32,093 bases of DNA. Origin: a virus. The stretch lies in the IMG/VR virus record IMGVR_UViG_3300031862_000764, positions 1 to 32,093 of that record. One strand, given 5' to 3'. Under the pieces are notes generated by a model, which saw only the letters and a list, made by a program, of their open reading frames with translations, was not told where the DNA came from and did not search any database. Positions 1 through 32,093 of this stretch are shown in pieces. The first letter of the stretch is position 1; every line of letters starts with the position of its first letter. Position numbers and translations under genes: made by a program.

Positions 1-546
1 TTACAGATGCCGGCCCACGAGACTGCCGATCAGCACGCCCAAGGCCAAAGCTACGATGCCTCCGAGAACCGCTTTGATCTTCACGGCCCTTTCACGGGCT
101 TCCGCCGCCAGCGCCCTGTCCCTCCAGGATTGCACCAAGGCGTCGCAGCTCTCCGAGAGCCGCTTGAGCTTCGTCTCCAATCCGGCTTGCAAGGCCAGAA
201 GCGCCGCTACTTGCCTCTCGGCTTCGGCCGAGTGCGTCTGCCAGTTCTCCAGCTCGCTCCTCAGCGCTTCGGCTTCTTTCCTCTGCTGCCCGAGCTCGTT
301 CAAGAGCTCTTTCGCCCGCTGCTCGTTCTGTTCGGAGCTCTGCCGCAAGCTGCCCAGCTCCGTCTCGAGCCGCTGCGAGTAGGCGGTTATACTCAGCAAG
401 CGCCGCTCGATGGAACTGATCAGACTCTGCGATTCGCCGCTCCAGCTTGGCGCGGTCCCGGCGAGCAGGAAGAGCGAGCACCAGGTACACAGCGCTCGTG
501 CCCACCAGGAGCCCGAGCACGAATGCCGCCAGAAAGTGACTGACAC
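1..546 (-). CDS. Spanin-like lysis protein: signal peptide, coiled coil, C-terminal membrane anchor
   Basis: This 181-residue protein starts at a GTG nine bases after an AAGGAGG site and ends at TAA (bases 1-3). It has a hydrophobic, Cys- and Trp-containing leader (about residues 16-35) that looks like a secretion signal. A long charged heptad region (about 40-150, rich in Glu, Leu, Gln and Arg) is a predicted coiled coil, and the C terminus is a glycine/valine/leucine membrane segment (about 157-178). Being last in a holin-endolysin cassette, a periplasm-spanning role like a unimolecular spanin is the best guess, but no lipobox is seen, so outer-membrane anchoring is unproven. Its third codon positions are mostly G or C along nearly the whole length, which favours this frame over the overlapping frame at 92-550. 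Alternatively it is only a membrane-anchored coiled-coil protein of another kind. Confidence 0.6.
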   Translation of the reverse strand: MSVTFWRHSCSGSWWARALCTWCSLFLLAGTAPSWSGESQSLISSIERRLLSITAYSQRLETELGSLRQSSEQNEQRAKELLNELGQQRKEAEALRSELENWQTHSAEAERQVAALLALQAGLETKLKRLSESCDALVQSWRDRALAAEARERAVKIKAVLGGIVALALGVLIGSLVGRHL

Positions 547-550
547 GCAC

Positions 551-769
551 CTATCCCTCCTTCGCTCCCCGCGACTCGATCCAGCGTTTCACTTCCGGGC
601 CCGCCGCGGCGATCGCCCCCTGTCCGCCGATCAGGACGGTGAGCAGCGGGAGCGCCTGGAGGAACATGCCCATCCGGCCAGGGAGGATATAGAGGCAAAC
701 CGTGAAGGTGACCAGCAGATATGCCACCTCGAAGACCCAGGCCTTCTGTAACAGGTCCAGTGAGTCCAA
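551..769 (-). CDS. Holin-like small membrane protein
   Basis: A 72-residue protein with two hydrophobic stretches (about residues 12-30 and 37-58) separated by a short Pro-Gly-Arg turn, and a charged C-terminal tail ending in Lys-Glu-Gly. This is the usual architecture of a two-helix phage holin, which would permeabilise the inner membrane and release or activate the endolysin. The chosen start is a TTG nine bases downstream of AAGGAGG; that binding site lies inside the last codons of the endolysin gene, and an in-frame CTG two codons earlier is the alternative. The stop codon is directly followed by the GTG start of an overlapping frame of the next lysis gene. The family cannot be named by eye; the role is inferred from topology and position. 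Confidence 0.6.
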   Translation of the reverse strand: MDSLDLLQKAWVFEVAYLLVTFTVCLYILPGRMGMFLQALPLLTVLIGGQGAIAAAGPEVKRWIESRGAKEG

Positions 770-771
770 CT

Positions 772-1338
772 TCAGGTTCCTCCTTCCCCTGCCGCGTACT
801 CGGCTGGCCACAGGACCTTGGGATCCAGCCGCTTCCAGGTGTGGAATCCGCACGGATGCAGCTCATAGTGAATATGCGGGCCCGATTCATGCCCCTCCGT
901 GCCGACGAACCCGATCTTTTCCCCTTCCACTACCTGGCGAGGGTCCACCAGGTTGAGGTAGGCCCGGACCCAGCGGTTATAGGTCGACTTGTGCTTCTTC
1001 GCGGTGTATTGCTTGCCGGAGGCCTCCAGGAGGCGCATCAGGTCGTCCAGGTTTATGTGGCAGAACACGTGGGTATATGTCCTGCCGAATAGGATCAGCA
1101 GGCAGCCGTAGGTATCGAGGTAGTAATTAGAAAACCAGTAATCATTGCCATCCGGCCAGGCCCACCAGGCGCTGTCTTCAGGGCCGCTGCGTAGAATGGC
1201 ATGGTAGATCAAAAAGCCTTCCTCGGGCGCGAAAATGGCGGTGCCTTCTGGGCAGCCGATGTCCCAGGCCTCATGCCGGCCGATGCGCGTGTCGCGAGGA
1301 TCATTGAAGCGTGAGCTCAGTTTCCATTTGTCCCGCAC
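772..1338 (-). CDS. M23-type (LytM) metallopeptidase endolysin
   Basis: Predicted zinc peptidase that cuts peptide cross-links in the cell wall. The M23 signature is visible: a Gly-Arg-His followed four residues later by Asp near residues 22-27 (first zinc ligands), a Thr-His motif in the middle, and Gly-Pro-His-Ile-His-Tyr-Glu near residue 157 (HxH zinc and catalytic motif). No signal peptide is present, so export would depend on the holin-like partners on either side. The first possible start in this frame is GTG at 1338, but its GGGAGGGG site is about 16 bases away, too far for normal initiation. The frame stays open upstream and encodes a Phe-Phe-Pro-Val lead-in typical of M23 domains, so the real N terminus may lie further upstream, reached by a frameshift (see the slippery site at 1341-1347). 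Confidence 0.85.
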   Translation of the reverse strand: MRDKWKLSSRFNDPRDTRIGRHEAWDIGCPEGTAIFAPEEGFLIYHAILRSGPEDSAWWAWPDGNDYWFSNYYLDTYGCLLILFGRTYTHVFCHINLDDLMRLLEASGKQYTAKKHKSTYNRWVRAYLNLVDPRQVVEGEKIGFVGTEGHESGPHIHYELHPCGFHTWKRLDPKVLWPAEYAAGEGGT

Positions 1339-1340
1339 CG

Positions 1341-1347
1341 GAAAAAA
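1341..1347 (-). other. Possible -1 slippery heptamer T TTT TTC at the endolysin start
   Basis: On the minus strand the bases read T TTT TTC, in the right register for an ORF that starts at the ATG at 1373 and begins Met-Ser-Asn-Leu-Gly-Gly-Glu-Leu-Arg-Phe-Phe. A -1 slip here continues with Pro-Val-Arg-Asp-Lys-Trp in the endolysin frame. Without the slip that ORF ends at TGA, 1317-1319. The heptamer has the canonical X XXY YYZ form. A one-base error in the six-base homopolymer would give the same picture, so this is only a candidate. Confidence 0.35.
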
Positions 1348-1391
1348 CGTAGTTCCCCTCCCAGATTACTCATCAGCGCGTATTATCTCGG

Positions 1392-1691
1392 TCACGTTGG
1401 CATTCCTATGATATGCCCGTCGAGCTTGGCCTCAATGCGTTTCACCGCCTCGAGGAGATGCTTCACATCCGCCTTGATCTCTCCTGTCATCACATCCCGT
1501 TCATGCGAAACATCCTCCAGGAGGCGAATCTTGGCATAGGCGCGCTCGAGATCTTTCTGTAATTGTTCAACGGTCTGTATATGCTTGCCCTCCTCTATCG
1601 CGGTTTTCCGGCGCGCCACGATGAAGGTCACAATTGCCAGCACGCTCACGATCAAGGCAACCATGGAGGCAATATCGCTAAAAATGGGCAT
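1392..1691 (-). CDS. Membrane-anchored coiled-coil protein, possible holin or lysis accessory
   Basis: A 99-residue protein with one N-terminal membrane segment (about residues 7-26, Ile/Val/Ala rich, followed by Arg-Arg-Lys) and a long soluble helix with heptad character (about 33-95) ending in a Lys-Leu-Asp-Gly turn. This resembles XhlA/hemolysin-type phage lysis accessories, which anchor a coiled coil to the inner membrane. It is the first gene of the lysis group, after the tail genes and before the M23 endolysin. The start follows a GAGGAAGGG site. It could also be a tail-terminal or morphogenesis protein; the topology is clear but the function is inferred from position. Confidence 0.6.
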   Translation of the reverse strand: MPIFSDIASMVALIVSVLAIVTFIVARRKTAIEEGKHIQTVEQLQKDLERAYAKIRLLEDVSHERDVMTGEIKADVKHLLEAVKRIEAKLDGHIIGMPT

Positions 1692-1727
1692 GACCCTTCC
1701 TCGATATTCGCGATGCCTTGGTGGACA

Positions 1728-3494
1728 TTAGTCCCTTCTCCTCAACACGAAGTTTAATGCTCCACGAAGCAAATCCTTCGTGATTCCATAAACACGCATC
1801 GTGATGGATCCGAGCCATGTCTCGTGGGCTCGATTTATTTCAATGGTTAAATCATCCAGAAGCTCCAGCTCGATATGACTGATCGGGACGTCTACCTCTA
1901 CCATTTCCGGGATCTGTGCATACTCAGCCAGCATGTTGGTCGCGAGTGCTTCCGCATCTGCCAGGCTATTAAGCAACGTCTGGATCTCGTGCCGCCTGGA
2001 TATTCCATATGTATTGACCATGTTCGCCTCTTGGCTTGCATCGACATGAAGCAGATCCACATTCTCGCTATAGTCGTGGTCGTATCCGATAACGACGGTG
2101 CTGGCAAATTGATTGTTCGGAAATGAGAGCTTGGGCTTGGAGAGGAACTCCTCCTTAGGTATCGATTCCAGGACGGACGTCACGCGATGCAGGTAGCGAA
2201 AAGTGAACTTTCCGTTCGCCTTAGCAAACAGGATTCCATTCAAGGACTGGCAGATCTGGCCTACGATCGTCTCGATGGCGGTTGATTCCGGGACGAATAT
2301 CTGAATATTCGGAGCGCTTGCGAGCGCCGCCGCGAATTCCGCCTGGTCATAGTTGTCGCTGGTATAGGCGATATTTGCATAGCTGGCCAGGAGATCCTTC
2401 ACGACCTCCAATGCGTTCTCGATCAAGGACCCGCCCGATTCATATCCTCGGAGGTCCGCCGTCACCTCATCATCGGGCGAGTAGTCGGCAGGCGGAAGGT
2501 CGAAGGTCGCATTAGCCAGGCTCACGTTTACTGGAATCTTCTCTACCCCCTCTACGCACACGGCATCGATGCCCTGGATTCCGTGAAAGGCGGTGTCGCA
2601 CAGCTTGAAGTGGTAATATGATGGGGAAGTCTCGTCTTCGTTGGTGCAGATCACCGGTACGTTGTCGCAGTATCCATAGGCCAGTGGGATCCTGCGGTTC
2701 GCATTCTCGGCCTTAATATACGGATAGCTGACTGTGTCGAAGATGTTGGGTGGTACGGATCTTGAAAGGCGCTTGCGTTTATCGTTGACTTGGAGGTTCA
2801 GAGTTTCATAGTCGAGCCAGAACTCTTCAATGAGACCCGAATATTGCAGCCTGAACTCAGAATATGGAGCTTCCTCTTCACCGTATAGGATCTTGATTAC
2901 TTGCCCATAAAGCTTCAGCGCGACAATGTGGTCATAGGCCCCATCCTCGTTTCGGATCTGTATCTCACCTCCCCCATACCCGAGAACCCCGTAGTACATC
3001 GGATCCGTCTCGACGGCCAGAGGAGCACAATCCCGCAGCCGCGACTCGTACAGCATTCCTTCGTAATGGCCGGCCTTATTGGCGATATTGATTTGCACGC
3101 CCAACAGAATCGTCGAGAATGCCCACGGCGGCTGGAATCCGTTGAAGTGGATATAGAGGACTCCTTGACCCGTCTCCCACAGGAAGCTTTCGTCGGTGGA
3201 CCGCAGATTGGCCATGCTTGTGACTTCACTGTACAAAGAGCCGTTGACGATGACCGATATGATCTGGGCGGAAGGTTTGCCATTGCCTACCGGACCGGAG
3301 CATGCCTGCTGATGGCAGCCATAGCAGAATGCTCCGTTCTGGTAGCTATATTCCGTGTCGGCGTTCACGAAGTAGTCATAACGCCAGATCCCCGGCTCCG
3401 CGTTGAGGAAGAACGAATGCGGGTCGCTGGATCCGAACTCCACCAAGACCACCTTTGAGGAGATCGGCTTCTGCTTGAACTCCCCGAAGCTCAT
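1728..3494 (-). CDS. Tail tip or baseplate-hub-like protein
   Basis: A 588-residue protein coupled to the gene before it by an ATGA overlap. It is rich in beta-forming and aromatic residues in the first two thirds. Near residues 57-65 there is a Cys-Tyr-Gly-Cys-His group with a further Cys, unusual for a virion protein. The C-terminal third contains alternating acidic and hydrophobic stretches and ends in Arg-Arg-Arg-Asp. Its place after the tape measure and two further tail genes, and directly before the lysis cassette, fits a tail hub, tip or fibre-attachment component of a siphovirus-like tail. No enzymatic motif was recognised. The exact role, hub versus receptor-binding, is not decided. 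Confidence 0.55.
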   Translation of the reverse strand: MSFGEFKQKPISSKVVLVEFGSSDPHSFFLNAEPGIWRYDYFVNADTEYSYQNGAFCYGCHQQACSGPVGNGKPSAQIISVIVNGSLYSEVTSMANLRSTDESFLWETGQGVLYIHFNGFQPPWAFSTILLGVQINIANKAGHYEGMLYESRLRDCAPLAVETDPMYYGVLGYGGGEIQIRNEDGAYDHIVALKLYGQVIKILYGEEEAPYSEFRLQYSGLIEEFWLDYETLNLQVNDKRKRLSRSVPPNIFDTVSYPYIKAENANRRIPLAYGYCDNVPVICTNEDETSPSYYHFKLCDTAFHGIQGIDAVCVEGVEKIPVNVSLANATFDLPPADYSPDDEVTADLRGYESGGSLIENALEVVKDLLASYANIAYTSDNYDQAEFAAALASAPNIQIFVPESTAIETIVGQICQSLNGILFAKANGKFTFRYLHRVTSVLESIPKEEFLSKPKLSFPNNQFASTVVIGYDHDYSENVDLLHVDASQEANMVNTYGISRRHEIQTLLNSLADAEALATNMLAEYAQIPEMVEVDVPISHIELELLDDLTIEINRAHETWLGSITMRVYGITKDLLRGALNFVLRRRD

Positions 3495-5551
3495 CGCTCG
3501 TCGATCGCCTTATACCCGAAGTCGTCGATTGGCGTGTCCACCTCCAGCACGTCCGAGGCCAGCGACCGACCCACCGGGATCAGTTCGCCCGAGTGCGGGT
3601 GGATTTTGCCCTCGTAGATCGACCAACCATACTCGCACCCGGCCTTCAGTCCGCTCAGCCCGTCGATCACGCCCCGGATCACCGGCCGCACCACATCGCC
3701 CGCCAAGTGGTCCCGGTCGGTGAAGCCGAGTAGACGCGGCACGTAGTACATGTGGAACCGCTCCTTGCCCGCGTTGTCGTCTTGCAGCGAGAACGCGAGC
3801 CGCCCATCATGCGAGTGGTCCCACCAGGCAGGCCCGGCGTTGATCGACACCTGCGCGTTATATTCCATCCAAAAAGCCACGGGGCGGATTTTGCCATCAC
3901 GCACCTGCACGATCCCCGCCATCTGGTCCACATGCGAGGCCGAGCTGTAATAGCAGTCCATGGGGGCGGTCCAGGCGTACAGGCCGTTATGGAGCTTTTC
4001 GATCAGAAACCGCTGGCCGTTACCCACGTTCGACTCCGCCGCGGAGACCACGAGCTTGTCCCGGCGGAAGAAGTAAGCGCTGATCAGGTCGATGCCGATG
4101 GAATCGATCTCCCATCTACCGCCGCCACCGGACGCGCCGACGTTGATCCCGGCCACCAGGGAGAACGGACCCGCCGGGGTGGCGTGGACCTGATTATGGA
4201 CGTCGGTGCCGATCCCCGGGTTCGGGCCCTTGGTCTGGAGGCTGGTGTTCTCCAGCTGCCACCACAGGTCGCGCTTGATCACGGTATAGGTGTAGGTCGA
4301 GATGTCGTACTCGATCACCCACCCGCCGCGGTAGACGATGGAGGCGTCGGCCCCGATGAACCGGTACAGATCCGTGCCCATCTTGATCGGGTCCATCATG
4401 CCGAAGGCATAGAAATTGCCCGCCCCCGAATCTACCGCCTGCGGCGTGCCGCGCAGCGTGTAATTGCCCGAGCCATCATGTTCGTAGACGCGGATCGAGG
4501 GCGTCCCGACCGAGGCGGCCGTGATCATCCACAGCCAGTTCGCCTTGTCCTTGAAGGCACGGCAAATGGTATTCGATGTGCCGCATGAGCCGAAGCCCAG
4601 AGCCACCGCCGAGCCGACCTGGGCGATGTTATAGTCGCTGGTACGGAACCGGTAGGTGAGCAGCCAGGAGTCGGGCGTGCCGGTGGTGAGCGTCTGCAGC
4701 AGGAAGAAGTCGATCTCCGTGCCCGAGTGGTTCTGCAGGAACCCGATCGCGAGGCAGTGCTTGAAGTTGCTCGCCCCGCTCCACACCGTGAGCGTCGAGC
4801 CGCACTGCGTCCAGGCGGTCGACCCCCACACGTGCTCGTAGATGCGCAGCCGCGAGTAGTAGGTCGCGCCGATCTCTGAGATCGTGCAGGCCCAGAAGTT
4901 CTTCCCGAGGTAGGCCATGCGCGGGTAGTAACTCTGATTATTCCATGGCTGCAGCACCACCCCCGCCTCCTTGAGCACGTAGTCGGAGCCGGTGCCCCAG
5001 TGCTGGTGCAGCGCGAGGATCGGCTGGCCCCGGGCCACGTTGCCGCTCAGGGTGACCGGATCGCCCAGGATTGCCTTGATCGGCGGGTGCCCGTCGAGCG
5101 ACAACACCCGGGACAGCAGCTTGGTGCGCCCCTTGATCTCGGCCCCGTCCTGATACAGCCACTTGCACACGTAGCTACCGGCGGCCGCCTTGTGCACCCC
5201 GCCCACGAAGCGGTCGTTGCCGTCGTAGTAGCCGCGCTTGGAGGCCGAATAGGTCGGCGCCATAGTGGTGAAGACGGCCATCGCCGAGGAGCCGGAGATC
5301 GTGATCTTGATGTATGCCTCGCTCCCCACAGAGATCCCCGCCCACCCGCTGATTGACTCGTCGGCCAAGAACACCGCCACCTGGCCGTTCACGTCCACAG
5401 TGGAGCCGGCGGCGATCTTTGGCTCGTCGTCATTTTCGAAGTTGGTGAGCGTGATTCGATTGAAGCCGGCCTGCATCTTCTGCACGATAGATGGGAAGTC
5501 CTGCCAGTTGGCCGCCCCGTTGAGTGGATAGGATAGAACCGTGCCAGCCAT
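3491..5551 (-). CDS. Large beta-rich tail protein, possible receptor-binding component
   Basis: A 686-residue protein beginning after a strong AGGAGG site and ending in an ATGA overlap with the next tail gene. It has many Gly, Ser, Thr, Tyr and Trp residues and few long helices. Repeated short strands of the form Tyr-Arg-Phe, Arg-Ile-Tyr-Glu-His and similar suggest a beta-propeller or beta-sandwich host-contact protein. The N-terminal 60 residues look like a virion-attachment region. This gene has noticeably higher G+C than the two tail genes flanking it, which may mean it was exchanged as a module, as is common for host-range proteins. No depolymerase or lyase motif was seen. Function is inferred from position and composition. 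Confidence 0.5.
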   Translation of the reverse strand: MAGTVLSYPLNGAANWQDFPSIVQKMQAGFNRITLTNFENDDEPKIAAGSTVDVNGQVAVFLADESISGWAGISVGSEAYIKITISGSSAMAVFTTMAPTYSASKRGYYDGNDRFVGGVHKAAAGSYVCKWLYQDGAEIKGRTKLLSRVLSLDGHPPIKAILGDPVTLSGNVARGQPILALHQHWGTGSDYVLKEAGVVLQPWNNQSYYPRMAYLGKNFWACTISEIGATYYSRLRIYEHVWGSTAWTQCGSTLTVWSGASNFKHCLAIGFLQNHSGTEIDFFLLQTLTTGTPDSWLLTYRFRTSDYNIAQVGSAVALGFGSCGTSNTICRAFKDKANWLWMITAASVGTPSIRVYEHDGSGNYTLRGTPQAVDSGAGNFYAFGMMDPIKMGTDLYRFIGADASIVYRGGWVIEYDISTYTYTVIKRDLWWQLENTSLQTKGPNPGIGTDVHNQVHATPAGPFSLVAGINVGASGGGGRWEIDSIGIDLISAYFFRRDKLVVSAAESNVGNGQRFLIEKLHNGLYAWTAPMDCYYSSASHVDQMAGIVQVRDGKIRPVAFWMEYNAQVSINAGPAWWDHSHDGRLAFSLQDDNAGKERFHMYYVPRLLGFTDRDHLAGDVVRPVIRGVIDGLSGLKAGCEYGWSIYEGKIHPHSGELIPVGRSLASDVLEVDTPIDDFGYKAIDER

Positions 5552-5564
5552 CAGCCTTCCTCCT

Positions 5565-6317
5565 CTATTTCGCCTCTAGAAAAGCAATCTCCAATTCCCA
5601 CAGGAGCCCACCTTCTTGAACTTTCCGCCACTCCAGTTTGTCTTGGTCAATTCGACAGTAGATCGGCCTCTGCACATCCAGGGAGTTCTCCCAGACGGCT
5701 AGAAACACCGGCTTGATGTTTTCAACCTCCGCCCACATCGCATTGATCGCCTCCTTTTCTTCCTGCTCGATCAATGGAAAGGCGAAGACAGGCGCCAGGA
5801 ACATGTATCCTCGCTCTCCATAAACCTGGCCTGATAGAGAGATCGAGGCGCGCGAAGTAGAAACCCTCGGCAGGTTGAAATTCGGCTCTATCGGCGGCAT
5901 CTGCAAGATGGTGCCCAAGCCGAACCGACCGATGCTAATGTATCCATCCGGGTTGCTGTCGTCATCCAGATAAAACCGCCAGAACCGCTTGGTGGTTTCT
6001 GCAAAAAACACGATCATGATGCCTGCATCCCAGGCAATCGCCTGATCCAGATCAGGGGCCGTCCAAACATTCGTCGGATGCGCTTGGATCTTCACTATGG
6101 CTCCGCTGCTCAGGTTGTGGGCCGCGATGACAGCGCAGGAGGACGTGATTGTTTGGCCGGCGCCGGCGTCAATCATATAGTATTCGTTCGACAGACCAAC
6201 GGTTCTCCAGGGTGAACTTAAGTGAATGTTCTTTACATTGACTGCTGGAAAGTCTGCCTGCTGCGAGCTGTAGAGCGGATCGTATTGATCTACTTTATTA
6301 TCCCATAGGATTCTCAT
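5565..6317 (-). CDS. Distal-tail-like or discoidin-like tail protein
   Basis: A 250-residue protein starting in an ATGA overlap with the tape measure gene. The N-terminal half, with an early Asp-Asn-Lys, a Trp-Arg-Thr segment and a Tyr-Tyr-Met-Ile-Asp strand, reads like a discoidin or carbohydrate-binding jelly roll. The C-terminal half holds a beta-rich domain followed by a helix (Glu-Gln-Glu-Glu-Lys-Glu-Ala) and final strands with Trp. Immediately after a tape measure gene the usual product is the distal tail protein or an equivalent that connects the tube to the tip, and a carbohydrate-binding fold is common there. This name is positional; the fold assignment is an impression from residue pattern only. 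Confidence 0.5.
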   Translation of the reverse strand: MRILWDNKVDQYDPLYSSQQADFPAVNVKNIHLSSPWRTVGLSNEYYMIDAGAGQTITSSCAVIAAHNLSSGAIVKIQAHPTNVWTAPDLDQAIAWDAGIMIVFFAETTKRFWRFYLDDDSNPDGYISIGRFGLGTILQMPPIEPNFNLPRVSTSRASISLSGQVYGERGYMFLAPVFAFPLIEQEEKEAINAMWAEVENIKPVFLAVWENSLDVQRPIYCRIDQDKLEWRKVQEGGLLWELEIAFLEAK

Positions 6318-8356
6318 TGCTTCAGAGCTCCCCGGCTCACCAGGATCCGCCGGTTATCGATTTCTTCCTCCACGAATGCGTTGAACTCCCGACTCCCGAT
6401 ACGCAGAATCATCCGCGAGGGAAGGACTGGGCCGACCGCTCCGAATTGTTCCTTGGGCGTGATCTGTACCCGCTCGCCGCTCTCCGCCAGCATCGGAAAG
6501 CTGTCATTCGGATAGCCCGGAGGAACGATGAAGTCCGCGCCACTAGCAAACTTGGGGATGGGCTGAGAGCTAATTACCGCGATCTGCGCAGCTCCTAAAA
6601 TTCCAGCTAGGGCCGCCATGGCCAGGCCGACGGGGATAAAGGGCTTGGTCTGCAGCGCGCTGATTACCGCATTGGCGGTACCAGTGATCGCTGAAAAAAT
6701 CGCTCCACGCTTTTCAGCCTCCGCAGCCTTGGTCTGCAGTTCGCTACGGCGAGCCTCCATCTCCTTATCCAAGCCCTCAAGGGCCCTCGCCCGCTGATCC
6801 TCATCCGCGATGTTGGCCTCGATCGCCGCCTTCCGGCTCTCATACTCGTTGTCGAGCTGGATCTCCCGGTTCCGAATCGACTGGCTGACGATCGAATCGA
6901 TGGTGCTGAGGCTGGAAGTGACAGCCGAAGAAATCGTCTCCCAGTCGGTTTTCACTTTTTCCACCGATGCGGTTGATGCGTTGCCCAAGGCGACCCATCG
7001 CTCCGCCATCTGTTCGATGCCTTGCTGCAGGGGATCCAGGGCTTCTTCTACGGTTTTTGCAAACGGATCGAATCTCCCCTCCAGTCCTGCAATGTTGGAA
7101 GCCAGGTTCCAGGCCTGCTCCGCGGCCTTCTTTTCCATCTCCGCAAAGGTGCCTAGCACCACTCCTGCCCGGACCCAGCGTTCATTCATCGCCTCGATGC
7201 CGGCATGCAAAGCGGTCTGCCTTTCCTCATCTGCCTGCTGTTGGGCCTTAGTCAGAATAACGTCGGCGGTCTTCACTTCCTCCATCCGCTTCAGTTCTGC
7301 CCTTTCTTCCTGCAGGAACTTGATATTCTCCGCCGCCTGCCTGAGCCGTTCTTCCGTTTGAGCTAGCTGAGCTTTGCTTGCCTCCAACTGGCTGGCGATC
7401 GTGGTGATCTGTGTGGTATAGGCCGAGGTTCCGGCTGTGACTTTCTTGGCTTCCGCATCATAAGCCCGATGCAACTCGTTAACCCGCTTTTCCAGCTGGT
7501 CGCGTAGCTGCAGGTCCGCAAGATTGCTCTTACGCTGAGTCGCCAGGGCCTTATCCACCTCATATACCGTGGAGGCCTCTCCCTTTAGCGCTCGATTCAG
7601 GTTGCGTTTGGCCACCCATGTTTGCAGCGTTACCGTGAGAAATGAAGTCATCTCGCGTATGGCCGGAGCCAGGAACTCCAGAAGGGCTTTGCCACCCTGC
7701 TCCTTGATGTCGGCCATCACGTTGTTGAGCTGTTTTAAGGCCCCCGTATTCGTCTCCGCCATGCTCCGGGACATGCCGCTGAACTTTTTCTGCAGCTCTT
7801 CGATCAGCTGCGCGAGCTTTACGGACTTCGGTGCGGTGGCGTCGATTTGGACTCCGTAGCGCCCGAGGCTGTTGGTCGTGCTGCCCAGGGTCTTGCCGAC
7901 CAGCGAAGCGGCCTGCTCGAGGTCCAGCCCCATGGCAGAGGCGAAATCCTGCACCAGGGGAGTGAGCTGACGCAGGCCTTTTTCATCCAGATCGCCAAGC
8001 TGCTGAAGCATGGCCATGGCTGAGATCGTGGCCTCATCCCCATAGGTGGTGACGGATTGCAGCTGGCCGGCGTAATCATACAGCGCTTGGGTGCTGATCT
8101 CGCCGACCCTGCCGGTCGTCTTGATGGCCGATTGCAGCTTGGCTTCGGCGATCTCCTGCCTCGAATAGGTATCGATCAGGTCTTTAGCGATGCCGTTTAG
8201 TTTCTGAAAAACGATTGCGGCGCCCCAAAGGCCGGCCGCGGAACTGATGAACTTCGTGAAGTTCTTGACTTGCTTCTCGATTCTGTTGATGGCTTTGCGC
8301 GCGTCGGCATCGTCGCCGCGAATCATCAGCAGCAAATCACCCAGCAGCGTGGCCAT
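6314..8356 (-). CDS. Tail tape measure protein
   Basis: A 680-residue, mostly helical protein. The N-terminal part (about 10-260) has the usual tape measure pattern: Lys/Arg-rich start, a Ser-Ala-Ala-Gly hydrophobic helix, then Gly-Asp-Glu-Ala-Thr and Leu-Gly-Ser-Thr-Thr-Asn-Ser-Leu-Gly-Arg-Tyr-Gly. The middle (about 270-560) is long coiled coil, and a hydrophobic Ala-Gly-Ile-Leu-Gly-Ala-Ala stretch lies near 585-605. Tape measures set tail length at roughly 0.15 nm per residue, which would give a short siphovirus tail of about 100 nm. The gene follows the frameshifted chaperone gene after an AAGGTG site and ends in an ATGA overlap with the next tail gene. No lytic domain was seen. Confidence 0.85.
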   Translation of the reverse strand: MATLLGDLLLMIRGDDADARKAINRIEKQVKNFTKFISSAAGLWGAAIVFQKLNGIAKDLIDTYSRQEIAEAKLQSAIKTTGRVGEISTQALYDYAGQLQSVTTYGDEATISAMAMLQQLGDLDEKGLRQLTPLVQDFASAMGLDLEQAASLVGKTLGSTTNSLGRYGVQIDATAPKSVKLAQLIEELQKKFSGMSRSMAETNTGALKQLNNVMADIKEQGGKALLEFLAPAIREMTSFLTVTLQTWVAKRNLNRALKGEASTVYEVDKALATQRKSNLADLQLRDQLEKRVNELHRAYDAEAKKVTAGTSAYTTQITTIASQLEASKAQLAQTEERLRQAAENIKFLQEERAELKRMEEVKTADVILTKAQQQADEERQTALHAGIEAMNERWVRAGVVLGTFAEMEKKAAEQAWNLASNIAGLEGRFDPFAKTVEEALDPLQQGIEQMAERWVALGNASTASVEKVKTDWETISSAVTSSLSTIDSIVSQSIRNREIQLDNEYESRKAAIEANIADEDQRARALEGLDKEMEARRSELQTKAAEAEKRGAIFSAITGTANAVISALQTKPFIPVGLAMAALAGILGAAQIAVISSQPIPKFASGADFIVPPGYPNDSFPMLAESGERVQITPKEQFGAVGPVLPSRMILRIGSREFNAFVEEEIDNRRILVSRGALKQ

Positions 8357-8359
8357 GGC

Positions 8360-8596
8360 TCACCTTATGATCTTGCCCATCCGCAGTTTCTTGATCGCCG
8401 CCAGATCCGGCTTGTGGGGATCCGCCAGGAAGACGGACCGCCACATCTCCGCGGGCATCTGGAACAGGTACATCTGGATCTGGGCCCAGGACAGCTCCCG
8501 CAGCAGGTAGTCCGGGGTGGCCCAGGGATACCAGTGACCCAGCACGGCGAATAGCCGCTCAAGATCTATCCTCCAGCTCCTGGTTTGGGGTGCTCT
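8360..8596 (-). CDS. Tail assembly chaperone, frameshift extension (gpT-like part)
   Basis: A 78-codon open stretch reached by a -1 slip from the upstream chaperone frame at the A9 run. Codons start at the last A (8596) and read Arg-Ala-Pro-Gln-Thr, then a Leu-Glu-Arg-Leu-Phe helix, a Tyr-Pro-Trp-Ala-Thr-Pro segment, and end in Lys-Ile-Ile-Arg and TGA. The first possible independent start is a GTG at 8545 that lacks a good binding site, so production as a fusion (107 + 78 residues) is the natural reading. This copies the lambda G/GT arrangement: the longer protein binds the tape measure during tail assembly. The sequence with its Trp-rich face and conserved position right before the tape measure gene supports this. 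Confidence 0.8.
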   Translation of the reverse strand, partial: RAPQTRSWRIDLERLFAVLGHWYPWATPDYLLRELSWAQIQMYLFQMPAEMWRSVFLADPHKPDLAAIKKLRMGKIIR

Positions 8597-8916
8597 TTTT
8601 TTTTATCCCGCTCCACGGGTTTACCCAGGGTCGCCGCGGCGATGAACTCCAGGATCTGCTCCACGGAGGCGTTATCCAGAAGCCAGGCTTTATCCAGGGG
8701 ATCTCCGGAAGCCTTGGTGATGAGGAGGATGAGCTCCACCGCCTCCTCGATGATCGCCCGGCTGTTTTCCGGCTTGAGATTCCTCAGCTTGTCCCGCAGC
8801 TCATCCGCGCGGAACACGACGATCGCCGGCACCTTGGCGACGTTGACCGGCCGGCCGGCCAGGATGATGGTCTTGGGTTCGGCGACCAGGGTATCGAGAT
8901 TGACGAACTCTCCCAT
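8566..8916 (-). CDS. Tail assembly chaperone, short form (gpG-like)
   Basis: A 116-residue helical protein starting in a TAATG overlap with the tail tube gene. It sits between tail tube and tape measure, the fixed place of the gpG-type chaperone in siphovirus tails. An Ile-Ile-Glu-Glu-Ala-Val-Glu helix and a Leu-Asp-Asn-Ala-Ser-Val-Glu-Gln-Ile helix are visible. Near its end the codons Asp-Lys-Lys-Lys are encoded by GAT followed by nine A, where ribosomes can slip to produce the longer GT-like form. The unshifted ending after the slip site is a short Pro/Gly-rich tail, as in other phages. Confidence 0.85.
   Translation of the reverse strand: MGEFVNLDTLVAEPKTIILAGRPVNVAKVPAIVVFRADELRDKLRNLKPENSRAIIEEAVELILLITKASGDPLDKAWLLDNASVEQILEFIAAATLGKPVERDKKKEHPKPGAGG
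8596..8604 (-). other. -1 programmed frameshift slippery run (A9)
   Basis: Nine consecutive A on the minus strand (T9 on plus) encode three in-frame Lys codons (residues 105-107 of the chaperone) followed by GAG. Re-reading the last A moves the ribosome into the open frame ending at 8360. The register was checked: 8604 begins a codon of the short form and 8596 begins a codon of the extension. A run of A with a following G is a known slippery site in tail chaperone genes. Confidence 0.8.
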
Positions 8917-9713
8917 TAGGCTAAGCTCTGCTCGTCCACGATCTCGTAGAGCTGCTCGCCCTTGGTCCGGGAGGGGTCGATCTCCCCGACCAGGTTGATG
9001 CCCACCACCATGGCGTCATCCGCGTTGTCGTCCGGGAACGGGATCGTGAGCCCCGCGCCGGTGTTGGCGTAATACACGGCGATCGTCAGGTTCTTTCCCG
9101 CCTCATTCGTGTTGGTCAGCCGCACCACCCGGGGGCTCATGGTGAACTTGCCGCCGCTGGTGAGCTTTTTGGAGACATTGGGGGTGTAGTTGTAGTCGAC
9201 CAGCACCTCCTGACCGTCGCTGATCCCTCCACCGGCGATACGCGCGATGCAGGTGTAGCCCGCCGAATCCACCCCGACGATGAAGTCGGTGTTCCGCATG
9301 TAGGTTGGTGTCCCGCTGAGGTGAGTCACGACGATCGAGGAAACCTCGCTACCGTTGCCGTTCTTGTTGGCTAGGCGCACGAAGTTAGTCCCGGTGAGGG
9401 TCACGTGCTCGTCCGTGACCGGCGTAGAGGACCCGGAGACCGTCGAGTACACGTCGATCCCGCCGCGCAGCTTATCCGCGGATTCCAGGTCCCACTCCAG
9501 CCAGTCGGCGCTGATGGCCACCTTCTGATTCCGGATTCTCCGTTCCAGAACCCCAGCGTTGCCGCTTTCCACCTTGAGCTCTTCCCAGCTTTCGGCGATC
9601 TGCACGTTGCGCAGGGCCCCCAGATTGATCAGGGAGCCAAGCGAGGAGCCCACCTCGAACTTGGCGCTCCCGAATCGGACCGCTTCCGGTCTCTGTACGG
9701 TTGTCTGTGCCAT
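8916..9713 (-). CDS. Major tail tube protein
   Basis: A 265-residue, mostly beta-strand protein with a good AAGGAG site eight bases before ATG. The first part carries Gly-Ser-Ala-Lys-Phe-Glu-Val-Gly and a Leu-Gly-Ala-Leu-Arg-Asn-Val strand followed by Glu-Val-based strands, as in many siphovirus tube subunits. It contains an inserted beta domain (about 95-185, Gly/Thr rich) before the closing strand and a short helix. Its position directly before the two-frame chaperone gene and the tape measure gene is decisive. It would polymerise into the tail tube through which DNA passes. A possible extra Ig-like insertion is suggested by the Ser-Ser-Thr-Pro-Val-Thr segment, not proven. Confidence 0.75.
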   Translation of the reverse strand: MAQTTVQRPEAVRFGSAKFEVGSSLGSLINLGALRNVQIAESWEELKVESGNAGVLERRIRNQKVAISADWLEWDLESADKLRGGIDVYSTVSGSSTPVTDEHVTLTGTNFVRLANKNGNGSEVSSIVVTHLSGTPTYMRNTDFIVGVDSAGYTCIARIAGGGISDGQEVLVDYNYTPNVSKKLTSGGKFTMSPRVVRLTNTNEAGKNLTIAVYYANTGAGLTIPFPDDNADDAMVVGINLVGEIDPSRTKGEQLYEIVDEQSLA

Positions 9714-9740
9714 GCTTATTTCTCCTTCCGCATGATTGCC

Positions 9741-9890
9741 TTATTTCGACCGGCTCCTGGGCTTCTCTACCGCTTTCGCCCAGCCGGCCTGAATCCAGGC
9801 CTTGGCGCGCTCGGGATCGAGCACCCGCACGTCGCCTTTCTTATTGCTGTTGGTGTCAACCAGCAGCTCCACCGTGATCGGCTCATTCAT
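9741..9890 (-). CDS. Small conserved-looking phage protein (49 residues)
   Basis: A short gene with an excellent GAGGAGGTGGAGC leader before the ATG at 9890, overlapping the end of the previous gene by eight bases. The product begins Met-Asn-Glu-Pro-Ile-Thr-Val-Glu-Leu-Leu and ends in a basic Lys-Pro-Arg-Ser-Arg-Ser-Lys tail. The Val-Leu-Asp-Pro-Glu-Arg-Ala-Lys-Ala-Trp segment suggests a small domain like that in the 60-residue protein at 11569-11751, which has a comparable size and basic/acidic tail. Both lie among head-tail connector genes. The function is unknown; a small virion or assembly protein is possible. Confidence 0.65.
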   Translation of the reverse strand: MNEPITVELLVDTNSNKKGDVRVLDPERAKAWIQAGWAKAVEKPRSRSK

Positions 9891-10401
9891 GCTCCACCTC
9901 CTCCTCGTAGCCGTAGAGTCTTTCCACCCTCAGCAGGCCCGATGAAGGCGGAACAGAATACTGAATTCCCAGGCCCTGGCAGATCCCGAGAAAGAACTCG
10001 CACCATTGGGCATCGGGCCCAGCATAGAGGTGGATTTCCTCGAACTTCTCCCGGATTGCCAGGGCTATCATCCAGGACTCCGGACAGGCGAAGTAAAACC
10101 CGAACTCCTTGATGATCTCTTCTTTCGGATATGGGGTACTGGCCGGGATCCCTGGGATCGGCCGCTGCATGAAGACGGGGATCCGGGTCTGGGTTTGAAG
10201 CCAGCGCCGATAGCTCTCCGGCGCGACGTCCTCGGCCCGGAGGAAACGCAGCTCGAACCATCTGCGTAGCTCTACCAATCGCTCGATCGGAGGCGGAGCT
10301 CCGAATGCTTCTCCCGTTGCCCAGATCTCGAATCCGGGGTCATAGAAGGGCTCCCACTCGCAAAGGAGCTCCGGGCGGGAAACGATCGCCACCCGTTTCA
10401 T
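9883..10401 (-). CDS. Conserved phage protein of unknown function in the head-tail joining region
   Basis: A 172-residue protein starting in an ATGA overlap. It begins with a Val-Ala-Ile-Val-Ser strand, then an Ile-Trp-Ala-Thr-Gly-Glu turn, an Ala-Ser-Thr-Pro-Tyr-Pro segment, a Trp-Met-Ile-Ala-Leu-Ala-Ile helix, an Ile-His-Leu-Tyr-Ala-Gly strand and a Leu-Tyr-Gly-Tyr close to the end. This strand-helix pattern resembles a Rossmann-like fold found in a family of uncharacterised phage proteins with the same Trp-Met-Ile-Ala-Leu-Ala and final Leu-Tyr-Gly elements. No catalytic motif is known for it. It sits between the tail-completion gene and the tail tube gene, an odd place for an enzyme. Could be a nucleotide-related enzyme or a virion-associated protein. 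Confidence 0.7.
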   Translation of the reverse strand: MKRVAIVSRPELLCEWEPFYDPGFEIWATGEAFGAPPPIERLVELRRWFELRFLRAEDVAPESYRRWLQTQTRIPVFMQRPIPGIPASTPYPKEEIIKEFGFYFACPESWMIALAIREKFEEIHLYAGPDAQWCEFFLGICQGLGIQYSVPPSSGLLRVERLYGYEEEVEHE

Positions 10402-10790
10402 GACCCCTCCCGGTGGATGAAGTAGATTTCCACCAGGGCGTTCCATAGGTTGGTCTGCGGGTCCTGGTAGGGCCGGGTGTCGTTGTCGGCTCCCTGTTTC
10501 ACGATCACGCCTTCCGTCCCGCCCATGACCCCCTTATAGCGGGAAAAAAGGTTTCGGATGATCCGGGCGATCGCCTTGGCCTGGTCGGGCTGCTCCGCCC
10601 AACAGGAAAACTGCCAGCGCGGCCTGCGGAAGGGAAGCTGCGGGATCGGCGGGTCGGAGATTTGCTGATGCTCCACAAAGGGGGATTCGGTGCCTTGCAG
10701 CGCTTTCCCGTAATAAACGCGATCATCGACCAGTGCAGCAAGTTCGGATGAATCTTTTAAGGCTGTGTCGATCGCCTGCTCGATGGTCAT
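10398..10790 (-). CDS. Tail completion / tail terminator-like protein (DUF3168-like)
   Basis: A 130-residue protein between the gp10-like protein and the tail tube region. It opens with a helix (Ile-Glu-Gln-Ala-Ile) and a Leu-Val-Asp-Asp-Arg-Val-Tyr-Tyr segment typical of the DUF3168/gpU-like tail terminators, followed by Pro-Arg-Trp-Gln-Phe-Ser-Cys-Trp-Ala and a helix of Gln-Ala-Lys-Ala-Ile-Ala. It ends with a strand Ala-Leu-Val-Glu-Ile-Tyr-Phe. These proteins cap the tail tube and join it to the head. The start overlaps the previous stop (ATGA). Confidence 0.7.
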   Translation of the reverse strand: MTIEQAIDTALKDSSELAALVDDRVYYGKALQGTESPFVEHQQISDPPIPQLPFRRPRWQFSCWAEQPDQAKAIARIIRNLFSRYKGVMGGTEGVIVKQGADNDTRPYQDPQTNLWNALVEIYFIHREGS

Positions 10791-11152
10791 TTGATCACCG
10801 TCTTCAGCTCCTGCCGGTGGAGCGCCCGCGCCGCGTTGAGGTTTTCATCGAAGGCCGGCCTCATGAACGGCTGGGGCCGCATCTTCACGGTCCCCAGCTC
10901 AATCAGATGCGCATGGGGCGCTTCCTTGCCGCCGGCGATCACATGCCCCTCTTGAATATCCCTGCCCATCCGCGCGCGGATCGACTCCTGCAGCCTCCCC
11001 GTCCGGTACGGACAGCGCCGGCGGGCGTCATCCCTCATCAGGTTCACTCCCCGGGCAATGGCCCGTCGCTGGGCCTGTCGGAGCTCGGTCTTGATCTCCT
11101 CCCCGTACCATCTCCATTCCGCCAGGCGCATCGTGCCGCGCCGCGGTCTCAT
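10787..11152 (-). CDS. HK97 gp10-like head-tail joining protein
   Basis: A 121-residue basic protein with the familiar gp10 pattern: a helix rich in Arg/Ala ending in Cys-Pro-Tyr-Arg-Thr-Gly-Arg-Leu-Gln-Glu-Ser-Ile (about 48-59), a central strand with Ala-Pro-His-Ala-His-Leu-Ile-Glu-Leu-Gly-Thr, and Pro-Gln-Pro-Phe-Met-Arg-Pro-Ala-Phe (about 93-101). This motif series is characteristic of HK97-gp10/neck-type proteins that complete the tail-side connector. The start is in a TAATG overlap with the connector gene before it, and the end overlaps the next start by ATGA. An alternative start is the Met seven codons downstream. Confidence 0.85.
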   Translation of the reverse strand: MRPRRGTMRLAEWRWYGEEIKTELRQAQRRAIARGVNLMRDDARRRCPYRTGRLQESIRARMGRDIQEGHVIAGGKEAPHAHLIELGTVKMRPQPFMRPAFDENLNAARALHRQELKTVIK

Positions 11153-11562
11153 TACCAGTCATATCCCGCGCGAGTAAACCGGATATCCTTATCCTCGCGT
11201 GACGTGCCTTCCGGTTGATTGAAAAAATCCTGTTTCTGCACGATCACCGGGTTTCGTTCAATCCGGGCCATGGCATCCTGATACAGCTTCTCATAGATAA
11301 TGGTCTGCTCCTGGTCGCCCAGCTGCTTCGCGCGCAGGATTTTTGCTTTCACCCCGTTGACGGCGATGGGTTTGAACACTTTCAGGACGTCCTCATCCGT
11401 GATTGGGATCAGGATGCCCACGGCCCTCATCCGGGCATCCATGTCGGCCGTGATCTCCAAGCAGAAGGTGCCGACCTCGGTCGTGGAAGGCTTCGTGGTG
11501 GCGTCGATCTTGATGTGGGGGAGCTCCCGGATCACGTCCTCCGCGGTGCAGTAGTTCGCCAT
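11152..11562 (-). CDS. Head-tail connector (adaptor-like) protein
   Basis: A 136-residue protein starting Met-Ala-Asn-Tyr-Cys-Thr-Ala-Glu-Asp-Val-Ile, the opening usual for gp6-like/DUF1320-like adaptor proteins that bind under the portal. It is mainly helical, with an Ile-Thr-Ala-Asp-Met-Asp-Ala-Arg-Met helix in the first half and a charged tail with Thr-Arg-Ala-Gly-Tyr-Asp-Trp at the end. Position after the capsid genes and before the gp10-like protein supports the call. It is most likely the first ring added to the portal after packaging. Confidence 0.7.
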   Translation of the reverse strand: MANYCTAEDVIRELPHIKIDATTKPSTTEVGTFCLEITADMDARMRAVGILIPITDEDVLKVFKPIAVNGVKAKILRAKQLGDQEQTIIYEKLYQDAMARIERNPVIVQKQDFFNQPEGTSREDKDIRFTRAGYDW

Positions 11563-11568
11563 CCGGCC

Positions 11569-11751
11569 TTACTCCTCGGCCTTGGCCTCGCCACCCGTTT
11601 TCTCCTTGCGAACCCTGTTGGACCGGGCAGACTCCCCGGGCTCTTGCGGTGCCTCCTGCATGCGGCTCACACGGCCCTTCTTGATCAGGATCTCGGCAAC
11701 CCGTTCCTTGCACTCGGCCACGTGGCCGTTTTCCCAGCGTACTTTCACCAT
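11569..11751 (-). CDS. Small unknown protein (60 residues) after the capsid gene
   Basis: Begins at ATG 11751 after an AAAGGAG site. The first half (Met-Val-Lys-Val-Arg-Trp-Glu-Asn-Gly-His-Val-Ala) looks like a compact beta-helix domain that ends in a basic helix; the second half is a Glu/Lys/Ser-rich disordered tail. The preceding 74-base gap, after the capsid gene stop, contains a weak GGCCC/GGGCC hairpin (11778-11800). Proteins of this size and place occur in many phages between capsid and connector genes; no function is known. Ends seven bases before the next start. Confidence 0.6.
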   Translation of the reverse strand: MVKVRWENGHVAECKERVAEILIKKGRVSRMQEAPQEPGESARSNRVRKEKTGGEAKAEE

Positions 11752-11825
11752 AATTTGCGCTCCTTTCTCGCGGCGCAGGCCCAGCCCTATGGACCGGGCC
11801 CCCGCTCGCTCCCATGCCGACGCTT

Positions 11826-12734
11826 TTAGGCGTTGACGATCTTCAAGCACAGCTCCGGGAATCCGTAGCCGGCGTTCCCGTACATCTCCGCGGAGAACCC
11901 GAACACGCCATCGGAGGCCAGCTTGCCGTCGTCGGTGACCGGCAGCACGTCGGCGCCGTTGTCCAGCTTCTCGCCTTGGAAGATGAATGGTTTCAAAGGC
12001 ATGCTGGTGGTGGCGTAGTACCAGTCCGTGGCGTCCGTCAGGTCCGGAAGCGCGATCACGTTGCTGATGTAGCGCTTCTGGATATTGGCCACTCCGGCGT
12101 TCGCCCCTCCGGGATCGGCCGCCGATTCCTTGATCTGGAGGAACAGCTCCTCCAACTCAACGGGGCAGATGACCGTGTCCGGGACAAGCCGCAGGTACTT
12201 GCCCTGATCGCTGATGAACCGCATCGCGGTCTTGCGCGCGATGGCCAGGTCGGCCTTGATCTTGTCCAGCGTGACGCCGGTGCCGGCTAGCAGGTTGTCG
12301 TTGGTGCGGCCGTTGGCGAAGAAAGCCAGCCCATCGAAGGCCAGCTCCGTTTCCCCGTTGAGCAGGAACTGGATGATCATCTCCGCCTTCCAGGACTCGA
12401 TGCTGGCGACGAGCATCTGCACCCGCGGCCGCACGGAATCCAGCTCATCCCGGCGGAAGGCGTCCTTGTGGACCGCGAATCCGTTGTACCACCGTTTGTT
12501 GCTGATGCTGTAGGTGTACTTGCTCAAGTCGCCATACACCTTGGATCCGATCCATTCCCGGACCCCTGGAATATCGCCGAGCCAGGCATAGTCGCCCTTG
12601 CCGGTCTTGGCGTAGGTGCCCATGAAGAGCGACTCGATCCCCGTCAGCCGGGATTTCTCGAGCATCGTCTTCATTTCGATCTCGAAGGCCTTTTCCAGGA
12701 TCTTCGAGACGACCGCGGTAGATGGTAGATACAT
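11826..12734 (-). CDS. Major capsid protein, Mu gpT-like
   Basis: A 302-residue protein of the usual gpT size. Visible features are an N-terminal helix (about 1-30), the Pro-Gly-Val-Arg-Glu-Trp-Ile-Gly segment (about 56-63), an Asn-Lys-Arg-Trp-Tyr-Asn-Gly-Phe-Ala-Val strand and an Asp-Ala-Phe-Arg-Arg-Asp-Glu-Leu turn (about 79-98), matching the landmark region of the Mu-like major head subunit. It forms the HK97-fold capsid shell. A GGGAGGG site precedes ATG. Gene order, protease/scaffold then decoration-like protein then capsid, is regular. A gpT-type capsid with a siphovirus-like tail and TerL of the HK97 type shows that modules have been exchanged. Confidence 0.85.
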   Translation of the reverse strand: MYLPSTAVVSKILEKAFEIEMKTMLEKSRLTGIESLFMGTYAKTGKGDYAWLGDIPGVREWIGSKVYGDLSKYTYSISNKRWYNGFAVHKDAFRRDELDSVRPRVQMLVASIESWKAEMIIQFLLNGETELAFDGLAFFANGRTNDNLLAGTGVTLDKIKADLAIARKTAMRFISDQGKYLRLVPDTVICPVELEELFLQIKESAADPGGANAGVANIQKRYISNVIALPDLTDATDWYYATTSMPLKPFIFQGEKLDNGADVLPVTDDGKLASDGVFGFSAEMYGNAGYGFPELCLKIVNA

Positions 12735-12767
12735 GGTTCTCCCTCCCTATCTTCCTGCTTCGTGCCT

Positions 12768-13409
12768 CTACTCGCCGATGGCGATCCAGTAGACGGTAGC
12801 CGCCACCGTGGCGGCCGCGCCGCCGTCGTCCCAGCAGTAGAGGTCCAGCAGGCCGTCGGCTTCGTGGTTGACGGTGGCGTAGCCCGCTTCCCCGGCCCCC
12901 TGGGTCGCGATCTTCACGCTGGCCCACGCCTGCTTGATGACCCGCAGGCCCGTATCGATGTTCAACAGGTTGCCCGTGACCGCCGATTGGCCGGAGCGGA
13001 TCTTCACCTCCGCCTGGCCCAGGTCGATCAGCAGGTAGCCGGTCTTCCAGGCGACGCACTTGCCGATCGGCCCAGCGTTCGAGGCGAAGTCGGTGATGGT
13101 GTCGTCTGCGGTGGCATAGAGCATCTTGCCGACGTCGCTTTGAGCCGCGCCGCCATGGGGCAGCCATGCCAACGTGCCCCGGATGATCTCCAGGTCCTTG
13201 GTCTCGCCGGCCCCGACGACCACCTGCTCCTTCAGAACGCCGGCGAAGCGATGGCCGGCGGTGTCGGCCGCCTTCACCGCGTAGCCGTTGGCGTCGATGT
13301 CCATCAGGCCGCCCTTGTAGTAGGTAGAGGCGACGTTGGATTTTGCCGGGATGACGTGCCCAATATTGGGGAACATCATTTCCAGATTCTTGTCCGCGGA
13401 AAGTGACAT
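12768..13409 (-). CDS. Capsid decoration (cement)-like protein
   Basis: A 213-residue protein with strong AGGGAGG site nine bases before ATG. It is Gly/Ala/Asp rich and beta-strand dominated, with Tyr-Tyr-Lys-Gly-Gly-Leu-Met-Asp and Ala-Gly-Val-Leu-Lys-Glu-Gln segments like those in phage surface decoration or DUF2190-like cement proteins. Its place directly between the protease-scaffold gene and the major capsid gene is the standard place for a decoration protein. No signal peptide or enzyme motif is seen. The exact family is uncertain. Confidence 0.55.
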   Translation of the reverse strand: MSLSADKNLEMMFPNIGHVIPAKSNVASTYYKGGLMDIDANGYAVKAADTAGHRFAGVLKEQVVVGAGETKDLEIIRGTLAWLPHGGAAQSDVGKMLYATADDTITDFASNAGPIGKCVAWKTGYLLIDLGQAEVKIRSGQSAVTGNLLNIDTGLRVIKQAWASVKIATQGAGEAGYATVNHEADGLLDLYCWDDGGAAATVAATVYWIAIGE

Positions 13410-13411
13410 GG

Positions 13412-13933
13412 TTACTTACCTCCCTCGATCTCTTTCTCCGAGTAGCCCATCTTGGAAAGGATTTTCTTTCCTTCGCCCTCGGACAACTCATCGGACTCCT
13501 CACCACCGGCTCCCGTCCCCCGCACCGAGAGATCCACGACCGGCTGCTGGGCCTCCAAGAGCTTTTTGGTACCTTCAGGATCTTTGTCGTATTGAGCTTC
13601 CCATTGCGCCCGATTTCTCGGGGTGATCCGGCCCTCCGAAAGGGCCTTCTCGATGACTTGGTCCTTCTCCGCCAGGCTCCGGGCCCGCTTGAGCTCATCG
13701 AGCTGCCTCGTCTTCTCTTGATTCTCCGTGAGCAGCAGGTTGATCTTCTCTTCCTGCAGCGCGACCTTCCGCTGGAGAGCCTCGACGGTTTCGACGAGTC
13801 CGACGTTTTTCGCCTCCAACCCGGCGAAATCGAAAATCTGGGCGATCCTCTGTTTGTCCTCGTCGGTCGCCTTCGCCGTCTCCTCCTCGGAAAGCTCGGA
13901 GAGGGCCACGAGGATTTCGTTCAGGGTTCTCAT
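13412..13933 (-). CDS. Nested scaffold protein (in frame inside the head protease gene)
   Basis: An in-frame ATG at 13933 (residue 267 of the protease ORF) has a very strong ribosome binding site, AAGGGAGGGG, five bases upstream. It would produce a separate 173-residue protein made almost wholly of helix and coiled coil: a Glu-rich N-terminal helix, a Val-Glu-Ala-Leu-Gln-Arg-Lys coiled coil (about 55-105), and a disordered acidic Gly/Ser/Glu tail. This arrangement copies lambda C and Nu3, where the scaffold is an internal-start product of the protease gene and directs capsid assembly before being cleaved. Both products share the stop at 13412. Confidence 0.7.
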   Translation of the reverse strand: MRTLNEILVALSELSEEETAKATDEDKQRIAQIFDFAGLEAKNVGLVETVEALQRKVALQEEKINLLLTENQEKTRQLDELKRARSLAEKDQVIEKALSEGRITPRNRAQWEAQYDKDPEGTKKLLEAQQPVVDLSVRGTGAGGEESDELSEGEGKKILSKMGYSEKEIEGGK

Positions 13934-14731
13934 TTCTTCCCCTCCCTTGTTCTGGATTTCATCCCCGCCATCCACGGCGGGTCTGCTTGCAAGAATCTCA
14001 GGCACGCGCCCGTAGTTGAACTGCCGCATATCGAAGGCCAGCGCCGCGATCTGTCCGCGATCTTCCACCCGGTCCGCGAAGCCGGCCTCGACGGCCTCCG
14101 CCGCGGTGTACCAGCTCTCCTCCTCCATCGCCGCGAGCACCTCCTCTCTGCTCAGGTACGATTTACCCGCGTAGATGTTGGCCATCTGGCCGGCGATTTT
14201 ATCGAGAGTTTCCGCGGTCTTGCGCATGTCCCCGGCGTTCCCGACCACGATCCCCGATGGATTGTGAATCATCAGGTACGATCCTTGCGCCATGATCAAC
14301 TCGCGGCCGGCCAGGGCGATCACCGAGGCAATCGAGGCGGCCACGCCGAGCACCTCCACCGACAATTTGTCCCGGTAACCGGCGAGCAGATTGTAGATCG
14401 CCATGCCGTCAAACACGTCGCCGCCGGGGGAATTGAGCAACAGCCTCAACTTCTTGGATTTCTTGATGGCATCGAAATCGCGCTTGAAATCCTTGACGGT
14501 GAAATCCCATCCGCCGATCGTGTCGAAGATGGAGATCTCGGCCGCCTCCTCCGTGAGCTCCATGGCGTACCAGCGGCACGCCTGCGCGCTGTGATTCCGT
14601 TTCCAGATCTCCTCACATACCGCATAACGCTGTTCGGAGTCCGGGTATTCCTCGTTCATCGGGGAACTGGCCATGCAGCGGGTCCCCCACTCTTCGTGGG
14701 TTTCACCTTCACGCGGTTTGGGTAGTGGCAT
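13412..14731 (-). CDS. ClpP-like (S14) head maturation protease fused to scaffold region
   Basis: A 439-residue protein. Residues 1-45 form a Cys-containing short domain (Pro-Lys-Pro-Arg-Glu, Arg-Cys-Met, Tyr-Ala-Val-Cys, Ile-Trp) common at the ends of phage head proteins. Residues about 64-228 are a ClpP-type serine protease: Asn-Ser-Pro-Gly-Gly-Asp-Val near 100-106, Gly-Val-Ala-Ala-Ser with catalytic Ser133, and Ile-His-Asn-Pro-Ser-Gly with catalytic His156. Residues 267-439 are a helical scaffold, also expressible from an internal start. It would cleave the scaffold and head proteins inside the procapsid. The start overlaps the portal gene by 23 bases and follows AAGGAGGAGG. Confidence 0.85.
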   Translation of the reverse strand: MPLPKPREGETHEEWGTRCMASSPMNEEYPDSEQRYAVCEEIWKRNHSAQACRWYAMELTEEAAEISIFDTIGGWDFTVKDFKRDFDAIKKSKKLRLLLNSPGGDVFDGMAIYNLLAGYRDKLSVEVLGVAASIASVIALAGRELIMAQGSYLMIHNPSGIVVGNAGDMRKTAETLDKIAGQMANIYAGKSYLSREEVLAAMEEESWYTAAEAVEAGFADRVEDRGQIAALAFDMRQFNYGRVPEILASRPAVDGGDEIQNKGGEEMRTLNEILVALSELSEEETAKATDEDKQRIAQIFDFAGLEAKNVGLVETVEALQRKVALQEEKINLLLTENQEKTRQLDELKRARSLAEKDQVIEKALSEGRITPRNRAQWEAQYDKDPEGTKKLLEAQQPVVDLSVRGTGAGGEESDELSEGEGKKILSKMGYSEKEIEGGK

Positions 14732-15965
14732 TCGTGTCCTCCTCCTTCTCGGGTGGCGCCTGCCGAGCGTCCAGCGTGGGCATGCGCAGGATCCCCCGCA
14801 GGTCGTTTTCCAGGGCCTGCGTCCATTTCAGGGCGCCGGTCTGCACCAGATATCCGATGGCTTCGAAGGCGAGGCTTTGGATGCGCTTGCATTTGAAGGT
14901 GGGGTAGGAGCTGACGTTCCAGTTCAGGTCCACGATCTCGCGGACACAGAAGCGGTTGACCACCTCGGCGATGTAATCCGCCCAGGCCTGCGTCGCCATC
15001 AGGAAGGCGTCGAGAAAGGACTGCCCGAGGGCGTAGCTCCCGGACTTGGCCGTCCCGAGGTTGATGTGCATGGCGAGCATCGCCTTGGCGATCGCCTCGT
15101 CGTAATACTTGATGGAGCCGAGCACGTCCGTGCCTTTGCCCTTTTCCCCGCCGATCACGTCGAACTCGTAGCCCTCCGGCTGGATGACGTAGGCTTTCTC
15201 GCTGGCGTGGATGTCCTCCAGCGTTTCCTGGACCGCCGCCCATTCCTTCGTCCCTTTTGTCACGGCCCGCGGCGTCTTGGCGCGCGGGATCCCGGCGCCA
15301 AAGCGCTCATGCATCACCGCGTTGACCTTCTCGAGGGTGTCTTTGATGTACCAGGATTTGTACGCCGGACGCAGGATGGAAATGCCCTCCCAGTTGTCGC
15401 CCTCTTTGTCCGTCGTGAACACAAGAAGTTTCCCGATGGGAATTGGAATCTGCCTGCCGTCCGTGTCGAGTTGCACCATGTTCTGCAGCCGCCGTCTTTC
15501 CTTGTCGAACTCCCACTTCAACACCGAGACCGGCAGCCGCGGATCAAGCTTCCGAGGGAGAAGCAGGTTGTCCCGGTATTCATAGACCTTCTCCAAGGCC
15601 GAAAAGCCGAAAGGCAGCATCAACAGGGCGTGGCGCACGGTGTCGTCCCAGGTTACGGTCATCTCCTTGAGCAGGGCGTTCTCGATGCGCTTGGCGATGG
15701 CCACGTCCTCTTCGCCCTCGCTGGCCGGCTCGACGAAATACTCCGCCTGGCGGATCGGCAGAGTGATGGCTCGCAGCACGGCGCCAACCTGCTGGTCCGA
15801 GCGGCGCATCCGGTCATAGATCAGCCGGCCCGCGGCTCCGTCCAGCTTGGCCAGGTACTCGCCGGTATTCGCGTAGCCGTAATAGCTGGTGTTCCCAGCC
15901 ACCCCCACCTCGGCGGTGAGGGCCTGGAGGGTATTTCCGTTGCGCGTGGGGGCGCTGGCGGCCAT
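14709..15965 (-). CDS. Portal protein (DUF935/Mu gp29-like)
   Basis: A 418-residue protein whose ATG lies in a TGATG overlap with the TerL stop. The pattern matches DUF935-type portals: Met-Arg-Arg-Ser-Asp-Gln-Gln-Val-Gly-Ala-Val (about 53-63), Pro-Ile-Arg-Gln-Ala-Glu-Tyr-Phe-Val-Glu-Pro (about 70-80), Leu-Pro-Phe-Gly-Phe-Ser-Ala-Leu-Glu-Lys-Val (about 116-126), and a C-terminal Trp-Ala-Asp-Tyr-Ile-Ala-Glu-Val-Val helix. It forms the twelve-fold ring at one capsid vertex for DNA entry and exit. It is shorter than the Mu gp29 portal but within the range of related phages. The Thr/Glu-rich C-terminal tail is probably disordered. Confidence 0.85.
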   Translation of the reverse strand: MAASAPTRNGNTLQALTAEVGVAGNTSYYGYANTGEYLAKLDGAAGRLIYDRMRRSDQQVGAVLRAITLPIRQAEYFVEPASEGEEDVAIAKRIENALLKEMTVTWDDTVRHALLMLPFGFSALEKVYEYRDNLLLPRKLDPRLPVSVLKWEFDKERRRLQNMVQLDTDGRQIPIPIGKLLVFTTDKEGDNWEGISILRPAYKSWYIKDTLEKVNAVMHERFGAGIPRAKTPRAVTKGTKEWAAVQETLEDIHASEKAYVIQPEGYEFDVIGGEKGKGTDVLGSIKYYDEAIAKAMLAMHINLGTAKSGSYALGQSFLDAFLMATQAWADYIAEVVNRFCVREIVDLNWNVSSYPTFKCKRIQSLAFEAIGYLVQTGALKWTQALENDLRGILRMPTLDARQAPPEKEEDTNATTQTA

Positions 15966-17542
15966 CAGAACACCATGCTCCGGATTCCCGCCGCGGCCGA
16001 CTGCGGCGTCCGTTCGTTGACGTAGGGCGCCGGCTGCTCGGCCCCGTGGCGGATCGCCCGGTCCAGGCCCATGATCAGCGCCACCATTCCGTCGATCTTC
16101 TCCCGGCTCTTGGACTTGTCCGGTTTGATGTTGCCCGCTGGGTCAATGCGCACCACCAAGTTGTCCGCCATCCAGCGCAGCACCGGGTTTCCGCCGTGGC
16201 GCAGGCGCCTGCGGAGCACGAGGTTGAGAAGCTCCTTGGTCGGCGGGCTCATCGATGAGAAGCCCTGGCCAAACGGCACTACCGTGAAGCCCCGGTCCTC
16301 CAGCTCCTGCGAAATCAAGGTCGCCCCCCAGCGGTCGTAGGCAACCTCCTCGATGCGGTAGCCTTCCTGCTCCCGAAGTCCCTCGATATGCTGGACGATG
16401 TAGCGGTAGTCGATGACGTTTCCTGGCGTGGTTTCGATCAACCCGTCGCGCGCCCAGGCGTCGTAGGGGACCCCGTCGCGCCGGGAGCGCTCGATGAGGT
16501 TTTCCTCAGGAATCCAAAAGAACGGCAGCGCGTCGTAGAAGCTCTCCGCGTGCGCGAACACGAGGACCAGCGCGGTGATATCGACGGTGCTGGAGAGGTC
16601 CAGGCCGGCGTAGCAAGGGACGCCGGGTAGAGCCTCAGGAATGATCTCTCCCGCGGTTTCGTCCCAGGCCCGCAGGTCCAGCCAGCGGTCCTCCTGCCGG
16701 GTCCACTGGTTGAGGTACAGGCGCCTGAAGGTGTTCTGAAACGCCGGCACCCGCTTCGCCTTCTCGGCCTCCGCTCTCATGTGTTCGATCTTGCGGAAGG
16801 TCCCGAGCGCCGGGTTCGCCCTGTACCATGTCGCCTCATCCAGCCAGTCGTCCTCCTGCCCGGCGGCGTAGATCACGGCGTAGAAGGTCTGGTCGTCGAA
16901 GATGCCCTCCAGAACCTTGCGCGCGTACTCGTGCAGCTCCCAGCAGATGGAGGTCCGGTCGTAGCCGGCGGTGGTGATCGCGATCGTGAGCGGCTGCCGG
17001 CGCGCGGCGGTGCCGGTGGACAGGGTGTCCCATAGGTCGCGATTGGGCTGAGCGTGCAGCTCGTCAAAGATGAGCCCGTGGATACTCGGCCCATGCTTGG
17101 TGGGGACGTCCGCGGATACCGCGGCGTAGAAGCTGCGGGTCTGACGGTCCAGGATGCGCTTTCGCGACTCGACGATCTGCAGGCGCCGCGACAGCGCCGG
17201 GCTGTTGAGCACCATGTCCTTCGCGTAGTTGTAAACGATCGAGGCCTGGTCGCGGTCGGCGGCCGCCGAGTAGATCTCCGCGCCGATCTCCTCGTCCAGC
17301 GCCAGCAGGTAGAGGGCGATTCCCGCCGCCAGGGGCGACTTGCCGTTCTTCTTCGGGATCTCGACGTAGGCGGTGCGGTACTGGCGGGTGCCGTCCGGAT
17401 TGAGCGTGCCGAAAAGGTCCGAGATGATCTTCTCCTGCCAGTCCTGCAGAAGGAACGGCTGGCCCGCGTATTCGCCCTTCGTGTGGGTGAGCACCCGCTC
17501 GAAGAAGTTCACCGCCCGGTCCGCGCGCTCCCTGCTGAACAT
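15965..17542 (-). CDS. terL: Terminase large subunit
   Basis: A 525-residue DNA packaging motor with ATPase and nuclease halves. Seen directly: an atypical Walker A, Pro-Lys-Lys-Asn-Gly-Lys-Ser (63-69), a Walker B Leu-Ile-Phe-Asp-Glu (157-161), a coupling Thr-Thr-Ala-Gly motif near 190, and the RNase H-like nuclease beginning Gly-Leu-Asp-Leu-Ser-Ser-Thr-Val-Asp (313-321) with a late acidic region near 490. This is the HK97/Terminase_1 type. The start at 17542 is two bases after the small-subunit stop; the frame stays open further upstream but that stretch lies inside the small-subunit gene and is not protein-like. It would work with the portal and the P27-like small subunit. Confidence 0.95.
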   Translation of the reverse strand: MFSRERADRAVNFFERVLTHTKGEYAGQPFLLQDWQEKIISDLFGTLNPDGTRQYRTAYVEIPKKNGKSPLAAGIALYLLALDEEIGAEIYSAAADRDQASIVYNYAKDMVLNSPALSRRLQIVESRKRILDRQTRSFYAAVSADVPTKHGPSIHGLIFDELHAQPNRDLWDTLSTGTAARRQPLTIAITTAGYDRTSICWELHEYARKVLEGIFDDQTFYAVIYAAGQEDDWLDEATWYRANPALGTFRKIEHMRAEAEKAKRVPAFQNTFRRLYLNQWTRQEDRWLDLRAWDETAGEIIPEALPGVPCYAGLDLSSTVDITALVLVFAHAESFYDALPFFWIPEENLIERSRRDGVPYDAWARDGLIETTPGNVIDYRYIVQHIEGLREQEGYRIEEVAYDRWGATLISQELEDRGFTVVPFGQGFSSMSPPTKELLNLVLRRRLRHGGNPVLRWMADNLVVRIDPAGNIKPDKSKSREKIDGMVALIMGLDRAIRHGAEQPAPYVNERTPQSAAAGIRSMVF

Positions 17543-17544
17543 CG

Positions 17545-18018
17545 CTACTTCACCAGCCTCGGCCCCGAGACAAGCTCGGAAAGCGAATCCCCGGCTCCAG
17601 CCCCTCGCTCCTGCGCCTCGGTCCGGGTGCGGGAGGAAGGGGTCATGCCGAACTCGGCCAACAGGAGCCGCATCTGGTTGAGGTATTTCTGCTCGACGTT
17701 GATGAGCGGGTTTTGGGTGACGTAGCCGCTCTTCGTCTCGATCACCCCGACCTTCGCTTTCTCCCGAGCCTCCCGCCATTTGGCATAGCAAGCGCAGTAG
17801 GCCTCCAGGGCCGGCAGATCAACCTCGGTGAGCACGCCCATGCGCCAAAGGATCGGGGCGACGCGGCGCCACTCCCGCTTCTCCGCCCGGTTCATCCAGC
17901 GGGGAGGGGAGGGACAGACCGGGCGCGGCCTCGGCTCCTGCCGGTTCCATCGCTCCTTGTGGATGTCACCCTCGAACGCCTTGAGCGGCGTCGGCTTTGG
18001 TTTCGTCCCCGGGCGCAT
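17545..18018 (-). CDS. terS: Terminase small subunit, P27-like
   Basis: A 157-residue protein with the family pattern: an opening Pro-Gly-Thr-Lys-Pro-Lys-Pro-Thr-Pro-Leu-Lys, then Asn-Arg-Gln-Glu-Pro-Arg-Pro, a Glu-Trp-Arg-Arg helix with Gly-Val-Leu-Thr-Glu-Val-Asp-Leu-Pro-Ala-Leu-Glu-Ala-Tyr (about 61-74), and a late Glu-Phe-Gly-Met-Thr-Pro-Ser-Ser-Arg-Thr-Arg signature (about 121-131). It recognises the phage DNA and loads it on TerL. A GGAGG site eight bases before ATG supports the start. It is two bases before terL. Confidence 0.9.
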   Translation of the reverse strand: MRPGTKPKPTPLKAFEGDIHKERWNRQEPRPRPVCPSPPRWMNRAEKREWRRVAPILWRMGVLTEVDLPALEAYCACYAKWREAREKAKVGVIETKSGYVTQNPLINVEQKYLNQMRLLLAEFGMTPSSRTRTEAQERGAGAGDSLSELVSGPRLVK

Positions 18019-18099
18019 CAGGGCGTCCTCCGGGAAAAGCGCTTGATTTTTATGGAAAGAGGATGCATGAGTTCACTCACCCGCAAGGAGGTGGCCCAG

Positions 18100-18396
18100 A
18101 TGGCCGACATGACGAACCTGCCTGATGATAAAAACCCCAAGTTCATGTTCCAGCCCGTCCACACCGAGCTGCTCGTGAAGGCGGTGAATGGCGAGATAGA
18201 TCTGCAGGCGTTGGCCGCGGCCGAGTTACGCAACCGCGGCCTAGACCGCTCGGGCCGGTGGATCGGCTTCGAGGCCGCGAGGCGCCTGTGGGCGGTGAAG
18301 ACCTACGTGATCCGGACCGAGAAGGGCCCCCGACGAGTGACGGTCCCCGAGGATGAACCCGGCGAGGAGCCGCCGCCCCCTCTCCCTCCCGCCTGA
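18100..18396 (+). CDS. Plus-strand small protein antisense to the methyltransferase tail
   Basis: This is the only plus-strand gene in the window that looks real. ATG at 18100 is preceded by AAGGAGGTG at a normal distance. The 98-residue product has an Asn-Pro-Lys-Phe-Met-Phe opening, a helix Leu-Leu-Val-Lys-Ala-Val-Asn-Gly-Glu-Ile-Asp-Leu (about 25-36), then Glu-Leu-Arg-Asn-Arg-Gly-Leu-Asp-Arg-Ser-Gly and Trp-Ile-Gly-Phe-Glu-Ala-Ala (about 43-61), and a disordered Pro-rich end. The middle part resembles small accessory proteins of plasmids and phages with the same Asn-Arg-Gly-Leu-Asp and Trp-x-Gly-Phe elements, of unknown function. Codon third positions are strongly G or C. It overlaps the minus-strand methyltransferase frame by 254 bases. 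An in-frame upstream ATG at 18067 has no good site. Confidence 0.75.
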   Translation: MADMTNLPDDKNPKFMFQPVHTELLVKAVNGEIDLQALAAAELRNRGLDRSGRWIGFEAARRLWAVKTYVIRTEKGPRRVTVPEDEPGEEPPPPLPPA

Positions 18397-19693
18397 TCTC
18401 CGCCTTCTTGCCGTTCTTCTCGCACCATTCCCGGTACCGCTGTACGATAACGTCGCAGTACAGCGGGTCAATCTCCATGAGAAACGCCCGCCGGCCGGTC
18501 TTCTCCGCCCCGATCAGCGTGCTGCCGGAACCGCCGAACAGGTCGAGGACGTTCTCCCCGGGCTTGCTGCTGTACGTGATGGCCCGCACCGCGAGCTCCA
18601 CCGGCTTTTCGGTCAGGTGCACCATCGACTGTGGGTTCACCTTTTTGACCGGCCAGACGTCGGTGGCGTTCTTGATCTCCGGATCGAAGTAGTGCCGGTG
18701 CCCTCCCTTGCGCCAGCCGTAGAAGCACCACTCGTGGTTGCCCATGAAGTCCTTGCGGGTGAGGACCGGGTGCTCCTTGACCCAGATGATGGCTTGTGAG
18801 AAGTACAGACCGCAGTCAGCCAGCGCGCCGGGGTAGTTGGCGCAGTTGGCGTAGCCGCCCCAGATGTAGAAAGTCTTGCCCGGCTCCAGAACCCGCGCGC
18901 ACTGGCCGAACCAGGAGCGCAGCAGCTGAGCGAACTGCTCGTCGGAGACGAAGTCGTTCTCCAGCGGCCGGTCTTTGGCGCGCAGCTTCCGGCTGGTGGG
19001 CCGAGCGCTGTTCGGGTGCCGGGCCAGATCGAAGGCCTGGTGGTGGGTCATGGTGGAGAACGAGGACAGTCCGGCCGCGATGGCGTTGTTGCTGCGCGGT
19101 TCCACCTTCACGTTGTACGGCGGGTCGGTATTGACGAGCTGGATGGAGATCCCGGCCAGGAGCCGGTCGACGTCCTCGGCGTTGCCGGCGTCCCCGCAAA
19201 GAAGCCGGTGCTCGCCCAGAATCCAAAGGTCGCCGGGCTTGGTGATCGCCTCGGCCGGCTCCGGCACCTCATCGTCGTCTTTCGTCGCCGGGACCCCGAG
19301 TTGGCCGCCGATCCGCAACTCCCTGTCCACCAGACGCACGGTGTCGAGGATGGCGGAGGGATCGAGGTCCACCAGGAACTCATCGAGCCCTTCCTTGACG
19401 AAGTCCCCGTACTGGCTCGTGATCGCCAGCAGTTTGGCCTTCGCCTGCTGCTCGCTGTCCGCCTCGATGTAGGCGACGGGCAGCTTCGGTACGGCATGGC
19501 CGTCCGCTTCCAGGGAGCGCAGGGCGGTCAGCCGCTGATGGCCGTCGAGGATGTTGTTCGCCCCGCCGTTGCGCCACACGAAGATCGGCGCCGAGAAGCC
19601 GTTTCGCAGGATCGAGAGCTTCAGCTTCTCCAGGTTCCTCTTGCTGATGCGCTTCAGGCTGCCCTGGAAGCGGCTGAGCTGTTCCAGCTCCAT
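18143..19693 (-). CDS. ParB-domain DNA methyltransferase (DPPY type) with unusual tail
   Basis: A 516-residue fusion. Residues about 1-110 are a ParB-like domain with Leu-Asp-Gly-His-Gln-Arg-Leu (49-55), and residues about 155-430 are a beta-class methyltransferase with the catalytic Asp-Pro-Pro-Tyr (190-193) before the AdoMet-binding Leu-Phe-Gly-Gly-Ser-Gly (385-390). DPPY usually methylates adenine N6, less often cytosine N4. It would modify phage DNA against host restriction. The last 84 residues (433-516) are Arg/Pro/Ser-rich and antisense to the plus-strand gene, so they look like read-through of a lost stop rather than real protein. ATG 19693 has only a weak AAGG site. The same frame stays open upstream with a family-like stretch (Ile-Ala-Pro-Glu-Ala-Val-Lys-Ile) but no ATG, GTG or TTG. 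Confidence 0.9.
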   Translation of the reverse strand: MELEQLSRFQGSLKRISKRNLEKLKLSILRNGFSAPIFVWRNGGANNILDGHQRLTALRSLEADGHAVPKLPVAYIEADSEQQAKAKLLAITSQYGDFVKEGLDEFLVDLDPSAILDTVRLVDRELRIGGQLGVPATKDDDEVPEPAEAITKPGDLWILGEHRLLCGDAGNAEDVDRLLAGISIQLVNTDPPYNVKVEPRSNNAIAAGLSSFSTMTHHQAFDLARHPNSARPTSRKLRAKDRPLENDFVSDEQFAQLLRSWFGQCARVLEPGKTFYIWGGYANCANYPGALADCGLYFSQAIIWVKEHPVLTRKDFMGNHEWCFYGWRKGGHRHYFDPEIKNATDVWPVKKVNPQSMVHLTEKPVELAVRAITYSSKPGENVLDLFGGSGSTLIGAEKTGRRAFLMEIDPLYCDVIVQRYREWCEKNGKKAEIRREGEGAAAPRRVHPRGPSLVGGPSRSGSRRSSPPTGASRPRSRSTGPSGLGRGCVTRPRPTPADLSRHSPPSRAARCGRAGT

Positions 19694-19766
19694 CGTGTCG
19701 GCGGCCTTGCAGGTGATCTTTACGGCTTCGGGTGCGATCTTCGACCCCCTTAACCTAACTTGGAAA

Positions 19767-19790
19767 CGCGCGCGCGATACGGCGCGCGCG
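19767..19790. repeat. GC-alternating inverted repeat upstream of the methyltransferase
   Basis: CGCGCGCGC and GCGCGCGCG form a perfect 9-bp inverted repeat with a 6-base centre (GATACG). It lies about 75-100 bases before the methyltransferase start. It could be a protein-binding site, for example autoregulation by the ParB-methyltransferase, or an RNA hairpin in the leader. No T run follows on either strand, so it is not a standard terminator. Confidence 0.6.
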
Positions 19791-19860
19791 GTCTACGGCC
19801 CCCGCGTCGGAAAAACGGCCGGGGTCCCCTCACGACCGAAACCGACACTGTCGGAGCAAC

Positions 19861-19923
19861 AAAAAAGGCGAGGGACCGGCCGGGCACGCCTCGTTAAGGA
19901 CGTGTCCGACTGATCCCTCGCCT
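19861..19923 (-). terminator. Rho-independent terminator with a long apical loop
   Basis: On the minus strand AGGCGAGGGA (19923-19914) pairs perfectly with TCCCTCGCCT (19875-19866), and six T in a row end at 19861. The 38-base loop between them contains smaller self-complementary parts (GGAC/GTCC and a CCGGCCGG palindrome). It would stop transcripts of the replication and accessory genes before the methyltransferase and packaging genes. A second small CCGAC/GTCGG hairpin at 19841-19853 follows downstream. Confidence 0.75.
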
Positions 19924-20160
19924 CCGTATATCTGGTCGGCGATTCGGTCGTTTCTAAGCGATTAAATTACTCGAACTTAAACCAATAGTCAATACCGATA
20001 CGCGGTACAACGACGAGGTTAAGTTGCGCCGCCAAAACAACAATACACAACTATTCGTCAGGTGAAATACGCACTTAGTTAAGTTATTCTCGGCGTCAAC
20101 TTCAACCGCATGTTATGGCGCATCCATTTGGATAAGCCCAGCATGATGAGCAATATCATT
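19924..20160. other. A+T-rich non-coding stretch between the accessory and late genes
   Basis: No protein-like frame with a start and binding site was found on either strand. It contains two copies of GTTAAGTT (20018-20025 and 20078-20085) and is clearly richer in A and T than the genes to its left, matching the neighbouring DUF6602 gene. It may be the flank of an inserted cargo segment. No promoter stands out enough to annotate. Confidence 0.5.
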
Positions 20161-20188
20161 TGATTAAGAGCTTCTGCTTTCTTAATCA
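20161..20188 (-). terminator. Hairpin after the DUF6602 gene
   Basis: TGATTAAGA and TCTTAATCA form a perfect 9-bp stem with a 10-base loop, starting just after the TAA stop (20192-20194) of the gene. The stem is A+T rich and no clear T run follows, so it is a weak terminator or an mRNA 3' protecting hairpin. Confidence 0.45.
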
Positions 20189-20191
20189 TTC

Positions 20192-20938
20192 TTACAATAT
20201 TTTGCCTCTACAATCCTTTTCTGGGTTCATTATGTAGTAGCCAAAAGACGGCCTATTGCGGCCAGACAGAGTGTTTAATATTCCTGCGAGCAGTGACACA
20301 ATTTCATAATGGTTTTCATCCGAAGGGAATACCATCCATTGTGGTTTATTTGATGATCTTAATCCGCTCATAGCATAAGTCCAATAGCCTTTCCCAACAA
20401 TACAGATAGCTGCGAAACAAGGATTGCCGTAGAAATTAGCTTCAACCTCAATAAATCTTTTTAGCTCATCTGGATCTGATACGTCGGAATTGTACGCGAA
20501 AAATACTGGAATTATCCTGGGCAGAAGTGGTGGATCATAATTCTCTAACGGCATTAGGGAAAGAACTTTCTTAGCCTTGGCGATTGAGTTAATAATCTCT
20601 TGGCGAGAAACCGTTGACTTTACTTCGAACCAGTATCTACATGCTTCTATAGGAAAAACTCCTTTTTCGGATGAGAATAGCGCAGGAGGAAGTAAGTCTT
20701 GTTGCCAAATGATCACATCTGATTCTGGAGACTGGGTTCCTAATGAATCTTGGATACTGCCTGACCCAATTCCATGGGTAATGGGCAAGAAATCACGGAT
20801 GAAGTTTCCTAATGTGTACTCCCTGAAAGCGCCCTTTAGTCCGTTGTGTTCAATAGCTTTTGCTAAGTGAGATTCTGCTACCAACTTGCCAGCTTTGGCA
20901 GCGACAAAATCTTGAAAAAACCGGTTCAGGCTTTGCAT
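20192..20938 (-). CDS. DUF6602-like, PD-(D/E)XK-type nuclease-like protein
   Basis: A 248-residue protein with the DUF6602 pattern: Arg-Glu-Tyr with a helix to Phe-Leu-Pro (about 38-52), Gly-Ser-Gly-Ser-Ile-Gln-Asp (58-64), Ser-Asp-Val-Ile-Ile-Trp (73-78) and Phe-Glu-Val-Lys-Ser (104-108). Glu39, Asp74, Glu105 and Lys107 give the spacing of a PD-(D/E)XK nuclease core. Such proteins are found near defence genes, but no activity has been established to my knowledge. The gene is visibly A+T richer than the rest of the window and starts three bases after the truncated SNase gene, with a GAGGAG site inside that gene's end. This suggests a recently acquired cargo gene. Confidence 0.75.
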   Translation of the reverse strand: MQSLNRFFQDFVAAKAGKLVAESHLAKAIEHNGLKGAFREYTLGNFIRDFLPITHGIGSGSIQDSLGTQSPESDVIIWQQDLLPPALFSSEKGVFPIEACRYWFEVKSTVSRQEIINSIAKAKKVLSLMPLENYDPPLLPRIIPVFFAYNSDVSDPDELKRFIEVEANFYGNPCFAAICIVGKGYWTYAMSGLRSSNKPQWMVFPSDENHYEIVSLLAGILNTLSGRNRPSFGYYIMNPEKDCRGKIL

Positions 20939-20940
20939 TC

Positions 20941-21357
20941 TTATGGCTCCTCAATAGAAGGTGCATGTATCTGCTCCAAGCGCCGGTGCGCTTGCTCAGC
21001 GTGATGCGCGTGGTTCTGGGCGCACCCTGAGCCGACCGCTCCCCGAAGATGAGCCACCAAGTCACCACCGAGCGAGCTAAGAAACTCGTTTGGTGCGCCG
21101 GCGAAGGGATCATCCAGGAATCGCTGCCAGTCCACGGCGGCGATACTCTGGAAACGGTCACTGCCTGGTAAGGTGAAGCTCACCTCCGGCGTATCAACAC
21201 CGAGAAAGCGGACCGAGAGATTCCCAGCGGCCTCGACAACAATCGTATCCCCGTCATGAACCTGCTGAACCGGCGACTCGCGTCCGTCGCCATGTCGGCC
21301 TAGCAAGGCCAACCCGACCTTCAACCAGGCCGCCGTTGTCGTGATTGCCTTGGCCAT
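20941..21357 (-). CDS. SNase-domain protein, truncated
   Basis: A 138-residue protein with the N-terminal part of a thermonuclease (SNase) fold: Val-His-Asp-Gly-Asp-Thr-Ile (about 33-39), then Arg-Phe-Leu-Gly-Val-Asp-Thr-Pro-Glu-Val (about 50-59), which hold the calcium-binding and first active-site region. The second half of an SNase domain, with the later catalytic Glu/Arg region and closing strands, is missing. The protein stops after a helix Ala-His-Arg-Arg-Leu-Glu-Gln-Ile at a junction with the A+T-rich next gene. Related proteins I recall are much longer. A GAGGAG site supports the start. It is probably inactive as a nuclease, or has become a binding protein. Confidence 0.7.
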   Translation of the reverse strand: MAKAITTTAAWLKVGLALLGRHGDGRESPVQQVHDGDTIVVEAAGNLSVRFLGVDTPEVSFTLPGSDRFQSIAAVDWQRFLDDPFAGAPNEFLSSLGGDLVAHLRGAVGSGCAQNHAHHAEQAHRRLEQIHAPSIEEP

Positions 21358-21476
21358 CTCAAGCTCTCCTCATGGTGCGTGACGCCGAGCGACTACTACT
21401 ACATTCGCCGTACAGCAAGGTGTCAAGATGGACTCCGCTGTGATGACCTTGCCCACACTCGTTCCTCTTATCGGAA

Positions 21477-21821
21477 CTACAGGCTCTCGAAGAAGAGCCT
21501 GACGTCGCGGGCAGAGTTGGCGTTTGTGAAAGAGGCCCGCACGCGTCCATGGGTATTCTCTTCTCGCACCTCGATAGCTGCAGCTTGGTGATTGTAGCAG
21601 ATGGCATAACGCTTTTCTTTGATCCGCGCCCAGAGAACGTTTTTCATCTCGCCCTCCCGTTCGAAGGCCTTTAGGTCGCGTCCGACGTCCTTTCGCCAGA
21701 CGATAGCGCCGGCGATAGCAAGAGCGATGTCCTCGACATTCGGCGCGTGGTGACCAGCACGATCAAGAACTCCTCCTAGGTACTCGCGGAGCACGTCTAT
21801 GTCAGTTATCGTTCGTGCCAT
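21477..21821 (-). CDS. Unknown small protein (114 residues)
   Basis: The start follows AGGAGG by six bases. It has an N-terminal helix (Asp-Val-Leu-Arg-Glu-Tyr-Leu), a Val-Glu-Asp-Ile-Ala-Leu-Ala-Ile helix, a Gly-Glu-Met-Lys-Asn-Val-Leu-Trp strand and an Ala-Ile-Glu-Val-Arg-Glu strand, ending in Arg-Leu-Phe-Phe-Glu-Ser-Leu. This small alpha-beta pattern resembles hypothetical proteins often carried as single accessory genes (including integron cassettes), but no function is known. It lies between an HNH gene and a truncated SNase gene, separated from the latter by 119 bases in which I see no gene. Confidence 0.65.
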   Translation of the reverse strand: MARTITDIDVLREYLGGVLDRAGHHAPNVEDIALAIAGAIVWRKDVGRDLKAFEREGEMKNVLWARIKEKRYAICYNHQAAAIEVREENTHGRVRASFTNANSARDVRLFFESL

Positions 21822-21888
21822 AAACAACCTCCTCTCAGCTTAGGGGCATTGCAGGGTATTCTTACGCGCGCTCGCCAATCTCGATTGG

Positions 21889-22314
21889 TCATAGCGCTGA
21901 CGATCCGTAGCCGATTGTTCGATTTTCCGCCCGGGGCTTAAGGTCAAGCGGAGTGCCTGCGCTCCGTCCTTGATTCCCGAAGCCGCCATCTTCCCTGGCG
22001 GTCTTCCGGTCATGACAAATCTTCGCCATCGCCTGGTGATTTGCCGGATCCCAGAAACTCCCGCCGCGCGAGACCGGAACGATATGGTCGACGATTGCGG
22101 CGCGCTGGCCGCAGCCGCAGGCACAGAGGGGGTGGCTCCTGAGGTAAGCGGCGGTGTAGCGGCGCCAGCAGCGGTCGTAGCCGCGGCGGGTGGAGGTGGG
22201 GCGGGTGAGCAGGTGAAATCGGTGATACGTAGACGCGTGGACGGGACAGAATCGGCCAACTGTCAGTTCTGGACATCGAGGATGCATGCAGGGGGAGGCT
22301 GGCCTACGAGGCAT
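21889..22314 (-). CDS. HNH endonuclease
   Basis: A 141-residue protein starting in a TGATG overlap with the ATPase gene. The N-terminal part has a Cys/His knuckle (Cys9, Cys14, Cys23, His26). The HNH core follows: His-Pro-Leu-Cys-Ala-Cys-Gly-Cys (61-68), Val-Asp-His-Ile-Val-Pro (75-80), Ala-Asn-His-Gln (91-94) and Cys-His-Asp-Arg-Lys-Thr (100-105). HNH genes of this type usually sit next to the terminase and help packaging cleavage. Here about 3.9 kb of cargo separates it from terS, which suggests insertion between the two or a cargo nuclease. The frame also has a GTG one codon upstream. Confidence 0.85.
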   Translation of the reverse strand: MPRRPASPCMHPRCPELTVGRFCPVHASTYHRFHLLTRPTSTRRGYDRCWRRYTAAYLRSHPLCACGCGQRAAIVDHIVPVSRGGSFWDPANHQAMAKICHDRKTAREDGGFGNQGRSAGTPLDLKPRAENRTIGYGSSAL

Positions 22315-23735
22315 CACCCACCTCGGCGCTCCCGTATGTTAAGGTATTGTCTCAAGGAGGGGTGCACGTAGAACTGATCATGCTGTATTGGGTTGACCGA
22401 CGGGTCGTCGTAGTAGTAGTAAAAGTGCGCTCCTCCGCGTTGGCTAAGGCCAGCACGACCTTGTTTCTTAATGCCGATCACGCCCATGGAAAATAAGTGG
22501 CGGAGTACGCTGGACGGTTGCTCCCTCTGGTTCCCTCTATTCAGAACTGAAGAGACGATCTCCTCAATTTCCCTTGCAGACAGTCGGTGAAGCCGGCCCG
22601 AAAACGCATCCAGCAACTCCTTGATATACGGCACAGTTTTCTTATATTCTATTATCAAGTCCTTGTATTTGCTCTGGCTATAGACAGTCTCTTCAGCCGT
22701 TCTTGTGTCTTCCGGCTCAATAGTCCCATGTGCGTTTTGGATGGCTTGCTCAAGGGCAAACCGAACGAACGAGATGATGTCTCGCGGCCTCTTGAACGTT
22801 CGATCGATTATGTACTTCTCCGCTGATGCGCGGCTTCGGTAAGGTCTGTTTGAGAATAGACCTCGCCAGATCGCTCCGGGTGGTTTGCCTTCAAGATGGA
22901 GCGAGACGCGAACACGTTCAGCGACTACCGCCTTGAGTTCCTCGTCTGACCACCTCAGAGGCTCCTCATGCTGCCTAAGTTTATCCTGATCATCGAAGAA
23001 CAGATTGTCGTATATGTCCGACCTCAGAAAGACGGTTGTCGTGATTCTTCCGTTCATTCGTGCGTTGATGTCGTGAGCAGCCTTGAGTAGTCCCACTATT
23101 AGAAAGCGAGATCGCTCGCTTCCATCCCAACTGTCATCAAGTCGATCCGCCAGCAACCTAACTGAGGCGTTGGGCCGCTCCGTTTCAAGCCAGTAAATCA
23201 ACTCCTCTATGACTCGCAAGGGTGTGGCGACGCTGCCACTGAATTCAAACGACACCCATTGGGTCTTGATCCCTGCAAGAGCCCTTTTCGCTTTTTCGAT
23301 TAAGTTGTATAGCCAGTCATCTCGTCCAGGTGCAAACGCGTCGCGCATGTACTGATAGTACTTGAAGAGCGGTGAGGACTTCTTCACTAGGCCCTGCTCG
23401 TTGAGCTTCCATACGACTGCGGACAGAAGGGTCATCTTCCAGGCATTAGTATGGGCTTGTTGAGGTAGGATGCCTTTCTCTTCATAGTCCCTCAGAGCGC
23501 TCCATGAGTACTGGTCCGGCGTGACAGTGACGACATGGGTGCCTTCATTTGGGAGCTCTTTGGAGAGTTGCGCGAAGATCGCAGACTTGCCAGCGCCCTT
23601 TCGACCTATGATGATGCTCTTCGATCCGTCCTTGGCTCTCTTGTATTGTTCCGTTCTTAGGAAATACTCTGAAAGCCTGGCGTCAATTTCGGCCTCATCC
23701 TTCCCAAGGTCGATTCTTGTCAAGTCGAGCCGCAT
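22314..23735 (-). CDS. P-loop ATPase, Sll1717-like
   Basis: A 473-residue ATPase starting after GGGAGAGG. It has a Walker A Gly-Arg-Lys-Gly-Ala-Gly-Lys-Ser (44-51), a Walker B-like Leu-Ala-Asp-Arg-Leu-Asp-Asp-Ser-Trp-Asp-Gly (195-205), and the family feature Phe-Leu-Arg-Ser-Asp-Ile-Tyr-Asp-Asn-Leu (236-245) followed by Arg-Trp-Ser-Asp-Glu-Glu-Leu (261-267). The C-terminal third looks like a winged-helix region, with a poly-Tyr strand. Proteins with this layout (P-loop ATPase of the Sll1717 group, near KAP/STAND ATPases) are often encoded in defence islands. Codons are less G+C rich than in the replication and virion genes, a sign of different origin. It would act in the cytoplasm; the target is unknown. 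Confidence 0.8.
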   Translation of the reverse strand: MRLDLTRIDLGKDEAEIDARLSEYFLRTEQYKRAKDGSKSIIIGRKGAGKSAIFAQLSKELPNEGTHVVTVTPDQYSWSALRDYEEKGILPQQAHTNAWKMTLLSAVVWKLNEQGLVKKSSPLFKYYQYMRDAFAPGRDDWLYNLIEKAKRALAGIKTQWVSFEFSGSVATPLRVIEELIYWLETERPNASVRLLADRLDDSWDGSERSRFLIVGLLKAAHDINARMNGRITTTVFLRSDIYDNLFFDDQDKLRQHEEPLRWSDEELKAVVAERVRVSLHLEGKPPGAIWRGLFSNRPYRSRASAEKYIIDRTFKRPRDIISFVRFALEQAIQNAHGTIEPEDTRTAEETVYSQSKYKDLIIEYKKTVPYIKELLDAFSGRLHRLSAREIEEIVSSVLNRGNQREQPSSVLRHLFSMGVIGIKKQGRAGLSQRGGAHFYYYYDDPSVNPIQHDQFYVHPSLRQYLNIRERRGG

Positions 23736-23779
23736 GTTTCTACCTCTCCCAAGCACATCCGACTATCTCAGGACATGTG

Positions 23780-23950
23780 TCAAGCTGGTCTATGATGCCT
23801 GGAGTTGACGATCGGCTTATTCACTCTCTCCCTCTTCTTTGTATCCACGCCTACGACCCTATTGTCGTGCACCGTGATCAAGATCTCACCATATTTTATG
23901 TTCTCGAGGGCGACTTCGATCCAGCGGATCGTCTCGGGGTCAAGCACCAT
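23780..23950 (-). CDS. DUF2292 (YezD-like) small protein
   Basis: A 56-residue protein beginning Met-Val-Leu-Asp-Pro-Glu-Thr-Ile and containing the motif series Ile-Lys-Tyr-Gly-Glu-Ile-Leu-Ile-Thr-Val-His-Asp-Asn-Arg-Val-Val-Gly-Val (about 17-34), very close to the usual Ile-Lys-Tyr-Gly-x-Val-x-Ile of DUF2292. The family is small, of unknown function, and common in Firmicutes and some sulfate- or metal-reducing lineages. The start overlaps the end of the Sak4-like ATPase gene by 11 bases, so it is co-translated with the replication operon. Confidence 0.75.
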   Translation of the reverse strand: MVLDPETIRWIEVALENIKYGEILITVHDNRVVGVDTKKRERVNKPIVNSRHHRPA

Positions 23951-24995
23951 GCTCGACCGCCTCCGCCACCGCCCTCCGGGCCGCCTCAAACTTCCCGATG
24001 ATGATCTCCGCGCTCTCTGCGGAGAGCTCGTCGATCGATGCGGCATCGTAGTCCGCCAGCCGCGCCAGCACCGCCTCCGGAGGGGCTCCCGATTCCTCGA
24101 TGTACCGCCTGAGCTTCGCCTTCTGCTCCCCTGAGGCCAGTATGACCGGGCTGGAAGCAGCTGTAAAGATCGCCTTCCCGTACAGCCGCTCGAACACCCC
24201 GTAGGAGCACTCGAAGTCCTCCCTCGGGAGCTTGCGCGTGCGATCCTTAATGACCTTGGCCAGGTACCGCCCGTCCTCGCCCCGGTAGAACTGAAGGACG
24301 ATGTCGAAGAGGTACGGCAGGCTCTTCTCGCTGTCGTAGGTTTCCCCGACCGCCTGCATAAAGCCGCCCTCGGCGTACTTGGTCTTCTGCCGCGCCGTCA
24401 CGATCACGTTCATGTCCAGCGACAACAGCTTCCGCATGAAGGCCTTCAAGTCGCTCTTGATGGTCATCCAGTCCCGGGCCTGGAAGTCGTAAAACTCGTG
24501 CTTGTAGCCCTTGGAGCTGCGGTTTCGTCGCAGGAAGATGTCCGACCACTTCTGCTGCAGGTCCTCCCAGAAGACGGTAATAGGGTCTATAATCAGCGTG
24601 GCATAGCCGTGCCTATGTGTTCGCAGCCAGTCCACCGTTTGCATGATGCTGTCGGCCGAGGTGGACTGCTGCACGTCGAAGCGGAAGTCGCCTTGGTAAG
24701 CCTCGGTGCCGCGCTCCATGTCGATGTAGGCGGCGCTGGGGAACCCGAGGCAGAACAGCGTCTTTCCGACGCCGGTCCCGCCGTAGATGAACGCTTTGAT
24801 GCGGCTCACGCGCTGACCGGTGCGGCGGAAGGGCGAGTCAGGCACGGGCGGCGCATCGGCCAGGCGGTCCGAGCCGTTCTGCATCTTGTTATCAGATGCG
24901 GCCGCGGTCGGTAGAGCCACTTCCTCTTGTTTCACTGAGCGCTCGCTAAGTACCATATCGGACTCCCCGGGGAGCCTCACATTCGTCTGCTTCAT
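23940..24995 (-). CDS. Sak4-like phage recombination ATPase (RecA-fold NTP-binding protein)
   Basis: A 351-residue ATPase with Walker A Gly-Gly-Thr-Gly-Val-Gly-Lys-Thr (72-79), a first-helix Phe-Pro-Ser-Ala-Ala-Tyr-Ile-Asp-Met-Glu (85-94) and Walker B Leu-Ile-Ile-Asp-Pro (134-138), plus an Ile-Val-Thr-Ala-Arg sensor strand (198-202). This is the layout of AAA_24/Sak4 proteins, which assist single-strand annealing recombination. The N-terminal 60 residues are disordered. The start at 24995 has a perfect AGGAGG five bases upstream; a start at 25043 in an ATGA overlap is the alternative and has only a weak AAGG site. Its neighbours, a DUF669-like protein and a Cas4-like nuclease, fit a recombination set. 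Confidence 0.8.
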   Translation of the reverse strand: MKQTNVRLPGESDMVLSERSVKQEEVALPTAAASDNKMQNGSDRLADAPPVPDSPFRRTGQRVSRIKAFIYGGTGVGKTLFCLGFPSAAYIDMERGTEAYQGDFRFDVQQSTSADSIMQTVDWLRTHRHGYATLIIDPITVFWEDLQQKWSDIFLRRNRSSKGYKHEFYDFQARDWMTIKSDLKAFMRKLLSLDMNVIVTARQKTKYAEGGFMQAVGETYDSEKSLPYLFDIVLQFYRGEDGRYLAKVIKDRTRKLPREDFECSYGVFERLYGKAIFTAASSPVILASGEQKAKLRRYIEESGAPPEAVLARLADYDAASIDELSAESAEIIIGKFEAARRAVAEAVEHGA

Positions 24996-25039
24996 TGCAT
25001 CCTCCTCTTGTGTTCGTTTTGATTTCGCTAACTGCCACT

Positions 25040-25900
25040 TCATCTCTGGACCTTATCGGTCACCCGCCCCGGGAGACACAGGTCCGCGAATGCGCAGTAC
25101 CCGCACTGCCAGCCGGGGTTGGGGTAGCACACGCCTAGCTCGATCGCGTGGACCGCCTGCTCGATCATCCGCAGGAGCCAGCGGCACTCCGCGTTGGTCC
25201 TAGTGGTGCGGAGGGAAACAGTCTTCGGCTCCTTCGTTTTCACCGCCGCGTCAATGCGCAGACCCGCCTCCTGCTCCTGGAAGAGAAGCCGGTAGGCCAG
25301 GCTGTACACGGTGAGCTGGAGGTCGGCATCGACTTCGTTCTGGCCAGGACTCTTCCCGTACACCTTGTTGTCGATGATCACACCGTTTACGTCGACCACG
25401 TCCCAGCGGCCGGTGAGGTCGTAGGGGAACCCGTCGCCCAAGCCCACGCGGAACGGTTTCTCGACGGCAGCGGGCCGTACCGCCGGCGCTATTTCGCGGG
25501 CGTAGAGGCGCACGAGCTCGACCCCCTGGTCCTTGAGCGCGACAGGATCCTGGCCCTCCATGCCGACCTGCTCGATGCGCAGCGCCTCATCGAACCACTC
25601 GGCGCACTGCGCGGCGAGCTCGTCCTCTGAGAGATCAACGCCGGACTGCACCTTCTGCCGGTAGTTGCGTTCGGCCACGCTGTGGTAGATGCGGCCCTGC
25701 AGAAGGGTGCCGGTGGTGGGAATCGGCAGCCGCCAACGGTAACGGAAGTCGTACTGGCGCGGACAGCGCAAGAGTGTGGAAAGCTGGGTGAAGCTCAGAC
25801 TCGGCTTGTTCTTGGAGGAGTCCTGCCCCAGCGCTGGCGTAGCGGCGGGGGGTTGGGTGGATACATTCTTCTCGAAAATCGACTTCAGAGTCACGATCAT
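25040..25900 (-). CDS. Cas4/RecB-like PD-(D/E)XK nuclease with Fe-S cysteines
   Basis: A 286-residue exonuclease-like protein starting in an ATGA overlap and with AGGAGG nine bases upstream. It shows the RecB/Cas4 set: Cys46-Pro-Arg-Gln-Tyr (first cluster Cys), His73, Asp177-Asn-Lys179 in the Ile-Ile-Asp-Asn-Lys strand, Gln195 and Tyr199 in the last active-site helix, and Cys266, Cys269 and Cys275 at the end, which would hold a 4Fe-4S cluster with Cys46. Such nucleases trim double-strand ends for recombination or replication. It sits between an unknown gene and the Sak4-like ATPase. Confidence 0.85.
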   Translation of the reverse strand: MIVTLKSIFEKNVSTQPPAATPALGQDSSKNKPSLSFTQLSTLLRCPRQYDFRYRWRLPIPTTGTLLQGRIYHSVAERNYRQKVQSGVDLSEDELAAQCAEWFDEALRIEQVGMEGQDPVALKDQGVELVRLYAREIAPAVRPAAVEKPFRVGLGDGFPYDLTGRWDVVDVNGVIIDNKVYGKSPGQNEVDADLQLTVYSLAYRLLFQEQEAGLRIDAAVKTKEPKTVSLRTTRTNAECRWLLRMIEQAVHAIELGVCYPNPGWQCGYCAFADLCLPGRVTDKVQR

Positions 25901-26298
25901 GGGCGGTCGCCTCCTGGCTGCGGTACGATCCACGCGCCGAAGACTTCCCGGTCCCAGGCGCCGAACACCTTCTTGACCGCGTGGACCGCCCGTACCATCC
26001 TTTCGTCACTCGCGTACCGGGCGAGCTCGTGGATCTCCGGCGGGAGGTATAGGACGGCGCCCGGGTGGGCGGCGTGTGCCTCATGAAGATGGCGCTGGTC
26101 ATAGACGTAGACGATCAGCTCCCCGCCGAGCAGGCGGGAGCGGATCAGCGTATAAGATTCAAGGTATTCAGGGTTTGAAGGGTTGCCTTCTACCTTCTCT
26201 ATACAACTAGCTTTCTTCTGCATCAGCAGATTTTGTGCGTAGAAAGAAGTTAAGAACGAGCACTCTTTAGATTGAATACCTTGAATCTGCTCGCTCAT
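25897..26298 (-). CDS. Unknown protein (133 residues) between primase and nuclease
   Basis: Begins in an ATGA overlap with the primase-helicase gene and ends in an ATGA overlap with the nuclease gene, so it is a fixed member of the operon. The N-terminal 50 residues are polar and come from an A+T-rich piece (26150-26290) unlike the rest. The second half has an Ile-Val-Tyr-Val-Tyr-Asp-Gln strand, an Ala-Val-Leu-Tyr-Leu-Pro-Pro-Glu-Ile segment and a Val-Arg-Ala-Val-His-Ala-Val-Lys helix, ending in a Phe-Gly-Ala-Trp strand pair. No family is recognised. Confidence 0.65.
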   Translation of the reverse strand: MSEQIQGIQSKECSFLTSFYAQNLLMQKKASCIEKVEGNPSNPEYLESYTLIRSRLLGGELIVYVYDQRHLHEAHAAHPGAVLYLPPEIHELARYASDERMVRAVHAVKKVFGAWDREVFGAWIVPQPGGDRP

Positions 26299-28832
26299 GG
26301 CTCGCACCAGTAGAGGATCCGCCCTCTGCGTGAGTCGGTCTTCGTGCCGAACTCCCACCGGAGGCCGTGGGTCTGGGCCAAGTTGGACCTGATCTGCGCG
26401 AGCCGCTTCTGGAAGGAGCGTGGGGTTTTGTACCAGCCGGCAGATCCCGGCGGCGGCCCGCTCGGAAAAAGCGCTCCGGTGAGCTCGGCGTAGAACTCCG
26501 GGACCGTCACCTTCCAGCCGGCGTGCCCTGGCTGCGTGCGCCACCGCTCCAGAGCGTCGCAGATAGGTTCCAGGTCGAGCAGCAGGTCGGATTGGGCCCC
26601 TTTCAACCCGTCGATGAATCGCCTCCACTCCGCCTCGCGCCCTTCCAACCGAGCGACCAGTCGGCCAAGGGACTCCCAGTCGCCCATCCGCAGGGAGGAC
26701 GCCGTTGAGAGTTCGGCCTGTCTGATTTCGTGCACTACCTTGGAGAGCACCTCCAGGAGATCGCCCCACCAGGTGTCGCGAAAGTGGGTCGTGAGCTCCA
26801 AGAAGAATCGCTCGGTGGTCTGCTTGCCGTCGTCGATCCGGTCCACCGGGAGGATCAGAAGCCGGTCGGCGAGGTCATCGCGGCGCAGCGTGTCAGGGTT
26901 GCGCGAGGTGCAGGCGAGCCAGCAGCGGTAGCGCACCTGGCCCGCCTCGTTGGAGGTGTAGAGCTTGCGGTAGTCGTCCACCGCGCCCGTGGCCAACCGG
27001 GCGAGCTTGTCGCGCAGCCACATCACCGGGTCGTCCAGGTTGTCGATCACGAGGATGTGGGAGGCGGCCGCGGCTGCGGTGAACCCGTCCGGCTTGTCGG
27101 GCACTCCGCTCACCTCGCCGTAAGGGCCGAAGAGGTAGCGCAGCGCCATGCGCAGGGTCATCGACTTGCCCGAACCTTTCTCGCCGATGAAGACCAGGAT
27201 CGGGCGGGTGGGACACAGTTCCACGAAGAAGGTCGAAACCAGCCAGGCCTTGAAAGCAACGCCGTAGACTGCCCGGTCGCCGACCCAGTTGGGAAGGAGG
27301 TACACGAGGTGGTCGAGCGGCTGGTCTGTGGCCGGCTTGGGCGTATAGGGGCTCCAGAACTGGTTGTCGTCGAAGAGAACGTTCTCGCCGTTGCCCTCCT
27401 CCGCGACGCGCTCGCCGTCGATGCGGTACACGACGCCGTCGAAGCGCGAGACGTAGAGCACCCTCCCGCGTGCGTCCCAGAAAGAAACCCGCACGACCTT
27501 GCGCTTCTCGGCGTTGTGGGCGGCAGTGAGGCAGTCGGCATGAAGGTGCGGATGGTCCTGCCCGGCCGGGTTTACGCCGGTGAGCAGGTGCAGCCATGCC
27601 CGCCATAGGGAGGTTTCCAAGTTGAAAAGCCGCCGCTGGTCGCGGAAAAAGTAGTAGGGGACCCCCTCCTCAGAGCGCAGAAGGGCGCCGTGCGCCTCCA
27701 GCCACTCAAGGAGGATGCGGCCCGCCTCCTGGCGGCGGATGAGGATGGGCGGCTTCTGGGCGTCCAACGGGCCCACCAGCGTGCGGATGATCTGCCGGCG
27801 CAGCCCCGCGTCGATGGGGGCGTTGGACTGGTGGTACTCGCGGGTTTCGTCGATCAGCTTGCGCAGGGCAGCTGCCCAAGCCTCGCCATGCAGCCTCCAG
27901 TAGTCGGTGACGTCCTTCTCGGCCTTGCTTCCGGCCAGAGGCAGCACCACGTTCTTGATCGAGCGGGCCTCCGAAAGGGCGAGCGCCGGCACCACGAGCG
28001 CGGAGGCCGCCTGTATGCCGGCCTCGTCGCAGTCGTAGAGGACCACGACGTCGCGGCCCTTGAAGTAGGCGAGCCACTCACGCTGGAAGGTTTCGGCGCC
28101 GTGGGTGCCGGTGACGGCCAGGAACCCCGTTTGCCGGAGAAGCAGGCAGTCCCACTCGCCCTCGCAGAGAACTATTTCACTACCCGGCGGGGCCTCCACC
28201 AGCTCGTCGAGGCCGTACAGGCGCGGCGGGCTACCGTAGCTGTGGGTGCCGTCTGAGTAGTTGATCATCTTGGCCGTGTCGCCGGCGGCGCTGTACATCC
28301 GCACATTCCAGCAGGAGCCGGTCTGGTCACGGACAGGGATGGTAATGCGGCCGGTCTTCGGATCGAGGCCGATTTCATAGCGGCGTGCCGTCTCGGCGGT
28401 GATCCCGCGGTTCTCGGCCAGCCACTGCAAGGCCTTTTGATTGCGCTGCAGGTTCTCTGCCCACTCCAGAATGCGCTTCTTGTCGATCTGCAGCTTCGGC
28501 CGTTTGGCCGCCCGTTCGGAGGGGCCCGGGATGCCCAGCCGGCCGCCCAGCTCCAGGAGCAGCTCCTTGAAAGGTTTGCCGGTGGCGTGCTGAAGGTAGT
28601 CGAAGACGTCACCGGATCCGGCCCCGCAGGCAAAGCAGTGCCACTTGCCGGTGCGGACATTGAAGCCGAAGCTGGGATTGGTGTCGTGGTGAAACGGGCA
28701 CAGCCCCTGCACCCATCCGGAGCCGTTAGGGCCGGAACGCCGCTCGATCCGCGCGTAGACCTTTTCGAAGGCGTCAGCGGCCAGCCCGGCGACCACTCTG
28801 TCCCTGAAGTCGGACCACTCGCTATGCGCCAT
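26295..28832 (-). CDS. DNA primase-helicase fusion
   Basis: An 845-residue replication protein. Order of parts: a CHC2 zinc finger (Cys45, His48, Cys66, Cys69), a DnaG-type core with TOPRIM Glu-Gly-Glu-Trp-Asp (224-228) and Tyr-Asp-Cys-Asp-Glu-Ala-Gly (266-272), a linker region, then an ATPase with Gly-Glu-Lys-Gly-Ser-Gly-Lys-Ser (550-557), Walker B Leu-Val-Ile-Asp-Asn-Leu-Asp-Asp (594-601), and a Cys-Thr-Ser-Arg-Asn (641-645) plus Arg-Asp-Asp-Leu-Ala-Asp-Arg sensor region (651-657). The TOPRIM and zinc finger make RNA primers; the ATPase would unwind the fork. The start overlaps the ERCC4 gene by 11 bases. The C-terminal 120 residues are helical and may bind partners. Confidence 0.9.
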   Translation of the reverse strand: MAHSEWSDFRDRVVAGLAADAFEKVYARIERRSGPNGSGWVQGLCPFHHDTNPSFGFNVRTGKWHCFACGAGSGDVFDYLQHATGKPFKELLLELGGRLGIPGPSERAAKRPKLQIDKKRILEWAENLQRNQKALQWLAENRGITAETARRYEIGLDPKTGRITIPVRDQTGSCWNVRMYSAAGDTAKMINYSDGTHSYGSPPRLYGLDELVEAPPGSEIVLCEGEWDCLLLRQTGFLAVTGTHGAETFQREWLAYFKGRDVVVLYDCDEAGIQAASALVVPALALSEARSIKNVVLPLAGSKAEKDVTDYWRLHGEAWAAALRKLIDETREYHQSNAPIDAGLRRQIIRTLVGPLDAQKPPILIRRQEAGRILLEWLEAHGALLRSEEGVPYYFFRDQRRLFNLETSLWRAWLHLLTGVNPAGQDHPHLHADCLTAAHNAEKRKVVRVSFWDARGRVLYVSRFDGVVYRIDGERVAEEGNGENVLFDDNQFWSPYTPKPATDQPLDHLVYLLPNWVGDRAVYGVAFKAWLVSTFFVELCPTRPILVFIGEKGSGKSMTLRMALRYLFGPYGEVSGVPDKPDGFTAAAAASHILVIDNLDDPVMWLRDKLARLATGAVDDYRKLYTSNEAGQVRYRCWLACTSRNPDTLRRDDLADRLLILPVDRIDDGKQTTERFFLELTTHFRDTWWGDLLEVLSKVVHEIRQAELSTASSLRMGDWESLGRLVARLEGREAEWRRFIDGLKGAQSDLLLDLEPICDALERWRTQPGHAGWKVTVPEFYAELTGALFPSGPPPGSAGWYKTPRSFQKRLAQIRSNLAQTHGLRWEFGTKTDSRRGRILYWCEP

Positions 28833-29274
28833 GAATTTTCCCGTTGGCTTGGTGTTTCAGGAACTTCTCCAGGATCCGGTAGGTGATCGCCCGCGCGTAT
28901 TCGCGCGAGCCGGCGAAGTAAACGAAGATGCCGTACTGGACCGACCAGGAGATCAGCGAGTTCATCACGGCCCTGGGGTTGACCCTTGAGAAGGCCGAGG
29001 GTACTGCGAGGTCGGCGACATTGCCCTCGATGACAAGGGCTGCATAGTCAAACCGGGCGAGACGCTCGAGTTCTCGCTCGAAGCGGGCGCGTTCGCGGCC
29101 CGCGCAGGTGAATAACTCTGCCGGGCGCTTCCGCTCGACGGCCACGCGGTCCTCGAGGCCCACAATGCTGTAGTCGCCTGCGTCGAGCGCCTTTACAGTC
29201 TGCGCCGTGAAAGGATAGGCGAGCTTCTCCCGCGAGTCGATGGCGATTACGAATGGAGGCGATTTCCGGCTCAC
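28822..29274 (-). CDS. ERCC4 (XPF-type) nuclease
   Basis: A 150-residue protein starting at GTG 29274, in a GTGA overlap with the helicase gene and with GGAGG before it. It has an Ile-Asp-Ser-Arg-Glu opening (about 11-15), Gly-Asp-Tyr-Ser-Ile-Val-Gly (about 33-39) and Val-Glu-Arg-Lys (46-49), the GD...ERK signature of the XPF nuclease fold, with Glu in place of the usual final Asp. The rest (Arg-Phe-Glu-Arg-Glu-Leu helix, Ala-Ala-Leu-Val-Ile-Glu-Gly strand) completes the fold. It would cut branched DNA near single-double strand junctions. The longer upstream reading frame is inside the helicase gene and not real. Confidence 0.85.
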   Translation of the reverse strand: MSRKSPPFVIAIDSREKLAYPFTAQTVKALDAGDYSIVGLEDRVAVERKRPAELFTCAGRERARFERELERLARFDYAALVIEGNVADLAVPSAFSRVNPRAVMNSLISWSVQYGIFVYFAGSREYARAITYRILEKFLKHQANGKIHGA

Positions 29275-31406
29275 TGGACGCCTCCAAGCTCGACGAGCAA
29301 CTCTCGCAGCCGCGTATGGCGCCGCAGCGGAGCGTTGCGGCTGATCATCTTGGAGACCTGATCCTTCTGTCCTACAAGGACGCAAAGCCGACGCGCCCGC
29401 GAGATGGCCGTGTACAGCAGGTTCCGCTGCATGACGAGGCAGCCGAAGGAGCTGTGGATTGGCATCACCACGGCCTCGAACTCGCTCCCCTGGCACTTGT
29501 GGACCGTGAGGGCGTAGGCGAGCTCCAAGTCGTTCTCGTACAGCGGCGCCCGCACTGCGCGGGGCGGATTGTCGAAGCGCACGGTGATGAACCCCCTCGG
29601 GGTGTCCGCTGAGCCAGACCCCGTGGGGTTGTCGATCGCCTGTACCCGGCCGAGGTCGCCGTTCATCACGCCGAGCTGGTAGTCATTGCGCGTCTGGATC
29701 ACCCGGTCGCCGACCCGGAACCGGATGCGGTCCAGCGGCGGGCTCGGGTTGAGCAAGTCTTGCAGGTCCGGGTTGAGCGAGTCGCAGGCGAGACCGACCT
29801 TAGAGCGGCGCGGCGAGATCACCATGATGTCTGCCAGCGGGTCGAGATCGTAGGTTGTCGGCAGCCGGCGCGCAACTAGGTCCAGCACCGTTTCGCGGAT
29901 ACGCTCCTCGCTGTCCTTTTCGATGAAGAAGAAATCGCCGGCGGGGTCGTTGCTCGTGTCGATTGGGCGGCCGGACTTCACGGCATGGCAGTTCCGGACG
30001 ATCAAGCCCTCATCCTGGCGCTTGATGATCGTGAGCTCGCAGAAGGGGATCTGCTGCGACTGGATGAGGTCTCGGAGGATGTTGCCGGGGCCGACGCTCG
30101 GTAGCTGGTAATGGTCACCTACCAGGATGAGGCGTGTAGTCGGTTTCACAGCCAGCAGGAAAGCAGCCATAAGCGACACGTCGATCATCGAGACCTCGTC
30201 CAGCACGATAAGGTCTGCGTCGATGGGGTTCTGCTCGTTCCTGGCAAAGACGAAGCCGCCGCGCGGGGACGGCTGCGGTTGCAGGAGTCGGTGGATGGTA
30301 CTCGCCGGCCTGCCGGTTTGCTCCTCGATCCGCTTCGCGGCCCGGCCGGTGGGGGCCCCCAGCGCGATCTCGAGGTCGGGAAACGTCGAGAGGATCCGCC
30401 GGATGGTGTACGTCTTGCCCACGCCCGGCGCCCCGGTCAGAACAAAGACGCTGTGCTTAACGGCCGTGCGGATTGCCTCGACCTGGTCCGGCATGAGGTC
30501 CGACACGTCGGGATCGCGCTCGGGCGCGGGGTTGTCGAGGATCGCTAGGAGCTTCTCGCCGATCTGTCGCTCGCACTGGTAGTAGTGCCGGAGGCCCACG
30601 CGCTTTTCGTCGTCGAGGATGAGCTCGCCCTCTTCGAACTGCTCCTTCAGCTGCTCTACTATGAGGTGCTCTGAGACGCCGAGAAGCTGTGTTACCGCAT
30701 CGAGGAGTTCCCGCCCGGGCAGGCAGGTATGTCCGCCGGACTGCGCGGTCTCCTTAAGGATGTGCGCGACTCCGGCGCGGATGCGCGATGGCGCTTCCAG
30801 GTCGGTGCCGCAGCAACGCGCGATCACGTCCGCGGTCTCGAAGCCGATCCCCGCGATCTCGCCGATCAGCCCGTACGGGTCTTCCTCAATCCGGCGCACC
30901 GCGTCAGCGCCATACAGAGCGATGATTTGATTGACGGGCCGACGGCCTACGTGCGTGCCGGCGAACAGCTCCTTCAACCTCAGCTCACGGGCTTCCGTGG
31001 CCTCGACCTCCCGCAAGGCCTCGCTGATGCGCTGGGCCTTCTGCAGGCTGACGGCGGGAACCTCGGCGGCAACCCGTCCGGGATCGTCCTTGCAGATCCG
31101 CAGGGTGTCGCCGCCGTAGCGCTCGATGAGAGTGTTGGCTGTCGCGACGCCCACGCCCCGGACATTTTCCATCAGGTAGCTACGGATCGCCGCCTCCGTA
31201 GCGGGCGCCGTGGCGGTGAAGTCCTGGAACGCGAACTGCGGGCCCCACTGGCTGTGGTTCTCCCAGCGGCCGAAGAAGCGGTAGGCTCGGCCCACCTGAG
31301 GCGTCAGGATGGCGCCCTTGACTGTGTGTCCGCTGTCGAGGACGCCGATCAGGAAGTCGCCGTTGTGGTACCGTACCTGCGCGAGCGTGCCGCTGAGCTC
31401 GTCCAC
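29271..31406 (-). CDS. RecD2-like DNA helicase
   Basis: A 711-residue superfamily 1 helicase. The N-terminal 75 residues are the OB-like domain of RecD2 proteins, followed by helix-hairpin-helix regions (Gly-Val-Gly-Val-Ala-Thr-Ala at 84-90 and Ile-Gly-Phe-Glu-Thr-Ala at 187-192). Walker A is Gly-Ala-Pro-Gly-Val-Gly-Lys-Thr (325-332), Walker B Val-Leu-Asp-Glu (401-404), motif III Gly-Asp-His-Tyr-Gln-Leu-Pro (430-436), and late motifs Val-His-Lys-Cys-Gln-Gly-Ser-Glu-Phe (635-643) and Tyr-Thr-Ala-Ile-Ser-Arg-Ala (665-671). It unwinds duplex DNA 5'-3' in its known relatives. It starts at GTG after a short GAGG site, 15 bases after the previous stop. Confidence 0.9.
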   Translation of the reverse strand: MDELSGTLAQVRYHNGDFLIGVLDSGHTVKGAILTPQVGRAYRFFGRWENHSQWGPQFAFQDFTATAPATEAAIRSYLMENVRGVGVATANTLIERYGGDTLRICKDDPGRVAAEVPAVSLQKAQRISEALREVEATEARELRLKELFAGTHVGRRPVNQIIALYGADAVRRIEEDPYGLIGEIAGIGFETADVIARCCGTDLEAPSRIRAGVAHILKETAQSGGHTCLPGRELLDAVTQLLGVSEHLIVEQLKEQFEEGELILDDEKRVGLRHYYQCERQIGEKLLAILDNPAPERDPDVSDLMPDQVEAIRTAVKHSVFVLTGAPGVGKTYTIRRILSTFPDLEIALGAPTGRAAKRIEEQTGRPASTIHRLLQPQPSPRGGFVFARNEQNPIDADLIVLDEVSMIDVSLMAAFLLAVKPTTRLILVGDHYQLPSVGPGNILRDLIQSQQIPFCELTIIKRQDEGLIVRNCHAVKSGRPIDTSNDPAGDFFFIEKDSEERIRETVLDLVARRLPTTYDLDPLADIMVISPRRSKVGLACDSLNPDLQDLLNPSPPLDRIRFRVGDRVIQTRNDYQLGVMNGDLGRVQAIDNPTGSGSADTPRGFITVRFDNPPRAVRAPLYENDLELAYALTVHKCQGSEFEAVVMPIHSSFGCLVMQRNLLYTAISRARRLCVLVGQKDQVSKMISRNAPLRRHTRLRELLVELGGVQ

Positions 31407-31421
31407 GGATGGCCTCAGGCG

Positions 31422-31835
31422 TTAGAAGGGAAGGTTGTCCATGACCTTCGGGTCCTCGCGCTGCACGTTCTCGGCGCGGCGATAGCCGTCGAAGGTGATC
31501 TTGGCGAGCTTCCGGCCGTTGTACTCGTCGTGATACCAGGTGGTGTGGGCTGCTCGCCCGACGAGATGTTCTGGCAATACCTCGGTTCCGTTCTGGAGCT
31601 GAATGCCGAGCCGGGTGATCACGAGTTTCGCTCGCTGCATTGCGGCGCCCGGCGCGAAGGTGATGTTGTCGTAGCCGATCAGGTCCTTCGAGTCGCCTTC
31701 GACGACCTTATGCTTGATGCTCCACATCTCGTCGCCCTTGCTCGAGGTCTTCTGCTCGACCTCGACGATACGGGTGAGGTGTTCTCCCTCGCTGATGAGG
31801 GCGTCCTCCTGGATCTCGTTCCAGTTGGCTTTCAT
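31422..31835 (-). CDS. DUF669-like / SSB-like protein
   Basis: A 137-residue protein with AAGGAG seven bases before ATG. The first part (Trp-Asn-Glu-Ile-Gln-Glu, Gly-Glu-His-Leu-Thr-Arg-Ile) and the central Ile-Gly-Tyr-Asp-Asn-Ile-Thr-Phe and Ala-Lys-Leu-Val-Ile-Thr-Arg-Leu-Gly strands resemble the DUF669 family of phage single-strand-DNA-binding-like proteins. It ends with Asp-Asn-Leu-Pro-Phe, like the acidic tip by which SSB proteins call partner enzymes. It is the first complete gene of the operon with the helicase and primase-helicase. Confidence 0.75.
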   Translation of the reverse strand: MKANWNEIQEDALISEGEHLTRIVEVEQKTSSKGDEMWSIKHKVVEGDSKDLIGYDNITFAPGAAMQRAKLVITRLGIQLQNGTEVLPEHLVGRAAHTTWYHDEYNGRKLAKITFDGYRRAENVQREDPKVMDNLPF

Positions 31836-31984
31836 CTTCTGTCTCCTTGCTAGAGTGTGTTTCAGTCGGCCGACGGCCAGTGGACGAAAAGTTCTGGTTC
31901 TTGAGGAAGCCTACGATCAGGTCGGCCACGAGTTCGACGACTTCCTTCGCTCGTTGCGGCGTTAAGACCTAAAATCCCGGCCAA

Positions 31985-31990
31985 ATTATA
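31985..31990 (-). promoter_or_regulatory. Candidate -10 box TATAAT before the replication operon
   Basis: A perfect TATAAT occurs on the minus strand just after the stop of the upstream partial gene and 150 bases before the first replication gene. No good -35 box is seen at 16-18 bases upstream. The remainder of the 156-base gap contains no convincing gene. Confidence 0.3.
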
Positions 31991-31991
31991 A

Positions 31992-32093
31992 CTATGTCTG
32001 TCTCGGCGGTTCGATACCGAAAGCGGCAAAGAGGTCTCGCTGCCTTTTCGAAACCTCAGTGAGAACGGTTTTCTTCTCGCCGAGATAGATCCG
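31992..32093 (-). CDS. C-terminal end of an unidentified gene (partial)
   Basis: The window edge cuts a minus-strand gene; 33 codons and a TAG stop (31992-31994) remain. The fragment reads Arg-Ile-Tyr-Leu-Gly-Glu-Lys-Lys-Thr-Val, then a Leu-Phe-Ala-Ala-Phe-Gly-Ile helix and Pro-Pro. A Leu-Gly/Phe-Gly-Ile-x-Pro-Pro end is known from some transposases but also from others; too little is left to name it. Confidence 0.55.
   Translation of the reverse strand, partial: RIYLGEKKTVLTEVSKRQRDLFAAFGIEPPRQT

What the first reader, a model, noticed from the sequence alone, without database searches (positions are those of the whole stretch)
20192..23735. Candidate cargo or superinfection-exclusion block
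Between replication and packaging genes lie a Sll1717-like ATPase, HNH nuclease, a 114-residue unknown, an SNase fragment and a DUF6602 nuclease-like protein, with differing base composition and tight, stop-start spacing. ATPase plus PD-(D/E)XK-like nuclease is a common design of anti-phage systems. The HNH gene, normally beside terS, is displaced by about 3.9 kb, consistent with insertion. This is the most likely place for an undescribed system in the window.
Basis: partly seen in the sequence, partly recalled or inferred. Interest (0 to 1): 0.7.

Follow-up and report, generated by a model that had tools for sequence, protein, structure and literature searches.

The report
Integron nuclease cassette inside a phage
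An uncultured phage carries, in a patch of acquired genes, a DNA-cutting enzyme related to the bacterial immune nuclease NucC on what looks like an integron gene cassette, its attC site still attached; phages are known to pick up such cassettes, but this cargo was not found in the papers we could search.

Summary
The five genes are real, and all differ in composition from the phage core, but they are not one system. The last part (about 19,940-20,967, minus strand) is a separate acquisition: a ~40% GC segment with one gene, DUF6602, followed by an attC site, the recombination site of integron gene cassettes. That site fits AAC-N9-AAGYYGACGCC...GGCGCRRCTTAA-N7-GTT exactly. It scores +19.8 bits on a model trained on 48 independent viral attC sites, against at best -12.4 in 4.3 Mb (both strands) of other fetched loci. 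The segment ends an SNase-like gene at 20,968, where GC drops. DUF6602 is by sequence a NucC-superfamily nuclease (profile E 7e-31 to solved NucC) with the D/E/K residues conserved. The 114-residue "unknown" belongs to the integron-cassette family VCH_CASS14 (PDB 3imo). The Sll1717-family ATPase is an unrelated acquisition: it was not found above cut-off in 25 relatives or in 8 DUF6602 plasmids. Two of 80 terminase relatives also carry attC-type cassettes. So "cargo" is right and "ATPase plus nuclease system" is not supported. Anti-phage or superinfection exclusion is plausible, because integron cassettes are rich in defence genes, but untested. Phage-borne attC sites are already known.

The parts
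22314..23735 (-). P-loop ATPase, Sll1717 family, intact (Walker A GRKGAGKS); separate acquisition, 52% GC
   Evidence: NF047389 293 bits; 57.5% identical to a Nostoc plasmid protein; GC3 0.60
21889..22317 (-). HNH endonuclease of the kind that sits next to terS in relatives
   Evidence: phrog_144 E 2e-27; HNH beside TerS in relatives
21477..21821 (-). VCH_CASS14 family protein (integron cassette protein family)
   Evidence: PF18315 E 1.7e-30; PDB 3imo E 9e-27; phrog_5959 E 2e-17
20941..21357 (-). SNase-like gene, cut off after residue ~130; the matching C-terminal ~200 aa of the relative are absent from the window
   Evidence: 41% identity to a 328-aa Vibrio protein ending at 20968
19940..20967 (-). 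AT-rich foreign segment: DUF6602 gene plus attC site
   Evidence: 40-nt GC windows fall from ~0.65 to ~0.42 at 20980-20940 and rise again at 19940
20192..20938 (-). DUF6602 protein, NucC-superfamily PD-(D/E)XK nuclease, D74/E105/K107 conserved
   Evidence: PF20247; PADLOC NucC 1e-11; PDB NucC 1.4e-7 single sequence, 6.9e-31 profile; invariant residues
20009..20114 (-). attC recombination site: AAC, L'' with two extrahelical bases, 59-nt loop, L', GTT
19866..19923 (-). inverted repeat followed by a T run: likely intrinsic terminator closing the transcription unit
   Evidence: inverted repeat I1, 23-nt arms; TTTTTT follows on the minus strand; not reported by the consensus scan, whose loop limit is 8 nt

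Best explanation
The block is an accessory region of a tailed-phage genome built from at least two independent acquisitions beside the packaging genes. Its last gene, DUF6602, is an integron-type gene cassette: one promoter-less ORF with its own attC site, which arrived with a ~1 kb AT-rich segment that replaced the 3' part of an SNase-like gene (shown by homology break, GC break and attC anatomy). The gene starts 2 nt after the SNase stop codon and ends before a terminator-like repeat, so it is probably expressed by read-through from the phage operon (inferred). The protein is most likely a DNA endonuclease of the NucC superfamily (homology and catalytic residues shown; activity inferred). 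The most likely benefit is attack on competing or host DNA during infection, as with defence cassettes of bacterial integrons (inferred, about 35%).
For: attC: a strict structural scan finds one site in the window and a looser one still only one. In 4.3 Mb of strand-bases no shuffle has a perfect hit, and the only other perfect hits are Tetrasphaera phage TJE1 (a phage with published attC sites, PMC9892861) and relative L008. The window site fits the full pattern exactly, against 0 in 4.33 Mb of other loci; PSSM +19.8 against at best -12.4. The comparison set is 49 attC sites in viral contigs, 46 with AAC/GTT cores where random placement gives 4%. Foreign segment: SNase homology stops at 20968, where GC falls; GC3 0.39 against 0.83-0.87. 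NucC homology. Integron cassettes in bacteria are rich in anti-phage genes (PMC12409362) and phages carry attC clusters (PMC9892861).
Against: No GTTRRRY marks the 5' side of the segment, and the core boxes CCATAAC/GTTGTAC miss the full 7-mer consensus, so integrase-made insertion is not shown. The missing SNase C-terminus means deletion or replacement accompanied the insertion. No integron integrase or other tyrosine recombinase was found in the record. The single-strand fold is not more stable than shuffles (z -0.5 and -1.05). No DUF6602 relative was seen next to an attC elsewhere. The AlphaFold model failed (pLDDT 36), so the fold rests on sequence. Nothing tests expression or function.
Confidence: 0.7

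Rival explanations
1. The five genes form one anti-phage or superinfection-exclusion system with the Sll1717 ATPase as sensor and the DUF6602 nuclease as effector.
For: Contiguous, same strand, in part tightly spaced. The ATPase has weak similarity to PADLOC candidates PDC-M28C and mad8 and to NF053860 anti-phage protein far below its cut-off (40.9 against 370 bits). The nuclease is NucC-like.
Against: GC3 0.60 against 0.39 and a compositional break inside the block at 20968. No co-occurrence in 8 DUF6602 plasmids. ATPase without DUF6602 on the Nostoc plasmid, and a distant ATPase relative on plasmid F lies beside a Tn3-family transposase. SNase is truncated. HNH belongs to the packaging module.
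Confidence: 0.07
2. DUF6602 is an inert passenger: the segment was caught by illegitimate recombination and is not yet selected, in a gene (SNase) that it broke.
For: Truncated SNase, degenerate core boxes, unique to this contig among the fetched loci.
Against: The ORF is intact at family length with catalytic residues kept, starts 2 nt after the upstream stop codon, and is followed by a terminator-like repeat.
Confidence: 0.25
3. DUF6602 works as a NucC-type effector switched on by cyclic nucleotides made by the host's CBASS or type III CRISPR system, so that the phage exploits or tampers with host immunity.
For: NucC homology at profile E 6.9e-31; NucC is activated by cA3 (PMC8682760).
Against: No cyclase model matched the window proteins scanned with PADLOC. 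The single-sequence match covers only the nuclease core (18-135) and the profile matches end by residue 215, so the cA3 pocket was not tested. A host-killing nuclease would usually harm the phage too.
Confidence: 0.1
4. The attC-like repeat is a chance hairpin or terminator, and DUF6602 came by ordinary phage recombination.
For: Core boxes are imperfect and the 5' boundary is not typical.
Against: Exact fit to the anatomy including both spacers; 0 in 4.33 Mb elsewhere; 32-bit gap to the next best score.
Confidence: 0.07

Closest known systems
attC clusters without integrase in phages (CALINs; Qi et al. 2023, PMC9892861)
   Same: attC site with attached cassette gene in a phage genome and no integrase found
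   Different: Single attC (CALINs there have at least two); cargo is a NucC-superfamily nuclease, whereas the cargo highlighted there is DNA methyltransferases; site lies inside a broken SNase gene
Anti-phage integron cassettes of bacteria (Darracq et al. 2025; Kieffer et al. 2025; Getz et al. 2025; read through PMC12409362 and PMC12444791)
   Same: Small single-gene cassette with a plausible defence nuclease
   Different: Located in a phage, not in a bacterial integron; function not tested
NucC, CBASS and type III CRISPR effector nuclease (PDB 7zgv, 6uxf, 6p7o)
   Same: Homologous nuclease core, D/E/K catalytic residues in the same places
   Different: No cyclase or Cas10 found in the window; ligand pocket not examined; separate Pfam family DUF6602
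Sll1717-family P-loop ATPases (NF047389)
   Same: ATPase at 22314 is a full-length member, 57.5% identical to a Nostoc plasmid protein
   Different: No paper naming the family was found in the library searched; no partner gene shown

Membership tests
attC site | AAC and GTT core triplets at the correct spacing | tested here: met
   AAC-N9 and N7-GTT exactly as in most of the 49 viral comparators
attC site | imperfect inverted repeat L''/L' with extrahelical bases | tested here: met
   GGTT-g-AAGTTG-a-CGCCG pairs with CGGCGCAACTTAACC
attC site | full 7-mer cores RYYYAAC / GTTRRRY (common, not obligatory) | tested here: inconclusive
   Window CCATAAC/GTTGTAC do not fit; only 10 of the 49 comparison sites fit both
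attC site | recombined by an integron integrase | not testable with these tools
   needs the attC x attI assay
Complete integron | intI gene and attI | tested here: not met
   no TIGR02249 or PF00589 match in the 32-kb record
CALIN | at least two attC sites in a cluster | tested here: not met
   one site only in the window
DUF6602 (PF20247) | match over the gathering score | tested here: met
   75.8 bits against 27
NucC superfamily nuclease | homologous core with D...ExK residues | tested here: met
   D74, E105, K107 invariant in the 8-sequence alignment; PDB NucC E 6.9e-31
NucC proper (CBASS/CRISPR effector) | cyclic trinucleotide binding and neighbouring cyclase | tested here: inconclusive
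   no cyclase model matched the window proteins scanned; ligand pocket not testable here
Sll1717 ATPase (NF047389) | match over the curated cut-off, full length | tested here: met
   293 bits against 75, model positions 1-454 of 454
Two-gene ATPase + nuclease defence system | recurrent co-occurrence of the two families | tested here: not met
   0 of 8 DUF6602 plasmids carry the ATPase over cut-off; small sample

The most novel reading that the evidence does not exclude
This phage lineage repeatedly draws exchangeable cargo from host integrons into the region upstream of its packaging genes, and here the cargo is a stand-alone NucC-type nuclease used against competing phages, i.e. a bacterial defence cassette turned into a phage weapon.
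Probability: 0.2. Interest if true: 0.75.

Novelty: new member of a known kind. Interest (0 to 1): 0.5.

Why it matters
It links two recent findings: bacterial integrons store anti-phage genes, and phages carry attC sites. A phage that carries a NucC-family nuclease with its attC still attached shows a concrete route by which integron defence cassettes could move on phages, and gives a testable cassette. It also gives DUF6602, a domain of unknown function, a likely activity as a NucC-superfamily nuclease.

Tried and rejected
Searches with DUF6602 alone in viral and genome contigs gave one weak locus and none. ATPase searches in viral and genome contigs gave none. AAA_24 and CASS14 in viral contigs gave none, so no close relative with an empty site at this exact place was obtained. 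Rfam and tRNA scans of the window were empty. A blastn of the attC against plasmids was uninformative. The single-sequence AlphaFold model of DUF6602 was useless and was not searched. A canonical core-box scan was too strict to see the window site, which led to the looser structural scan and the PSSM. The displaced-HNH argument for a single insertion was rejected after reading gene order in relatives. The idea that CASS14 is itself still a cassette was not supported: no attC was found beside it.

Full report
What was claimed and what is there. The window is a 32,093-base viral record. Structural and packaging genes lie on the minus strand below about 19.7 kb (TerL, TerS, Mu-type portal) and replication genes above about 23.8 kb (AAA_24, PD-(D/E)XK nuclease, primase, RecD2). 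Their codon usage departs from the core: GC3 0.83-0.87 in eight core genes against 0.60-0.68 for ATPase, HNH, CASS14 and SNase and 0.39 for DUF6602.

The block is not uniform. In 40-nt windows GC falls from about 0.65 to 0.42 at 20,980-20,940 and stays low to about 19,940. The SNase ORF is 41% identical over 120 residues to a 328-residue Vibrio plasmid protein, and that similarity stops at 20,968; the C-terminal ~200 residues of the relative have no counterpart in the window. A separate AT-rich segment of about 1 kb therefore ends the SNase gene. It supplies the stop codon, and DUF6602 starts two bases later.

The segment ends in an attC site. Reading 20,125-19,995 on the minus strand shows AAC, nine bases, AAGTTGACGCC, a loop, GGCGCAACTTAA, seven bases, GTT. 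The two arms pair over 15 base pairs, with two extrahelical bases on the 5' arm and a 59-nt loop. A strict scan for this architecture finds one site in the window; with one mismatch and variable arm lengths it still finds only this site. Over 4.3 Mb of strand-bases from the session's other loci the only other perfect hits are in Tetrasphaera phage TJE1, a phage with published, experimentally recombining attC sites (PMC9892861), and in L008; no block-shuffled control has a perfect hit.

Independent comparison. A scan of 2.9 million viral contigs for the L''/L' motif returned 41 stretches with 49 sites, 46 of them with AAC and GTT cores in the flanks, where random placement gives 4%. The window is not among them. 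A two-part PSSM trained on 48 of them gives the window site +19.8 bits; the best score in the non-selected loci is -12.4, in L026, itself a probable attC. The attC identification is therefore strong. What is not shown is integrase action: no GTTRRRY lies at the 5' side, and no integron integrase or other tyrosine recombinase was found in the record.

The cassette gene. DUF6602 is homologous to NucC, the DNA endonuclease effector of CBASS and some type III CRISPR systems: E 1.4e-7 with the single sequence, 6.9e-31 with a profile of eight sequences, PADLOC NucC 1e-11. D74, E105 and K107, the D...ExK residues, are invariant. From general knowledge these correspond to NucC's catalytic D73, E104 and K106; no held paper confirmed the numbers. 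No cyclase model matched the window proteins scanned with PADLOC, so if it is regulated like NucC the signal must come from the host. Relatives on plasmids of Xanthomonas, Klebsiella, Paracoccus, Acinetobacter, Rhodococcus and Janthinobacterium lie in varied neighbourhoods, one beside an Abi-family gene, none with the ATPase.

The neighbours. The 114-residue protein is VCH_CASS14, a family named for a Vibrio cholerae integron cassette protein of solved structure; it also has a PHROG, and no attC lies beside it here. The ATPase is a full-length Sll1717-family member, 57.5% identical to a Nostoc plasmid protein, with a distant relative on plasmid F beside a Tn3-family transposase. It was not found over cut-off in 25 related viral records.

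Relatives and the empty site. Of 80 loci fetched by TerL and 80 by MTase, none carries ATPase, CASS14, SNase or DUF6602 relatives, while MTase, HNH, TerS and TerL recur. In relatives HNH sits next to TerS, as MTase-HNH-TerS-TerL or HNH-TerS followed by MTase; in the window the MTase is next to TerS and HNH is upstream of the cargo. One insertion does not explain this. No relative close enough to show the exact empty site was found. Two TerL relatives carry attC-type cassettes of their own: L008 (5,205-5,757, two small ORFs separated by an attC) and L026 (1,738-2,219, a textbook cassette followed by the next ORF). Their genes have no family match.

How it most likely works. Shown: segment boundaries, attC anatomy, nuclease homology and residues, foreign composition. 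Inferred: expression by read-through from the phage operon up to a terminator-like repeat at 19,866-19,923; DNA cleavage; benefit against rivals or host. Integron cassettes in Vibrio include many anti-phage genes (at least 16 of 179 tested in V. cholerae, as reviewed in PMC12409362), so a defence origin is plausible, at about one in three.

Novelty. Phage-borne attC sites and cassettes are known (PMC9892861). No paper in the library mentions DUF6602 or Sll1717, though subscription journals are mostly missing from it. This is a new member of a known kind with unusual cargo.

Noticed in passing
L026:1488-3376: TerL relative with a textbook integron cassette (GTTAGGC, 107-aa ORF, attC, next ORF) and, divergent beside it, a XerC/D-like tyrosine recombinase that is not an integron integrase (TIGR02249 18.9 bits, cut-off 265).
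   Followed up: partly
L008:5173-5757: Another TerL relative with an attC between two small ORFs and a GTTAGGC upstream: a short cassette array a few kb upstream of HNH-TerS-TerL.
   Followed up: partly
L184-L224: 41 IMG/VR stretches with 49 attC sites of one sequence type (AACAATTCATTCAAGCCGACGCC...), several with two or three sites; their cargo genes were not annotated.
   Followed up: partly
window 20935-20947 and 20108-20119: GCCATAA occurs on the minus strand only just upstream of the DUF6602 start and in the attC R'' box, a short direct repeat around the gene; its complement lies at the CASS14 start (21817-21823). May be chance.
   Followed up: no
L083, L084: On two Xanthomonas plasmids DUF6602 is followed by a small HD/phosphohydrolase gene (34 and 16 nt downstream), a possible two-gene unit.
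   Followed up: no
window 1728-3494, 5565-6317 and 6314-8356: Tail-region genes also have lower GC3 (0.64-0.71) than the core; no Pfam match for the two that were scanned.
   Followed up: no
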